Shown here in pieces: positions 1 through 64,000 of a stretch of DNA of 64,000 bases. The notes beneath the pieces are model-generated. The model was not told where the DNA came from and ran no database searches. It worked only from the letters and a program-made list of their open reading frames with translations. The stretch comes from Candidatus Nitrosopumilus sp. GTDB lineage: Archaea > Thermoproteota > Nitrososphaeria > Nitrososphaerales > Nitrosopumilaceae. The position numbers and the translations under genes were made by a program. The stretch's first letter is position 1; every line of letters starts with the position of its first letter. The stretch lies in assembly GCA_003702525.1 (NCBI GenBank), contig REGJ01000001.1, forward strand, positions 56,093-120,092, written 5' to 3'.

Positions 1-651
1 GATGAAATAATGCTTGTCTTTGTCAATTAGGTATAATCGAATTTTAGGCGAAATCTTTTTGCTTTTTTTGACATTTGCCAAAAATTTTGAAGCATTCATG
101 ACGCAACAAAATCCCATCAATCAATTAAGGATTTGGCAGATTTTCAGAGATGATCAATTTGCTCACAAAGTTTATAGATCAGCGATCAGAAATCAGACTA
201 GAGATAACAGGTACAAAAATAGATTATTCTTATCAAATTTCTGTTATCTACTAAAGGTTACATTTCTGTTAATGTGTTAGGCACGCATTTTCTTTTTTAA
301 TGAAGGTTGAAAAAAAGAATATTCTGATAAATCAAAAAAAGACCAAAAATAGATTCTAAAAAAACTCATTCCACCTGATAATAGAAATGAATCAAGCCTC
401 TAAAACAGTATTTTTTGGGGAATCATAAAGTCTCGAGGTCTTGATACAACATACATTTGAAAAATTGATTGATAATTTCATGTGTCTAAAAAAATTAACT
501 AACATTCAACTCGGTTAGATTGTAATCGATGAAGGTTTTTGTTTCCGTATGTGTCTAGTTTGGTTTTACCTACAAACCTATTGACGGCAATAATGATTGA
601 TTCTATTTGGTAATAAAGCAGATGAACGATTGTTCTGTGACAACAGGTTAA

Positions 652-678
652 ATTCTAAACTCTTTGAGAATAGACAAT
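652..678 (+). promoter_or_regulatory. Copy 1 of repeated upstream element ATTCTAAACTCTTTGAGAATAGACAAT
   Basis: Same 26-27 nt motif at 928, 40558-40584 (minus) and 43623; core starts 59 nt before ATG 712; TATA-like TTAAAAAT follows at 683-690. Confidence 0.75.
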
Positions 679-711
679 ATTGTTAAAAATGAACTACGTT
701 AGATCGTAATT

Positions 712-927
712 ATGGATTTACTCAAAGACAAAAGAAAAAAGATGAAAAAAGACATTGAGTATGCCTTAAGAAAGGAAGATAAAATCTTACACGATGAAAA
801 TGAAGAACCTGTAACTTATGTGGATGAAGAAGATGTGAAATCCATAGAACATCAAGAACATGTGGAACATGATGAAAATGAAGAACCTGTAACATTTGTA
901 AAAAAATCAGAAAACGAAAATCTTTAG
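712..927 (+). CDS. Small acidic protein with internal duplication (HDENEEPVTYV / HDENEEPVTFV)
   Basis: ORF track; 26-nt internal DNA near-repeat at 790-815 and 868-893. Confidence 0.7.
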   Translation: MDLLKDKRKKMKKDIEYALRKEDKILHDENEEPVTYVDEEDVKSIEHQEHVEHDENEEPVTFVKKSENENL

Positions 928-954
928 ATTCTAAACTCTTAGAGAATAGACAAT
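928..954 (+). promoter_or_regulatory. Copy 2 of repeated upstream element ATTCTAAACTCTTAGAGAATAGACAAT
   Basis: Core starts 58 nt upstream of ATG 987. Confidence 0.75.
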
Positions 955-986
955 ACGCTTAATTTTATATCTTTTAGATTCTAATC

Positions 987-1112
987 ATGTTTGAAGATAA
1001 TCTACCACTCTTAGGGATAATTATTGCAGCCGGAGTCGCTTTTGTCATTTGGATTGCTAAAAAATCTATTACAGGGTATTACAAAGGAAAATCTGAGGGC
1101 TACAAATCTTAG
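987..1112 (+). CDS. 41-aa single-TM microprotein MFEDNLPLLGIIIAAGVAFVIWIAKKSITGYYKGKSEGYKS
   Basis: Read by hand; one hydrophobic helix; preceded by copy 2 of the upstream element. Confidence 0.65.
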   Translation: MFEDNLPLLGIIIAAGVAFVIWIAKKSITGYYKGKSEGYKS

Positions 1113-1120
1113 GTGTAATC

Positions 1121-1279
1121 ATGCTTCCAAAAGGAGACCTACCAGGAGAATGTATGGATTGTGGGGCACAAGTAACCTATTCTAAAAAACCAATGCAAAC
1201 ACATTCAGAACTTTTGAAAAAACATCGCTGTCCAATGTGTGGACATTTTGCATTGAAAACAAAAAGTAAGACATTGTAA
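1121..1279 (+). CDS. 52-aa zinc-ribbon-like microprotein (CMDC...CPMC)
   Basis: Read by hand; two CxxC pairs; 8 nt after the preceding microprotein. Confidence 0.65.
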   Translation: MLPKGDLPGECMDCGAQVTYSKKPMQTHSELLKKHRCPMCGHFALKTKSKTL

Positions 1280-1376
1280 AATTTGAGAATCCACGCTTAA
1301 CAGATTTACAAAAAATGACCCTTTAATCTACTAAAGGCAAACAAATCAAGTTCTTACCAGAGTTCGTTTCAGAAAA

Positions 1377-3296
1377 TTAAGATTGATCAATACCTAACAC
1401 ATCACGATATGCTTTGGGGATGATTTTTTGGGTTTTATTGACTAGTTCATGAATCTTCGAATCAATTACATATGTAATTGCCCAATCATCATTACTTCTA
1501 ATTGATCTTCCAAATCCTTGCAAAATAGTCATTATTGTTTGTGAATCATACCATAATGGGAATTTTTTCATTTTCTCTCGAACACGTGGGTCTCCTAAGG
1601 ATTTGTATGGTACTTTAGCAATTATTTGAAATCTAGAATCTTCATCTTTAAGATCAACCCCTTCCCATAATGATGAGGATAATAATACACTAGCCTTGTT
1701 CTTTCTATGCTCGTCAATAATCTCATCTTGAGTTTTTCCATCATTATTTGTAGAATGACATATCCGAATTCTTTTTTTATTTTCAGGAGATAATCCCCTA
1801 AGAATTTCCCAACATCGTGATTTTGATTGAGTTAAAATTAATCCTCGTTCATCTGTATGTTTTGTTAGTAATTCATCGATTCTTCTAATTGCACCTGATT
1901 CTACTTCGGGGGGAGATTTTGCACTCAGAATACCCATATCTAAAAATTCTACTTGTCTATTTTCATATGGGAATGGGGATTTTGGGGTATCAATAAATGC
2001 AATTTCAGATTCATCTAATCCCATTGTTTCACAAAAACTCTTTTTATCAATTGTAGCTGACATGAAAATTTGATATTCTGTTTTAAAGAAATCCTCAACA
2101 TAATTTGAGATCTTCAAGGGTTTAATTGAAATAGATACCGAATTAGCATAATCATTTGTAGAATCTTGAATAATAAAATTTTCAGGATCATTATTTATTT
2201 CATTAATTGCATTTGCAAAATTCTTAAAATTACTTTCAAATCGTCCCAATAATTTTACATCTACTTTTTCTTTATCTATCTCCATTCTTTTTTCTAATTC
2301 TGCAATTTGTGTACCGTAAAATTGCCTCATGATATTTAGCACTTCAAGTAATTCATCAATTTGTAAAACATCATATTTTCTAATATCTATTTGACATTCT
2401 TCTAATTGATTTTTTGAAATATTTATTCCAATAAACTGGATTATTTGATCTTCAATTCCATGAGCCTCATCAAAAATTGAAACTTTTTTTTGCAAATGTT
2501 CTTTAAAAACCGACTCGTTTTGCATTAATTGGAAAAATGCAGAATAATTCCACACCGAGAAACTTGATACTAGTCCAAAATATTTTTGAAAATAATAACT
2601 ACAATCATCTACATTTTGTGTATTGGTAGAAGTTACATTACTAAGGGGTCTTTTGAATCTGCAAAATACGGTAACATCTTTACCATTTTCATTTTTTTCT
2701 GTTCCTTCAACACAATCTCCTTTTTCACAAGTATAACCTAACTCCTTTGCTAAAATTGGGTCATCAACTTTTTGCTTTTCCATAATTTTTAAACATTCAA
2801 AATTTGATTTTCCTTTAACGGGTCGTAAAAACGGATAATCCCTAGCATATTGATCCTGTAAACTCTTTGATTTTGTGATAAAAAACCCATCTTTGAAATA
2901 TTTTGCAATAGCAACACCAACAGCAGATTTGCCAACTCCTGTAGGGGCAGAAATTACAATTTTTTTAAATCCAGATTTCATACTAGTTTCAATCTCTTTG
3001 AGAATTTGTTTTTGAATTTCTCTAGGAATAATGTTTGTTGGAAAATATTCTTCAATTTTTGAAATCGGTATATTTTGGGCAGTGTTTTTAGAAACAGATT
3101 CGTTTTTAATTATAGATGGTTGGATTGAGGGTTTTGAATTTCTAAATAATTTGCGGATATATGACTCTCTTGCATCATCATCATTTCCAGAATCTGTGAA
3201 ATATCGTGCTTTTTGACAATCACATTTTGCTTCAACTGTATGTGTACCAAATTTTGATATTTTGATCTCAGACTTACATTTAGGACAAGTTTTCAT
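1377..3296 (-). CDS. XPD/DinG-family Fe-S superfamily 2 DNA helicase
   Basis: Walker A APTGVGKS, DEAH box, Cys residues between motifs consistent with an Fe-S domain, motif VI QGFGRSIR; N-terminal zinc-ribbon-like CPKC. Confidence 0.85.
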   Translation of the reverse strand: MKTCPKCKSEIKISKFGTHTVEAKCDCQKARYFTDSGNDDDARESYIRKLFRNSKPSIQPSIIKNESVSKNTAQNIPISKIEEYFPTNIIPREIQKQILKEIETSMKSGFKKIVISAPTGVGKSAVGVAIAKYFKDGFFITKSKSLQDQYARDYPFLRPVKGKSNFECLKIMEKQKVDDPILAKELGYTCEKGDCVEGTEKNENGKDVTVFCRFKRPLSNVTSTNTQNVDDCSYYFQKYFGLVSSFSVWNYSAFFQLMQNESVFKEHLQKKVSIFDEAHGIEDQIIQFIGINISKNQLEECQIDIRKYDVLQIDELLEVLNIMRQFYGTQIAELEKRMEIDKEKVDVKLLGRFESNFKNFANAINEINNDPENFIIQDSTNDYANSVSISIKPLKISNYVEDFFKTEYQIFMSATIDKKSFCETMGLDESEIAFIDTPKSPFPYENRQVEFLDMGILSAKSPPEVESGAIRRIDELLTKHTDERGLILTQSKSRCWEILRGLSPENKKRIRICHSTNNDGKTQDEIIDEHRKNKASVLLSSSLWEGVDLKDEDSRFQIIAKVPYKSLGDPRVREKMKKFPLWYDSQTIMTILQGFGRSIRSNDDWAITYVIDSKIHELVNKTQKIIPKAYRDVLGIDQS

Positions 3297-3535
3297 TTTC
3301 TAGAGATTTTTTTGGATATATTTTCTTATTTATCATATTCTAATTTTGATTTTTATGTAATACATTACTGTTTTTCATTTATTACACTATGAATTCTATG
3401 ATTAAAAAAATAAATTATGAGTTTTTCTTCAGCAATCTTGGTTTTAATCGGAAATCACATAACCATTTAAGGATTTATGAGATTTGGTTAAGAAAAGAGA
3501 ATCTAGTTTAATATCTAGTACATACAATATAGATC

Positions 3536-3853
3536 ATGGAATTACTTGATGACAAGATGAGAGTTTGGCTAGAAAGTGCAAAATTTGTCAAACCAAACTC
3601 AGGAGTCTATGTTCTATACAATAGAAGCAAGCATCCAATATACATCGGAGAAACCAATAATCTTGAAGAGACATTCACAAAATATGTAGATACAGATTTT
3701 GAAGATGATGAATGTAAGCAAAAAACTCAATTTTACCAAAGGGTGTTTGCAGAAAATCCAAAAGAGTTACAATTACAACTAATTGAGCAATTCAGAAATG
3801 AAACAAATGAGTTACCCTCATGTAATTCAGAGATCAAAGTAGAAACACACTAA
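3536..3853 (+). CDS. GIY-YIG-like domain protein
   Basis: GVYVLYNRSKHPIYIGETNNL resembles the GIY...YIG core. Confidence 0.6.
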   Translation: MELLDDKMRVWLESAKFVKPNSGVYVLYNRSKHPIYIGETNNLEETFTKYVDTDFEDDECKQKTQFYQRVFAENPKELQLQLIEQFRNETNELPSCNSEIKVETH

Positions 3854-3915
3854 ATTCTTTCACTGCATTGCACTGAAGACCTACTGGATTAATAGAAAAA
3901 ATATGAAAATCTAAC

Positions 3916-4161
3916 ATGGGAAACGCTATGATTTATGCAGGTATTGCAATCGGAGTAGCAGCATTGGCCGGAATTATGGTCTATGCACATGATAACCAAG
4001 AAAATTATCTTAGAGATGATGCAGTACTAGCACCAGCAGCAAAACAAGGCGCATTTTCATCAGAGACAGGAATGGTCCAATTGAATAAAGAACAATGGCA
4101 TGAAGACCCCTTTGGTGACATAGCCGCTGAAGTTAGAACACAGTACGAATCTGGTGGATAG
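3916..4161 (+). CDS. Small membrane protein, N-terminal TM
   Basis: MIYAGIAIGVAALAGIMVYA hydrophobic segment. Confidence 0.65.
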   Translation: MGNAMIYAGIAIGVAALAGIMVYAHDNQENYLRDDAVLAPAAKQGAFSSETGMVQLNKEQWHEDPFGDIAAEVRTQYESGG

Positions 4162-4250
4162 TCCACCAAGTTTCTTTTTATTTTATTTTTCATAATTTTT
4201 ACACCTAGTATTAGAGAAAACAATTAATCTTAGAATGTAGTAATTTAACA

Positions 4251-4382
4251 ATGCATCAATGCTATTATTGTGAGCAGATTTTTGATACAAAAGAAGCACT
4301 ATACGAACATGTAGAAATACATTCAGACACAGAAAGAAATAAGGAAATTATGGATAGAAAAAAGAAGTTACTAAAAGACTAG
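4251..4382 (+). CDS. 43-aa C2H2 zinc-finger microprotein MHQCYYCEQIFDTKEALYEHVEIHSDTERNKEIMDRKKKLLKD
   Basis: Read by hand; C-x2-C-x12-H-x3-H. Confidence 0.75.
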   Translation: MHQCYYCEQIFDTKEALYEHVEIHSDTERNKEIMDRKKKLLKD

Positions 4383-4469
4383 ATTCTCAGCCTCAATTAA
4401 AAAAAATAGAGTAAAGGTAAGAAATAATCACATTCAGGTGGTGATATAACAACTTGGTTTCAAAATAAT

Positions 4470-4736
4470 ATGGATTGGGTTGAGGCACTATTACGCAAAT
4501 CATGCGACAGGACATTAACCAAAGAAGAAGTTCTTCACAGTCTATTCCATATGATTGAAATTAATGAAAACACATTACATCAAATTCAATCAGACAAGAG
4601 AGATTTTGGACCAGAGTTAGAGGAATTAAAACAAACAGAAATCAGAGACTTGGATTTTCATCTAAAGTATTATCGAAGTCTTGTAAATTATATTAATTCA
4701 ATTCATGAAAATAAAATTTTTGAGAAACAACATTAA
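4470..4736 (+). CDS. Hypothetical protein
   Basis: ORF track. Confidence 0.6.
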   Translation: MDWVEALLRKSCDRTLTKEEVLHSLFHMIEINENTLHQIQSDKRDFGPELEELKQTEIRDLDFHLKYYRSLVNYINSIHENKIFEKQH

Positions 4737-4873
4737 TCCCAAGAAACAGTGTATGCAACAAATGTTTTAGGTAATGATTTTTTTGTGCTCTTTCCCCATT
4801 CTTCTGAAGTGTGACCAGAGTTGAGTTCAGAGACCTCACCCCAATTAAATTTAGGAAGTTTGGCAGTTTCCAT
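4733..4873 (-). CDS. 46-aa hypothetical protein METAKLPKFNWGEVSELNSGHTSEEWGKSTKKSLPKTFVAYTVSWD
   Basis: Read by hand; stop overlaps convergent gene by 4 nt (TTAA). Confidence 0.6.
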   Translation of the reverse strand: METAKLPKFNWGEVSELNSGHTSEEWGKSTKKSLPKTFVAYTVSWD

Positions 4874-4928
4874 GGTTTTGAGGAGTAATCAGAGTTAATA
4901 AAAAAAGAGTCTGCACTGCAAGTATATT

Positions 4929-5465
4929 TTACAATTTCAATTGTTCAAATTTCAAGGCATATTCAGATTGTTTTTCTGAATTGTTTCCATAATCCGTAGT
5001 TTCATCATATTCTTGTAATCTCTGTTCAAGGATTTTTTGTAACTGTTCTATTTCTTGAGCAATCATTTTTCCAGAATCTTCTTTGGCAAGTTGTTTTCGT
5101 TGGTCTTCATTTTTTCCTCTTGTTGGAAATGTCTTATTTTCAAATTTAGTTTGTAGATTAGAAATGTTTTCACGTTTTACAAGTTCTGCAAGATCAAAAC
5201 GTCCTTGTTCATATTTCAATAATTGATCGCTTGTCTCAGAAGGTCTAACTGAAGACAACAAAGGACAAAACTCTACGGAAACTTGAATATTTTTAATCAA
5301 AAACAGAATTTCACTGCCCATTTTTTCAGAATCAACTGTCCAGGTAAATCCATACTTTATCACACTATGAGAATCAGCATATGATGCAGGATTATGTTCT
5401 GCTTTAAAATCAGACCATTTCAGAGAGTATTGTTTAGTCCAAAACAGATTCTCATTTTCACTCAT
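4929..5465 (-). CDS. DUF922-like protein with apparently lost metal-ligand motif
   Basis: LKWSDFKAEHNPASYA, YEQGRFDLAEL, YDETTDYGNNSEKQ resemble DUF922 WxDF / HEQxHFDIAE / YDxxTxHGxxxxxQ blocks. Confidence 0.5.
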   Translation of the reverse strand: MSENENLFWTKQYSLKWSDFKAEHNPASYADSHSVIKYGFTWTVDSEKMGSEILFLIKNIQVSVEFCPLLSSVRPSETSDQLLKYEQGRFDLAELVKRENISNLQTKFENKTFPTRGKNEDQRKQLAKEDSGKMIAQEIEQLQKILEQRLQEYDETTDYGNNSEKQSEYALKFEQLKL

Positions 5466-5506
5466 TATCTAGTAATTTGAAAATTTCTGAATAATTAGAT
5501 TGTGAT

Positions 5507-5710
5507 TCAAGATGGCTTTCCATCACGCCCGCTAAATTTTCCAATAGGTTGCGAGGTGTCAAATCCCAACCAAGAATAATTTTGAGATTCTTGAGAGTTG
5601 TGAAAATTTTGATGTTCTGTTAATTCAGAATCTCCCCATTCTCCATCGTGAATGAAAGGACATTTTTCATGAATTCCATTTTTTTGAATACCCTTACACG
5701 TGATTAGCAA
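5507..5710 (-). CDS. Small Cys/His protein, hypothetical
   Basis: ORF track. Confidence 0.45.
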   Translation of the reverse strand: MLITCKGIQKNGIHEKCPFIHDGEWGDSELTEHQNFHNSQESQNYSWLGFDTSQPIGKFSGRDGKPS

Positions 5711-5761
5711 ACAAGTAACATTGAGTTTTAGAATTGAAAAATTTTTTGTTGAAAAGAGTGT

Positions 5762-5824
5762 GTTTGACGGCTAACGATTCTAGGGGAATGGTCGGTTAAG
5801 GCAAACGTAGGAACGCCGTCAAAC
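5762..5824. ncRNA. Candidate structured RNA, 10-bp stem GTTTGACGGC/GCCGTCAAAC around a 43-nt loop
   Basis: Perfect inverted repeat, locally raised GC, no ORF. Confidence 0.4.
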
Positions 5825-6134
5825 GGATGACTCGATATATCTAGGACAGTTTAGACTAAAAGAAAGTGTATGTGTCATTTGAACACACATCAAAAATCAT
5901 TCTAGGCTCAAATCATCAGGCACAAAAATGGATCATTTTTTCAAACCATTTTGATTAAAATTCAAGACACGTTTTATTTTATGATTTTTTGACGATTAAA
6001 ATCAGAAATACAGGAAGCAAGGTGATTGCCTGTTTGGTATTGTACGTAACTCCCAAAGAGTCGATGCAAAAAATATCAGACTTGCTTGCTCCTTATTCTA
6101 AACTATTAATTTCAGATATTTTCAAGGATTAGTG

Positions 6135-6212
6135 ATGAATAGCAAATTCTACATGTGGATGGGCATATCAGTAGGAGCACTGGCTGTAGGATTCATACTC
6201 TTGTTCGGGTAA
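6135..6212 (+). CDS. 25-aa single-TM microprotein MNSKFYMWMGISVGALAVGFILLFG
   Basis: Read by hand. Confidence 0.5.
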   Translation: MNSKFYMWMGISVGALAVGFILLFG

Positions 6213-6290
6213 TCAGATTAACTTTTTTGATTTGAAAGATCAATTTTTACGTCGTTTTTTCATTTTATGAAAATTCTTTTAGGTAAAGTA

Positions 6291-6370
6291 TTGCCATAGG
6301 TGTAGCTGGATAGTTGATAATCGCACTAACGCATCACGGCATTGATTATCAACTTTTATCTGTGGCCCAA
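6291..6370. ncRNA. Candidate structured RNA: 11-bp inverted repeat AGTTGATAATC/GATTATCAACT inside GCCATAG/CTGTGGC
   Basis: Nested inverted repeats at 6312-6322/6344-6354 with an outer stem. Confidence 0.4.
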
Positions 6371-6619
6371 CTAATTTGGATGAGAATTTGAAGTATAATC
6401 AAATTTTTCTTTATCAGAAAATAGTTCAAAATTATTTTTTTCCAAATCTAAGACATCATGAAATGCAGGACATGACGTATCAATGGAAAACAACTCTTGG
6501 CATTTAGGACATTGAATAACTGCATGTTCACCCCAATCACATTCAATCTCATCAATTAGTTCAAAGTTAACAGATTCATTACATATGCATTTTATATTTT
6601 TGAATTTTTGAAAATCCAC
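6371..6619 (-). CDS. Zinc-ribbon-like hypothetical protein
   Basis: CICN...CPKC. Confidence 0.6.
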   Translation of the reverse strand: MDFQKFKNIKCICNESVNFELIDEIECDWGEHAVIQCPKCQELFSIDTSCPAFHDVLDLEKNNFELFSDKEKFDYTSNSHPN

Positions 6620-6676
6620 AAAAAACGATTCTTGAAATTAAATATAATTTATTAGCAATCAATAAGTGAGAAAAAC

Positions 6677-6880
6677 ATGACAGAGTGTCCTACATGTAAA
6701 CTTGCAATGGAGTCTCATTCCACATCAGAGTTAATGGAGTGTTGTATGAAACAAGTTGGAGACGAGTTTACTGAAGAACAGGAAGGAATATGTCCTAATT
6801 GCAAACATGACATAAAAAAACACTCAAACAAAGAGCTTGCAGAATGTACGATCGAGTATCTAAAATCAGGAATTCAGTAG
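6677..6880 (+). CDS. Small protein with two tandem Cys motifs
   Basis: CPTCKLAMESHSTSELMEC / CPNCKHDIKKHSNKELAEC. Confidence 0.7.
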   Translation: MTECPTCKLAMESHSTSELMECCMKQVGDEFTEEQEGICPNCKHDIKKHSNKELAECTIEYLKSGIQ

Positions 6881-6920
6881 GCTAGTTAAAATTAAACAAT
6901 AGGAAAATCAGGATAAAATA

Positions 6921-7511
6921 TTGAACCAAACTACCAGAGAACTAATTGGAAAGTTTTCTCCAATGTGGACCAACAAGCAAGTTTGGGAGTTTGATCAACT
7001 AAATGAGGATTTGAGATTTGATGCAATCTACGTAATGCCTCAAGAATATGACGAGAGTTTGTGGAAATCAAAATCTGCCAATCCAGATTCAGAAATCAGA
7101 GACATGGTGGTCAGAACATTTGATCATATGCTTGATGGAGAAGAATTATGGATTTCAAATGTCAATGAGAAAAAAATCGATGAGAAACACATACCATATC
7201 TCATGGCAGTCATGGCTGATGTCATGATTGAAGAAGAAATTTGTTTGAATTTCAGGATTGAAAATGAGTGTTTTGTAACAACTATTGATTCAGATGCAGA
7301 TGTCATTGATTGTAAAGAATTTTTTGAAGAATTCTACCATTTGGCAACAGGTTTCAATTATGATACAGATACCGGAATTCCAGAAGATGAAACCGAAGCT
7401 GAAATGTATCTAACAAGACTCCAAGAAGAGTTTGATGAAAAAATGAAAGTAATTTTGGGAGACAGGTATTTGCCAGGAAACAATGATCCAGATACAATAA
7501 ATGCAAAATGA
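6921..7511 (+). CDS. Hypothetical acidic protein
   Basis: ORF track, TTG start. Confidence 0.7.
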   Translation: MNQTTRELIGKFSPMWTNKQVWEFDQLNEDLRFDAIYVMPQEYDESLWKSKSANPDSEIRDMVVRTFDHMLDGEELWISNVNEKKIDEKHIPYLMAVMADVMIEEEICLNFRIENECFVTTIDSDADVIDCKEFFEEFYHLATGFNYDTDTGIPEDETEAEMYLTRLQEEFDEKMKVILGDRYLPGNNDPDTINAK

Positions 7512-7546
7512 TTTATCTAAAACAAAGCAATACAATTTGAGTAGAG

Positions 7547-7882
7547 ATGTCCCAAAAAAGACCATTTAGAAAATTTACAAAAAAAGGTCCTTCGTTGACT
7601 ACTGAGCAAAAAGTAGAGAGATTCATTTTGAGAAATTCAGAAAATGGTTTTTTTACCAAAGTTACAACAATTCCTTACAAATTTGAAATATCAGAAAGTA
7701 AAGCATGGGATGTAGTTGGCGAATTACTCACAAGTGGGAAAATAGAATCAGTGCATGATGAAATTTCAGGGGAGATGAAATTGTGTAAAACTGGTCAAAC
7801 ATATGCCATAATGAATTCAGAACAAAAGAGAAAAAGACAGAAAGGAAGTAATTTCAAAAGGAAAAAAGGAAAATCATCTTAG
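7547..7882 (+). CDS. Hypothetical basic protein, possible winged helix
   Basis: ORF track; S.AWDVVGELLTSGKIESVHDE resembles wHTH plus basic tail. Confidence 0.6.
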   Translation: MSQKRPFRKFTKKGPSLTTEQKVERFILRNSENGFFTKVTTIPYKFEISESKAWDVVGELLTSGKIESVHDEISGEMKLCKTGQTYAIMNSEQKRKRQKGSNFKRKKGKSS

Positions 7883-7926
7883 CATTCAAACAAATATTTA
7901 TTTTCAAGAATTAATTTTAAAAAAAT

Positions 7927-8016
7927 ATGGATGATGAGAATTTACCAGCACAATGTCATCCAACAATAAAACCAAAAAAGAAAAAAGAAGAGATTAAGAA
8001 AAATGATACAGTGTAA
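7927..8016 (+). CDS. 29-aa Lys-rich microprotein MDDENLPAQCHPTIKPKKKKEEIKKNDTV
   Basis: Read by hand; overlaps next ORF start. Confidence 0.35.
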   Translation: MDDENLPAQCHPTIKPKKKKEEIKKNDTV

Positions 8017-8152
8017 ATTATGTGGAACCCCCTTGGGAAAAGAACCAACTACAGAAGAATTAGAGAAACACTGGAAAAAGCATCATAATTGGCATTGGGA
8101 ATCAAATCAAGATAAATCACCTGAAGAAGCATTATTGAAAAAAAGAGACTAG
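8003..8152 (+). CDS. 49-aa CxxC zinc microprotein MIQCKLCGTPLGKEPTTEELEKHWKKHHNWHWESNQDKSPEEALLKKRD
   Basis: Read by hand. Confidence 0.6.
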   Translation: MIQCKLCGTPLGKEPTTEELEKHWKKHHNWHWESNQDKSPEEALLKKRD

Positions 8153-8153
8153 C

Positions 8154-8209
8154 AACGTCTTGGAATAGTGGTCGTTTATAGCATGCCTAGACCACCAATC
8201 GAAGACGTT
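8154..8209. ncRNA. Candidate structured RNA hairpin with internal loop
   Basis: AACGTCTT/AAGACGTT (8 bp), internal loop, GTGGTC/GACCAC (6 bp), 16-nt apical loop. Confidence 0.45.
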
Positions 8210-8345
8210 ACTAATAGTTCAGGCTCAAAATATAAAAAAACCAACAACTGTTTTCCAAACGTTTGTTTAAAAAAAACTCAAAATCGAAACTAATGTACAC
8301 AAAAATTGCCAGACAATTTATCAATTTTGTAATGTAATCATATGC

Positions 8346-8483
8346 ATGAGAGAGGATTTTGCAGAGTACACAAAGTGTAGAACATGCGGAGTTGCATTGC
8401 TATATTGTGACTGCAACTGTCCATATTGTGGAAAAAGAGAAGCCTGTGAATGTGAAATGTCTTCGCTGAGAATCACGCACTAA
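8346..8483 (+). CDS. 45-aa Cys-rich metal-binding microprotein
   Basis: MREDFAEYTKCRTCGVALLYCDCNCPYCGKREACECEMSSLRITH; 8 Cys. Confidence 0.7.
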   Translation: MREDFAEYTKCRTCGVALLYCDCNCPYCGKREACECEMSSLRITH

Positions 8484-8573
8484 TTCTCTTTTTTATTTTA
8501 AAATTATTTTTCAGCTAGATACTGAGAAAAAATTTACTTTTGATCAATAATAGAAATTTTGTAATTAGGGCAC

Positions 8574-8807
8574 ATGTCAGTAATAGAGGCATATGATATC
8601 AAGGCACGCAAAAAAGTGTCAATGAAAGACCCACAACCATATCTTATGAAGAATGGTTCATGGGCACTAAAAGGAACTAGCTCTGAGACTGGGATCAAAT
8701 TATTCAAAATTGTCGGAAGAACAAAACCATCAATTACCCAGTCAAGATTTGAAGCATTCAAAAATCTGTTTACAAGCAGAAAATGTGAATGTGACAAAGA
8801 TTGCTAG
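8574..8807 (+). CDS. Small hypothetical protein with CxCxxxC tail
   Basis: ORF track; preferred over opposite-strand 8534-8797. Confidence 0.7.
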   Translation: MSVIEAYDIKARKKVSMKDPQPYLMKNGSWALKGTSSETGIKLFKIVGRTKPSITQSRFEAFKNLFTSRKCECDKDC

Positions 8808-8875
8808 TTATTTTTTTCTTGCAAAGATTTTCAAGCATTAGAAAGAATTAATGTGAGATTTTTTTTAGAAATTTC

Positions 8876-9343
8876 ATGTCATTTGAGATTGACTGGAGGA
8901 AAAATTTTTACGGTATATCATGGGCCCATGAAAAAGATAGAATAGTTGTCTCAATAGTCTTTGAAGATAAAGACGAGGCAGTGGAGATTTCAAGAAATAT
9001 TGAAAATTGGAGTGAAAAATTCACTAGATTAACAATTATTGAGAAAGAAGAAGATGAATTTGCACTTTGCTGTTACCAGGACCCTCAAGTTTCAAAGAGT
9101 GATAAGCATATTGGCTTGTTCAGAACAGGAATGAGACAAAGTAGTGGGTATAATCAAGTAAAACCAATCATAGAAGAAAAGGCACCTTTATTGCAAATTG
9201 CTTTTGCATCAGATGCAATAGATATTACCACATATGAGGAGGTATCAAAACTCATCCCAATTAGAAAATTCAGAATTATCAATGAAAAAGATTTGAAAAA
9301 ACAAGAATACTACTATGAAAAAATGTCAACTCTATCAAAGTAA
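8876..9343 (+). CDS. Hypothetical protein
   Basis: ORF track. Confidence 0.65.
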   Translation: MSFEIDWRKNFYGISWAHEKDRIVVSIVFEDKDEAVEISRNIENWSEKFTRLTIIEKEEDEFALCCYQDPQVSKSDKHIGLFRTGMRQSSGYNQVKPIIEEKAPLLQIAFASDAIDITTYEEVSKLIPIRKFRIINEKDLKKQEYYYEKMSTLSK

Positions 9344-9346
9344 AAA

Positions 9347-9381
9347 ATGGTAAGATTCAAAATAATTTTGAATCATACCAT
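9347..9381. terminator. 35-nt near-perfect palindrome ATGGTAaGATTCAAAA-TAA-TTTTGAATCaTACCAT
   Basis: 15 of 16 arm positions pair; 3 nt after the stop at 9343. Confidence 0.5.
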
Positions 9382-9502
9382 CTATGGTCGGGTAACCAGT
9401 ATAATCAAAATTTGATATAAAGAATAACTACTGATTTGTTCATATTTTTGATACTGATGAATCGTTCATTCTTGTTAAATAGAAAATTTCCCATCTCTAA
9501 TT

Positions 9503-9583
9503 ATGAATAATAACAATTACAATTCATCTTGGGAAGAGGCAATCGGCCTTTCATGGCTAATGTCTGAGGAAGACCATGCCTAA
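9503..9583 (+). CDS. 26-aa acidic microprotein MNNNNYNSSWEEAIGLSWLMSEEDHA
   Basis: Read by hand. Confidence 0.35.
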   Translation: MNNNNYNSSWEEAIGLSWLMSEEDHA

Positions 9584-9704
9584 ACTCTCATGTAGCCCAG
9601 ATTGCTGGTGCAAAAAAACACAGAACATCGACGAAATACCTTAGAAAATCTAAGGATTATTTTTTATTTTTAATACATAAATTCCATAATTAGAAAAAGA
9701 GAGC

Positions 9705-9863
9705 ATGCATTGTGATGATAAAAGAACTCTATTTGTTTTAAAACAAGGAATCGAAGAAACATGGGATTTGTTAAGAAAATCCGATTTTGCAGACGAGAAT
9801 TTGGTAAAAAAACTCAATGAAGAGATACAAGAGTATTTTGAATACAAATCAGCAAGCAAGTGA
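9705..9863 (+). CDS. 52-aa hypothetical protein MHCDDKRTLFVLKQGIEETWDLLRKSDFADENLVKKLNEEIQEYFEYKSASK
   Basis: Read by hand; more protein-like than the antisense ORF 9650-9859. Confidence 0.55.
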   Translation: MHCDDKRTLFVLKQGIEETWDLLRKSDFADENLVKKLNEEIQEYFEYKSASK

Positions 9864-9905
9864 AATTCTTAAGTAATATTTTGGTTCAGTATACAGGGTT
9901 TTAGA

Positions 9906-10037
9906 TTGTCACAGTTAGAGCACACCAAAGAATGCAAGTACAGGATGGATAATGATATGCCACATACCAATTGTTATTGTCAATGTCACAAAATCATCAT
10001 GGCAGATTCAAAAAATATGGAATCAAGAACTTTTTGA
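9906..10037 (+). CDS. 43-aa Cys/His microprotein (C..HTNCYCQCHK)
   Basis: Read by hand, TTG start; overlaps convergent gene by 15 nt. Confidence 0.45.
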   Translation: MSQLEHTKECKYRMDNDMPHTNCYCQCHKIIMADSKNMESRTF

Positions 10038-10259
10038 GTCATTCTGAGGTTCAAAATTTTCAATAATTTCATTGACACGAATCAATATTGTTTCTTTGAT
10101 CTGTTCTTGAGTCATTCCAGAGGTATGCATAAGTTTCATCTGATCAAGTAATGCAAAATGAACGCGTCCTTGAAGATAATCAACGATGCCAAATCCTTTC
10201 TTGGGAAATTCTGTAACAAATAACTCATGTTCAGAGAAATCAGAGGAATTATCAGTCAT
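10023..10259 (-). CDS. Hypothetical protein
   Basis: ORF track. Confidence 0.6.
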   Translation of the reverse strand: MTDNSSDFSEHELFVTEFPKKGFGIVDYLQGRVHFALLDQMKLMHTSGMTQEQIKETILIRVNEIIENFEPQNDSKSS

Positions 10260-10328
10260 GGGTCAATTTAGCAAAAACCAGTTATAAAATTACCAAATAC
10301 TCATAAAACTAGGCGGTAGATTTGAGAC

Positions 10329-10679
10329 ATGACGGAATTTATTCACAAGCCATATGACAAAATATACGTTCGAGATATGATCAAACTCGATTTAGATGAT
10401 CTTATTGGCATGATGTCTTCTTTAGAATCCGCAAATGCCTATTGGGTTGATGGAGTGTTATTTGCCAGTTTTGCCATGACTGAATCTGAAGAATTGGCCA
10501 AAAAAGAGATGCAAAATGAGATGTATCTAGATAAAATTATTTTTGCAAAATACGAAAACTATTCCAAGACAGTAAAATCTTCAACCAATCTAGAAATCGG
10601 TGTACTAAACATGCGTAAAAGCAAGTTGTATAGAGACTTGATTGCATGGTTAAAATCACAACCGATTTGGAATGAATAA
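10329..10679 (+). CDS. Hypothetical protein
   Basis: ORF track. Confidence 0.65.
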   Translation: MTEFIHKPYDKIYVRDMIKLDLDDLIGMMSSLESANAYWVDGVLFASFAMTESEELAKKEMQNEMYLDKIIFAKYENYSKTVKSSTNLEIGVLNMRKSKLYRDLIAWLKSQPIWNE

Positions 10680-10701
10680 GATATACAAATAATTTTTGAG
10701 T

Positions 10702-10875
10702 CTAGTTTGAAAGAATTGTATGGTCCATATGCATCATCATACATTGCATGTGAATTTCTTCATCTGTAGTGTGGCCAACTTTACCACATGTGAATTGGTT
10801 TGGTTTATTGCACACGTTACATTTTTTGTAAACATACAATTGTTCACCACATTTTCTACATGAATCATCTTTCAT
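10702..10875 (-). CDS. 57-aa zinc-finger microprotein MKDDSCRKCGEQLYVYKKCNVCNKPNQFTCGKVGHTTDEEIHMQCMMMHMDHTILSN
   Basis: Read by hand; TTTAAA at 10899-10904 fits a leaderless TATA box. Confidence 0.7.
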   Translation of the reverse strand: MKDDSCRKCGEQLYVYKKCNVCNKPNQFTCGKVGHTTDEEIHMQCMMMHMDHTILSN

Positions 10876-10925
10876 GAATTGTATTTGTTAAAATTGGATT
10901 TAAACCATAGTAAAATTAGATCAAA

Positions 10926-10975
10926 CTAATTAGGTGATGCTAATTAGTTTCCACTAATTAGAAGAGACTAATTTT
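10926..10975. promoter_or_regulatory. Array of CTAATTAG palindromes at 14-bp period
   Basis: CTAATTAG at 10926, 10940, 10954; partial CTAATTTT at 10968; between divergent TATA-like boxes. Confidence 0.7.
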
Positions 10976-11011
10976 CAAAGCATTTAATAGAAAAATTTTC
11001 TATAACAGAGC

Positions 11012-11101
11012 ATGGAAAAAAATTGCAAAGTTTGTGGAAAATATTTTGATTCAAACTCCAGAGTTTGTTCTATGGAATGTACATTAATTTCCGGATACTA
11101 A
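11012..11101 (+). CDS. 29-aa Cys4 microprotein MEKNCKVCGKYFDSNSRVCSMECTLISGY
   Basis: C-x2-C-x10-C-x3-C; TATA-like TTTAATAG at 10983. Confidence 0.65.
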   Translation: MEKNCKVCGKYFDSNSRVCSMECTLISGY

Positions 11102-11132
11102 TTTTAAAATAATATTCTTTTAACAAATAATC

Positions 11133-11342
11133 ATGAATGATGAAACTGATCTTAAAGAAAAAATTTTAGAATTTATTAAAAACAGATCAGAAATTAATGA
11201 AACAACTGCTACACGACACATTCATCGAAGATTTGGAATGCCAGAAGAAGAAATTGAAAAAATACTAGAGGGGTTGTTTGAAGAAAACAAAATAAAGAAA
11301 ATCTATGATGAAGAATATCAAGAAAACAGGTTCAAAATATGA
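11133..11342 (+). CDS. Small winged-helix-like protein
   Basis: ORF track; helix-rich with TRHIHRRFGMPEEEIEKILEGLFEENKIKKI. Confidence 0.55.
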   Translation: MNDETDLKEKILEFIKNRSEINETTATRHIHRRFGMPEEEIEKILEGLFEENKIKKIYDEEYQENRFKI

Positions 11343-11384
11343 TTTCAAATCAATCTTTTTAAGAGAATGGTTTGAGAAAAAATC

Positions 11385-11909
11385 ATGGCACTAAAATCAG
11401 AAAAATCAATTAAAGAGTATCTTCAAAAATTACCCGATGACACCATAATCAAGTACTATCTAGATGTAGAATACAGCCCATTCCCAATCCTAGTAATTGA
11501 AGAGTATACTAGACGGTTCAAGAAAAAGACAAAAAATGAGATTATCAAAGATTTGAAGTATCAAAGTAGGTTAGCACGCAGAAAGACCCAAGAATTGGGA
11601 AAAATGGCAAAAAAACGCAAACTTGTGGATGATGTAACTAAACAAAAATCAGATGAAATCATCAAGCATGCAAAAAAGAGAGGGTTTGAAATTAGTCAAG
11701 CAATTTCAAAAAAGAAAGCAAAACTTACCACTAAACTCAGAAAAACAGCAAAATCAGGAACTGTCAAAAAAAGAATTTCAACGAAACTAAAGACATCCAC
11801 GCAAAAACATCTAGAAGAATTAGAAAAGTTGGGAGAATTGAAAAAGAAAGGACTAATCACTGCCAAAGAGTTTCAAGATACTAAGAAAAAGATCCTAGCA
11901 AAAATCTAA
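11385..11909 (+). CDS. Basic protein with C-terminal SHOCT-like domain
   Basis: LEELEKLGELKKKGLITAKEFQDTKKKILAKI. Confidence 0.65.
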   Translation: MALKSEKSIKEYLQKLPDDTIIKYYLDVEYSPFPILVIEEYTRRFKKKTKNEIIKDLKYQSRLARRKTQELGKMAKKRKLVDDVTKQKSDEIIKHAKKRGFEISQAISKKKAKLTTKLRKTAKSGTVKKRISTKLKTSTQKHLEELEKLGELKKKGLITAKEFQDTKKKILAKI

Positions 11910-11933
11910 ACATATTTGGAGTGGTTATTCAAA

Positions 11934-12365
11934 TCAAGAATTTTGATTTGTTTTGAACATAGAAATCCAGTTATCCATCAACTTTCTGTTCATATCAACA
12001 AAAGTTTTGGAATTATCATTCAATGTTTTTGCATAGTTTTTGTTTTGTTCAATATTTGTAACGGTCATTTTATGCAATAGTGAACGAAATTTTATTGTCT
12101 CATCAGACATGTTTTCAATAATGTCTTTTGCAGTATCAGGAAATGAATAGTCAAGTCCAGATTTGTTAAAAAATTCTTTTTGAAGAGATAATTGTGAATT
12201 TACATAGTTTTTCCATAATTTGTAATACTCGTTTTGTAAATCAAATAACGTTTGTTGAATGTGAGGAACGTTTTGTTCTATTTCAAGAAAATATTTTTGG
12301 TTTATTTTTTCAAATAATTCAAAATTATCATTTTGAGAGTTTTTAGACATTGATTTTTTTATCAA
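11934..12365 (-). CDS. Helical protein, phasin-like at best
   Basis: ORF track; coiled-coil-like composition only. Confidence 0.5.
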   Translation of the reverse strand: MIKKSMSKNSQNDNFELFEKINQKYFLEIEQNVPHIQQTLFDLQNEYYKLWKNYVNSQLSLQKEFFNKSGLDYSFPDTAKDIIENMSDETIKFRSLLHKMTVTNIEQNKNYAKTLNDNSKTFVDMNRKLMDNWISMFKTNQNS

Positions 12366-12457
12366 TTGTATGAATTTAAACTAGCAGGTAAAAATCAAGC
12401 ACAAAATTATTCTAAAAAATGAAATGAATATACACTAGTGAGTTATAGTCAAGTCAA

Positions 12458-12757
12458 ATGATTACTTTTGAAAATAGAATTCGCTATGAATATAAGATAA
12501 AAACAGCCAAAGTAGATACACTTGTAAATTCAATATTAACACACAGAGACCCAAAAAGTCAAGAAGCCAAAGATGCATCAAGGTTTCTTGATATCTTAAT
12601 TACAGAAATTGATAGGTTTTATGAAGAACATAGTGATCTTTTATCAAAAAAGGGGAAATTACCACACCCACGTTCGCGATTACCAGAAAACAAAGAGTGG
12701 AATGCTAATGCAGAAAAATATTATGAAAAAAATCCTCGTAAGAGGCCTAGAAAATAA
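12458..12757 (+). CDS. Hypothetical protein
   Basis: ORF track. Confidence 0.55.
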   Translation: MITFENRIRYEYKIKTAKVDTLVNSILTHRDPKSQEAKDASRFLDILITEIDRFYEEHSDLLSKKGKLPHPRSRLPENKEWNANAEKYYEKNPRKRPRK

Positions 12758-12791
12758 AAGAAAAAGAAATTAGATTTTTGGAATTATTTCA

Positions 12792-13523
12792 TTAATGGCA
12801 AGATGCACAGTTACATCCTTTGCCACAATTACAAACTCCATCTTCAGAACATGTACATCCTTCAGAATCTGCTTCACATGCCATTCCGTGTTTCATATCG
12901 CCACAAGAGCATCCGTGTTCACCGTCGCCACAAGAGCATCCGTGTTCACCGTCGCCACAAGAGCATCCGTGTTCACCGTCGCCACAAGAGCATCCGTGTT
13001 CACCGTCGCCACAAGAGCATCCGTGCATTGCATCTCCGCAATTACATCCAGGACAATCACATCCGTCTGGACCACAATCACATCCATGATGATATTTTTC
13101 ACCCATCATCTTTTTCATATGCTTCATGTGATCTTTGAAGTCCATAGATTGCATTTTTTCATACATTCTATCAAACATCTTCATCATGTGAGATTTTTCT
13201 GAATCAGTCATTGAATCCCATGCAGAAACAAGTTGCATTCTATGAAGTTCAAATAATCTCTCCATTTTGGCCATAGCCATTTGGGATGTTATGGAAGAAT
13301 CACTCAATGCAGGTAATGCTTTACGCTCTCCTGTGGAAGTAAAGTCTTCAGGAGTACATAGTCTGTCACCACAAACTTTGTCTTTAGTAGCCAGTCCGTA
13401 CTTCATACTTTTTGTACCTTGAGCTTTTACAGCATCAGCAGTTTGTATTAAATCGATTTGACCAACAATTGCCATCGATAAAACAATAGCAACTAGAAAC
13501 AAAGCAGAGTATCGAGTTTTCAT
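12792..13523 (-). CDS. Secreted metallothionein-like Cys/His-rich repeat protein
   Basis: Signal-peptide-like N-terminus; 24 Cys in the C-terminal ~97 aa; GCSCGDGEH repeats. Confidence 0.8.
   Translation of the reverse strand: MKTRYSALFLVAIVLSMAIVGQIDLIQTADAVKAQGTKSMKYGLATKDKVCGDRLCTPEDFTSTGERKALPALSDSSITSQMAMAKMERLFELHRMQLVSAWDSMTDSEKSHMMKMFDRMYEKMQSMDFKDHMKHMKKMMGEKYHHGCDCGPDGCDCPGCNCGDAMHGCSCGDGEHGCSCGDGEHGCSCGDGEHGCSCGDGEHGCSCGDMKHGMACEADSEGCTCSEDGVCNCGKGCNCASCH
12898..13025. repeat. 27-bp tandem repeat TCGCCACAAGAGCATCCGTGTTCACCG, four perfect units plus 20-nt partial
   Basis: Direct reading. Confidence 0.95.
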
Positions 13524-13675
13524 TATTAAATCAAATTATGAATTTCTTAATAATAAAGATGCACATTTTCATTCTTGAAAATAACATGTCTCTTTTTATG
13601 ACAAAAGGGTAGTTCTTAGAGATATCCCAAATTTGGGAAGTTCCAAGCTTGCTTTTAAGAATAAATTCATAATTT

Positions 13676-13792
13676 ATGATGATGGACAAAGTTCCAAATC
13701 ACACCCTAATAGGAGAATGTGAGGAAGAGTTTTTCATGTTAGAAGAGAAGATCAAGTTCATAGAAGAATTAATTCAAGAAATTAGTGATTAG
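13676..13792 (+). CDS. 38-aa acidic microprotein MMMDKVPNHTLIGECEEEFFMLEEKIKFIEELIQEISD
   Basis: Read by hand. Confidence 0.5.
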   Translation: MMMDKVPNHTLIGECEEEFFMLEEKIKFIEELIQEISD

Positions 13793-13811
13793 TTAAGAAA
13801 ATTAACTAATC
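13787..13811. terminator. Bidirectional hairpin GATTAGTTAA-GAAAA-TTAACTAATC
   Basis: Perfect 10-bp arms; contains both convergent stop codons. Confidence 0.55.
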
Positions 13812-13874
13812 TTCATCGAAGTCATAATCATCGTCATCATAACATTCGATGAAATCAAATTCTTCGTATTTCAT
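13806..13874 (-). CDS. 22-aa very acidic microprotein MKYEEFDFIECYDDDDYDFDED
   Basis: Read by hand. Confidence 0.45.
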   Translation of the reverse strand: MKYEEFDFIECYDDDDYDFDED

Positions 13875-13994
13875 GATTTATGATAAATTTCAAAGTAAAT
13901 ACAACTTCAGTAAAGGAACTATGCAATTCTATGATTCTATATAGTTGAATTAAGCCTAGAAATTCTCAAATATTGTCACAATCAAAAACCAAAC

Positions 13995-14189
13995 ATGGAG
14001 CCTCCAACTGAGATAAATTCAGTATATTGGGATGAAAAAACAAAATCATGGCAATACAAGATTGTGCCAGTTGAAGAATACCACGGATTTACAGAATGTC
14101 AACACTGTAGAAGGCCAATGTCCCATAACATAAAGAGTGAAGGAGAATTCAAAGTGGTTTATGTAAAATGTGGGTGTGTTAGAGAATGA
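13995..14189 (+). CDS. Small zinc protein (CQHC...CGC)
   Basis: ORF track. Confidence 0.65.
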   Translation: MEPPTEINSVYWDEKTKSWQYKIVPVEEYHGFTECQHCRRPMSHNIKSEGEFKVVYVKCGCVRE

Positions 14190-14267
14190 TTATTTTCCAT
14201 AAGACATGTAGATTAAAACTCCTGACAGAATAACAATCAAAATTGCTGGAGGTATCCAAGACTTCAT
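14190..14267 (-). CDS. 25-aa single-TM microprotein MKSWIPPAILIVILSGVLIYMSYGK
   Basis: ATG overlaps the stop of the upstream nuclease gene (ATGA). Confidence 0.55.
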   Translation of the reverse strand: MKSWIPPAILIVILSGVLIYMSYGK

Positions 14268-14935
14268 GAAGTTACCTCATTGTTTAGATAATATTGTTCT
14301 AGTCGCTCATAGAGAGGTTCAATATACTCATCACATGGTTTAACAAATTCTTGACGAGTGTTTTTTTCACTGCTAACTAATATGACAACCTGGTTGATTT
14401 TCTGACCCGTTACTTCTTGGAACATTTGAGCATAACAAGTAGTTTGCAAATAGTATTCATACATGTAATCATCAACTTGGGGCTTTCTTTTTGTCTTGTA
14501 ATCAATAATGGACAACTCACCATTGTACCTTGCAATAAGGTCACTGGTTCCTGCAACCTTTAGTTTGTCTGAATACATTCGTTGCTCAATGCATGTAACG
14601 TCAGTAATATTTTCCAAGTAGGGTTTGAGATTATGAAAGTGTGCAATAGGAAGTAAGTCAAATTCTTCTAAATTCAGTTTGCTACTCAGATAATCTTCAA
14701 TGATTTGGTGTGATTGAGTACCAACGTGTTGAGATTGAGCAGTAATGTATTCATGAGCAGGTTCATTTTCTTTCCAAGAAGCCAGACCATTTTTCTTTTC
14801 CTCAGGAGCAGTTGCAGATAAGATTGTGTTTACTGAGGGGTAGATTTTATCAAATTTTGTTTGATACCAATGCCCGTCTTCTCTATCAAGTAATGTTGGT
14901 TCTCGAATTTTCAACATCTGAGCAAAATTAGGCAT
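14264..14935 (-). CDS. PD-(D/E)XK nuclease, MGME1/RecB-like
   Basis: PSVNTILSAT..., VAGTSDLIARYNGELSIIDYKTKRK. Confidence 0.75.
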   Translation of the reverse strand: MPNFAQMLKIREPTLLDREDGHWYQTKFDKIYPSVNTILSATAPEEKKNGLASWKENEPAHEYITAQSQHVGTQSHQIIEDYLSSKLNLEEFDLLPIAHFHNLKPYLENITDVTCIEQRMYSDKLKVAGTSDLIARYNGELSIIDYKTKRKPQVDDYMYEYYLQTTCYAQMFQEVTGQKINQVVILVSSEKNTRQEFVKPCDEYIEPLYERLEQYYLNNEVTS

Positions 14936-15007
14936 GAATTAATTTAGAATACTAGTAATTTAATGCTAAACTTTGATTAAAGTTACACGACTTGTTTAGA
15001 TCAGACA

Positions 15008-15136
15008 TTAATTTTCATAATTGTTCTGGTTTTTGTATTCTTTTATTGCCAAATACATTTCATGTAAAACAGATTCATCAATCGGAACACTTAGACCAAA
15101 ATCATGTATCTCTTGAGCGATTTGTTCTTTATTCAA
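15008..15136 (-). CDS. 42-aa hypothetical protein LNKEQIAQEIHDFGLSVPIDESVLHEMYLAIKEYKNQNNYEN
   Basis: Read by hand; TTG start overlaps upstream ORF; preferred over plus ORF 14992-15234. Confidence 0.45.
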   Translation of the reverse strand: MNKEQIAQEIHDFGLSVPIDESVLHEMYLAIKEYKNQNNYEN

Positions 15137-15191
15137 TTAAAATTTCCTCAATGTCATCTTCTAAAAAAGAAATTCCGTCATACCAATTCAT
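15129..15191 (-). CDS. 20-aa microprotein MNWYDGISFLEDDIEEILIE
   Basis: Read by hand; overlaps next ORF start. Confidence 0.3.
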   Translation of the reverse strand: MNWYDGISFLEDDIEEILIE

Positions 15192-15409
15192 AAAAAGAAG
15201 CCAAAAATTTCGTTATTTAACAATTTTTCAATAAACGATCATCAGATGGATCATGAAATGATCTTACCAAAATGACAATGCCTTACCTAAAAGCTCGCGA
15301 ACTTCTCTTAGGGGTTGCAAAGTCAAAATATTTAGAAGAATTTTCTAATTTATTGATTTTCATTTCTGTTATGATTTGGATTTTCAGAAAATATTCTGAT
15401 TTTCAGAGT

Positions 15410-15757
15410 TTATGAATTGTTGAAAATCCAATGAGATTTACCTTCAAAACTAGGATTAATAGAGATTTCCAATTCAGTGAATGGAACTTTTTGAATCTTA
15501 GTATGAATCTTGTTTTTTCTTTCATTGACATCTTTCATACGTTCAGGATCAGCAAAAAACTTCTTTAATCCCACAGGACTAACAAGAAATCTAGTAACTT
15601 CTTCATTGTTAATCCAAAAAACTTCATCAGTTTCTATGAATAGCATTTCATTCTCAAATTCAATACGATTGACCGTAAAAGGCATGTTTTCAATTTCATT
15701 AATTCTAACCAATAGGAATAATGAAAAAAGATTCAATATGAATCGAGCATTTTTCAA
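15410..15757 (-). CDS. Hypothetical protein
   Basis: ORF track. Confidence 0.55.
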   Translation of the reverse strand: MKNARFILNLFSLFLLVRINEIENMPFTVNRIEFENEMLFIETDEVFWINNEEVTRFLVSPVGLKKFFADPERMKDVNERKNKIHTKIQKVPFTELEISINPSFEGKSHWIFNNS

Positions 15758-15795
15758 AGATTTTCTAAGTTTTGGAGAATGCGAATTCTAAGTTA

Positions 15796-16194
15796 TCAGA
15801 GCATCTTTTGAAATTTGTCAAATTCTGACTTTGTTTTTACAAATTGGTCCGTATTGATTTTCAATGAAAAGAGAGGATCCATTTTTTCATTAATGATGAA
15901 TATTCGTTCATCAAAGATCAGAGTTTCAACAAACTCTTCATCAGGATAAACAGTGAATTGAAGAAATTGGTTATCAGTCTTTATCTTTAATTGAAATCCC
16001 ATCAAGAGGCCAAGTTCCTCATCTTTATTTAGAAATCCTGTAAGATTAGCCCGAAGAGTAGGATTATCATTTACATCATCATAGTTATTTTCATTATCAA
16101 TTACACATGCAACTGGTTTTCCTTGAAGATGTAAAATAACAGATTTGTGAGTAGGGGCAAAATCTTCAGTGTTTGTCATTTTATCTAGAGGCAT
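15796..16194 (-). CDS. Hypothetical protein
   Basis: ORF track. Confidence 0.6.
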   Translation of the reverse strand: MPLDKMTNTEDFAPTHKSVILHLQGKPVACVIDNENNYDDVNDNPTLRANLTGFLNKDEELGLLMGFQLKIKTDNQFLQFTVYPDEEFVETLIFDERIFIINEKMDPLFSLKINTDQFVKTKSEFDKFQKML

Positions 16195-16247
16195 ATTTTA
16201 TCAAAGAATTTCAGCATTGTTAAGTATCACGATTTTTCATTAGAAAT

Positions 16248-16445
16248 ATGAGTAATCTAGATGATTCAATTGGGAAAATTCTACTAGAATTACAAAAAGA
16301 CGATCCTGAAACATTTGCAAAATTGATGAAAAAAGCTCAAGAAGAAAGCCCAGAACTATTTGATGATGTCGATAAGGAAAATAAAGAGATTGATGAGTAT
16401 AACAAAAAAGTTGAAGAGTATAACAAAACTGTCGATGAGGAATAG
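16248..16445 (+). CDS. Small acidic coiled-coil protein
   Basis: ORF track. Confidence 0.6.
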   Translation: MSNLDDSIGKILLELQKDDPETFAKLMKKAQEESPELFDDVDKENKEIDEYNKKVEEYNKTVDEE

Positions 16446-16492
16446 TTCACAATAACCTCCGATTTTAAACTAAAATCATTCTAAGAACCTCC

Positions 16493-16597
16493 TTGAGATA
16501 CAAATGTCTTATTTGTGATGTTGTTTTAGGAACACCTAGGAAACTAGAAGATCACCTACAAATTGAGCACAAATGGGGCAAAAAACGAGAGAGGTAG
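16493..16597 (+). CDS. 34-aa C2H2 zinc-finger microprotein (LRYKCLICDVVLGTPRKLEDHLQIEHKWGKKRER)
   Basis: C-x2-C-x12-H-x4-H; TTG start. Confidence 0.6.
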   Translation: MRYKCLICDVVLGTPRKLEDHLQIEHKWGKKRER

Positions 16598-16656
16598 GCT
16601 CAAAAAGCAAGTATGAAAAGAATTAATTTTTTAGTGAATAGAAATTACAGAATCTA

Positions 16657-16866
16657 TTGAATTTCATATCAAAAAAAGTTCTAGATTTTCAAAAAAAGAA
16701 ACTTGTCTCAGCTGAAGAGACCTTAAAAAAATACATTCAAGAAATGGAAAAGCTAGAAAATGAAGATAATCAAAAAGAACTAGATAATTCTAAAAAAATG
16801 ATAAAAATCTGGACAGATAATATTGATAAAATTAAAAAAGAAATTAAAAAAATAGAATCAAGATGA
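16657..16866 (+). CDS. Small coiled-coil protein
   Basis: ORF track. Confidence 0.5.
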   Translation: MNFISKKVLDFQKKKLVSAEETLKKYIQEMEKLENEDNQKELDNSKKMIKIWTDNIDKIKKEIKKIESR

Positions 16867-17195
16867 AGTTCAAAAAAAATTCAGAGTCATTAAAAGAAAA
16901 TTCAGAATTAAGAATTCTTGCTGAATACAACAGGAGGTTTAAACAGTTGAAAATTACTCAGAAAAAAGTTAACAAATTACGAGGTATGGAAATGGATAAA
17001 GAAGCAAAAAAGTTTCAAGACTTGGTAAAATTGTTACTTGGAGAAATTGAGGCATACTTTAGAACATATCGCAAAGTATTGACAAAATACGGAGTCTTAC
17101 CAGAATATCCTTTAGAAATTAATGACATTACAAAGGAAGAAAGAGATACTGCAAATGCATGGCAAAAGGCTCATCGGAAAAAATACGGAATTTAG
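16863..17195 (+). CDS. Hypothetical protein
   Basis: ORF track; ATGA overlap with preceding ORF. Confidence 0.6.
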   Translation: MKFKKNSESLKENSELRILAEYNRRFKQLKITQKKVNKLRGMEMDKEAKKFQDLVKLLLGEIEAYFRTYRKVLTKYGVLPEYPLEINDITKEERDTANAWQKAHRKKYGI

Positions 17196-17217
17196 AAAAA
17201 AAGAAAAAATTTAGGAG

Positions 17218-17406
17218 TTATTGTAATGAATAATGAACATCGCAAAACAGAACAGTTCCGTTTGGCAAAGTTTTTGCAGTAATAGAATGGCCATCTTCTA
17301 ATCCTTTACCGCATACATAGCACTCGACTTTACTTACCGAAGTTTGAATTTCTTGTTTTTTGAGAATCTGTATATCCTGCATGATTGCTCGATTTACCCC
17401 CTGCAT
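17218..17406 (-). CDS. 62-aa zinc protein (CYVCGKG...CDVHY), start moved to ATG 17406
   Basis: TATA-like CTTTATAG ~30 nt upstream of ATG 17406 supports a shorter start than the track (17451). Confidence 0.6.
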   Translation of the reverse strand: MQGVNRAIMQDIQILKKQEIQTSVSKVECYVCGKGLEDGHSITAKTLPNGTVLFCDVHYSLQ

Positions 17407-17440
17407 GGTAACTATACTACGATCAACTATCCTATAAAGG

Positions 17441-17457
17441 TACCGTACCATACGGTA
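17441..17457. promoter_or_regulatory. Palindrome TACCGTA-CCA-TACGGTA
   Basis: Perfect 7-bp arms overlapping GGTACCGTACC; directly upstream of the proposed TATA box of 17218-17406. Confidence 0.5.
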
Positions 17458-17557
17458 ATCACCATGAGCCTAGAAGATGAGTCAATTTAGACAAGAATTG
17501 TGCCAAAAGAACCTACTTTACAATTTAAATAATAAACCACTAGAATTTTGTCTATGG

Positions 17558-18907
17558 GTGGACACCTTTGGAAAGACTCAAGCAAAAGTAATACCCCTAG
17601 ATTTATCTGAAAACCAATTTCAAATTTACAACAAGATTTCAAGAAACTATTCACACTCATTTCTCTTTGAATCACTTACAGGTCCTGAAGTTCTATCTGA
17701 AACATCTGTAATGGGATTTGATCCTAAAATTATTCTCAAAGGATATTCAGACAAAGTTGAGATAATTCAAGATGGACAAACAAAAACCATACAAACTGAC
17801 AATCCATTTTTAGAACTAAAAAAACTACTTGGAAAATCAGATGACCAAAGTTACAGATATCTTGGTGGAGCAGTAGGAGTAGTGAATTACGATGCAATTA
17901 GAATGGTAGAAGACATTCCAGATAGTCATGACTCACCACAGCCACTAATGGAGTTTGGGATTTATGACGATGGATTGCTTTACGATAATTTGCAGAAAAA
18001 ACTGTTTTATTTTTACCATGATGAAAACAGATTTGATAAATTAATTATGAGTGATGATGAATTTGGGGAATTTCATTCAAGTGAAGTTACACCAAATATG
18101 GATGAAACAAAATTCTCTAAAATTGTAAACAAAGCAAAAGAGTACATCCATGACGGAGATATTTTCCAAGTTGTTTTATCACGTAAATTTGCATTTGATA
18201 CAGATGGAGACAATCTTACACTATACAAAACATTACGAAAACTAAATCCATCACCATACATGTATCATCTAAAACAAGATAACAAAACGATAATTGGCGC
18301 ATCACCAGAAATGCTAGTAAGAATTACAGATGACAAAGTAGAGACATTTCCAATTGCAGGAACTAGGAAAATTACAGATGATGAAGAGAAAAACAAGCAA
18401 TTAGCTGATGAATTAATTCATGATGAAAAAGAATTGGCAGAGCATACGATGCTTGTAGATTTGGGAAGAAATGATATCGGTCGAGTCTGCAAATACGGAA
18501 CTGTCCATCCAGAATCACTAATGGAGATAAAGAGATTCAGTCATGTCCAGCACATTGTCAGTCATGTTGTAGGTAATTTGGCACCTGAAAACGACATGTT
18601 TGATGCGTTTCAGGCAGTATTTCCAGCAGGAACTGTATCTGGAGCACCCAAAGTCAGAGCCATGGAAATTATTGATGAGTTAGAAACAGAGGCCAGAGGC
18701 CCATATGCAGGAGCAGTTGGATACTTCTCATACAATGGATGTTGTGATTTTGCCATTGCAATTAGAAGCATATTCATCGAGGATGGAAAGGGATTTGTCC
18801 AATCAGGGGCAGGAATTGTTTCAGACTCTATCCCAGAAAACGAGTTCAAAGAAACAGAGCACAAAGCAGGGGCAATGCTGCAAGCACTAAAGGAGGCATC
18901 ATCATGA
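17558..18907 (+). CDS. trpE: Anthranilate synthase component I (GTG start; track start 17477)
   Basis: DGDIFQVVLSRKF, PAGTVSGAPKVRAMEIIDELE; TTTAAAT at 17524-17530 fits a leaderless GTG 17558. Confidence 0.85.
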   Translation: MDTFGKTQAKVIPLDLSENQFQIYNKISRNYSHSFLFESLTGPEVLSETSVMGFDPKIILKGYSDKVEIIQDGQTKTIQTDNPFLELKKLLGKSDDQSYRYLGGAVGVVNYDAIRMVEDIPDSHDSPQPLMEFGIYDDGLLYDNLQKKLFYFYHDENRFDKLIMSDDEFGEFHSSEVTPNMDETKFSKIVNKAKEYIHDGDIFQVVLSRKFAFDTDGDNLTLYKTLRKLNPSPYMYHLKQDNKTIIGASPEMLVRITDDKVETFPIAGTRKITDDEEKNKQLADELIHDEKELAEHTMLVDLGRNDIGRVCKYGTVHPESLMEIKRFSHVQHIVSHVVGNLAPENDMFDAFQAVFPAGTVSGAPKVRAMEIIDELETEARGPYAGAVGYFSYNGCCDFAIAIRSIFIEDGKGFVQSGAGIVSDSIPENEFKETEHKAGAMLQALKEASS

Positions 18908-19500
18908 AATTTTTGATCATAGACAATTACGATTCATTTGTCTACAACATTGCACAGTATCTAGGGGAGTTGGGAGTAGATTGTGATGTAATTAGAAATG
19001 ACACGATAACCCTACATGAAATTAAAGAAAAAAACTATGACGCAATAATTATTTCTCCAGGTCCAGGAACACCTGAAGACAAAAAATACTTTGGAGTATG
19101 TAGTGATGTAATCAAAGACATTGGTTCAAGCACTCCAATACTAGGTGTCTGTCTAGGACATCAAGGAATTATTGATGCGTTTGGAGGTAAAGTGACTAAT
19201 GCAGGATGTGTAAGACATGGAAAAACAAGTCCTGTTGAACATATAGATTCAAAATTATTCAAAGGCGTCAAAAATCCATTTAGAGCAACACGTTATCATA
19301 GTCTAGTTGGAGACAAAACTATCATTCCAGATGTGCTAAAAGTTACAGCAACTGCATCGGATGATGGAGAAATCATGGCAATAGAGCACAAAGACTATCT
19401 TATTCAAGGAGTTCAATTCCATCCTGAATCAATCATGACAGAAGATGGTAAAAAGATACTAGCAAACTTTATCGACCAAGTAAAGGAGAAACAAAAATGA
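18904..19500 (+). CDS. trpG: Anthranilate synthase component II
   Basis: GVCLGHQGI, IQGVQFHPES. Confidence 0.93.
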   Translation: MKFLIIDNYDSFVYNIAQYLGELGVDCDVIRNDTITLHEIKEKNYDAIIISPGPGTPEDKKYFGVCSDVIKDIGSSTPILGVCLGHQGIIDAFGGKVTNAGCVRHGKTSPVEHIDSKLFKGVKNPFRATRYHSLVGDKTIIPDVLKVTATASDDGEIMAIEHKDYLIQGVQFHPESIMTEDGKKILANFIDQVKEKQK

Positions 19501-20543
19501 TTTCAGAATTAATTTCAAAACTACAAGAGAAAACAGACCTCACATATGATGAAATGAATCAAGTGATGACAGATGTTCTTTCAGGAAAGACTACTGACAC
19601 AGAGAATGCAGATTTTCTATCAAACCTAGCAGACAAGGGTGAAACAGATGATGAATTACTTGGAATGCTTGACAAAATGCAAGAATTTTCCTTAAAAATT
19701 GAGCCTAAAAACACAGGAACCATAATTGACATGTGTGGGACTGGAGGAGACAAGCTTCAGACATTCAACATTTCAACTACAGCATCATTTGTGGTAGCAG
19801 CTGCAGGAGGCATAGTAGCAAAGCATGGAAACCGCTCTAGTTCAGGAATTTCAGGAAGCGCAGATATCTTTGAGCACATTGGATACGATTTGAATTTAGA
19901 GCCATCAAAAATTGCAGAAGTTTTAGAAAAACACAACATCTGCTTTATGTTTGCACAAAAATTCCATCCAGCAATGAAACATGTGTCTGCAGCAAGAAAA
20001 CAATTAGGAAAACGAACCGCCTTTAATCTACTAGGTCCGTTATCTAATCCAGCCAGAGTAAAAAATCAACTAGTAGGAGTCTTTTCAACAGAATATCTGG
20101 ACAGATTACCATTAATCCTCAAGAGAAAAGGTGCTGAAAACATCATGACAGTTCGCTCAGATGACGGTATGGATGAATTCTCCACTAGTTCAACTAACAG
20201 AGTATGCATTTTAAGAGATGATAAAGTTTTGATGAATGCAATTGATCCAGAAGTTGTTGGATTACACAAATCATCATTAAATGATATCCAAATACAAACC
20301 AAAGACGACGCAATAAAGTCATTTGTAGGGGTTTTGAATAACACGGCAAACCAAGCAATGATTGAAACCACTGCACTTAATGCCGCAGGGGGATTAATTG
20401 TTGCAAACATCTCAAACAATTTTGAAGAAGCAGTAGAACTAGCATTAAACACAATTAAAGATGGTAAAGCATTCTCATTATTAGAGAAATTTGTACAAGA
20501 TACAGGAGACATTTCAAAACTAAAGGAGATTACTGATGGCTGA
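19497..20543 (+). CDS. trpD: Anthranilate phosphoribosyltransferase
   Basis: CGTGGDKLQTFNISTT, KHGNRSSS. Confidence 0.93.
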   Translation: MISELISKLQEKTDLTYDEMNQVMTDVLSGKTTDTENADFLSNLADKGETDDELLGMLDKMQEFSLKIEPKNTGTIIDMCGTGGDKLQTFNISTTASFVVAAAGGIVAKHGNRSSSGISGSADIFEHIGYDLNLEPSKIAEVLEKHNICFMFAQKFHPAMKHVSAARKQLGKRTAFNLLGPLSNPARVKNQLVGVFSTEYLDRLPLILKRKGAENIMTVRSDDGMDEFSTSSTNRVCILRDDKVLMNAIDPEVVGLHKSSLNDIQIQTKDDAIKSFVGVLNNTANQAMIETTALNAAGGLIVANISNNFEEAVELALNTIKDGKAFSLLEKFVQDTGDISKLKEITDG

Positions 20544-21312
20544 AAATATTCTAAGAAAACTGGTAAACAACTCACAAATGGCAATTGATGACGGAGTGTA
20601 TGAAGTAGACGCAAACTTGGAAAAGTCAAACAAAGACTTTATCCAAGTTATCAAGACTAGCGTACATGCACCACTTCTCACAGAAGTAAAATTTTCATCC
20701 CCATCATTAGGCAAAATACGCACAATTACAGACCCAGTAAGCATAGCATCTCAAATGATAGCAGGGGGCTCAAAAGCACTATCTGTTCTTACACAACCAC
20801 ATCTATTCAATGGGTCTCCAGAGTATTTCATGAAGGTAAGACAAGCAGTAGATGTTCCAATGCTAATGAAAGATATTATGATTGAAAAAGTTCAGATTGA
20901 TGCAGCAAAAAAGATTGGAGCAGACTTTATGCTAGTAATTCAATCATTGTTTGATCAAAATTATCTCAAAGAGATTGACGAGTTTATTGCATATGGACAC
21001 AAGCAAGGACTACAGATTCTCCTAGAAGTACATACAAAACAAGAATTTGAAAATGCATTAAAAACAGAAGCAGATTTGATTGGGATTAACAACAGAAATC
21101 TAGACACATTAGAAATTGATTTAAAAACAACTGAGACAATATTATCAGGAATTGACAAATCAAGACCCATATTATCAGAAAGTGGAATAGACACTCCGGA
21201 AGACATCCAATATCTAAAAAAGTGCGGAGCAGATGCATTTTTGATAGGATCAAGTATAATGAAAAGTGACAACATTGAAGAACAAGTAAGGAAATTGGTG
21301 AATGCATATTGA
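20536..21312 (+). CDS. trpC: Indole-3-glycerol phosphate synthase
   Basis: [23 protein letters not shown]. Confidence 0.92.
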
Positions 21313-22496
21313 AATATCCTAAAAACGGCAGATTTGGGGAGTTTGGTGGAAAATACATTCCAGAAACACTAGTTCCAGCAATAGAAGAATTGGAAGAAAA
21401 CTATCTAAAATTCAAAAATGACAAAAATTTCAAAAAGGAACTAGATTACTATCTCAAAGTTTTCGCAGGACGTCCAACTCCATTATACTATGCAAAAAAT
21501 CTATCAGAGAAACTTGGTGGTGCCAAAATTTATCTCAAAAGAGAAGACCTGTTACATGGAGGAGCTCATAAAATTAACAATACACTAGGGCAAGCACTTC
21601 TTGCAAAAAAGATGAAGAAAAAAAGAATCATTGCTGAAACTGGAGCAGGTCAGCACGGAGTTGCCACTGCTATGGCATGCGCAGCATTAGGAATGAAAGC
21701 CGAAGTATACATGGGCTACAAAGACACCATCAGACAAAAGCTAAACGTATTTCGAATGAATTTGTTGGGCTCCAAAGTTCACCCAGTAAAATCAGGTTCT
21801 AAAACACTCAAAGATGCAATCAATGAGGCAATCAGAGATTGGATTACAAATGTAGAGACTACATACTATTTGCTAGGTTCTGCAGTGGGTCCTCATCCAT
21901 ACCCTGTAATGGTTAGAGACTTTCAAAGTGTAATTGGAAATGAAATAAAATCACAAATGAAAAAAATAAACAAAACTCCCGACAGTGTAATTGCTTGTGT
22001 AGGTGGAGGTTCAAATGCAATCGGTACATTCTATCCACTAGTAGATACTAATGCAGAAATTATCGGGGTAGAAGCTGCAGGTCACGGATTAAAGTCAAAG
22101 AAACATTCAGCAACATTATCAGCTGGAAGTAAAGGAGTCCTTCATGGAATGATGACATATCTGCTTCAAGACAAAGAAGGACAAATTACTGAAACACATA
22201 GTATCTCAGCAGGGTTAGATTATCCAGGAGTAGGCCCAGAGCATTCTTACTTTAAAGACACTAAACGAGTGAAATACCATGCAGCAACTGATACAGAAGT
22301 AATAGATGCATTTCTAATGTTAACTAGAACAGAAGGAATCATTCCAGCTCTAGAATCAGCCCATGCAATTGCTGAAGCAATCAAAGTTGCAAGAAAGGGA
22401 AAGAAATCTGAATCAATTGTAGTAACACTTTCTGGAAGAGGAGATAAAGACGTCGAAGAAGTTCAAAATTATCTGAGTAAAAATGTCAAAGATTAA
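21309..22496 (+). CDS. trpB: Tryptophan synthase beta chain
   Basis: [29 protein letters not shown]. Confidence 0.95.
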
Positions 22497-23289
22497 AGAG
22501 AAATTTGCAGATTTGCAGTCAAGAAAAGAAAAGGCCTTGATTTCATACATCATGGCAGGTTTTCCAAATGAAAAATCAACCCTATCAGTTGTCAAAGGAT
22601 TAGTAAAAGGCGGAGTAGACATTATTGAGTTAGGATTTCCATTCTCAGATCCTCTTGCAGATGGACCTGTTATCCAAAATGCAAGCACAATTTCCTTGGA
22701 AAAAGGCACAAAAATTGACAAATTCTTTGCACTAGTCAAAAAAATCAGAAAAGAGACAGATACTCCGCTAATCCTCATGACATACACCAACATCCTATAC
22801 CACAAAGGATATTCAAAATTCATTGCAGATGCAAAAAAAGCAGGAATTGACGGGTTTATTCTACCAGACATGTCAGTAGAAGAATCAAAAGATTATCTTC
22901 AAGCTGCAAAAAATAAAGTAGACACAATATTTCTGATATCACCTAACACCAGTAAAACCAGGATTCAAAAGATTGCAAAAGCATCTTCAGGATTCTTGTA
23001 TCTTGTTGCAGTTTATGGAACTACAGGTGTAAAGACAGGAATCAAAAATTACACAATTGATGCTATCAAAAATGTCAAAAAACAAACCAAAGGAAAAATT
23101 CCAGTTGGTGTAGGATTTGGTGTTTCAACACCTGACGATGTAAAAAAATATATCAAAGCAGGAGCAGATGGGGTAATTGTCGGTAGTGCTTTTTTGAAAT
23201 TAATTGAGAAAACTCCTCAAAACAAATTAGAATCAAAAATAGCATCATTTACAAAATCACTAAAAAAGCAAACGTTACAGAAAAAATAA
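22483..23289 (+). CDS. trpA: Tryptophan synthase alpha chain
   Basis: [32 protein letters not shown]. Confidence 0.95.
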
Positions 23290-23304
23290 GAACCGTCTGA
23301 GTAA

Positions 23305-23361
23305 GGTGGCCAAGTTTACAAACTGACATAGAGGGGAAACTCAATTGCAGTTATGACCACC
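23305..23361. ncRNA. Candidate structured 3' region after trpA
   Basis: Nested stems GGTGG/CCACC, AACTG/CAGTT, GAG/CTC. Confidence 0.3.
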
Positions 23362-23487
23362 CAACTAGATGTTCTCATAACGTTATGGTAAAAGGAAAAT
23401 AAAAAAACCATGTTATAAAAAATTAAAAATTGTTCAAAAATCAACAAATTTTTTTACAATTGTATAGTTTGAAAAATAGAGTTAATT

Positions 23488-23571
23488 TTAGTCAGACTCA
23501 TCTGGCTCGTTTGCCTTGTCTCTTACTTTTTTCATGATGCAGAATTTTGCAAGAGTTTTCTTAAATCCCAT
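23488..23571 (-). CDS. 27-aa microprotein MGFKKTLAKFCIMKKVRDKANEPDESD
   Basis: Read by hand. Confidence 0.35.
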   Translation of the reverse strand: MGFKKTLAKFCIMKKVRDKANEPDESD

Positions 23572-23678
23572 AAGCAAATTAGAAAATCGAGTAACTTAAG
23601 GATATTGATAGAATCTGATCAAAAGACGAATCAAAACTAGTCTAGCCATAAAATAGACATGATCTTAGCCTCAAATAC

Positions 23679-24362
23679 TCATGAAATTCGGTCTAATTTT
23701 CGATCAAGAAAACTAACCTGATTTATCAGGCCTTTTACAATATCATCAATTGTGTCAGTTTTGTTTTTTGGGAGATCATCAGTTGTATCTGCCCAGTCAA
23801 TCATTGCATCAAAAATGGCACGAACTTGTAAAGAATCATCATACAGTTCATCTATGCTGATTTGTTTTTTCTTTTCTTGATCTTTAGGATAAATGACAAG
23901 ATGACCATCCTTTGAAATTAAATATTGATGGCATGATAACGCATCTGCAAAATTAGCTAAAAACAAACCACGTATTGCATTTTTCAGTTTTGGATTGTAT
24001 TGCATTTTGTTACAAGTTTTTTTGAGAATTTGACTTAGAGGAGTGTTTTCATCAAACCCGCCTTTGAGTTTTGTAGGATCAATGATGACCTTGAGAAATT
24101 TTTCAAATATTTTGAGATGAGAATGGATAAATGACATCATTGAATAAACTGCAAAAAGTATTACATCCTCACGTCTTGTATCAAAATCATCTAACTTTCT
24201 AATTACTTCTGAGAAGGAACTGGAGAATCCCTTTTGAAATTCAATGAAATTCAAAAAGAATTTTTCGTCATGATATTCTGCATTAAAATGATACAACCCC
24301 TTTTTTTCAATGTCATTTAGGATAACTAGTGTAGCCTTGTAATTTAGATCAATATTTCCCAC
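23679..24362 (-). CDS. Hypothetical protein
   Basis: ORF track. Confidence 0.7.
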   Translation of the reverse strand: MGNIDLNYKATLVILNDIEKKGLYHFNAEYHDEKFFLNFIEFQKGFSSSFSEVIRKLDDFDTRREDVILFAVYSMMSFIHSHLKIFEKFLKVIIDPTKLKGGFDENTPLSQILKKTCNKMQYNPKLKNAIRGLFLANFADALSCHQYLISKDGHLVIYPKDQEKKKQISIDELYDDSLQVRAIFDAMIDWADTTDDLPKNKTDTIDDIVKGLINQVSFLDRKLDRIS

Positions 24363-24398
24363 AAGGTGACTGAATTTTTTATGAACTTAAGTCTTAAT

Positions 24399-24563
24399 TT
24401 ACATTAAACGTTCATTTTGTAATTTCTTTTTATTTCGATAAACGATCAGATGGTAATTGATAATTTGTTTTAGTTTCTCTTCAACTGTTAATTGGTCTGC
24501 AGTTGCAATGCTCAGAAATCCAAGATAATCATTGTCGTTTAGTTTAAGGCGAATCTCTCTCAA
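24399..24563 (-). CDS. 54-aa hypothetical protein (LREIRLKLNDNDYLGFLSIATADQLTVEEKLKQ...)
   Basis: Read by hand, TTG start. Confidence 0.4.
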   Translation of the reverse strand: MREIRLKLNDNDYLGFLSIATADQLTVEEKLKQIINYHLIVYRNKKKLQNERLM

Positions 24564-24617
24564 CCATACATGTTGGCATAGTCGAGCCTAAAAGAGAAGG
24601 TTATTGTAAAAATAAGA

Positions 24618-25517
24618 TCATCTGAGAGTAATCAAACTGGTCTTTTTTGAAAAGATTATGATAGAGATTATAGAAATTGTAAGAATCAACAAGGCAATTC
24701 CTCCAAATTCAGGAATGACACTTGAGCCCATAATCTTGACTTCTCTTACAGAATTATCAATTGGGATAACTAGTTGAGTTGCAGTATTACCACTAATTGT
24801 AGAATCTGATTCAAAATCAACCATATTTCCATCAAGCCACACATTTGTCGGATTGTCAATTAACTCCTTTGGCAGAGTTATGGTAAGATGTTCATTGTTA
24901 CTTTCTCCGGTCAGAGTAAATGTCAAAGTCTTTTCATCAGGATTTACATGAACAGCATTAGATAGGTGTGCATCTAGGAAATATTTCACTTCAAATCCTA
25001 CTCCATCATCAGAATAGCCAGATGCAATTCCATCAATTGATTTTACGCTACCAGGATCCAATACTACATGAACTACACCGTTCATCCAAGGATGCAGTGT
25101 ACAATAATAGTAAAAATCACCAAGGTCATCAAATTGATGAGTGTAAGATTTTCCAGCAGTAAAGAATCCACTATCAAACAATCCATCTTCATCATCAGGT
25201 CCAGGGTATCTCTCACCTGTAGGACTGACGGAAGTGATTGTATGAAATGCAGTGTCTGCATTAGACCAAGTTATAGTGTCACCGGGGTGTACAGTAATGA
25301 TACCAGTGGTGTCACCAGTGTCCTTTTGGGACCAAAAGTAAGGAAAGTTCTCATCAGATGCACCGGACGGAATTTTGATTTCATAACTTTCAGCAAAAGC
25401 AAAACCCGTACCTACCATTAACATAGCAATCAATGGCAAGGCACTAAGTGCATACTTCATAATTATACAATCTACTGAGTAGTATTTCAACCAAGCCATG
25501 ATCGACAAAACATACAA
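24618..25517 (-). CDS. Secreted plastocyanin-like cupredoxin with PEFG C-terminal anchor
   Basis: AFHTI, CTLHPWM type-1 Cu ligands; VIPEFGGIALLIL...FSKK tail; start probably the internal MKYALSALPLIAML. Confidence 0.85.
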   Translation of the reverse strand: MYVLSIMAWLKYYSVDCIIMKYALSALPLIAMLMVGTGFAFAESYEIKIPSGASDENFPYFWSQKDTGDTTGIITVHPGDTITWSNADTAFHTITSVSPTGERYPGPDDEDGLFDSGFFTAGKSYTHQFDDLGDFYYYCTLHPWMNGVVHVVLDPGSVKSIDGIASGYSDDGVGFEVKYFLDAHLSNAVHVNPDEKTLTFTLTGESNNEHLTITLPKELIDNPTNVWLDGNMVDFESDSTISGNTATQLVIPIDNSVREVKIMGSSVIPEFGGIALLILTISIISIIIFSKKTSLITLR

Positions 25518-25541
25518 AAACCAGATACTCGTTTCATTAAT

Positions 25542-27143
25542 GTGCAGACGAAGTTTATTTTTGTCACAGGTGGTGTGATGTCTGGCCTTGGAAAAGGCGT
25601 AACAACTTCCTCGATTGCAAAATTATTACAATTAGCAGATCAAAAAGTCTCTTGCATCAAGATAGACCCCTATCTGAACTATGATGCAGGAACCATGAAC
25701 CCAGTAGCCCATGGAGAGGTGTTTGTCACTGATGATGGCGGAGAATGTGACATGGATATTGGAAACTATGAAAGATTCCTAAACCAAGACATTCCAAAAA
25801 GTCACAACATTACAACTGCTCAAGTATATTCTTCAGTAATAGAGGCAGAAAGAAAAGGAGAATATCTAGGAGCATGTGTTCAGATTATCCCTCATGTTAC
25901 TGATGAAATCAAAAGTAGAATTAGAAAGATAGCTGAAGATGAAAAACTTGATTTTCTAATTGTAGAATGTGGTGGAACAGTTGGAGATATTGAATCACTT
26001 CCATTCTTAGAAGCATTAAGACAGATGAGAGTAGAAGAGGGACCTCAAGGAGTAATTTTTGTTCATGTAACACTTGCACCATCACTGGATGTAGTTGGAG
26101 AACAGAAAACAAAACCAACACAACACAGTGCACAAGAATTAAGAAGAATCGGTATTCAGCCAGACTTTTTGGCAGTTAGATGTACTTTACCATTAGAAGA
26201 AAAGACAAAGAAAAAGATTGCAATGTTTACAAACGTAACTGCAAAGGATGTTTTGTCATGTCATGATGCAAAATCAATCTTTGAAGTTCCACAAATGTTG
26301 TATGACCAAGGAATCATGGATGCAATATTTACTAAATTTGGAATAGTTGGAATGGTTAATGCATCAGCAAATTGGGACAAGTGGAATACAATTGCACAAA
26401 ACATGGTGAATCATGAAGACCAAAAGGTAAAGATTGCCATGGTTGGAAAATACGTTACACTAGCAGATAGTTATGTGAGCGTAAATCACGCACTAAAACA
26501 TGCTGGAGCTCAAATTGGAAAGTCAGTTGATATTGATTGGATTGATTCAGAGTCAATTAGAGATTATTCAGTACTATCAAATTATAACGGAGTACTAGTT
26601 CCAGGAGGATTTGGTACTAGAGGTTCAGAAGGAATTATTCAAACTGCAAACTATGCACGAGAAAACAACATCCCATATCTTGGAATATGTTTTGGATTCC
26701 AACTAGCTGCAATTGCGTTTGGAAGAAATGTTTTACAATTAGAAGATGCAAACTCTACAGAAATCAAACCAGATACAAAGAACCCAATTGTAGATTTACT
26801 TCCAGAACAAAAAGATGTTTCAGACATGGGGGGATCATTGCGATTAGGAGCAAATGATGTACTAATCAAAGAAAACACAAACGCTCAGAAGATCTACGGT
26901 ACCACAACAATTAGCAAACGACACAGACACAGATATGAAATCAACAAAGAGTACATTCCAAAATTTGAAGAGAATGGATTGATATTTTCAGCTGACAGCG
27001 ATGATGGTAAAAGAATGGAGATGCTCGAAATTCCTAGTCACAAATTCTATCTAGGAGTTCAATTCCACCCAGAGTTTAACAGTAGACCAGGATTTCCTGA
27101 AGAAGCATTTGCAGCTTTTATCAAAGCAGCATCTGAAAAATAG
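25542..27143 (+). CDS. pyrG: CTP synthase
   Basis: FVTGGVMSGLGKG, GICFGFQ, GVQFHPEF. Confidence 0.95.
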   Translation: MQTKFIFVTGGVMSGLGKGVTTSSIAKLLQLADQKVSCIKIDPYLNYDAGTMNPVAHGEVFVTDDGGECDMDIGNYERFLNQDIPKSHNITTAQVYSSVIEAERKGEYLGACVQIIPHVTDEIKSRIRKIAEDEKLDFLIVECGGTVGDIESLPFLEALRQMRVEEGPQGVIFVHVTLAPSLDVVGEQKTKPTQHSAQELRRIGIQPDFLAVRCTLPLEEKTKKKIAMFTNVTAKDVLSCHDAKSIFEVPQMLYDQGIMDAIFTKFGIVGMVNASANWDKWNTIAQNMVNHEDQKVKIAMVGKYVTLADSYVSVNHALKHAGAQIGKSVDIDWIDSESIRDYSVLSNYNGVLVPGGFGTRGSEGIIQTANYARENNIPYLGICFGFQLAAIAFGRNVLQLEDANSTEIKPDTKNPIVDLLPEQKDVSDMGGSLRLGANDVLIKENTNAQKIYGTTTISKRHRHRYEINKEYIPKFEENGLIFSADSDDGKRMEMLEIPSHKFYLGVQFHPEFNSRPGFPEEAFAAFIKAASEK

Positions 27144-27145
27144 AT

Positions 27146-28144
27146 TTATTCAATTTTAGAAATTTCATAAATTTTTTGTCTGGCATCGCGAATGGAGACT
27201 TTCTTTTTTACATATCCTTTCTTCAAGAGATGACTTAGAGCCAATCTAACGGTTCTATCAGGTAGTAAGGTTTTGTTTGCCAAGTCTTTCTGAGTTAAAG
27301 CACCTTCATACTCTAAAGTCTTCAACAGTAATTTTGAGCTTGGAGGCATGCTAAGTAATTCTTCTGCCAAATGTACTTTTTTTGCCAATGCAGAGATGGC
27401 AGTAGAGTCTTTTTTTAGACGAATTATCTTTGCAGGAGGAAAGAATTGAGTACACTCAACAGTTTTGTTTACTTTGTATCTATCAAGACCATCTAAAACA
27501 ACTTCACAATGCAGTCTTGCAGATATATCGTCAATCTCAATGGAACTATCATTAGATACAATGATTGGTCTTCTTGTAACATCAAGAGAGTTTACAGATA
27601 TGATTTCAAAGACTGCAGAGTCTTGGAACAATACAGGACCACCAGCAGACATTGAATATGCTGAAGAACCAATAGGAGTTGAAACAATTATTCCATCACT
27701 GTTATCGTGCCATACTTCTTCACCATTAACACGCAAAGTATGCTCCATGAGCATTGCACTACGAGATGAGAACACTGCTACATCATTAAGTACTGGATAG
27801 ACATTTTTTCCATCTATCTTTACACCTAATCGAGGAACCTCTTCAATTGTATACTTTTGTTTTTTTAGAATATTAACATAGGATGCAAATTCCTTTAGAT
27901 CAATTTGTGCCAAGAATCCACTTGTCTCACCTTCACTAATACCAAGGATTGGTAAAGTAGAGTCAAATGTTCTATGAAAATAATTACGAACTCCTTTGTC
28001 TCCACCCAAAACAATAACACAATCAGCAGGTTTGCTCTTTGATTTTGTAATTGTGAATGATTTGATTCCAGCATCATCTAGTATCTTTTTTACAGTTTTA
28101 GCTGCATTGCTAGTGCTACCAGAACCATAGATGCCTATTTGCAT
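27146..28144 (-). CDS. NAD kinase with C-terminal winged-helix domain
   Basis: VLGGDKGVRNYFH, TPIGSSAYSMSAGGP; C-terminal EGALTQKDLANKTLLPDRTVRLALSHLLKKGYVKKK. Confidence 0.85.
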   Translation of the reverse strand: MQIGIYGSGSTSNAAKTVKKILDDAGIKSFTITKSKSKPADCVIVLGGDKGVRNYFHRTFDSTLPILGISEGETSGFLAQIDLKEFASYVNILKKQKYTIEEVPRLGVKIDGKNVYPVLNDVAVFSSRSAMLMEHTLRVNGEEVWHDNSDGIIVSTPIGSSAYSMSAGGPVLFQDSAVFEIISVNSLDVTRRPIIVSNDSSIEIDDISARLHCEVVLDGLDRYKVNKTVECTQFFPPAKIIRLKKDSTAISALAKKVHLAEELLSMPPSSKLLLKTLEYEGALTQKDLANKTLLPDRTVRLALSHLLKKGYVKKKVSIRDARQKIYEISKIE

Positions 28145-28186
28145 AGAGTAAACATTTGAAATGCTTCAATAAAAGAATAATGTAGC

Positions 28187-29056
28187 CTACAAGTCTCGAA
28201 ACTTTACTAGATTGTAAAAGTAAGAGGCATTGTTTTGGATTGCTCCTTTACGTGGGATTTTTTGTAACCCAACATCTTTTGAATCAAGTGCAGCCTGAGC
28301 AGCACCTCCAGCAAAGCACAATGCCCAAAGATAGTCTTTCTCTTTTAGCATAGTACAACAAAATGCAGCACAGAAAATATCTCCAATTCCAGTGGTATCG
28401 TGAATTTCTTTGTTTGGTAAAGTAATAGAGTAAACTTTGTCTTTTACTAACAGGGAAACTTCAGTTTTGTTTGTTAATAGTACATATTCCACTCCTTTTT
28501 TCTGTAATGCAACCATCATCTCATCATGAGTTCCACTGACTAGTTGTTGTGATTCTTCAGGATTTACTTTGATTGCACTTACACCAGACAAATCAATGTC
28601 ATTTTTTTCCAGGAAAACATTATTCTCTGAATCTTTCTCTCTAAGAAACCCTTGAGGATCTACAAACAAAAAGTTTGAGTCATTTTTAATTTGTTTTAGT
28701 GTTTCATTTGTAATCTCGTGATAAATTGGGCTAACAAGATGGCCATCTGCTTTTGTATTAGAATATTCAATTGGGTCACACTGATTTTTAAGTTTCAGAG
28801 TTCTATCAGCACCAGTAATTGATATTGCAAATTTTGTGGTATTTTTGGCAGATTCAGCATTTATCAAATTGATTTTTTTATCAGAGAGATATTGTTTTGG
28901 AAAATCATTTCCAAACTTTGTATACAAGTCAACATCGAATTTTAATTCTCTTGCAGTTAATCCACAATAACATGCAGATCCACCAATCTGCTCATAGTTT
29001 TTCTCACCGATAGATATGGTATCAATAGCACAATGAGCAAAAACGGCTAATTTCAT
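28187..29056 (-). CDS. PfkB-family carbohydrate kinase
   Basis: GGSACYCGL, DTTGIGDIFCAAF. Confidence 0.85.
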   Translation of the reverse strand: MKLAVFAHCAIDTISIGEKNYEQIGGSACYCGLTARELKFDVDLYTKFGNDFPKQYLSDKKINLINAESAKNTTKFAISITGADRTLKLKNQCDPIEYSNTKADGHLVSPIYHEITNETLKQIKNDSNFLFVDPQGFLREKDSENNVFLEKNDIDLSGVSAIKVNPEESQQLVSGTHDEMMVALQKKGVEYVLLTNKTEVSLLVKDKVYSITLPNKEIHDTTGIGDIFCAAFCCTMLKEKDYLWALCFAGGAAQAALDSKDVGLQKIPRKGAIQNNASYFYNLVKFRDL

Positions 29057-29082
29057 TTCTCTTGATTCAATCTAGTATAGAT

Positions 29083-29190
29083 TTAGTTTTTTGCATTGTT
29101 TTTATCAAAACATGTTTTGCAGAGAATCTCTCCTTTTAGCATGAACAATTCAACTCCAGAAGTATAACAGCTGTGACAAAGACCCCGCAT
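29083..29190 (-). CDS. 35-aa zinc-ribbon microprotein MRGLCHSCYTSGVELFMLKGEILCKTCFDKNNAKN
   Basis: Read by hand; two CxxC pairs. Confidence 0.6.
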   Translation of the reverse strand: MRGLCHSCYTSGVELFMLKGEILCKTCFDKNNAKN

Positions 29191-29318
29191 ATTCTCTAAA
29201 TGGAATTAGACGATCTAGAATTAAAACATGAAGTATTTTTGGTTCATTTTTAGGCATAAATCCAACAGAATTTCAGAAATGGCCACAAGAATATAAGTAG
29301 GTAAATCAGTTCACAGTC

Positions 29319-29606
29319 ATGCCACTTAAGCGTGCAAGTAGAGGTCGTACAAAAGGAGGAAAAGGATCTTCAGGTGTTGTACAATGTACAAACTGTGGAC
29401 AAACCGTTCCAAAAGACAAGGCAAAAAAAGTCACATCTAGACTAAACCTAGTTGAACACACATTGGCCAAAGAACTACGTGCACAAGGAGCATACATTGC
29501 ATCACCCACAGTTCTCAAATGGTACTGTATTTCATGTGCAATTCACTTTAAGATTCTAAAAATTAGATCTGCAGACAATAGAAGAAAACGTGGAAAACTA
29601 CGATAG
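29319..29606 (+). CDS. rps26e: 30S ribosomal protein S26e
   Basis: RTKGGKGSSGVVQCTNCGQTVPKDKA, YCISCAIHFKILKIRS. Confidence 0.92.
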   Translation: MPLKRASRGRTKGGKGSSGVVQCTNCGQTVPKDKAKKVTSRLNLVEHTLAKELRAQGAYIASPTVLKWYCISCAIHFKILKIRSADNRRKRGKLR

Positions 29607-29608
29607 TC

Positions 29609-30181
29609 TTATTCTTTAATGTTTTTTGCAGTAACAATCATTCTTTGAATTAGAGTTATTGCCGCAATTATCACTACAATGATTACTGCAATCTCCATGA
29701 ATCCAATGATTCCAATAATTGCAATTACTAGTAATCGTTCTGCGCGCTCACCAATTCCTACACCTTGTAATTTTACATTTATTGCATCAGACTTTGCTCT
29801 AGCATAACTTACCAATAGTGAGAGAGTAATTGCAAGGAGTACCAAATATGGTTCAGCATATCCGCCAACTAGAATTCCTAAAAATATTGCAGTCTCTGCA
29901 ATTTTATCAAACATAGAATCAAGATACGAGCCCTTTTGAGATGTTTTGCCAGTGACACGTGCAACTTGACCATCCACCATATCAAAGAATCCTGAAACAA
30001 GTAACAAGATACCACCAATGATTAATCCAAATTCAATTCCCAGTCCATACACTATTGCAGATAGAAATGCAACACCTAAACCAACCGCAGTCCAGAAATT
30101 AGGAGACAGTCCTGTAGATGCAAATCCTTTACCAATCTTTTCAAGTGTAGGTTTGAGTGTATCTCGGAGATTGTTTAGCAC
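29609..30181 (-). CDS. CDP-alcohol phosphatidyltransferase family protein
   Basis: DMVDGQVARVTGKTSQKGSYLDSMFDK motif. Confidence 0.88.
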   Translation of the reverse strand: MLNNLRDTLKPTLEKIGKGFASTGLSPNFWTAVGLGVAFLSAIVYGLGIEFGLIIGGILLLVSGFFDMVDGQVARVTGKTSQKGSYLDSMFDKIAETAIFLGILVGGYAEPYLVLLAITLSLLVSYARAKSDAINVKLQGVGIGERAERLLVIAIIGIIGFMEIAVIIVVIIAAITLIQRMIVTAKNIKE

Positions 30182-30258
30182 GTGATAACCCCAACAGTAC
30201 TAGCTAATAAAGTGAGTAGGAGTAAAAACTAGGCAAATCATGGTCAATTTTTTGAAAT

Positions 30259-31134
30259 TTATTGATTTTGAGATAGATTAATTGCAATGAGTGTCGACAT
30301 TATCTTTGCTGCAAGAGATGCAGTTGCACCATTATCGTGATAGGGGTTTAACTCAACAATATCAGCACCAATTACTTTGGTTTCTTGAAGAGAGTAAATC
30401 ATATCAAATAATTCTCTAGATGTTATTCCAACTGCTTCAGGGTTTCCAACACCTGGAGCATATGCAGGATCAAGTACATCAAGATCAAAACTAGAATACA
30501 TTGTATCAAAAGTTGAAACATGATCTTTGAGTAACTGAGGACCTTTTCCATCACGAATCTCTTTATCAGTAATGGTCTTGATTTTGTGTTCAGTTAGAAA
30601 TTCTAATTCTTCATTAACAAATGCGCGGGCTCCAATATGTAGAATGTTTTCAGCGCCTCTCTCCTCAACAACACGTCTAAGATAAGATGCATGGCTTAGT
30701 TTAATGTCAGCAAACTCATCTCTCAAGTCATAGTGTGCATCAAAGACGACATAACCAGTATCTTTTGGAAAACTAGTGTATGTTCCATATGTTATGGAAT
30801 GCTCTCCACCTAAGATAAAGAGTTGTCTTTGTTTTGCAACAAGTTCAGTTGTAACTTTTTTTACCATATCAATCATTTCAGAGGCTACAACAGTATGTCG
30901 AGTGTTTCCCAAATCCTCAATGTTTACAGTCTCTAAATCTACAGAAAGTTCAGGATGAAAAATCTCAATGTTGTTAAATGAATCTCTAATTGCATCAGGA
31001 CCAAATCTGCAACCAGGTTTGTAAGAGTGAGTTGCATCAAAAGGAATTCCAAATACAGTTGCAACAGGTTCAGAGTCATCATCTGATGCAGTGATCATTG
31101 GGTTTTTGTTCATGTATAAATCAAGAAAACTCAT
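30259..31134 (-). CDS. speB: Agmatinase/arginase-family ureohydrolase
   Basis: GGEHSIT, FDAHYDLR, SFDLDVLDPAYAPG. Confidence 0.88.
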   Translation of the reverse strand: MSFLDLYMNKNPMITASDDDSEPVATVFGIPFDATHSYKPGCRFGPDAIRDSFNNIEIFHPELSVDLETVNIEDLGNTRHTVVASEMIDMVKKVTTELVAKQRQLFILGGEHSITYGTYTSFPKDTGYVVFDAHYDLRDEFADIKLSHASYLRRVVEERGAENILHIGARAFVNEELEFLTEHKIKTITDKEIRDGKGPQLLKDHVSTFDTMYSSFDLDVLDPAYAPGVGNPEAVGITSRELFDMIYSLQETKVIGADIVELNPYHDNGATASLAAKIMSTLIAINLSQNQ

Positions 31135-31137
31135 AAT

Positions 31138-33006
31138 CTACACCATTAGTTGTGGTCTCTTTGAGAGATGCTTTGATTGATTTAATCCAGTAAATGGCTT
31201 ACCTGAAGTTTGCTCGTCAATTTCCTTCATGAAATCATCAAATGATACTTCACGTACATCTCCGGTCTGTCTGTCACGAATACTTAGATTCTCAGAACCT
31301 GCTTCTTTTTCTCCAATTACCAAAATGTATTGAATCCATTCTTTTTCTGCTTCACGAATTCTCTTACCAATGCTTTCGTTTCTGTCATCAACATCAACAC
31401 GAATATTTTGTGCAGAAATTTTATCACACAGATTGTTACAATAATCATAAAATTCTTCTTTTAGGGGAATGATTCGGACTTGTGTTGGTGCAAGCCATAA
31501 TGGAAGTTGTGGTTTTGTTCCTTTCTTAGAATCAGCAGCTGCCTTTTCTAATAATGCATAGATTATTCTCTCAATTGCTCCACTTGGGGAGTTGTGCAGA
31601 ATAATTGGATGTTGTGCAGTGTTGTTCTCATCAATAAATTCAATTCCATAACGATTACCATTTTCAACATCAATTTGATCAGTAGATAATGCAGATGCTT
31701 TTCCCAAGTTATCAATAAAGTTGAATTCCCATTTTAGAACAAAGTAAAAGAACTTCTCTTTCCACATTTCAACTAAAACAGGTCTACCATGTTTTTTAAC
31801 TAGTTCTTCAATAGAAGATTTATTTTCATTGTAAAAGTCCTCAGTGAATCTAATTGCCATGTCATAGTCTGATTCATTAATTCCTAGTTCTTTTAGGACA
31901 CTTTGAGATAAATCAAATCTGACTTTGATTTCATCTACTGCTTGTGGAATGTCTTTACAGAATGCATGACAATCAGGCATTGTAAAGGCACGAAGGCGTC
32001 TTAGGCCAACTAGTTCTCCAGATTGCTCACGTCTAAAGCTGTATCTAGTAAGTTCATAGAGTTTGTATGGTAAATTCTTGTAAGACATTTGAAAGTGATT
32101 TGCCATAAGGAATTGTCCAAAGCAGGCTGCAAATCTCAAAAAGAGTTTCTTTCCTTCTGAATCAATATTGTATTGTCTTGCAGGAAATCGATTAAAGTAA
32201 CTGACCATGCTTGGATGCTCTGAATCATACATGATTGGAGTTTCAACTTCGTAACCCCCATACTCTTTTACTCTGTCAGTAACATATCTCTCAATTAGAG
32301 ATTTGATTAATCGGCCATTTGGAAAGAATCTCATATTTCCTGAATCAGATGCAGGTTCATAATCTGCAATTCCAAGTTTTTTCATTAGTGCGACATGGGG
32401 TGGAGGTTCATCTACTTGACGTTGTTTTGCAGATTCGTATTTTGCTAAAACTTCTAATTTTTTATAATTTGAAAAATCAAAGTCACCAATGTTAGTCATT
32501 GTTCCATCAGGGGACATTATCTTCCAGTAAGAACGAATAGTTGATTCTCCTTTTAGTGCGTCAGATGTATCGTCTTCATCATCTTTTGCAATAGCAGAAT
32601 CTTTTGTAACTACTTTGGAGCTCTCAGCTAATGGATGTCCTTTGACTTGTACTTTGTAAGACTTTGTCCAACCAAAAGGAGAATGAGATACTTCAAGATC
32701 TGATGCTTCAGATTCCATCTCTAGTAACAAAGACATTGCAGTAGAAGGTTTTGCAAGGTTTGAGCTAAGATGAGCATAAGGATATAACAATAATTTTTTG
32801 GATCCAATTTTTTCCATTGAGTTTTTTATTTGAGATATAGCGTTTTTTGCAACAGATGAGTCATCTCCATCTTCAATTGCAACAAATGCAACTACAATCT
32901 CCTCTAGTCTCTGAGTTTGAGGATTTTCAATATCCTCAGCTGATCTGATCTCTTTTTTTGTAGGAGTATACTCTATACTATCGCAGTGTAATTGCAATAT
33001 TCGCAT
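31138..33006 (-). CDS. thrS: Threonyl-tRNA synthetase, archaeal type
   Basis: Class II motifs; TRYSFRREQSGELVGLRRLRAFTMPDCHAFC. Confidence 0.92.
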   Translation of the reverse strand: MRILQLHCDSIEYTPTKKEIRSAEDIENPQTQRLEEIVVAFVAIEDGDDSSVAKNAISQIKNSMEKIGSKKLLLYPYAHLSSNLAKPSTAMSLLLEMESEASDLEVSHSPFGWTKSYKVQVKGHPLAESSKVVTKDSAIAKDDEDDTSDALKGESTIRSYWKIMSPDGTMTNIGDFDFSNYKKLEVLAKYESAKQRQVDEPPPHVALMKKLGIADYEPASDSGNMRFFPNGRLIKSLIERYVTDRVKEYGGYEVETPIMYDSEHPSMVSYFNRFPARQYNIDSEGKKLFLRFAACFGQFLMANHFQMSYKNLPYKLYELTRYSFRREQSGELVGLRRLRAFTMPDCHAFCKDIPQAVDEIKVRFDLSQSVLKELGINESDYDMAIRFTEDFYNENKSSIEELVKKHGRPVLVEMWKEKFFYFVLKWEFNFIDNLGKASALSTDQIDVENGNRYGIEFIDENNTAQHPIILHNSPSGAIERIIYALLEKAAADSKKGTKPQLPLWLAPTQVRIIPLKEEFYDYCNNLCDKISAQNIRVDVDDRNESIGKRIREAEKEWIQYILVIGEKEAGSENLSIRDRQTGDVREVSFDDFMKEIDEQTSGKPFTGLNQSKHLSKRPQLMV

Positions 33007-33062
33007 AATTTCAAACAGAAAAGATAATTGAAATAAGTGTTTGCTGAAACAAAGAATTTGTT

Positions 33063-33398
33063 TTAGGATGTTTTGCCACGTAGAGAAATTACTGAGCGTA
33101 AAATCAAGCCAGAGATCCCCAAATTAGATGTGAGAAATTCCGATGCTCGTTTCAATGAATCTTCCCCCCTATACCCTTCATCATAAACCATCTCTACTGT
33201 TCCCTTGTCAGTTTCAACAAATGATGTAATTAGTGAGTAATCTCCAAGTTTTTTATCAGATTTTTCTAAATAGAGACGAAGTTCTACTTTGGAAACTTTG
33301 AATTCGTCTTGAACAAAACTACCCGCAGAAAATAAAATCATAGTCTCATCAGGAGTTCTATTTACTCTGTGAGGATCATGTAAATCAACTATATCCAT
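33063..33398 (-). CDS. Hypothetical protein
   Basis: ORF track. Confidence 0.65.
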   Translation of the reverse strand: MDIVDLHDPHRVNRTPDETMILFSAGSFVQDEFKVSKVELRLYLEKSDKKLGDYSLITSFVETDKGTVEMVYDEGYRGEDSLKRASEFLTSNLGISGLILRSVISLRGKTS

Positions 33399-33476
33399 CT
33401 AATGTTATTTTCAATCATTCCTAATTAAGTAATATTTTCCACAAGTATTATTTACAGCAGAAATAGTTTTTCGAGT

Positions 33477-34568
33477 GTGGACCCACACAAATTTCATGGT
33501 AAAGATATTCCTCACATCAAACTAGATCCTAAAATGACCATAGAAGATTTGGTTAATGTCTTTGCAAGTTCTGGATTTAACGGCAGACAACTAGGTGAAG
33601 CTGCAAAACTCTATGCAAAAATGATCAAAGAGAATGCAACAATATGTCTTACAGTTTCAGGCGCAATGACACCAGTAGGTTTTGGCGGAATTATCAAAAC
33701 ATTAATCGAAAGAGGATTTGTAGATTGGATAATAACTACAGGTGCAAATGTATATCATGAAGATCACTTTGCATGGGGATTGCCAGTAAAGCAAGGTAGT
33801 TTCAATGTAGATGATATGAAGTTATATGAAAATGAAATTGTCAGAATCAGAGATGTTTATATTAAATTCTATGAAACATTAGAAGCTGAAGACCAAGTAA
33901 TTCAAAAAATGTTTGAAGATGAATTTACTGACAAGCCATTTACTACTGCAGAATTTTGTAATTTGATGGGAAAAATTAGTAAAGAAAAGTCAAAACATCC
34001 AGAGAAAAGTTTCATCACAACTGCGTACGAATATGACGTTCCAGTATACATTTCAACTATGAAAGACTCTTCACTTGCATTAAATCTTGCAATCCATAGA
34101 CTACAAGACAAGACATACAGTTTAGATTTTGTAAGAGAGATTATTGAGCAAGCAGCAATTCTTTATGATTCTAAAAAATCAGGAATTTTGGAATTAGGAG
34201 GAGGGGTTCCAAAGAATACAGCTCAGCAAACAGGTCCATTACTAGACCAAATTCTAAGAAGAGATGACGGAGGACAAGATTATGTCATACAAATCACGGA
34301 TGCAAGACCAGATACAGGTGGATTATCAGGAGCTACACTACAAGAAGGAAAAAGTTGGGGCAAAGTCCAAGATGCGCACCATGGAATGGTTACAGTATAT
34401 GCAGATGCAACAATTGCATTCCCAATTCTTGCATTGTATGTTCTAAGTAATCAAAAAACAAGAAAACCAAAAAGACTCTACAAAAAATTGGACAAAATGT
34501 ATGATAAACTAAGTAAAGATTATTTCAAAAATCCAGCAAACAAGAGAAAAACTAAGAAGAAAAACTAA
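33477..34568 (+). CDS. dys: Deoxyhypusine synthase
   Basis: LTVSGAMTPVG, TTGANVYHED, LGGGVPKN, SGATLQEGKSWGK. Confidence 0.93.
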   Translation: MDPHKFHGKDIPHIKLDPKMTIEDLVNVFASSGFNGRQLGEAAKLYAKMIKENATICLTVSGAMTPVGFGGIIKTLIERGFVDWIITTGANVYHEDHFAWGLPVKQGSFNVDDMKLYENEIVRIRDVYIKFYETLEAEDQVIQKMFEDEFTDKPFTTAEFCNLMGKISKEKSKHPEKSFITTAYEYDVPVYISTMKDSSLALNLAIHRLQDKTYSLDFVREIIEQAAILYDSKKSGILELGGGVPKNTAQQTGPLLDQILRRDDGGQDYVIQITDARPDTGGLSGATLQEGKSWGKVQDAHHGMVTVYADATIAFPILALYVLSNQKTRKPKRLYKKLDKMYDKLSKDYFKNPANKRKTKKKN

Positions 34569-34777
34569 AACCTATCAAATCTTGCCCGCTCTAGTTCGCG
34601 GTCATCTTTAGATTCCTTTTTGTATTCTTTGTAATGTTCTTTGCAAAGAACAGTTTTTTTACCTGCAGAATTTACTCGCAAGCCAGCGTTTTCAACTTTG
34701 GTAGTATTTAGTGAACGTGCACCATCATTGTCACATCCATCAACATTACATTTTGCGCCTTTGGATACTACACCCAT
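34565..34777 (-). CDS. Small zinc-binding hypothetical protein
   Basis: CNVDGCDN...CKEHY. Confidence 0.65.
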   Translation of the reverse strand: MGVVSKGAKCNVDGCDNDGARSLNTTKVENAGLRVNSAGKKTVLCKEHYKEYKKESKDDRELERARFDRF

Positions 34778-34820
34778 ATCATATCTAATCCAAGATGTTA
34801 TTTATAGTTGAGATTCAAAA

Positions 34821-35186
34821 ATGTCTCAAACCATAGGTTCATCGTTTATAAGAGGAATATTTTTTTCTCAGTTTATGGGTGGAGCAAAAAAACCAACTGC
34901 TGCAAAGAAAGATGGATCATCTAGTCCAAAAGACTCTAAGAAAAGTAAGAAGGACAAAGGTGAAGGTGGTCCAAAGAAAGCAGAGATCACAGTAATGGTT
35001 AATGAGCAACAAGCATTAAAGATCATCCAAAACGCCAAAGTAATTACAGTTCAAGACATGGCAAGACAAACCGGTGTAAAAATTTCTGCAGCAAACAAAT
35101 TCTTAAGAGAATCAGCAGAGAAAGGAATTGTCAAAAAAGTTGGCGGTTATTCAGGACACCACTTGTATCAAGCAGTTTCTTCATAG
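34821..35186 (+). CDS. rps25e: 30S ribosomal protein S25e (start may be internal, ~34875)
   Basis: ITVQDMARQTGVKISAANKFLRESAEKGIVKKVGGYSGHHLY. Confidence 0.88.
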   Translation: MSQTIGSSFIRGIFFSQFMGGAKKPTAAKKDGSSSPKDSKKSKKDKGEGGPKKAEITVMVNEQQALKIIQNAKVITVQDMARQTGVKISAANKFLRESAEKGIVKKVGGYSGHHLYQAVSS

Positions 35187-35713
35187 ATACACAATACATC
35201 TCCAGATTTAACATCCTTTAACGCATCAATATTATCAGATAATTTTCCAATAGGCGTCATTGTTTTTGCAGATGCAACATCATTTGTGAAAAAACAAAAA
35301 CTACCAGATGAAGGTAAAAATGCAACATCACCTTTTTTGAATTCAGATCTTGCTCGTTCTATACCAGAATCAACAGAAGTTTCAAAATAAACAACACTTT
35401 TTCCCAAAAGATGTGCATGGCCTTCTAATGGCAATGATCTCATAATTGTTCCAACAGTTCTTGGAGACAGATGGCGTTTAAGATCACATGAAATTTTTGC
35501 CTTACCTCTAATTTCCAAAATCAGTTGTTTTCTAGATACAGATGAGGTGCTCAATTTGTAGTTTAAAATGATTAGATTATATAACGTTTTAAGAAAAACT
35601 CGGTACTTGTCTGATGCCGATAATACTGAAGGAGTAGCAGTTGCCGAAGAAGAAATTCCTTCAACTGAAGAGGTTGCAGAGCCAGAAGTGGAAACCAATG
35701 CAGGACTCAACAA
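35168..35713 (-). CDS. Cyclophilin-like fold protein (DUF369-like); N-terminal start uncertain, overlaps rpoK in track
   Basis: GDVAFLPSSGSFCFFTND...MTPIGKLSDNIDALKDVKSGDVLCIY. Confidence 0.65.
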   Translation of the reverse strand: MLSPALVSTSGSATSSVEGISSSATATPSVLSASDKYRVFLKTLYNLIILNYKLSTSSVSRKQLILEIRGKAKISCDLKRHLSPRTVGTIMRSLPLEGHAHLLGKSVVYFETSVDSGIERARSEFKKGDVAFLPSSGSFCFFTNDVASAKTMTPIGKLSDNIDALKDVKSGDVLCIYEETA

Positions 35714-36116
35714 AGCACTTGATACTTATCGAAAACTAATTGAGAAAAAAGTTGATGCAGAACCATTAACTGAAAAAGAACAAGATGACCTTGAAAAGAA
35801 AATCAAGGAAATTGAAAGTAGGGAAATTGTTGAAACTATTGAAGAACATGACCCAGTAGAGATCCCTTGTGAAAAAAACAAGATTACAATTGGCCCACCA
35901 ACACTAACTAGATTTGAAAAAGCAAGAATTATGGGTGCAAGAGCATTGCAATTGTCTCTAGGAGCACCACCATTTATCCCAATTCCAAAAACTGCAAGAA
36001 TATCATTAGATATCTCAATGGAAGAGTTAGAACAAAGAGTGATCCCAATCACGATTAGAAGAGTTCTTCCAAATGGAGATTATCAGAATATTCCTATCGA
36101 CTATTTCGAAAAATGA
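35607..36116 (+). CDS. rpoK: RNA polymerase subunit K/Rpo6 with N-terminal extension (TTG start proposed; track start 35568)
   Basis: PTLTRFEKARIMGARALQLSLGAPPFI; TATA-like ATTATATAAC ~24-33 nt upstream of TTG 35607. Confidence 0.88.
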   Translation: MSDADNTEGVAVAEEEIPSTEEVAEPEVETNAGLNKALDTYRKLIEKKVDAEPLTEKEQDDLEKKIKEIESREIVETIEEHDPVEIPCEKNKITIGPPTLTRFEKARIMGARALQLSLGAPPFIPIPKTARISLDISMEELEQRVIPITIRRVLPNGDYQNIPIDYFEK

Positions 36117-36167
36117 ATCATTGGTCGATAAAACTTAAAAGAAGACAAAATTGCTGATTGTTGAATA

Positions 36168-36482
36168 ATGCTCATGGACGAGACACGTGAACCGCATGGT
36201 CAAGAGCAGACCGAAAAGTCTGATGGAACTATAGTGTATATTGGAAATGATCCCGTAATGCAATCTGCATTAGATGTATTATCAACACTAGGAAATACTA
36301 AAAAAGTCACAATCAAATCAAAGGGAAACTCTATTCCAAATGCAGTGGCAGTTGCAAATATCATTACAGAAAAGATGTTAAACGGAAATTCCAAAGTAGA
36401 AAAAATTACTCTAGATACTGATGCAGCTGCAGGCATTGGAAGAATGACATCAACTATAGAAATTATTCTAGTTAAAATTTAG
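36168..36482 (+). CDS. albA: Alba family nucleic-acid-binding protein
   Basis: VKIKSKGNSIPNAVAVANI-like core. Confidence 0.88.
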   Translation: MLMDETREPHGQEQTEKSDGTIVYIGNDPVMQSALDVLSTLGNTKKVTIKSKGNSIPNAVAVANIITEKMLNGNSKVEKITLDTDAAAGIGRMTSTIEIILVKI

Positions 36483-36895
36483 TAGACACTACCAGGGCCT
36501 TTTAGAAGCATATTTTCACATTCTTTGCATACTTGTTCATCAATATCAGACTCCAAGTTGTGATGTATCTCACAAATCAACAAACTTGATTTTATGTAGT
36601 TGCACAATCCAATGAACTTTGATAGGCTTGATGGGGTGTATGCCATGTCAGATGAAAGATTCTCACTGAGCTCATCAATCATATCTGCAACTTGTTTTTC
36701 AGCCAAGAGTTTTGCAATCAAAGATGGATCACCTCTTGTACCTCTAATGTAATTACTAACTGCAGCTTGTGTAACTCCAAGCATTTTAGAAATTTCATCT
36801 TCTCTAATGTTGTGATCTTCGGCTAGTTTTTTTGCTAGAATTGCACGTAGCGCAGGGATTAGAGTTTTAGATTCAATTTCAGCAGGAAGTAGCAT
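36479..36895 (-). CDS. HTH transcriptional regulator
   Basis: REDEISKMLGVTQAAVSNYIRG; C-terminal Cys motif. Confidence 0.8.
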   Translation of the reverse strand: MLLPAEIESKTLIPALRAILAKKLAEDHNIREDEISKMLGVTQAAVSNYIRGTRGDPSLIAKLLAEKQVADMIDELSENLSSDMAYTPSSLSKFIGLCNYIKSSLLICEIHHNLESDIDEQVCKECENMLLKGPGSVY

Positions 36896-36915
36896 TAACT
36901 CAGGGGTGTTGGATA

Positions 36916-37947
36916 ATGGATTTAAAGTTTGCAGAAATTAGTCTAGCCAAACAACCCAACACTAGGCATATCTATTTTAATTTCAAAAGGATCCATTTTA
37001 CATTGGATGACATCTTCAAAGAACTTTATGATGAACTAAAAGAATCATGTAATTCCTGCAAATCAAATTTAATTTCTCTATCGGGAGGACTAGATAGTTC
37101 CATTATTGCGTATTTTCTCAAAGACAAAAAACCAAATACCTTAGCAATAATTGCAGAAGACTTTGTTTCAACAGATCTAACGTATTGTCAATTAGTTTCA
37201 AAAGAGATGGAATTACCATTGACAATCTACAATGTAAAAACTGCAGAGATTCTTGAAGCAGTTGAACAAACAATAAAAATTCTAAAAAATTTTAACGACA
37301 TTGAGATCAGAAATAACGTTGTCATGTATCTTGCCATAAAGTGGGCAAAAGATAATGGAGAAAAATCAATCATTACGGGTGATGGAGCAGATGAATTATT
37401 TGCAGGGTATAATTTCCTGATACACAAATCAGAAGGAGAGTTAGAGTCTGAGATAAACAGAGTCTGCTCAATTATGCACTTTCCAACACAAGAAATTGGA
37501 AAGGCACTAGGAATTGAGATAGAATCACCATTTCTAAGTGACAAAGTGATCAATTTAGCAAAAAAAATTCCTGCAAATTTTAAGGTAAAAGAAGAGAATG
37601 GGAAAAAACATGGGAAATGGATATTACGTAAAACATTCGAATCTCATATTCCAGAACAAATTGTATGGAGAGAGAAATCACCTATGCAAGAAGGTTCAGG
37701 AACGTCAGGATTGACAAATCTATTTGAATCAATTATTGAAGAAGAAAAATATGTGGAAAAGAAGTTAACAGTTGAAAAAGAAGACGACGTCATAATTAGA
37801 AGCAGAGAGTCAATGCACTATTATGAAATTTTTAAGAAATTGTATGGCTCACCAGTAGACAAGGATGCAAAAACTGCGTGTCCATATTGTAAACACAAAG
37901 TTGAAAATTCAAAATTTTGTAGAATGTGTGGTGCCTTTCCTATCTAA
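36916..37947 (+). CDS. Asparagine synthase C-domain-like PP-loop amidotransferase with C-terminal zinc ribbon
   Basis: LISLSGGLDSSIIA, ITGDGADELFAGYN; CPYCKHKVENSKFCRMCGAFPI; no N-terminal class-II glutaminase. Confidence 0.8.
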   Translation: MDLKFAEISLAKQPNTRHIYFNFKRIHFTLDDIFKELYDELKESCNSCKSNLISLSGGLDSSIIAYFLKDKKPNTLAIIAEDFVSTDLTYCQLVSKEMELPLTIYNVKTAEILEAVEQTIKILKNFNDIEIRNNVVMYLAIKWAKDNGEKSIITGDGADELFAGYNFLIHKSEGELESEINRVCSIMHFPTQEIGKALGIEIESPFLSDKVINLAKKIPANFKVKEENGKKHGKWILRKTFESHIPEQIVWREKSPMQEGSGTSGLTNLFESIIEEEKYVEKKLTVEKEDDVIIRSRESMHYYEIFKKLYGSPVDKDAKTACPYCKHKVENSKFCRMCGAFPI

Positions 37948-37949
37948 GA

Positions 37950-38087
37950 CTATTTGTATTTACGAGGTTTTTTGATGAATATTCTTCTACAACCATTACA
38001 ACAAAAATAGAATTTTTTACCATCATGTTCATGTAATAATGCTAATTCTTCATCAAGTTCAATTCCACAAACAGGATCTACTGGCAC
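37950..38087 (-). CDS. 45-aa YHS-domain-like microprotein MPVDPVCGIELDEELALLHEHDGKKFYFCCNGCRRIFIKKPRKYK
   Basis: Read by hand; DPVCG...FYFCCNGC; GTG start. Confidence 0.75.
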   Translation of the reverse strand: MPVDPVCGIELDEELALLHEHDGKKFYFCCNGCRRIFIKKPRKYK

Positions 38088-38135
38088 AACATTTTCTTCT
38101 ATAAATTCTATTTATAGATTCACTAAAAAATAATC

Positions 38136-38501
38136 CTAGGCGTTAACAATTTCAAGGATTTTTTTTGGAAGAGTACCATAATCAGAGTCAGGTTCTGCTG
38201 CAACATACAAAATATCTTCATTGATTGGAACACTAATTGCCAGTGCTCTTTCACGAGAGGCTAATGCAAAATTTACAGTTCCAAGTTGCTTATCAAACTC
38301 TCTTCTCATTTTAACACGTAAAGCAAGTTCCATGAAAATCATCTCATCATCTTTTTCACTTTCCAAAGGTTCAACATTTGGTTTCATTCCACCTGCAACC
38401 AATCTACCTCTTTCATTAATTACACCAGCAAATCTAATTTTTGGGTCAACGTCTATAATGGAATCACAAATTTTTGAGTAATCATATATCTTACCAGACA
38501 T
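38136..38501 (-). CDS. Conserved hypothetical protein
   Basis: ORF track; roadblock/profilin-like feel. Confidence 0.65.
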   Translation of the reverse strand: MSGKIYDYSKICDSIIDVDPKIRFAGVINERGRLVAGGMKPNVEPLESEKDDEMIFMELALRVKMRREFDKQLGTVNFALASRERALAISVPINEDILYVAAEPDSDYGTLPKKILEIVNA

Positions 38502-38562
38502 GCGTTCTGATTCAAAGATCCCCCACTTATTAGCTTTCTACAAAATTTTGAAGTTGAACATC

Positions 38563-39663
38563 CTATGAGGTTAATTTCTTTACAAGACTAAGAAACTCTT
38601 CATCTGAATAAGGAGGAATCTTCATCACTTCAAGATTCTCCGATACATGTTCTACAGATTTTTGGCCAACAAGGGGTGCAATAACTCCTGGAGAAGAGCG
38701 AATAAACTGTAATGCTCTCATAGAGGGTTTCAAGTCACTAAATTCAGGCATTACACCAGGTTGTAACAAACGACCTTGCATTAAAGGAACGCTTGTAAAG
38801 ACACCAATATCTAACCTTGTTGCAGATTCTAAAACAGATACAGGATTGTTTTGAATTGTTTGGGTTTTGCCAAGTAATGCTTGATCATAATACAGATTGA
38901 ATGGTAATTGAATAAACTTGAATCCATGGTTTTCTCCACCTGCTTTTTTTGCCATATTTACCGTATCCTCTAATGAAAGATACTGAGGATTATCATTTGG
39001 AACTCTAAAGCACTCCCAGGTAGCCATTCCATAGAATTTGATTTTGCCTTCATCACGTTTTTGTTCATACAATTCAAAAACGGATTGTAAATTTTTTAGA
39101 AATTGTTCTTTTGAAACATCTTTGATTTGACCTTCTACAGCATTGTGTAGATACATCAAATCAACACATTCTAAATCAAGATTTTTCAAACTTCGATCTA
39201 ATTGATCTGAAAGGTAAGTAGGGGTCATACAATGATAGCCAGATGTGATATCTCCTTCTTTGACAACTCCTTTGTCAGTATACTCCTGTTTTACAAACTC
39301 CCAAAAACCTAACTGAACATCAGCATCATTTGTAACATACCCGTTTTTAGTTGAGACAAAAATCTGATCACGTGTGATTTTATTTTCTTGGATTAATTCA
39401 GATATTGATTTGCCCACAGAGCGTTCTGCCTTTTGAGCACGATAATTAATGGCAGTGTCAACTACATTAACACCAGACAAAATAGATTGCTTTACTGCTG
39501 CAGATACTAGTTCATCAGTTCTAGAATCAGCATCACCAAGATAGGTTCCAATTCCAACATTTGACAAAGTCAAGTTCTCAAATTCTTTGAAATTGTCTTG
39601 ATTTACGCTTGAATTTTGGGCAAATTTTTTGGTTCCTTCAGGAGTTGCAAATCCAGAAATCAT
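38563..39663 (-). CDS. Aldo/keto reductase family protein
   Basis: GVNVVDTAINYR, LDLECVDLMYLHN. Confidence 0.88.
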   Translation of the reverse strand: MISGFATPEGTKKFAQNSSVNQDNFKEFENLTLSNVGIGTYLGDADSRTDELVSAAVKQSILSGVNVVDTAINYRAQKAERSVGKSISELIQENKITRDQIFVSTKNGYVTNDADVQLGFWEFVKQEYTDKGVVKEGDITSGYHCMTPTYLSDQLDRSLKNLDLECVDLMYLHNAVEGQIKDVSKEQFLKNLQSVFELYEQKRDEGKIKFYGMATWECFRVPNDNPQYLSLEDTVNMAKKAGGENHGFKFIQLPFNLYYDQALLGKTQTIQNNPVSVLESATRLDIGVFTSVPLMQGRLLQPGVMPEFSDLKPSMRALQFIRSSPGVIAPLVGQKSVEHVSENLEVMKIPPYSDEEFLSLVKKLTS

Positions 39664-39960
39664 GTTTTAAGATAATTTTTACTAAATTTATGATTAACTT
39701 CATTTTTTCTATACTAAACACTACGGATTTGGGTACAAAAAATTGAAGATTCTAGTTTGAATCCTTATTATCAATAAAATTAGTGATTTCTTGATTATCC
39801 GTCAGATAATTGTTTTTTGACAATGGATCAAAGTAGCCATCAGAGTCAATAATTTACTCAAAGTGGAATTTATCAAAAAACAAGTTTTTGATAATCTGTT
39901 GGGAGGTGAAACGAAATAGCAACGTTAGCAGATTATGCAACAGTAGGCGATTCAGTCAGT

Positions 39961-40248
39961 TTGGCAAAAATTGGTGATAAAGCATTTACAATTACATTCA
40001 TTGAGGATTCAGATTATACTCAAGGAGATCAAATCACAAAAGGAGTAAAGATCACAACTAAGGAAACTTTTGAGATTGAAGGGAATTTTCTAAATAAATT
40101 CCATACAACTAGAGTAGCAATTGTAAAGAAATTCAGTAATGAGAAATTGCGTTCTGATGTGAATAAGGGTAATTCCTTAGGACCAGTAAAATGTGTCTCT
40201 GAGAAATCAGCCTCTGGAAAAAGCTTCTATAATTTAGTAGATGCATAA
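39961..40248 (+). CDS. Hypothetical protein
   Basis: ORF track. Confidence 0.6.
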   Translation: MAKIGDKAFTITFIEDSDYTQGDQITKGVKITTKETFEIEGNFLNKFHTTRVAIVKKFSNEKLRSDVNKGNSLGPVKCVSEKSASGKSFYNLVDA

Positions 40249-40299
40249 TTGAGTTTTAAGAAATTAAACTCATTTATCCAATATTTTTTAAAATTATCT

Positions 40300-40334
40300 A
40301 AAGTGCCGCTGGCCCCCGCAAGTATTGACACTTT
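40300..40334. terminator. Inverted repeat AAAGTG...CACTTT around a GC-rich core
   Basis: GCCGCTGGCCCCCGCAAG is GC-rich against an AT-rich background. Confidence 0.35.
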
Positions 40335-40375
40335 GTAATCAATATCAAAAATTATTTTAATTTTAAAAAAGAGCT

Positions 40376-40417
40376 TTTTTCATCCATGGTAATTTCACAG
40401 GGCGGATTGAGTTTTTT
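40376..40417 (-). repeat. 3' element copy A: AAAAAACTCAATCCGCCCTGTGAAAT ... GAAAAAAGCTCTTTTTT
   Basis: 26-nt identity with 40803-40828; directly after the stop of the Cys-rich CDS. Confidence 0.75.
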
Positions 40418-40524
40418 TATTTATGGCAATCACAACTGCAACTGTTTGGAATACATCTGTGGTTAAGACAGTCTTTACAACCTTTACTTCGTCCACTTTT
40501 TACCCTTAACCATTCCTTGTCCAC
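40417..40524 (-). CDS. 35-aa Cys-rich microprotein (M/V)DKEWLRVKSGRSKGCKDCLNHRCIPNSCSCDCHK
   Basis: GTG start in register with ATG 712 when the two ~60-nt leaders are aligned. Confidence 0.65.
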   Translation of the reverse strand: MDKEWLRVKSGRSKGCKDCLNHRCIPNSCSCDCHK

Positions 40525-40557
40525 GATTACGATTTAATCTAGTCCATTTTTAACAAT

Positions 40558-40584
40558 ATTGCCTATTCTCAAAGAGTTTAGAAT
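40558..40584 (-). promoter_or_regulatory. Copy 3 of repeated upstream element
   Basis: Core starts 59 nt upstream of GTG 40524. Confidence 0.75.
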
Positions 40585-40603
40585 CTAATCGTCTTTCTGA
40601 TCT

Positions 40604-40696
40604 TCAATGTATTTTTTTAAATTCTTCTTGTTTTAGTCCTTCTTCAAGTATTCTTACCTGTTCTTTTTGTCTGAATTCTTCTTGTTCGTCAGGCAT
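40604..40696 (-). CDS. 30-aa charged microprotein MPDEQEEFRQKEQVRILEEGLKQEEFKKIH
   Basis: Read by hand. Confidence 0.4.
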   Translation of the reverse strand: MPDEQEEFRQKEQVRILEEGLKQEEFKKIH

Positions 40697-40785
40697 AGTG
40701 TATTTTGTCTCTAATTGTATATAACATAGTGATAAATTATTTCCTAGTGCTAAAAATCATCATTTATTGAGAAGAAAAAAATGAT

Positions 40786-40828
40786 CTTTTTCCTCTAGTG
40801 TCATTTCACAGGGCGGATTGAGTTTTTT
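40786..40828 (-). repeat. 3' element copy B: AAAAAACTCAATCCGCCCTGTGAAAT ... GAAAAAGATCATTTTTTT
   Basis: 10 nt after the stop of CDS 40839-41306. Confidence 0.75.
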
Positions 40829-40838
40829 AGAATCTAGT

Positions 40839-41306
40839 TTATTGACACCATTCTGCTTGAACAATACCATCTTTTACTTCTTGCATGCATAATGCATATT
40901 CGTATCCATAGCACATTCCAGTATCTTCACTGTCAACCTCAGAGCCCTCTTTTGCTTGGCAGAAACTCTGACATTCAGAGGAATCACTGCATGTCATTTC
41001 TCCATCACTAGTTGGCATATTGCAAGACTTGTCAGCATCTATGGCATTGCTCCAGATTCCCCATTGCCCACCTGCCATCTGACACTCTTTACTTTCAGGA
41101 ATGGATTCGACAAAGTGTTTTCCATCTGCCGTCCTGCATTGTCTTGGATAGGATTCCATGACTGGATTTCCCTCATCAACACATTCTTGGAAGTTAGTAG
41201 CTGTAGAAGTTGACTGCAAATCCATTGAGTTGATAAAATTAAAGGTCAAAAGAACTATCATAATTATTATTGCAACAATAATTACTCCAATAAACATAGT
41301 CTTCAT
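40839..41306 (-). CDS. Membrane-anchored/secreted Cys-rich protein
   Basis: N-terminal TM; FQECVDEGNPVMESYPRQCRTADGKHFVE; 12 or so Cys. Confidence 0.75.
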   Translation of the reverse strand: MKTMFIGVIIVAIIIMIVLLTFNFINSMDLQSTSTATNFQECVDEGNPVMESYPRQCRTADGKHFVESIPESKECQMAGGQWGIWSNAIDADKSCNMPTSDGEMTCSDSSECQSFCQAKEGSEVDSEDTGMCYGYEYALCMQEVKDGIVQAEWCQ

Positions 41307-41391
41307 GAATTGTCTGATAAAGTTTCAAACTTAAGCGTATTGATGAGTTTAGAATAAAAAAATCAAAATAATTTTTGATATTTATTACAAT

Positions 41392-41844
41392 TTGTCAATA
41401 CTTGCGCCTAAGATTTTTAATCCAGAAATATTCAGTGTCTACATGTTCTCATTTTTCACTACAAATGAAGCAAATGAAGCACTTCCTGATGTCATAAAGA
41501 AATACGAATATGCGTTGGCAAAACAAAATGAAGTGAAAAAACTTGAACAGCAATTACAAATGAGCGTGTCTACTACTAACTCCTTTGAGGAATATGTTAC
41601 TTTAAAGCAGCAACTAAACTCTTCAATCACAAAATTCTATGAATCAGTTGAAATCCTTGAGAATACTGGAGTTGTAGTAAAAAGCATTGATCAAGGACTG
41701 CTTGACTTTCCATCCAAACGATTTGATGAAGAAGTCTGGCTATGTTGGAAATATGGTGAAACTGAAATAAAATTCTGGCATGAAAAAGATTCTGGATTTA
41801 TGGGTAGAAAGCCTATTGAAGTAAATGATGAATCTTTGGTTTAA
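41392..41844 (+). CDS. DUF2203-like protein (start probably MFSFFTTNEA)
   Basis: FFTTNEANEALPDVIKKYEYAL... EEVWLCWKYGETEIKFWHE. Confidence 0.65.
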   Translation: MSILAPKIFNPEIFSVYMFSFFTTNEANEALPDVIKKYEYALAKQNEVKKLEQQLQMSVSTTNSFEEYVTLKQQLNSSITKFYESVEILENTGVVVKSIDQGLLDFPSKRFDEEVWLCWKYGETEIKFWHEKDSGFMGRKPIEVNDESLV

Positions 41845-42193
41845 TTTCTAACAAAATTTTTGACATCAATTGTTTTGAGTATGCTAGATGTTTCACATAA
41901 GAATTTAGACAATGTGTGGATGTTATCTCCCATCTCAGTTGAGTTTGCACAAAGTGAAAAATCTGAATCTGCACTTGAATGCTGAAACGATGTTGCTGAA
42001 TCAAACATTATCATTTTCTTGTCTTTTTGAACAATCAATCTTACTTTAGAAGAAAGTTTTCCAATTTTGGTTTCATTGGCATTGAATCTTTTTCACAAAT
42101 GGTAATCTTTTCAGGAATTATACTGTGATACATTCTTGAAACATCATCTAGTGTTGTAACTATGTAAAGTTCATCTGTTGGTTCTTCAATCAT
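41841..42193 (-). pseudogene. Frameshifted gene, two frames join at a 5-nt homopolymer
   Basis: Inserting one A at T5 42089-42093 (plus strand) restores MIEEPTDELYIV...ICEK-RFNANETKIGKLSSKVRLIVQKDKKMIMFD...FVRN. Confidence 0.65.
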
Positions 42194-42420
42194 TTGACAT
42201 TATCGAAATTGTTGAAGGTTATGCTGAAGGACAGGATTCTTTTACTGTAAATGTTGATGCCCCTCAAAAAACATTTGAAGCCATTGATTTGGAATTGCCT
42301 GAATGGATGATCTATCTTGCAATTGCAGGAATTCTCATGGTTGGTGCTGTTGTATTTGTGTTCTTAAAGAAATCCAAAACCAACATTGAGGAAGAATGGG
42401 GAGAGAATGAAGAACTCTAA
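42178..42420 (+). CDS. C-terminal membrane-anchor-like fragment
   Basis: Ig-like-looking stretch then one TM and Lys tail, no signal peptide. Confidence 0.45.
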   Translation: MVLQSFDIIEIVEGYAEGQDSFTVNVDAPQKTFEAIDLELPEWMIYLAIAGILMVGAVVFVFLKKSKTNIEEEWGENEEL

Positions 42421-42620
42421 TCCCTTCTCTTTTTATCTCGACAAATACCGCATAGGTAATTTTTCTTAAAATTCTCTAGTTCTACTTGAAACTCTTGCGT
42501 TTGATAGTATGATTCTCCTGTTTGGAGTCCGCCTGGTACCTTTTTGCCACAATTTGTACAGATAATTTCTACATCAAATTTTATTTTTTTCTCATTTTCC
42601 AAAACTCTCCCAATTATCAT
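42417..42620 (-). CDS. Small zinc protein (CTNC...CGIC)
   Basis: ORF track. Confidence 0.65.
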   Translation of the reverse strand: MIIGRVLENEKKIKFDVEIICTNCGKKVPGGLQTGESYYQTQEFQVELENFKKNYLCGICRDKKRRD

Positions 42621-42697
42621 GATTGGATTTGGTTGATTTTTTTAATAAACAATGGCCCAAAACCCAATCTCATGAAATATTATACTGAAAAACTTTA

Positions 42698-43597
42698 TTG
42701 TTTTTGATGCTCTCAGTATGGTTTAGAGTCATTAGAATCCGCTTTCTTTTGGCATCTGTAATTGCAGTATCTGTTGGACTAACTCTTAATTGGTGGCAAA
42801 ATTCAACCATTCAACCATTTGATGCACTTTTGACTTTTGCAGGAGTTATGGCATTACATGCTAGTGTTGATTTACTAAATGATTTTTGGGATTTTAAACG
42901 AGGAATTGATGCAAAAACTCCTAAAACAAAGATGAGTGGAGGAACGGGAGTTCTTCCAGAAGGATTACTCAAACCATCTAGTGTCTATCGTGCAGGAATT
43001 GCGTTTTTGGTAATTGGCTCTGCAATCGGAGCGTACTTTGTAATTACTGATGGAATAATCATTGCAATAATTTTGGGGTTTGCAATATTGTCTATTTACT
43101 TTTACTCTACTAAAATTGTTGATTCTGGACTAGGTGAATTTTTTGTTGCAGTAAAAGGCTCTATGATTGTTCTTGGTACATTTTTTATTCAATCTGGACA
43201 GATAACTGTAGAATCTATTCTCGCAGGTATAGTTGTCGGAACTTTATCTGCATTGGTTTTGTTTATTGCGTCATTTCCAGATCATGATGCTGATAAATCA
43301 AAAGGAAGAAAAACGCTAGTCATTACTGTTGGAAAACAAAATGCAACAAAACTGTTTTGGATATTCCCCTTTGTTTCCTATGGTGCAATAATTGTAGGTG
43401 TCTCTTTGAATTTATTTCCGTTAATTTCTTTGATTACTTTTCTTAGTATTCCATTAATGATAAAATCTGGATTTGGTTTGCAGAAAAATTATGATTCTGT
43501 TGATGAATTGGTTCCTTTCATGTCTTCTACTTTGATGTTTAGTAGGATCACTGGTGCATTATTTGTTCTAAGTTTTCTAATTGACTTTACAGCCTAA
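42698..43597 (+). CDS. UbiA-family prenyltransferase (MenA-like)
   Basis: DLLNDFWDFKRGID, DHDADKSKGRKT, multiple TM. Confidence 0.85.
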   Translation: MFLMLSVWFRVIRIRFLLASVIAVSVGLTLNWWQNSTIQPFDALLTFAGVMALHASVDLLNDFWDFKRGIDAKTPKTKMSGGTGVLPEGLLKPSSVYRAGIAFLVIGSAIGAYFVITDGIIIAIILGFAILSIYFYSTKIVDSGLGEFFVAVKGSMIVLGTFFIQSGQITVESILAGIVVGTLSALVLFIASFPDHDADKSKGRKTLVITVGKQNATKLFWIFPFVSYGAIIVGVSLNLFPLISLITFLSIPLMIKSGFGLQKNYDSVDELVPFMSSTLMFSRITGALFVLSFLIDFTA

Positions 43598-43622
43598 ACA
43601 GTTCTTTAACTATAAGTTTTAA

Positions 43623-43649
43623 ATTCTAAACTCTTTGAGAATTAACAAT
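43623..43649 (+). promoter_or_regulatory. Copy 4 of repeated upstream element ATTCTAAACTCTTTGAGAATTAACAAT
   Basis: Core starts 60 nt upstream of TTG 43684. Confidence 0.7.
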
Positions 43650-43683
43650 CGACTTTTATTCTAGAATTATGAAGTTGTGAATA

Positions 43684-43773
43684 TTGAAACATGTAGTAAT
43701 TGGAGCTGTAGGAGGCGGAGTTGCAGTGCAAAGAGCTGGATTGAATTTGGGTTCTGTCAAGCTTGTTGAGTAA
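43684..43773 (+). CDS. 29-aa microprotein MKHVVIGAVGGGVAVQRAGLNLGSVKLVE (TTG start), alternative frame from GTG 43677
   Basis: Position relative to copy 4; frame ambiguous. Confidence 0.4.
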   Translation: MKHVVIGAVGGGVAVQRAGLNLGSVKLVE

Positions 43774-43853
43774 TCATTTGAGAAATGGTCGATAATTACT
43801 TTCAATCCTGATTATTTCCTAAATTCTTAAATTCACAGTTTATCAAATATATC

Positions 43854-43907
43854 TAGTCCTTAAAGTCCTACGCAATGAATTGCAATCAAGCGTATCTTTT
43901 TGGACTA
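43854..43907. ncRNA. Candidate structured element
   Basis: Nested stems TAGTCC/GGACTA, TACGC/GCGTA. Confidence 0.3.
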
Positions 43908-43962
43908 CTGTAATTATTCCACATAGGATAATCTGATATACAACATAAAAATTACTAATATT

Positions 43963-44736
43963 ATGGAAAATTCAGATCACTCTGATCAAAAATCAAGAGA
44001 TTCTGAAAAAGATAGATCTACTTTTTTAAAAAAAGCTGCAGATTTACTTGTAGAACAAAATAAAGATATTGCAGAATTATTGCTAAAACAAAATACTGAG
44101 ACATCTAATTTCTTAATGGAGCAGAGCAAGGATATTACAAATTTGTTAGTAACACACAACAAAGAGATTCTCAAATTAGTTGAAATAGGCTCTAAAAATA
44201 AAGAGTGGATAATTGAACAAAGACAACAAAATACTGAATATCTATTAGAAAAAAGAACTAAAAGAAGTTCTGATTTACTTTTAGCAAGAAATAAAGCAAT
44301 TTCTCAAATATTGATCAATAAAAGAATAGATGATATTAAATTGAAAATGATGCAATCGGAAGCAGACCTGGATTTTGCAGGTTCTCGAAAATTTAATGAG
44401 TTTTCTAATGAATTAATACAAAGACAACAAGATGAAGCAAGAGAATTATTAGAGCAACAAAACCAAGAGGCTGCAGAGTTATTATCTAAACAAGACGAAG
44501 AAGCAAGAGAATTATTAAAAATTCAAATGGATACTGTCAAAACTATGCCTGAAATTAATACAGAATTAATTGAATTAATCTACAAACAAAACCAAGAGGC
44601 TGCAGATTTGTTATCTGAACAAGCAAGAAATGCTGCAAAACTACTAGTGGAACAAAACAAGGATTTGGCAATACTAGTCTCAGACCAAAATCACGCTACA
44701 ATCAAATTATTTGTTGATTATTACGGAAATAATTGA
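43963..44736 (+). CDS. Hendecad-repeat coiled-coil protein
   Basis: Many consecutive 11-residue units LLVEQNKDIAE, LLLKQNTETSN, FLMEQSKDITN ... Confidence 0.85.
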   Translation: MENSDHSDQKSRDSEKDRSTFLKKAADLLVEQNKDIAELLLKQNTETSNFLMEQSKDITNLLVTHNKEILKLVEIGSKNKEWIIEQRQQNTEYLLEKRTKRSSDLLLARNKAISQILINKRIDDIKLKMMQSEADLDFAGSRKFNEFSNELIQRQQDEARELLEQQNQEAAELLSKQDEEARELLKIQMDTVKTMPEINTELIELIYKQNQEAADLLSEQARNAAKLLVEQNKDLAILVSDQNHATIKLFVDYYGNN

Positions 44737-44863
44737 TCTTAGATTCACTGCGTTTTTGTTCGTAATAGTGAGTCTAGTGAGTCTATTATCTTTCTTAGGA
44801 CAAGAATGAAGAACAGTAGTAAATCTTGTCAACTATTAGGCGCAAATTTATTAGTAAAACTCT

Positions 44864-45154
44864 ATGAGAAAAAATATGAGTGAAGAGCAATTAGAGGCAT
44901 TAATAGTTCAAACAATCAATGGAGCTGTAGCAACAATTCCAGCATACTTGGATGAAATAAAAGAAAACAAAGAAGTTCTAAAAGTTGAAGATCCAAAAGA
45001 GTTTGTTTATGGAATTGTTATGGGCATGGCATTAGGAATGAGTGGTGCAATACTTAGTGCACAAAAAGAAATGCCAACACCAGAAGATCAAATCAAAGTC
45101 AGAGATATCGTCTACAAACATATTCCAGAGATAAGAGAACGGATTTTCAGTTGA
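44864..45154 (+). CDS. Conserved hypothetical protein
   Basis: ORF track; overlaps next gene by 4 nt. Confidence 0.65.
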   Translation: MRKNMSEEQLEALIVQTINGAVATIPAYLDEIKENKEVLKVEDPKEFVYGIVMGMALGMSGAILSAQKEMPTPEDQIKVRDIVYKHIPEIRERIFS

Positions 45155-45555
45155 TTGAATTTAGTGAAACAGAAACAAAGTTTCTTAATTCATTAGAAGA
45201 AGCAAGAATTGCCACATCGCATGATGATATTCCACATGTAAAACCAGTATCTTTTGTGTTAGAGAATAATTCAATAATAATTGCAACAGACTATGAAACA
45301 AGGACATACAAGAATCTCAAAACAAATCCAAATTCAAGTGTGGTGATTGACATTTACAAATCAGGAGGACATAAAGCAGTTCTAATTCAAGGTAAAACAG
45401 AGATAATAGAAAACGGAGAAGAATTCAAAAAACTATACGACATATTCTATGAAAAGTTTGAATGGGTCAGACGTGATCCTTGGAAAGAAAATGAAGCCCC
45501 ATTTCTAAAAATCATTCCAAATAACAAAAGCAGTTGGGGATTAGATTCCAGGTAA
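45151..45555 (+). CDS. Pyridoxamine 5'-phosphate oxidase-like FMN/F420-binding protein
   Basis: ARIATSHDDIPHVKPVSFVLENNSIIIATD...KNLKTNPNSSVVID. Confidence 0.75.
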   Translation: MIEFSETETKFLNSLEEARIATSHDDIPHVKPVSFVLENNSIIIATDYETRTYKNLKTNPNSSVVIDIYKSGGHKAVLIQGKTEIIENGEEFKKLYDIFYEKFEWVRRDPWKENEAPFLKIIPNNKSSWGLDSR

Positions 45556-45795
45556 TACACATTTCTGTGTTATGCCAATTTTTTCAACTGTAGATACTGA
45601 AATCAAAACTGCTTGTTCATCACAAATTCCATCATGATCAAAGTCAACTGAGACATAGACTTTGCCTTCAGGGGCAATAGAATCAGACACTATCTTGATG
45701 GGAAATGATTCGGCCATTGCTGGAAAAACCATTCCTATACCAAACAACAAGGCAATACTGGTAACACCCAGTAGAGGCAACACTACATTTCCCAT
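45541..45795 (-). CDS. Small secreted protein
   Basis: Signal-peptide-like N-terminus. Confidence 0.6.
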   Translation of the reverse strand: MGNVVLPLLGVTSIALLFGIGMVFPAMAESFPIKIVSDSIAPEGKVYVSVDFDHDGICDEQAVLISVSTVEKIGITQKCVLPGI

Positions 45796-45891
45796 AATGA
45801 GGGTACGTAATTTTTTATCTTAAAATCGGTGGAATTTTTGGACGATCAAGAGTTCCAAAGAGGATCATTCAGAGATCATAAAGTTACAAAA

Positions 45892-46086
45892 TCATCGCTT
45901 ACTTTTCTTTACTTTTTTTGCTCGAGGTTTTGTTCGAAGCAATCGCCCACAGCAAGGACACCATAATCCTTCCCAGTTAATGAATAATTCACATTCAGGA
46001 CATCTTTTTTGTCCCAACTCATATCGACCACCATCAACACTAGTGCTAGTTGCCTTGTATGTTTTACAAGTTCCAATACAGGGCAT
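45892..46086 (-). CDS. Small zinc-ribbon protein
   Basis: CPECELFINWEGLWCPCCGRLLRTKPR. Confidence 0.75.
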   Translation of the reverse strand: MPCIGTCKTYKATSTSVDGGRYELGQKRCPECELFINWEGLWCPCCGRLLRTKPRAKKVKKSKR

Positions 46087-46124
46087 AAGAGATTATGAAG
46101 CAAGGATATAGAAAAACAGTTTCA

Positions 46125-46148
46125 TTATTTTCGAATATGCGAGAATAA
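46125..46148. promoter_or_regulatory. Near-perfect palindrome TTATTTTCG-AATATG-CGAGAATAA
   Basis: 9-bp arms with one mismatch between divergent genes, just upstream of a TATA-like AAATAAAG. Confidence 0.4.
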
Positions 46149-46187
46149 CATCCTAACAAATAAAGCGTGCAAAGAAAAGATAAAGTC

Positions 46188-46466
46188 ATGTCAAATAAAA
46201 TCAAATGTTCTCATATTCTTGTTTCAAAACAAAGTGAAGCACTTGCAATAATGGAGAAACTAAAGAGTGGTGAGAAATTTGGCAAATTGGCAAAAGAGTT
46301 ATCCACTGATTCAGGTAGTGCAAAAAAAGATGGGAATCTTGGATATTTTACAAAAGGAATGATGGTTAAACCATTTGAAGATGCAGCGTTCAAGCTTCAA
46401 GTTGGGGAGACTTCTGAACCAGTAAAATCAGAATTTGGCTATCACATAATCAAAAGATTTGGATGA
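46188..46466 (+). CDS. Parvulin-type peptidyl-prolyl isomerase (track start 46167)
   Basis: MSNKIKCSHILVSKQ...GSAKKDGNLGYFTKGMMVKPFEDAAF...SEFGYHIIKRFG. Confidence 0.9.
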   Translation: MSNKIKCSHILVSKQSEALAIMEKLKSGEKFGKLAKELSTDSGSAKKDGNLGYFTKGMMVKPFEDAAFKLQVGETSEPVKSEFGYHIIKRFG

Positions 46467-46477
46467 CTATTCAGATT

Positions 46478-46585
46478 TCAGGTGAAGTGTTTTTTTAAAA
46501 TAATCATTGATTTTTTACTTATTTTCTTAAAGTCAACACGAATTTCTTTGTGTAAGAATTTCTCTTTTTTGATTAATTCTTCCAT
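46478..46585 (-). CDS. 35-aa basic microprotein MEELIKKEKFLHKEIRVDFKKISKKSMIILKKHFT
   Basis: Read by hand. Confidence 0.35.
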   Translation of the reverse strand: MEELIKKEKFLHKEIRVDFKKISKKSMIILKKHFT

Positions 46586-46709
46586 TTCTTTGGTTTGATC
46601 AGATTTAATTAAAATAAAATCTAAAAAAATATTTCAGAGTAATTGAATCAATTTTGACTTCTAAAAAACCAAAATAAAATAAACATGTATTTCATGCCTA
46701 AGTATAGGC

Positions 46710-46985
46710 ATGGCAGTATTAACAGAAAAAGCAATTGATGAGATTTTAGAGTATTTAGAAAAATCAATTACAAATCTAGCAAAAGATGCATTTGAAAATT
46801 TGGAAGTTGCAGGAGGATTTGAAGGAACAAAAAACTTTCTAGAAAATCAATTTGAAATCAGATTAGAAAATCTGCTTGTGGCAAAAGGTTCCAGTACGCA
46901 TCATTTAGAATCAGGAATGAAAAATAAAATCATTCAGAAAAAACAAGCAATAATTCATGACATTACAAAAGAATACAAAAATTAG
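46710..46985 (+). CDS. Hypothetical protein
   Basis: ORF track. Confidence 0.65.
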   Translation: MAVLTEKAIDEILEYLEKSITNLAKDAFENLEVAGGFEGTKNFLENQFEIRLENLLVAKGSSTHHLESGMKNKIIQKKQAIIHDITKEYKN

Positions 46986-48490
46986 ATAAATGCATCAAGA
47001 CCTGTTTTTTTAGCAATAACTTCTTGGTTTTTTTCCAACACTTTGGTCATTTTATCACCCATCGCTTTTGATGCAGACATTTTTCGTTTACCAATCCAAT
47101 AGTATGTTTCATCAATAGTGTTTTTGGCAATCAACACAACCAATTTTCCAGTATCTTTTCTTCCAGTTCTACCTCTTCTTTGAATGAATCTAACAGAACT
47201 AGGCACATTATCGTAAAAGATAACTTGGTTTACCTCAGCAATATCCAATCCCTCTTCACCAACACGTGTTGCAATTAGGACATCAAATACACCATCACGA
47301 AACTTTTGAACAGTTTCAATCTGCTTTTTTTGTTTTAGACCTGTTTCTCCAGCTTTTCCAATCAAGATTCCTGCAGAAACTCCAAGTTCAGTTAGTTTGT
47401 TGTAGATTAAATCAACAGAATCACGATAACTTGTAAAAATCAAAGCTTTACCCGGAACAGATTCTATGATGTCTTTTAGTTTAGGAATTTTAGAGTGTTC
47501 AATTCCTTTTGATTGTGCTTCTTTTGCAAGTTGTACTGCACGAGTAAAGTTTGGGTCAACTTCAAAGAGTTCCTTTACCCCTGCACCTTTTTTGGCTTTT
47601 GCACGTTCACAAAATTTCAAAAATGGAGTAATTCCATGAGCCTCTAAAATGTTCAAGGCATAGTGGATTCGAATTGCAGTGAATAATGGTTTTGCAGAAC
47701 GTCTATTCTGATTTAAGACAAATTGTCTGATTCTCAATAAAGCAGAAAGGGATTGTTGTTCTGCTAGTTTTATTCCATTATCGCGTAATGTTTCATATCT
47801 TTGATCAAGTGCTGATTTCAATAATGTTTGAATGGTTTTGAGTTCAGGAGGAAGTTCAACATTTATCCATTCAGTATTTGTCTCTTGAGTATAGGGTTTA
47901 ACATCAGGACTGTTCTCGGTTCTCTCAGCAACACTTGCAATTTTTAATTTGGTCAGGATTTCAGTTGCCTTGTCTTTTTCACTTGGTAATGTTGCAGTCA
48001 TTCCAACTATTCTTGCATCAGAATTAACAAAGCGCTCGGCAATACCAGAGTATGCATAATCCCCAACAGTTCTGTGTACTTCATCAAATATTACAAGATT
48101 AAACTGATTAGATGATACGATTCCTCTATCCAAATCATTTTTAGCAATCTCAGGAGTAGCACAAATTACACTAGCGTTCCAAAGTTTGGTTCTCTTTTGA
48201 ATGGTGTCTTCTCCAGTGATTAAAGAAATATCATCCAAGGTCAGATTTTCTTTTAGGAATTCATAATGTTGATTTACAAGTACTCTTGTAGGTGCCAAAA
48301 ACAACATGCCACCAGTACCTTTTGATAAATATTCAGCAATAACTTGTAATGCAATTGCAGTTTTTCCAAGACCAGTGGGTAAAACGACAATACAATTTTC
48401 AGAAATAGCTTGGTTTGCAAGATTTACCTGATAATCCCGTTTTTCAATAGAGTCTTTTTTGACATATTTTCTTTCAATAAATTCAGTCAA
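46982..48490 (-). CDS. Hef/Mph1-like superfamily 2 helicase
   Basis: VLPTGLGKTAIA, DEVHR, QRRGRTGR. Confidence 0.85.
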   Translation of the reverse strand: MTEFIERKYVKKDSIEKRDYQVNLANQAISENCIVVLPTGLGKTAIALQVIAEYLSKGTGGMLFLAPTRVLVNQHYEFLKENLTLDDISLITGEDTIQKRTKLWNASVICATPEIAKNDLDRGIVSSNQFNLVIFDEVHRTVGDYAYSGIAERFVNSDARIVGMTATLPSEKDKATEILTKLKIASVAERTENSPDVKPYTQETNTEWINVELPPELKTIQTLLKSALDQRYETLRDNGIKLAEQQSLSALLRIRQFVLNQNRRSAKPLFTAIRIHYALNILEAHGITPFLKFCERAKAKKGAGVKELFEVDPNFTRAVQLAKEAQSKGIEHSKIPKLKDIIESVPGKALIFTSYRDSVDLIYNKLTELGVSAGILIGKAGETGLKQKKQIETVQKFRDGVFDVLIATRVGEEGLDIAEVNQVIFYDNVPSSVRFIQRRGRTGRKDTGKLVVLIAKNTIDETYYWIGKRKMSASKAMGDKMTKVLEKNQEVIAKKTGLDAFI

Positions 48491-48662
48491 CGTACAAGGA
48501 AAATTTACAATTTATTGATTTTATGCTTTCGTGTAGTTATGCATTGACAAATGGGTACCATCTGGTTTCAAATTTATTAAAATTTGTGCCTAGAATAGAC
48601 ATTTTTTCTGAAAAAAAGCAAAAAACAAGTCCATTTTTATTCAATCACAATACAATGCAAGC

Positions 48663-48908
48663 ATGAGTGAAAAAAATCCCAATGAAGAATACTTTCAATC
48701 ATTATTAAAATCTCTGAACAAAGATCCCAATTGGAGAATAGTGGAAGAGCAATTAGAAAAATATGAATTAATCAAAAAAGATCTTACACAGGAACAACAA
48801 GCAATTATTTCTGAGATGGGCAGAGCCATGTTAGCATTAGCAGATTCTCAACCAAAAATAATAATCGATAAATTTTTAGAGTTAGTCCAAAATCTCAACA
48901 AAAAATAA
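48663..48908 (+). CDS. Hypothetical protein
   Basis: ORF track. Confidence 0.6.
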   Translation: MSEKNPNEEYFQSLLKSLNKDPNWRIVEEQLEKYELIKKDLTQEQQAIISEMGRAMLALADSQPKIIIDKFLELVQNLNKK

Positions 48909-48930
48909 AAAAAGAAAAAAGAGAAAGAAA

Positions 48931-49122
48931 CTATTCTAGTTGTTTCTTTGCTCGGTTAATCATAGCAGTCTCCTCACGGAGGTGTTTTTTGAGTAATCGC
49001 TCATGTGCTTTTTTATGAACGCTGTAGGCTTTGTTCAAAGATTTTTTGGTTTTTGCCTTTTTTACAGCGGCATTAAATTTTTTGTGAATAGCGTTTACTT
49101 CAGCAGTATAACTTGCCATCAA
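48931..49122 (-). CDS. Small basic helical protein
   Basis: ORF track. Confidence 0.55.
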   Translation of the reverse strand: MMASYTAEVNAIHKKFNAAVKKAKTKKSLNKAYSVHKKAHERLLKKHLREETAMINRAKKQLE

Positions 49123-49203
49123 ATCACCAATTTACCAGAAGTAAAAGAAGTTTGTGGAGGGGTTATTCACGAACATAATGATCGCTAAAAATTAGATTTT
49201 AAC

Positions 49204-49761
49204 GTGATCCATATATTGAACAGAAAAACAGAATTGTTGTTGAGTACTTTTGAGAGACCAAATTGGGACGAATATTTTATGTTACAAGCAGAACTTGCAA
49301 AACTACGTTCAAACTGTGTTACAAGACAAGTAGGAGCAGTAATTGTTAGAAACCATAGACAATTAGCAACAGGGTATAACGGAACACCTCCAGGAATCAA
49401 AAATTGTTTTGATGGAGGATGTAAGAGATGTCAATTAAGAATGGAAGGGAAGATAGAATCAGGAGCATCACTTGACAGATGTCTTTGCAATCATGCAGAA
49501 GCCAATGCAATAATGCATTGTGCAATATTAGGGATTGAAGCTGGTGTGGAAGGGGCTGTGCTATACACTACGTTTGTTCCATGCCTAGAATGCACCAAAA
49601 TGGCAATCACAATAGGAATTAGAAAATTTGTTTGTCTTGACTCGTATCCAGAAACTGATTTTGACTTGTTGAAAGAAGCTGGTGTGGAAGTGATTCAATT
49701 AGATAAAGCAAAGATTGCAAAATGGGCTCAAGAACTAGTTAACAAATACAATTCTGGATGA
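49204..49761 (+). CDS. dCMP deaminase
   Basis: CNHAEANAIMHCA, TFVPCLECTKMAI. Confidence 0.9.
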   Translation: MIHILNRKTELLLSTFERPNWDEYFMLQAELAKLRSNCVTRQVGAVIVRNHRQLATGYNGTPPGIKNCFDGGCKRCQLRMEGKIESGASLDRCLCNHAEANAIMHCAILGIEAGVEGAVLYTTFVPCLECTKMAITIGIRKFVCLDSYPETDFDLLKEAGVEVIQLDKAKIAKWAQELVNKYNSG

Positions 49762-49765
49762 TAAA

Positions 49766-52324
49766 ATGCAAGTTAACTTAGAAGAAACAGAAAAAATTGA
49801 ATCCATGCCACCATCAATGTTGGTATCAGCTACATATGATAACAATTCAAAATCAGCAGTTTTAAAATTCTACGAACCAGAATCTCAGAAATTATTTTTG
49901 TGGAAAGATGAGATTGGTCACAAACCATATTGCTATTCACGATTAGCACCTGAAGAGTTAGAATTCCTTCAAGAAAGAGATGATGTTTTAGAAATCAAAA
50001 CAACTCAACGTTATGATTTGATGAAGGATAAAGAAATTAACATGTCAAAAATTACAGTGGCAGATCCTTTAGCAATTGGCGGAACTACAGGAGACAAGAG
50101 TATCAGAAATGTGATAGAAACATGGGAGTCTGACATCAAATATTATGAAAATTATCTGTATGATAGACAACTAGTGGTTGGGAAATATTATGAGATCATA
50201 GATGGAAAAATACAATCACATGATTTGGAAATTTCAGACGAAGTAAAGATTGCCCTGAAGAGTTTGCTGTGGGATAAAGTAGATAGTGAAAGCATGGTGG
50301 ATGCAGAAGAATTCAAAAAATTTGTTTCAGAATGGGCAGACTTGCTTAATCAACCAATTCCAAAAATAAAACGACTTAGTGTAGATATTGAAGTAGAAGC
50401 AGAGATTGGAAGAATTCCAGACCCAAAAATAGCTGAAAAGAAGGTCACTGCAATTGGAATGAAAGGAACAGATGGATTTGACCAGATTTTTGTGCTCAAA
50501 ACAGAAGGAACAGAGCAAGGCACAAACGAATTAGACCCCAACATCAAAGTGACATTTTATGATTTAGACAAAGAAAAAGACATGATTTATGATGCATTTA
50601 AGATAATCAAAGAATTTCCATTTGTTGTAACATACAATGGTGATGAATTTGATTTGCCATACCTATACAACAGAGCAGAAAGACTTGGAATAAAAAATTC
50701 AGAAAATCCATTTTACATGATGAGGGATTCTGCAACACTCAAACAAGGAGTTCATCTTGATTTGTATAGAACATTTTCAAACAGATCATTTCAAATCTAT
50801 GCCTTTAGTCAAAAATATACAAACTTTTCATTAAACGAAGTCTCAAAGGCATTGCTTGGAAAAGAAAAGATAGATTATGGATTAGAGTTTGATGAATTAA
50901 CACTCTACCAAACTGCAAACTATTGTTACAATGATGCTCTATTAACATACGAACTTACAAGTTTTAACAGCGAACTGCTAATGCAGTTACTTGTAATCAT
51001 TTCAAGAATTGGAAGAATGCCAATTGACGATATTGCAAGGATGGGGGTCTCTCAGTGGATTCGTAGTTTATTGTATTATGAACACAGAAAAAGAAATTGT
51101 CTGATTCCAAAAAGACAGGAGCTTGAAAGAAGATCAGAAGGAGTAATGTCAGATGCAGTAATCAAAGATAAAAAATACAGAGGAGGATTGGTAGTTGAGC
51201 CAAAAGAAGGAATTCATTTTGATGTAGTTGTAATGGACTTTGCTAGTCTATATCCAAGTATTATCAAAGTTAGAAATCTATCATATGAAACGGTAAGATG
51301 CCCACATGAAGAATGTAAGAAAAATTCAATTCCAGGAACAAATCACTGGACATGTTCAAAGAAAAATGGCCTAACATCAATGATTATTGGTTCATTAAGA
51401 GATTTGAGGGTAAATTACTACAAGAGTTTATCAAAAAAAGAGACATTAACTGAAGAACAAAGACAGCAATATACAGTAGTTAGTCAAGCACTTAAGGTAA
51501 TTCTAAACGCAAGTTACGGGGTAATGGGTGCCGAAATATTTCCATTGTATTTTCTACCAGCAGCAGAAGCAACTACTGCAATTGGAAGACATACAATTTT
51601 AGAGACAATCAAAAAATGTGAGGCAACAGGGATTGAGGTACTTTACGGAGACACAGATTCATTATTTATTAAAAATCCAACTAAAGAACAAATTCAAACA
51701 GTAATTGAGCAGGCAAAAAAAGATCATGGGGTTGATTTAGAGATTGATAAAACATACAGGTATTGTGTACTAAGTAACAGAAAGAAAAACTACCTTGGAG
51801 TCACAAAAGAAGGCAAAGTAGATGTTAAAGGACTAACAGGGAAAAAATCACACACACCACCATTTATCAAAAAACTATTTTATGAATTACTAGACGTATT
51901 ATCAGAAGTTCAAACAGTAGAAGGTTTCGAAAAAGCTAAAAAACAGATTTCTGAGAAAATTTCCACGTGTGGTAAAAAAGTAGAAGCAAAAGAAATTCCG
52001 TTAGAAGATTTGACATTTAATGTCATGCTTAGTAAAGCACCATCAGAATACACAAAAACCATTCCACAACACATACGGGCAGCAAAGCAATTAGAAACCA
52101 TACGAGAGATAAAAAAAGGCGACAGAATTTCTTATATCAAAATTCTAAACAAGCCAGGTGTAAAACCAGTTGAGATGGCAAAAAAAGAGGAGATTGATTC
52201 TAAAAAATACATGGAGTTTATGGAATCGACACTTGAACAAATCACATCATCAATGGATTTGGATTTTGATACAATCTTAGGAAAACCAAAGCAAACAGGA
52301 TTAGACGAATTTTTCTGGAACTAG
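49766..52324 (+). CDS. polB: Family-B DNA polymerase
   Basis: DFASLYPSIIKVRN, YGDTDSLFI, KKNYLGV; no intein. Confidence 0.94.
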   Translation: MQVNLEETEKIESMPPSMLVSATYDNNSKSAVLKFYEPESQKLFLWKDEIGHKPYCYSRLAPEELEFLQERDDVLEIKTTQRYDLMKDKEINMSKITVADPLAIGGTTGDKSIRNVIETWESDIKYYENYLYDRQLVVGKYYEIIDGKIQSHDLEISDEVKIALKSLLWDKVDSESMVDAEEFKKFVSEWADLLNQPIPKIKRLSVDIEVEAEIGRIPDPKIAEKKVTAIGMKGTDGFDQIFVLKTEGTEQGTNELDPNIKVTFYDLDKEKDMIYDAFKIIKEFPFVVTYNGDEFDLPYLYNRAERLGIKNSENPFYMMRDSATLKQGVHLDLYRTFSNRSFQIYAFSQKYTNFSLNEVSKALLGKEKIDYGLEFDELTLYQTANYCYNDALLTYELTSFNSELLMQLLVIISRIGRMPIDDIARMGVSQWIRSLLYYEHRKRNCLIPKRQELERRSEGVMSDAVIKDKKYRGGLVVEPKEGIHFDVVVMDFASLYPSIIKVRNLSYETVRCPHEECKKNSIPGTNHWTCSKKNGLTSMIIGSLRDLRVNYYKSLSKKETLTEEQRQQYTVVSQALKVILNASYGVMGAEIFPLYFLPAAEATTAIGRHTILETIKKCEATGIEVLYGDTDSLFIKNPTKEQIQTVIEQAKKDHGVDLEIDKTYRYCVLSNRKKNYLGVTKEGKVDVKGLTGKKSHTPPFIKKLFYELLDVLSEVQTVEGFEKAKKQISEKISTCGKKVEAKEIPLEDLTFNVMLSKAPSEYTKTIPQHIRAAKQLETIREIKKGDRISYIKILNKPGVKPVEMAKKEEIDSKKYMEFMESTLEQITSSMDLDFDTILGKPKQTGLDEFFWN

Positions 52325-52332
52325 TGTGAATA

Positions 52333-52614
52333 ATGGAAATTGATGGAACACTACTTACAATTCTAGGAGTAGCTGCAGGTATTCTAATTCTTACAGGATG
52401 GGTTGAGCAAATCTACAAAGGATACAAGACAAAAAGCCTTAAAGACGTCTCAAAATTTTTGATGATATTCATATCAGCAGGGGCAATTCTATGGTTGATT
52501 TATGGAATAATAGTAGAAGACGTCTTTATCATTGGAACAAATATAGCTGCAATTGCTTTGATGATGATAGTATTAGCAATGAAGAAGATATACGATAAAA
52601 GATTAAGAAGTTAA
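52333..52614 (+). CDS. SemiSWEET/PQ-loop transporter
   Basis: Three TM; GWVEQIYKGYKTKSLKDVSKFLM. Confidence 0.8.
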   Translation: MEIDGTLLTILGVAAGILILTGWVEQIYKGYKTKSLKDVSKFLMIFISAGAILWLIYGIIVEDVFIIGTNIAAIALMMIVLAMKKIYDKRLRS

Positions 52615-52653
52615 ATTAAAGATTAAATACAATACAAGAAGATTCAAGGAAAG

Positions 52654-53310
52654 ATGTTTGTAATTAACTGTAAAAATTATGAAGAAATTTCAGGAGAAAA
52701 AATCATCAAATTTGTGAAGACAGCTGAAAAAGTTTCTAAAAAATTAAAAGTAAAAATTGTAATTTGTCCACCACCACATTTGATTGGAGTTGTAGCAAAT
52801 AGTTCAATTCCAATTTTTGCACAGCATGTTGATGATTCTAAAGTTGGCAGTACAACAGGTTTTATGATTCCAGAATTACTAAAAAAATCAAAAGTTAATG
52901 GTTCACTAATCAATCACAGCGAGCATCGAATTTCAGCAAATGAGATCGAAAAATTAGTTGTGAAATTAAGAGAGTTGAAAATGACATCAGTTGTTTGTGT
53001 AAAAGATGTTGCAGAGGCCAAAAAATACGCCAAACTAAATCCAAACTATATTGCAATAGAGCCACCAGAGCTTATTGGCTCAGGAAAAGCAGTGTCTACT
53101 GAGAGACCAGAATTAATTACAAAAGCTGCTAGTGCTGTAAAAAGTGCAAAAAACAATACAAAACTTCTTTGTGGAGCAGGAATTGTTTCAGGGCAAGATG
53201 TCTCAAAGGCAGTAGAGTTAGGATCAAAAGGGATCCTCGTAGCAAGTGGCATAATCAAAGCAAAAAATTGGGACAAAATAATTTCTGAATTTGCCAAGGC
53301 ATTAGTTTAA
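52654..53310 (+). CDS. tpiA: Triosephosphate isomerase
   Basis: NCKNY, LINHSEHR, AIEPPELIGSG, CGAGIVSGQD. Confidence 0.92.
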   Translation: MFVINCKNYEEISGEKIIKFVKTAEKVSKKLKVKIVICPPPHLIGVVANSSIPIFAQHVDDSKVGSTTGFMIPELLKKSKVNGSLINHSEHRISANEIEKLVVKLRELKMTSVVCVKDVAEAKKYAKLNPNYIAIEPPELIGSGKAVSTERPELITKAASAVKSAKNNTKLLCGAGIVSGQDVSKAVELGSKGILVASGIIKAKNWDKIISEFAKALV

Positions 53311-53337
53311 AAAGCCAAAAAATTTACGCATTCTTGC

Positions 53338-56001
53338 ATGGCAAAAACAAAACCAGTTTATGCATTTGAAGAGGCAGACAGCAAAAAACGAATGCTTCTA
53401 GGCGGAAAAGGGGCAGGATTAAGCGAGATGACTCGACTAAAACTCCCAGTACCTCCAGGATTTACAATTACAACTGAGGTTTGTAACAAGTATTATGAAA
53501 ACAATAGAAAACTTCCAAAAGATGTCATGCCATTAGTAATGAAAAACATCGAAAAAATAGAGAAAAAGACAGGAAAGAAATGGAATTCTACAAAGAATCC
53601 GTTACTGGTTTCAGTACGTTCAGGTGCTGCAATATCAATGCCAGGAATGATGGATACAATTTTGAATTTAGGATTAAATGAAAAAACAGTAGAAGGGCTA
53701 GCTTCACAAACAAAGAATCCACGTTTTGCATGGGATTCGTATCGAAGATTCATTCAATTATTTGGTAAAGTTGTATTTGGAGTCAATGATGAAAAATTTG
53801 ATCATGTTCTAGACTCTGCAAAGGACAAACAAAAAGTAAAAGACGATAGTCAACTAAATGTAGAATCATTAAAACAAATTGTATCAGAATATAAAAAAAT
53901 CTGTGAAAAACACACCAATAAAAAATTCCCAGATGCTCCAAATGAGCAATTAGGATTAGCAATTGAAGCTGTTTTTAAAAGTTGGATGGGAGAAAGAGCA
54001 ATAGTTTATCGTGAAAAAAATAACATTACAAAAGATATCGCAAATGGAACTGCAGTAAATGTTGTTACAATGGTATTTGGAAACATGGGAGATGACAGTG
54101 CAACAGGTGTAGTATTTACGAGAAATGGTCATAATGGTAAAAAAGAAATCGAAGGCGAATATCTAATCAATGCACAAGGTGAAGACGTTGTTGCAGGTGT
54201 TAGAACTGGAAAGAATGTTTCTTTGCTAAAAAAAGAGATGCCAAAATCTTACAAAGAATTAAGCAATGCATGTGCCAAATTAGAAAAACACTTCAGAGAA
54301 CCACAAGATATTGAATTTACAATTGAGCAAGGTAAATTCTATTTATTACAAACTAGAACTGCAAAAATGAGCGCAGGTGCACTAATCAAAACATCAGTAG
54401 ACATGGTAAAAGAAAAATTAATTGATAAAAACAAAGCACTTGCAAGAATTCCTGCACAGCAACTAGAAGCATTACTACATAGAACAATGGATGAATCCAA
54501 GGTTAAAAATCACAAACAGTTAGCAAAAGGAATTGCAGCATCACCAGGAGCAGCAAGTGGAATTGCAGTATTTGATGTGAAAAAAGCAATAGAATTAGGA
54601 GAAGCAGGAAAGAAGATTATTTTAATTAGAAAAGAAACAAAACCTGAAGACGTTCCTGCATTCTTTTCATCAGAAGGTGTTTTGACTAGTTTAGGTGGAA
54701 AATCATCTCATGCTGCAATTGTTTCAAGAGGAATGGGAAAACCATGTATTGTAGGATGTTCAGAATTAAAAATCAATTACGATAATAATACATGTAATGC
54801 AAATGGCATTACTGTAAAGGAAGGTGAAACAATCACCATTGATGGTAGTGCAGGCATAGTCCTTATCGGAGAAGTGCCAACTGTCGAACCAAAAGTAACA
54901 AAAGACTTTGAACAGATTTTAGGATGGGCTCAAAAAACTAAAGCATTAGGAATAAGAGCAAATGCAGATACACCTGAGGCTGCAAAACTTGCAAGAGAGT
55001 TTGGAGCTCAAGGTATAGGCCTATGTAGAACAGAAAGAATGTTCAATGCAAGTGATAGAATTGGTCTTTTCGTAGACATGATCATGGCTGAAAACATAGA
55101 AGAAAGATCCAAAGTTCTCAAAAAATTAGGAGCGTTACAAAAAAGTGATTTTATTCAGATTCTAAAAGCCATGGAAGGATATGAGGTAACAATTAGATTG
55201 TTAGATCCTCCACTACATGAATTCTTACCAAACCCTGAAGAATTGGCAGAGAAAATTCACAAACTAGAGAAATCAGAAGATACAAAAGAGCTTGAAAAAG
55301 CCAAAGTTGTTTTAAAAAGAGCAAGAGAATTGGCAGAGGTAAACCCAATGATGGGACATAGAGGAGTAAGAGTAGGTGTAACATATCCAGAAATTTATGA
55401 GATGCAGATTCGTGCAGTTTTTGAAGCACTAGTGGAATTGACAAAAAAGAAAGTAAAAGCACATCCACAGATTATGATTCCACAAATTAGCAGTATTGCA
55501 GAATTAAATCACATTAAGAAAATTTACGATGAAATTAAGAAAGAAGTTGAAACCAAAAACAAGATGAAATTAACAATTAACTTTGGTACTATGATAGAAG
55601 TAGTAAGAGCTGCTTTAACAGCAGATGAACTTGCAACTACTGCAGAATTCTTTAGTTTTGGCACTAATGACTTGACACAAGGAACATTTAGTTTTAGTAG
55701 AGAAGATGTCGAAGGGAAATTCCTTCCAGAATATATGGAAAAAGAACTACTTGAGAGAAGTCCATTCCAATCAATTGATGTAAACGGTGTGGGTAATCTG
55801 ATTGAAATTGGAATTACCAACGGTCGTGGAGTAAGAAAGAATATGGAAGTAGGAATCTGTGGAGAACATGGGGGAGACCCAAGTTCCATCAAATTCTGCC
55901 ATAAGGTAGGACTTAGTTATGTTAGTGCATCACCACATAGAATTCCTATTGCAATTGTTGCAGCAGCTCAGGCAGCAATTGAGAATCCAAAAAGAAAATA
56001 A
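53338..56001 (+). CDS. ppdK: Pyruvate, phosphate dikinase
   Basis: GGKSSHAAIVSRGMGKPCIVGC, GLCRTERMF, SFGTNDLTQ. Confidence 0.95.
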   Translation: MAKTKPVYAFEEADSKKRMLLGGKGAGLSEMTRLKLPVPPGFTITTEVCNKYYENNRKLPKDVMPLVMKNIEKIEKKTGKKWNSTKNPLLVSVRSGAAISMPGMMDTILNLGLNEKTVEGLASQTKNPRFAWDSYRRFIQLFGKVVFGVNDEKFDHVLDSAKDKQKVKDDSQLNVESLKQIVSEYKKICEKHTNKKFPDAPNEQLGLAIEAVFKSWMGERAIVYREKNNITKDIANGTAVNVVTMVFGNMGDDSATGVVFTRNGHNGKKEIEGEYLINAQGEDVVAGVRTGKNVSLLKKEMPKSYKELSNACAKLEKHFREPQDIEFTIEQGKFYLLQTRTAKMSAGALIKTSVDMVKEKLIDKNKALARIPAQQLEALLHRTMDESKVKNHKQLAKGIAASPGAASGIAVFDVKKAIELGEAGKKIILIRKETKPEDVPAFFSSEGVLTSLGGKSSHAAIVSRGMGKPCIVGCSELKINYDNNTCNANGITVKEGETITIDGSAGIVLIGEVPTVEPKVTKDFEQILGWAQKTKALGIRANADTPEAAKLAREFGAQGIGLCRTERMFNASDRIGLFVDMIMAENIEERSKVLKKLGALQKSDFIQILKAMEGYEVTIRLLDPPLHEFLPNPEELAEKIHKLEKSEDTKELEKAKVVLKRARELAEVNPMMGHRGVRVGVTYPEIYEMQIRAVFEALVELTKKKVKAHPQIMIPQISSIAELNHIKKIYDEIKKEVETKNKMKLTINFGTMIEVVRAALTADELATTAEFFSFGTNDLTQGTFSFSREDVEGKFLPEYMEKELLERSPFQSIDVNGVGNLIEIGITNGRGVRKNMEVGICGEHGGDPSSIKFCHKVGLSYVSASPHRIPIAIVAAAQAAIENPKRK

Positions 56002-56043
56002 TTCAGTATAGTTTAATAGAGATTTAGTTTTACTAAACCCAAA

Positions 56044-56601
56044 ATGCTTCCAAACGTAGAATCAATAAAGCAAATGAGACTGAAATTAGGAATAACTCAG
56101 AAAAAACTTGCTGGAATGGCTGGTGTTAGTACATCTATGATTAATCAAATTGAATCAGGACGAAGTCAACCAAGTTATGAGACTGCAAAAAAGATTTTTG
56201 AGAATCTATCAAACTTGGAGACTAGATCATCATCTCATAAAGCAGGTGATTTTTGTAGTCAAGACATTGTCAAGTTAAAACCATCCAACACACTGCATGA
56301 TGCAATCAAAAAGATGCACGAATTATCAATTAGTCAGATTCCAGTATTTGATGGAAAAGAGATAGTAGGAGTTGTGTCAGAAGACGGTATTGTCAAACAT
56401 CTTGCAGATGTTGGTGAGGCAGAACTAAAAAATGCAAAACTTGCAGACACAATGGATCCTGTTCCACCAACAGTAGACTTTGAGACACCTGCAAATGTTC
56501 TTGTTCCATTGATTCGTTATTCCAAATGTATTCTTGTAACAAAGAAATCAAAAATTATGGGAATCATTACTGCTTCAGATACACTAAAGATGATGGAATA
56601 A
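56044..56601 (+). CDS. HTH-CBS transcriptional regulator
   Basis: XRE-type LGITQKKLAGMAGVSTSMINQIESGRSQPSYETAKKI plus two CBS motifs. Confidence 0.85.
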   Translation: MLPNVESIKQMRLKLGITQKKLAGMAGVSTSMINQIESGRSQPSYETAKKIFENLSNLETRSSSHKAGDFCSQDIVKLKPSNTLHDAIKKMHELSISQIPVFDGKEIVGVVSEDGIVKHLADVGEAELKNAKLADTMDPVPPTVDFETPANVLVPLIRYSKCILVTKKSKIMGIITASDTLKMME

Positions 56602-56997
56602 TTACTTTGGGTGAGCACAAAGTTCAGCCAAAACACCGTGAAGTGATTTTGGATGAATAAAGGTAACTTTGGTTCCTGCAGAACCAGGTCTAATCTTTCC
56701 TAAGAATTGAACACCACATCCCTCCATTCTTTCAACTTCACCTTCGATATTGTCAGTTTCTAATGCCATGTGATGTAGTCCTTGGCCTTTTTTCTCTAAG
56801 AATTTTTTGATTGGGCTATCATCATTTGTTGGTTGCATCAATTCAACGCGACCGTTTTCTAAATGAATAATTGCAACTTTAACGCCTTCAGATTCTACTG
56901 TTTCAAATTCTACAGAATCAACACCTAGTGCTTCTTTGTAAATTTTGGCAGACTCTTCAACATCATTTACTGCAATTGCAATATGATCAATCTTCAT
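56602..56997 (-). CDS. mce: Methylmalonyl-CoA epimerase
   Basis: KIDHIAIAVNDVEESAKIYKEALG, GQGLHHMALETD. Confidence 0.92.
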   Translation of the reverse strand: MKIDHIAIAVNDVEESAKIYKEALGVDSVEFETVESEGVKVAIIHLENGRVELMQPTNDDSPIKKFLEKKGQGLHHMALETDNIEGEVERMEGCGVQFLGKIRPGSAGTKVTFIHPKSLHGVLAELCAHPK

Positions 56998-58596
56998 CTA
57001 GAATACCTCTTTTGGACGATACTCACCAAATACTTCACGGAATGCATTGCTAATTTCACCAGTAGTGGCAAAAGCTTTTGCTGCAGTAATTATGTAAGGC
57101 ATAAGATTTTCATCAGTATCAGCTGCGCTTTGCATTGCAGATATTGCTTTTTCCCATTTCTTTTTGTCTCTAGATGAGCGCAATTGTTTTAGTGCTTTTT
57201 TCTGTTGAATCTCTACTTTACCACCAATTCTAAGCAATTCTGGTTGTTTTTCTTCTTCAGCATATTTGTTAACACCAACTAGAACTCTTTCTCCATCATC
57301 AGTTTCTTTCTTTAAGCGATATGCATTTTGTCTAATTTCAGATTGGAAGAATCCTTTCTCAATTGCTTTTACAGAGCCACCCATCTTCTGAATCTTCTTA
57401 AGATACTTCCAAACACCATCTTCAATTTGATCAGTTAGTTCTTCAAGATAATAAGAACCGCCAAGTGGGTCTGCAGTCTTTGTTACTCCACTCTCATGGG
57501 CAACAATTTGCTGTGTTCTCAAGGCTATTTTTGCGGATTCCTGAGTAGGAAGTGCCAATGCCTCATCTCTAGAGTTTGTATGTAATGATTGAGTACCACC
57601 TGCAACAGCTGCCATTGTTTGAATTGCAACACGAATAATGTTGTTGTCAGGTTGCTGTGCAGTCAATGACTCACCACTAGTTTGAGTATGGAATTTTAGT
57701 TGTAATGATTTAGGATTTTTTGCATGGAACATTTCTTTTAGAATCTTTGCGTAAACTTTTCTTGCAGCTCTAAACTTTGCAACTTCCTCAAAGAATTCTA
57801 TAGTACAACAGAAAAAGAATGACAAACGTGGTGCAAAGTCATCAATCTTTAGTCCTTTGTCCAAACAAGTTTGAATGTATGCAATTGCATTAGCTAATGT
57901 GAATGCAACTTCTTGTGTTGCAGTACATCCAGCTTCTCTCATATGATAACCAGAAATTGATACAGGATACCATGAAGGAACATTTTCAGCACAGTAACCA
58001 ATCATGTCACCAATTAATCTCATTGAAGGTTGTGGAGGATAGATGTAGGTATTTCTTGCAATGTATTCTTTGAGAATATCATTTTGAGTTGTTCCACGTA
58101 GATCATGACTTTTGAATCCTTGTGATTCTCCAACTGCAATATAGTATGCAAGTAATGTTGATGCAGTAGAATTGATTGTCATTGAAGAACTTACCTTTCC
58201 AAGAGGAATACCATCAAAGGCAGTCATCATATCTTTAATTGATGTAATAGAAACACCGACTTTACCAACTTCGCCTTCTGCTTGAGGAGCATCGGAATCA
58301 TATCCGATTTGAGTTGGGAGATCAAATGCCATAGAAAGACCAGTCTGACCTTTTTCAAGCATAAACTTGAAACGCTCGTTTGTAAGTTTAGCATCGCCAA
58401 ATCCAGAATATTGTCTCATAGTCCAGAATCTGTCACGGAACATTCCAGGGTGAATTCCACGTGTAAATGGATATTTACCAGAATCTTCGGTAGGTCTCTT
58501 TTTTGTAGACTTTTGATAGATTCGTTTTACTGCAAAATTAGAATCAGTAAAGATTTTCTTTTCAGGTTGTTTTGATTTTGATTTTTTTGCCACCAT
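56998..58596 (-). CDS. mcmA1: Methylmalonyl-CoA mutase large subunit
   Basis: LPTQIGYDSDAPQAEGEVGKVGVS, GGTQSLHTNSRDEALALP. Confidence 0.94.
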   Translation of the reverse strand: MVAKKSKSKQPEKKIFTDSNFAVKRIYQKSTKKRPTEDSGKYPFTRGIHPGMFRDRFWTMRQYSGFGDAKLTNERFKFMLEKGQTGLSMAFDLPTQIGYDSDAPQAEGEVGKVGVSITSIKDMMTAFDGIPLGKVSSSMTINSTASTLLAYYIAVGESQGFKSHDLRGTTQNDILKEYIARNTYIYPPQPSMRLIGDMIGYCAENVPSWYPVSISGYHMREAGCTATQEVAFTLANAIAYIQTCLDKGLKIDDFAPRLSFFFCCTIEFFEEVAKFRAARKVYAKILKEMFHAKNPKSLQLKFHTQTSGESLTAQQPDNNIIRVAIQTMAAVAGGTQSLHTNSRDEALALPTQESAKIALRTQQIVAHESGVTKTADPLGGSYYLEELTDQIEDGVWKYLKKIQKMGGSVKAIEKGFFQSEIRQNAYRLKKETDDGERVLVGVNKYAEEEKQPELLRIGGKVEIQQKKALKQLRSSRDKKKWEKAISAMQSAADTDENLMPYIITAAKAFATTGEISNAFREVFGEYRPKEVF

Positions 58597-58603
58597 TATT
58601 TTC

Positions 58604-59521
58604 TCACTTTAACATTGATTTTGTAATTTTATCTCCTGCGTCAAAGGGGTCTATATCTTTTGATTGTAATTTCTTTAAATATTTTGCAAAGGTTTTATCA
58701 GAATCCAACATGTCATCAATCTTTTCTCGTATGTTATTTAAAACAATATCTTTTAGTTCTGCCTCTAATCTCTCTTGGTCCTTTTGTTTCTTTGATTTCT
58801 TTTTTAATGCCATCATTTTTTTAAGAGTTTTGGCAAATTCTGTGATTCCAGTGTTCTTTTTTACCGAAGTCTTGAGAATTGCAGGATTTCTTTCAGAATC
58901 CCCAATAAAATCACGGACTGCGTCAAATAGTTGGTTTGTTCCACTAAGGTCACTCTTGTTTACAAGATAGATATCCCCAATTTCAGTAAGACCCGCTTTG
59001 ATTGTTTGAATGCTGTCTCCAGTGTTTGGATTAAACACTACAACAGTAATGTCTGCAATGTTAGAAATTTCAACTTCAGTTTGTCCAGCTCCCACACTTT
59101 CAATAATGATTGGATTAAATCCTGCGTATTCTAAAACACGAATACTGTTTCGAAGAGAACGAGATACGGCTCCTGTTGCGCCACGAGATGCAATACTACG
59201 GATGTAAGTTCCAGAATCGGTTGATTCAGTCATTCTAACTCTATCCCCTAAAATTGCACCACCAGTAACATGACTAGTTGGATCTACAGCTAAAACAGCA
59301 GGTTTTGTGCCTAGTTTTTTCATTGCAACGGCAGTTTTGTTTATCAGGGAACTCTTTCCAGCTCCTGCAGGACCAGTAATTCCAATAATAATTGAAGTTC
59401 CAGTGTTTTTGAAAATTTTCTTTAGTAGTTTCTTTGATTCTTTTTGATCATTTTCAACTATAGTGATAGCTTTTGCAATTGCTCCACGTTTTCCTTTCTC
59501 TAAATCAACAAGCAAATCCAA
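58604..59521 (-). CDS. meaB: MeaB/ArgK-family GTPase
   Basis: GITGPAGAGKSSLINK, VAVDPTSHVTGGAILGDRVRM. Confidence 0.92.
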   Translation of the reverse strand: MDLLVDLEKGKRGAIAKAITIVENDQKESKKLLKKIFKNTGTSIIIGITGPAGAGKSSLINKTAVAMKKLGTKPAVLAVDPTSHVTGGAILGDRVRMTESTDSGTYIRSIASRGATGAVSRSLRNSIRVLEYAGFNPIIIESVGAGQTEVEISNIADITVVVFNPNTGDSIQTIKAGLTEIGDIYLVNKSDLSGTNQLFDAVRDFIGDSERNPAILKTSVKKNTGITEFAKTLKKMMALKKKSKKQKDQERLEAELKDIVLNNIREKIDDMLDSDKTFAKYLKKLQSKDIDPFDAGDKITKSMLK

Positions 59522-59564
59522 TACAAAATAGTCTTTTTAGGTGCAATAAAATCTTGTATGTGAT

Positions 59565-59972
59565 CTAAGGTCTTGAGTAAATCACAGGTGGTGCAGGATC
59601 ACCTAGTGGACGTATTTCTGTTTTTAATTGAACATGTCCTAGTTCAGGATGTTCCACTTCTAAAACAACAGGGTGAATTTCCCAACCATATTTTGGTTCA
59701 TTTGGGAACGGAACAATTTCTATAAAGTGAGAATTAGAAAATGATTTTTGAAATGTCTCTTCCATTCCAAGAATTTCCATAACTACAGAATCAGTTTTTT
59801 CAGATTTGTCTAAGAATTCAACTTCCACATGACCTGTATCATAGTATACCGCATTTACTTGAAACGTTTGACGAAGTTCATCCTTGTCATCAGAGCCGCC
59901 TCCAGTTAACAGCACTATAGCAAGAACAGTGAATACTCCAAGAAATATCGGGGAAAGTAGTTTTCTTGCCAT
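59565..59972 (-). CDS. Secreted/anchored hypothetical protein
   Basis: N-terminal TM. Confidence 0.65.
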   Translation of the reverse strand: MARKLLSPIFLGVFTVLAIVLLTGGGSDDKDELRQTFQVNAVYYDTGHVEVEFLDKSEKTDSVVMEILGMEETFQKSFSNSHFIEIVPFPNEPKYGWEIHPVVLEVEHPELGHVQLKTEIRPLGDPAPPVIYSRP

Positions 59973-59973
59973 G

Positions 59974-62466
59974 TTACCTGAATTCTTTTCTCATCTGACG
60001 CAGAAACTTTGAGTGAATTCTGATTTTTTCAATTGTCTGGGCCTGAGTTCTTTCAGTTCCAGGTGTGGGATGAGATTTGAAAAATGATTTGATATCTTGT
60101 TCCATAGAATCATCTGCAACTAGAGCAATACTAGCAACAATTCTATTGAATAATGGATTTCCATGTCCAACTTTTTTGCTCAGTTTGCCCCAATTTTTCT
60201 TTAGCCAAGGCCAAAGAATCTTCTTACCATGAGGGTTTGCAGCAATCTTCATGATTGGTAATTGCATGTTTTGAGAACGAACTTCAGATGTTTGAGAGAA
60301 TTGTAATGTCTTGATTAGTAGTTTTTCATCTTGGAAGCTACACATTGCACCCAAGAATCGGAGTTTCTCTTCAGTTGTTTTTGCTTTTTTGTATAATGTA
60401 ATAAATTGTGAGTGAGTTTTTGCATTACCAGTCCATGCAACAAGTGAAAATACAGGTTCTCTAATGTCAGGATGTAATGATGAAGGGTTTTTCAAAAACT
60501 CTTTGAATTTTTTCTGGGCCTGTTCTAATACATGTTCATCTCCAAGTTTTCCTAGCGCAAATATTGCAAATCCCCTCAGAAATGCATCAGTATGTTTATC
60601 TGTTTTTTGAGGAGTCCATCCAAGATTGGATAAAATCTTTCTAAAGTAATTGATGGCATAACTTCTGATTTGTTCTGTGTAATCTTCAAAGAATGTCAAC
60701 AGTGACAAAAAGTTGAGATTGTTTGCAACATTTGTTTGTGGAAGGTAAGAGTCTTCATCAAAATATGCATCTGAAAAGTCTAAATAGTTTTCAACATCTT
60801 CTTTTCCTGCAACACATAAGGCAAACAAATCGTTTTGTATTGCCCATCTATCAACGGGAGGAATTTGTTTTTGATCAACTAGCATTTTAAGATCAAGTAA
60901 AATGCCATCATCATATTTTACACGATAAAATCCTGTACGGCCAATGTTTGCAACAAATCCAGGTCCCTTAGGAGCTTTGACAGTCAGGGATTTTTTTGTC
61001 AAGAGTTTTGTTTGGGTTTCTTTTCCAAGACCATAGGTTATTGGAACATGCCACAATCCTTTCTGGGTTTTTTTGGTAGGCTCCATCAAAAAGCGATTCT
61101 GTTTGATAATCAAATCATTATTCTTTTGAGAGATATCAATTTGAGGAAATCCAGGCTGTTTTAGCCATGTATTGACCATGGAACTGACTGGCATTTTTGA
61201 TGCTTTGCCAATTGCATCCCACAAATCTTGTCCTTTGGCATTTCCATACTTGAATGTAGATAGATATTTCTTGAGACCAGTTCTGAAATTCTTTTCGCCA
61301 ACATAGTGCTCTAGCATTCGCAAAACACATCCACCTTTATCGTAGGATATAGCATCAAAGATTTCTCTAATTTCAGCAGGAGAGTTTACTGTAACATCAA
61401 TGGGGTGAGTTGTTTTTAGTGCATCCAATCCCATTGCAACATTCATTGCATCTTCAATGAATTGGTCCCAAAGATTCCATTCAGGGTAAAATTTGTCAAC
61501 AAACTTTGTTGCCATAAATGTGGCAAAGCTTTCGTTTAACCACAAATCATTCCACCACTTCATGGTAACAAGATTGCCGAACCATTGGTGTGCAATCTCG
61601 TGTGAAATTACTTCGGCAATGAACTGTTTTGTTCTTGTAGAAGATGTTTTAGGATCATAAAGTAGGATAGTCTCTCTAAATGTAATTGCACCCCAGTTCT
61701 CCATTGCACCTGCAGCAAAGTCTGGAATTGCAATTAAATCTAATTTGGGTAATGGGTATTTTATTCCAAAATATTTTTCATAAGAGTTTAGTAATTTCTT
61801 TCCAAGATCTAAAGAGTATTTTCCTTTGGATTTGTTTCCTATAGTTGTGACAACTCTAATCTGAACTTTACCAGCATTTCCAGTAAGATATTCAAATTCG
61901 CCAACACCAAGATAAATCAAATAAGTTGAGACAACGGGGGTCTTTCCAAATTTGTATAGTGTTTTGTTTTTGAGTTTTTTCTTGGATGTAACTGGCATGT
62001 TTGAAATTGCAGTGAATTTGTTTTCAGCAATAATTGAAATCTCAAATGTAGCCTTTGCTTCAGGCTCATCCCAGCAGGGGAATGCACGTCTTGCGTCTGC
62101 TGCTTCAAATTGTGTGGTTGCAAGATACTTTGTCTTTCCACCTTGTTTGTATTGACTTCGATAAAATCCAAGTAACCTATCATTTAGAATTCCTTGAAAT
62201 TCAAGATGGATTGTTGCTTTGCCCTTGATTTTTTCACCCAGTCTAATTGACAGTCTCTCTTTTTTCTCATCAGTCTTTGGAGCGGATTTTACTATTTTAG
62301 AGCCAGACTTTACAGTACAAGATGTAATTTTGATTTCTGCACAATCCATAGAGATGAGATTTGTTGATTTGTTGCAAGAAACAGTAATGGTTTCGGTTCC
62401 CAGGAATACGAATTTTTTAAGATCTGGCTCAAATGTTAACTCATAATTAATGGGTTTAACGTCCAC
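59974..62466 (-). CDS. M1-family aminopeptidase
   Basis: GAMENWGAITFRE, HEIAHQWFGNLVT. Confidence 0.93.
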   Translation of the reverse strand: MDVKPINYELTFEPDLKKFVFLGTETITVSCNKSTNLISMDCAEIKITSCTVKSGSKIVKSAPKTDEKKERLSIRLGEKIKGKATIHLEFQGILNDRLLGFYRSQYKQGGKTKYLATTQFEAADARRAFPCWDEPEAKATFEISIIAENKFTAISNMPVTSKKKLKNKTLYKFGKTPVVSTYLIYLGVGEFEYLTGNAGKVQIRVVTTIGNKSKGKYSLDLGKKLLNSYEKYFGIKYPLPKLDLIAIPDFAAGAMENWGAITFRETILLYDPKTSSTRTKQFIAEVISHEIAHQWFGNLVTMKWWNDLWLNESFATFMATKFVDKFYPEWNLWDQFIEDAMNVAMGLDALKTTHPIDVTVNSPAEIREIFDAISYDKGGCVLRMLEHYVGEKNFRTGLKKYLSTFKYGNAKGQDLWDAIGKASKMPVSSMVNTWLKQPGFPQIDISQKNNDLIIKQNRFLMEPTKKTQKGLWHVPITYGLGKETQTKLLTKKSLTVKAPKGPGFVANIGRTGFYRVKYDDGILLDLKMLVDQKQIPPVDRWAIQNDLFALCVAGKEDVENYLDFSDAYFDEDSYLPQTNVANNLNFLSLLTFFEDYTEQIRSYAINYFRKILSNLGWTPQKTDKHTDAFLRGFAIFALGKLGDEHVLEQAQKKFKEFLKNPSSLHPDIREPVFSLVAWTGNAKTHSQFITLYKKAKTTEEKLRFLGAMCSFQDEKLLIKTLQFSQTSEVRSQNMQLPIMKIAANPHGKKILWPWLKKNWGKLSKKVGHGNPLFNRIVASIALVADDSMEQDIKSFFKSHPTPGTERTQAQTIEKIRIHSKFLRQMRKEFR

Positions 62467-62567
62467 GATTCTGGTTTTCGGATACTCTTTAAGTAGATTT
62501 TCTATTAAATGTCCATTTCAGAAAATCAAATAAAGGTTTTAAAATATACTAAATATCAAGAAATACC

Positions 62568-62990
62568 ATGAAACAAAAAGCACAAACAAGAAGCATCAAG
62601 ATTCTAGTTGCAAAATTGGGTCTAGATGGACATGACAGAGGAGCACTTGTTTTGTGTAGGGCATTTAGAGATGCAGGAATGGAGGTAATCTATTCAGGAC
62701 TATTTGCAACTCCAGAGAGAGTAGCACAGATTGCAGAAGACGAAGACGTAGATGCCATTGCAATGAGTTTGCTTAATGGTGCACATGGGACACTATTCCC
62801 CAGAGTAGTCAAAGCCCTCAAAAAGAAAAAGATCAACGACGTCCTAGTTGTTGGCGGAGGAGTAATTCCAGAAATTGATCACAAAGATTTGATTAAAGGG
62901 GGGGTTGATCACGTATTTGGACCAGGAACGCCATTACCTACAATTATTGATCATATCAATACAGGTGTAGGTAAATTAAGAAAAATATAA
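62568..62990 (+). CDS. mcmA2: Methylmalonyl-CoA mutase B12-binding subunit
   Basis: KLGLDGHDRGA, VVGGGVIPEID. Confidence 0.93.
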   Translation: MKQKAQTRSIKILVAKLGLDGHDRGALVLCRAFRDAGMEVIYSGLFATPERVAQIAEDEDVDAIAMSLLNGAHGTLFPRVVKALKKKKINDVLVVGGGVIPEIDHKDLIKGGVDHVFGPGTPLPTIIDHINTGVGKLRKI

Positions 62991-63000
62991 GAAAAAAGAA

Positions 63001-63999
63001 TTATTCTGTGGAATCAGGCCACATCATTTTACGCATTTCTTTACCAACTTTTTCAATTTGGTGTTCGTCATATTGTTTCATGTATTTGTCAAATGCATCT
63101 TTGCCGTTTTTCTGATATTCAGAAATCCACTCGTTGTTGAATGTACCATCTTGAATCATGGTTAGAACTTTTTTCATGTTCTCTTTGTTTGCAGAATCCA
63201 TTACCATTGGTCCACGTGTTAAACCACCATATCTTGCAGTCTCACTAACACGTCTCCACATTCCATTGATTCCATATCTTTGAATCATATCTACAATGAG
63301 TTTGAGTTCATGTAAGACTTCAAAGTATGCAATTTCTGGTTGGTATCCTGCTTCAACTAGAGTTTCAAATGCATTTGTTACCATGGAAGCTGCACCACCA
63401 CAAAGGTCTGCTTGCTCACCAAACCAATCAGTCTCTACTTCTTCTTTGAAAGCAGTTTTGATTAATCCAGCTCTTGCACTTCCAATTGCTTTTGCAATTC
63501 CCAATGTTCTATCCCAAGCTTTTCCTGTAAAGTCTTGTTCAACTGCAACAATAGCTGGAGTTCCAAAATTATCAAGATATGTCTCTCTTACTTTGGAGCC
63601 AGGTCCTTTTGGTGCAATCATGATTAAATCAACATTGTTTGGGGCTTCAATCCATTTCCAATAGATTGCAGCTGCATGAGAAAATGACAATGCTTTTCCT
63701 TCAGAAAGATTTGGTCCGATTTCATCTTTGTATACTTGACCTTGAATCATGTCTGGAATCAAGATGTGAATAATGTCTGCTTGTTTTGTGGCATCAGCTA
63801 CTGACATTACCTTGTGACCATCAGCTTCGGCTTTTTTCCAGCTATTACCGCCTTCTTTAAGACCAATTATGACATTAAGACCAGAGTCTTTCATGTTGTT
63901 TGCTTGTGCGTCACCTTGGATTCCATAACCAATTACAGCAATGGTTTGATCTTTTATTGGATCAAGGCTGATATCGGTATCTTTCCATGTTTGTGCCAT
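63001..63999 (-). CDS. ilvC: Ketol-acid reductoisomerase
   Basis: VIGYGIQGDAQANN, APKGPGSKVRETY. Confidence 0.94.
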   Translation of the reverse strand: MAQTWKDTDISLDPIKDQTIAVIGYGIQGDAQANNMKDSGLNVIIGLKEGGNSWKKAEADGHKVMSVADATKQADIIHILIPDMIQGQVYKDEIGPNLSEGKALSFSHAAAIYWKWIEAPNNVDLIMIAPKGPGSKVRETYLDNFGTPAIVAVEQDFTGKAWDRTLGIAKAIGSARAGLIKTAFKEEVETDWFGEQADLCGGAASMVTNAFETLVEAGYQPEIAYFEVLHELKLIVDMIQRYGINGMWRRVSETARYGGLTRGPMVMDSANKENMKKVLTMIQDGTFNNEWISEYQKNGKDAFDKYMKQYDEHQIEKVGKEMRKMMWPDSTE

Positions 64000-64000
64000 G

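Follow-up and report, generated by a model that had tools for sequence, protein, structure and literature searches.

A 15-bp core element as the probable junction of integron-like gene cassettes in Nitrosopumilus

Small genes and repeated elements at the locus

The window, a stretch of 64,000 nucleotides from a Candidatus Nitrosopumilus sp. genome, carries four copies of a short element, each followed by a small gene. The first array (648 to 1280) adjoins a helicase gene. Copy 1 of the 15-bp core of the element (TTAAATTCTAAACTC, 1 mismatch; 648 to 662, + strand) forms the 5' boundary of the 712 cassette, cassette being used here for a segment that runs from one core to the next. It is followed by the right half of an imperfect palindrome, CTCTTTGAGAATAGACAAT, and by the TATA-like stretch TTAAAAAT (683 to 690), which together mark a cassette-specific promoter region (660 to 690, +) in common with the cassette at 40588. 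The gene of this cassette (712 to 927, +) encodes a charged 71-aa protein without a Pfam match. Copy 2 (924 to 938, +), an exact TTAGATTCTAAACTC, joins the 712 and 987 cassettes and gives the 712 ORF its stop codon. A degenerate core-like copy with 3 mismatches, TTAGATTCTAATCAT (974 to 988, +), overlaps the start codon of the 987 ORF (987 to 1112, +), the gene of the second cassette, which encodes a 41-aa microprotein with a single transmembrane (TM) segment and without a Pfam match. The next gene (1121 to 1279, +) encodes a 52-aa zinc-ribbon-like protein that scored below the Pfam cut-off and has a relative near a core in G088 (L179). Upstream of the array, the degenerate core ATAGATTCTAAAAAAACTC (349 to 367, +) has the same form as a junction at 40820 to 40837 and is possibly the left array boundary.

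The helicase beside the first array (1377 to 3296) is a 639-aa protein extended at the N terminus; it is found at 86 to 95% identity in a few genomes only (G023, G024, and G043). In most relatives the helicase has roughly 565 aa and about 50% identity to it, and some genomes have two versions.

About 40 kb downstream, core copy 3 (exact; 40574 to 40588, - strand) joins the PDEQ and MDKEWL cassettes. One of the adjacent cassette genes encodes a 35-aa Cys-rich microprotein with a GTG start (40417 to 40524, -), which has relatives near cores in G027, G031, and G077; the other encodes a 30-aa MPDEQEEF protein (40604 to 40696, -), whose cassette is also present in G023 with 98.8% identity. Further along the window, the gene at 40839 to 41306 (-) encodes a Cys-rich protein of 155 aa that is hydrophobic near its N terminus, and a degenerate core lies ahead of it. 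The degenerate core at 41345 to 41359 (-; TTTTATTCTAAACTC, 2 mismatches) is followed by the promoter-like ATCAATACGCTTAAGTT and precedes a fifth small gene. Core copy 4 (TTAAATTCTAAACTC, 1 mismatch; 43619 to 43633, +) stands before the gene of a 29-aa hydrophobic microprotein (43684 to 43773, +). A second short repeat, AAACTCAATCCGCCCTGTGAAAT, occurs after cassette boundaries at 40365 to 40419 (-) and 40770 to 40822 (-), with a similar start at 365 to 372 (+); either a terminator that cassettes have in common or the 5' end of one family of cassettes may account for it.

With up to 3 mismatches, the 20-mer TTCTAAACTCTTTGAGAATA has exactly four matches in the window (653+, 929+, 40583-, and 43624+), compared with 0.02 expected per window from shuffled sequences, which bears out the repeat described in the initial annotation. 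The whole 1.28-Mb assembly contains these four copies and one further match with 3 mismatches, and none better elsewhere. The full motif TTARATTC begins at 648 and 924, 4 nt ahead of where the element had been placed. TTCTAAAC lies 59, 58, 59, and 60 nt ahead of the start codons at 712 (ATG), 987 (ATG), 40524 on the - strand (GTG), and 43684 (TTG), respectively. The spacing of about 58 to 60 nt noted earlier thus holds for 4/4 copies in the window, and so does the TATA-like stretch 3' of the element, ahead of the start codon. The downstream proteins are unrelated, as had been stated, but the copies at 648 and 40588 have 54 bp in common beyond the core (87%), the TATA and start region included, so that for this pair the repeat is longer than first described.

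Extent and distribution of the core

The conserved unit is a 15-bp core, TTAGATTCTAAACTC, with the inner palindrome TTAG-ATT-CTAA. Over 153 sites from Nitrosopumilus relatives, information was confined to positions 0 to 14, about 15 to 17 bp in all, with both flanks flat; the sites were chosen by core match, and the informative part of this result is the sharp edges rather than the high match inside. The two positions after the core showed a weaker preference, for T/C and then T/A. The imperfect palindrome, which had been proposed as the conserved element, was not retained as a unit: the relatives keep its left 15 bp only, and its right half is cassette content. Searching the relatives with the 20-mer gave mostly scattered matches, but in the close relatives G023 and G046 the left part, TTAGATTCTAAACTC, is present with different continuations.

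In pattern and profile searches of the relatives, which are mostly draft MAGs, TTAGATTCTAAACTC with up to 1 mismatch was matched 330 times across 96 genomes of the genus, compared with 69 times for the reversed pattern, and at least 5 cores were found in 24 of these genomes, compared with 1 for the reversed-pattern control. The copy number reached 25 in G066, 21 in G014, 20 in G048, 19 in G050, and 17 in both G032 and G079, and other genomes had none. At the family level, exact cores were present in 55/252 genomes and 8/22 genera (control, 2 matches). Many cores are solitary. All eight cores of G027, a single contig, lie on one strand, which might relate to replication direction. Transcription factor B-like genes were observed close to cores in three genomes (L108, 1956 to 2849; L117, 50 to 757; L194, 1466 to 2422).

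Exact 18-mer matches in other organisms (Methylococcaceae, Chlorobiota, and others) were isolated and were taken as chance or conserved coding sequence. A recurrent match with 2 mismatches, TTCTAAACTTCTTGAGAATA, in several Nitrosopumilus genomes was set aside, since its flanks align in every copy and it looks like one conserved locus. IMG/VR, scanned with two extended forms of the core, gave no match, and in the literature searched neither the core nor cassettes in Nitrosopumilus were described.

Cassette architecture and homology breakpoints

Neighboring cores less than 1.2 kb apart were direct repeats in 55 of 57 pairs. The core-to-core segments measure about 50 to 950 bp and typically hold one small ORF in either orientation, encoding proteins that, judged by eye, are zinc-ribbon-like, TM, or charged.

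In comparisons of assembled genomes of different species, homology at cross-genome site pairs was one-sided in 70 cases (33 downstream only and 37 upstream only, some of them short shared promoters only) and two-sided in 2. When alignments between genomes were not anchored on the sites, 145 of 679 alignment ends fell within 20 bp of a core, compared with 24.7 expected, and 2 of 363 alignments ran through a core.

Individual cassettes were recovered in new contexts. Cassette T, which encodes a 39-aa protein, has three copies in G027 and one in G046, cassette C is present in the same two genomes, and cassette D (117 aa) occurs in G027 and G023. All three are homologous from core to core, and their genes are oriented oppositely to the genes in the window cassettes. 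In G027 cassette T comes before C, and in G046 it comes after. Two of the G027 copies of T, at 49 kb and 212 kb, stay aligned through TTAGATTCTAA at the downstream end and diverge after it, placing the predicted crossover in or next to this 11-bp palindrome.

At 40820 to 40837 (-), where the window has a single junction with the hybrid sequence CTAGATTCTAAAAAACTC, G023 has three more cassettes (sites 9400 to 8635); the left part of the hybrid corresponds to G023 site 9400 and the right part to site 8635. By this alignment, the window genome and its close relative G023 differ by the gain or loss of three whole cassettes. At core copy 3, the homology to G023 stops; the MDKEWL microprotein cassette follows in the window and other DNA in G023. 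Around the first array, cores are present in the ilvD-helicase neighborhood of G023, G027, and G066, and the corresponding stretch is shorter, about 0.35 to 1.4 kb, in most sampled core-less relatives, an "empty site" comparison that is only partly clean given the variable intergenic length.

Promoters and start codons

In the relatives, CTTAAG was found within 40 nt downstream of the core at 24/153 sites and on the other side at 0/152. The motif favored offsets of 7 and 20 nt from the core and was most often located about 29 nt ahead of an ATG. ORF starts (ORFs of at least 25 aa) lay 15 to 75 nt from the core at 51/150 sites (34%) in the forward and 40/147 sites (27%) in the reverse direction, compared with 19% at random offsets. 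This enrichment is modest and occurs on both sides, indicating that the core is not a general promoter element. Most cores lack a CTTAAG promoter, and the fixed distance to TATA and start seen in 4/4 window copies applies to a minority of those in relatives. The constant spacing of 58 to 60 nt in the window can be attributed to the layout of the four cassettes, each of which has a forward gene whose compact promoter lies at the edge of the cassette. This promoter is probably leaderless, as judged from general knowledge of transcription in archaea.

These results bear on the proposal that the element is regulatory, with an activator or TFB-type factor binding the palindrome upstream of the TATA box and controlling a microprotein regulon. 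The fixed spacing in the window and the strictly one-sided CTTAAG favor such a role for a subset of sites; in the cassettes with CTTAAG, the core may also act as a promoter-proximal element, and this function could coexist with one in cassettes. As a general reading, however, a regulon is unlikely. Most cores are promoterless, many cassette genes point the opposite way, relatives do not conserve the palindrome's right half, and a binding site would leave the breakpoints, direct-repeat arrays, and reordered segments unexplained. Nor do the data support regulation as the cause of the conservation: homology stops at the core, and entire segments between two cores have been gained or lost or stand in a changed order. 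The element would thus serve mainly as a junction, with its promoter neighborhood being secondary.

Search for the recombinase

No serine recombinase was found in the 12 genomes with arrays, and inspection by eye of the ORFs of 60 aa or more that the larger segments contain revealed no recombinase borne by a cassette. The tyrosine integrase domain (Phage_integrase, PF00589) was not detected in G000, G014, G023, G027, G079, and G091, a search in which a divergent Xer could be missed. Five genomes with at least 5 cores had no detectable Phage_integrase, among them G027, which is one contig and 99% complete. The number of integrases did not track the number of cores (rho 0.21, P = 0.12).

Of 69 integrases, mostly from core-bearing genomes, 4 had a core with up to 2 mismatches at the 3' end of their gene or next to it, compared with 0/69 in a forward-core control. 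The reverse-strand core lies at -25 nt relative to the int stop in L249, at -15 nt in L271, and at -8 nt in L250; in L253 (8376 to 9260), an exact core lies 51 nt past a tyrosine integrase gene that is seemingly truncated just before the catalytic tyrosine. Three of these four cases were noticed while looking near cores, so that 4/69 is not fully unbiased and the core-ended integrases are a lead rather than an identification. In a second set of 39 integrases, mostly from core-poor genomes, no core with up to 3 mismatches was found at the int 3' end. The Phage_integrase domain is present in both L249 and L250. L249 and L271 are 83% identical and were counted as one lineage, and L249 and L250 share only 33% identity, indicating that the core position is not simply inherited by all integrases. 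The leading candidate for the enzyme is a tyrosine integrase of integrative elements that has its att core at the int 3' end and would act in trans on enzyme-less cassettes, an assignment to which we give somewhat less than an even chance.

Proposed mechanism and significance

The element is very probably the junction of a mobile gene-cassette system, in which the 15-bp core bounds short single-gene segments. At the level of aligned sequence, the sharp core, the direct orientation, the breakpoints at cores, the shared cassettes in new contexts and order, and the gain or loss of whole cassettes are established. From these, we infer site-specific recombination on the core by a dedicated enzyme, as well as the mobility of the cassettes. 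The assembled genomes that were compared showed no excised circle and no junction that varied within a population. In the proposed mechanism, a core would bound a short segment that is typically one small gene, in some cases with its own promoter, and recombination between two cores would add, remove, or swap whole segments. The outcome of such core-core recombination would be cassettes dispersed over the chromosome and direct-repeat arrays that vary from one close relative to another. Cassettes without an enzyme may be acted on in trans by the integrase of an integrative element.

Alternatively, illegitimate or homologous recombination could have happened to take place at a short repeat, the core, without a dedicated enzyme. 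G027, in which no resident tyrosine, serine, or Cas1-type recombinase was found, would fit this passive explanation. It is improbable nonetheless, since 15 bases that are near-unchanged among unrelated flanks across the 8 genera, and that keep a strict direct orientation, point to a recognized site.

Few cells in the ocean are as abundant as marine ammonia-oxidizing archaea, which have small genomes with many unexplained small genes. If the proposed mechanism is correct, the cassette system would account for the distribution of microprotein genes among these archaea and for their exchange, and the 15-bp core would provide a simple sequence tag for locating such genes. The system would also add to the known forms of modular gene exchange; with attC and IntI absent, its cassettes would be missed by integron searches. 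Which recombinase acts on the cores becomes a directly testable question.

Comparison with known systems

Casposons generate a short target duplication of a length similar to the core. An insertion of CRISPR or casposon type, in which a Cas1-type integrase duplicates a 15-bp target at each event, would accordingly leave direct repeats at the cassette borders and yield same-orientation arrays, but this origin is highly improbable. The Cas1 domain was present in 4/12 array genomes and absent from the other 8, including G027, G014, G066, and G079, and the cassette ends are not conserved outside the core, leaving no candidate terminal inverted repeats. Casposons are known from thaumarchaea (PMC6563490) and their casposase target has been described (PMC6614799), whereas in the present system neither Cas1 nor terminal inverted repeats are tied to the cores.

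A true integron or CALIN, with attC cassettes recombined by an integron integrase, shares the architecture of short, mostly single-gene cassettes, same-orientation direct-repeat junctions, sharing and reordering between genomes, and a local integrase that is often absent, but it is very improbable here, since attC-like hairpin potential was absent (the mean folding z was near 0, no different from that of control windows), R''-R' pairs were not in excess (3/148, compared with 4.2 in shuffles), no IntI (TIGR02249) was above the cut-off in any of the 96 genomes, and cassette genes lie in both orientations. Archaeal integrons and CALINs have been published and are defined by attC and IntI (PMC9668308). 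Unlike their foldable attC sites, the site described here is a sharp 15-bp box; its genes can point either way, some have their own promoters, and many cores are solitary and scattered. Because neither an attC fold nor IntI above the cut-off was found, we refer to an integron-like cassette system and not to an integron.

The dif modules of Acinetobacter (pdif, XerCD; PMC13141974) resemble the cassettes in being small gene modules without a recombinase, bounded by short sites and extensively shuffled. In each of their sites, a 6-bp spacer separates two distinct Xer arms, and successive sites are inversely oriented (PMC13141974), whereas the cores are direct repeats of one short conserved box, and an Xer-type protein was not detected in several array genomes. 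The cryptic integrated elements of thaumarchaea have XerC/D-type integrases (PMC6563490), the same tyrosine integrase domain family as encountered here, and direct repeats flank the integrated DNA. They are insertions of 2.6 to 140 kb defined by an integrase (PMC6563490), in contrast to multicopy cassettes of 50 to 950 bp with one common core. On balance, we favor a distinct archaeal cassette system that is neither an integron nor a dif module. Its core would have two roles, as the site of recombination and, where the gene runs forward, as the upstream border of a compact promoter, and the system would move microprotein genes among Nitrosopumilaceae by means of a recombinase new to this role.
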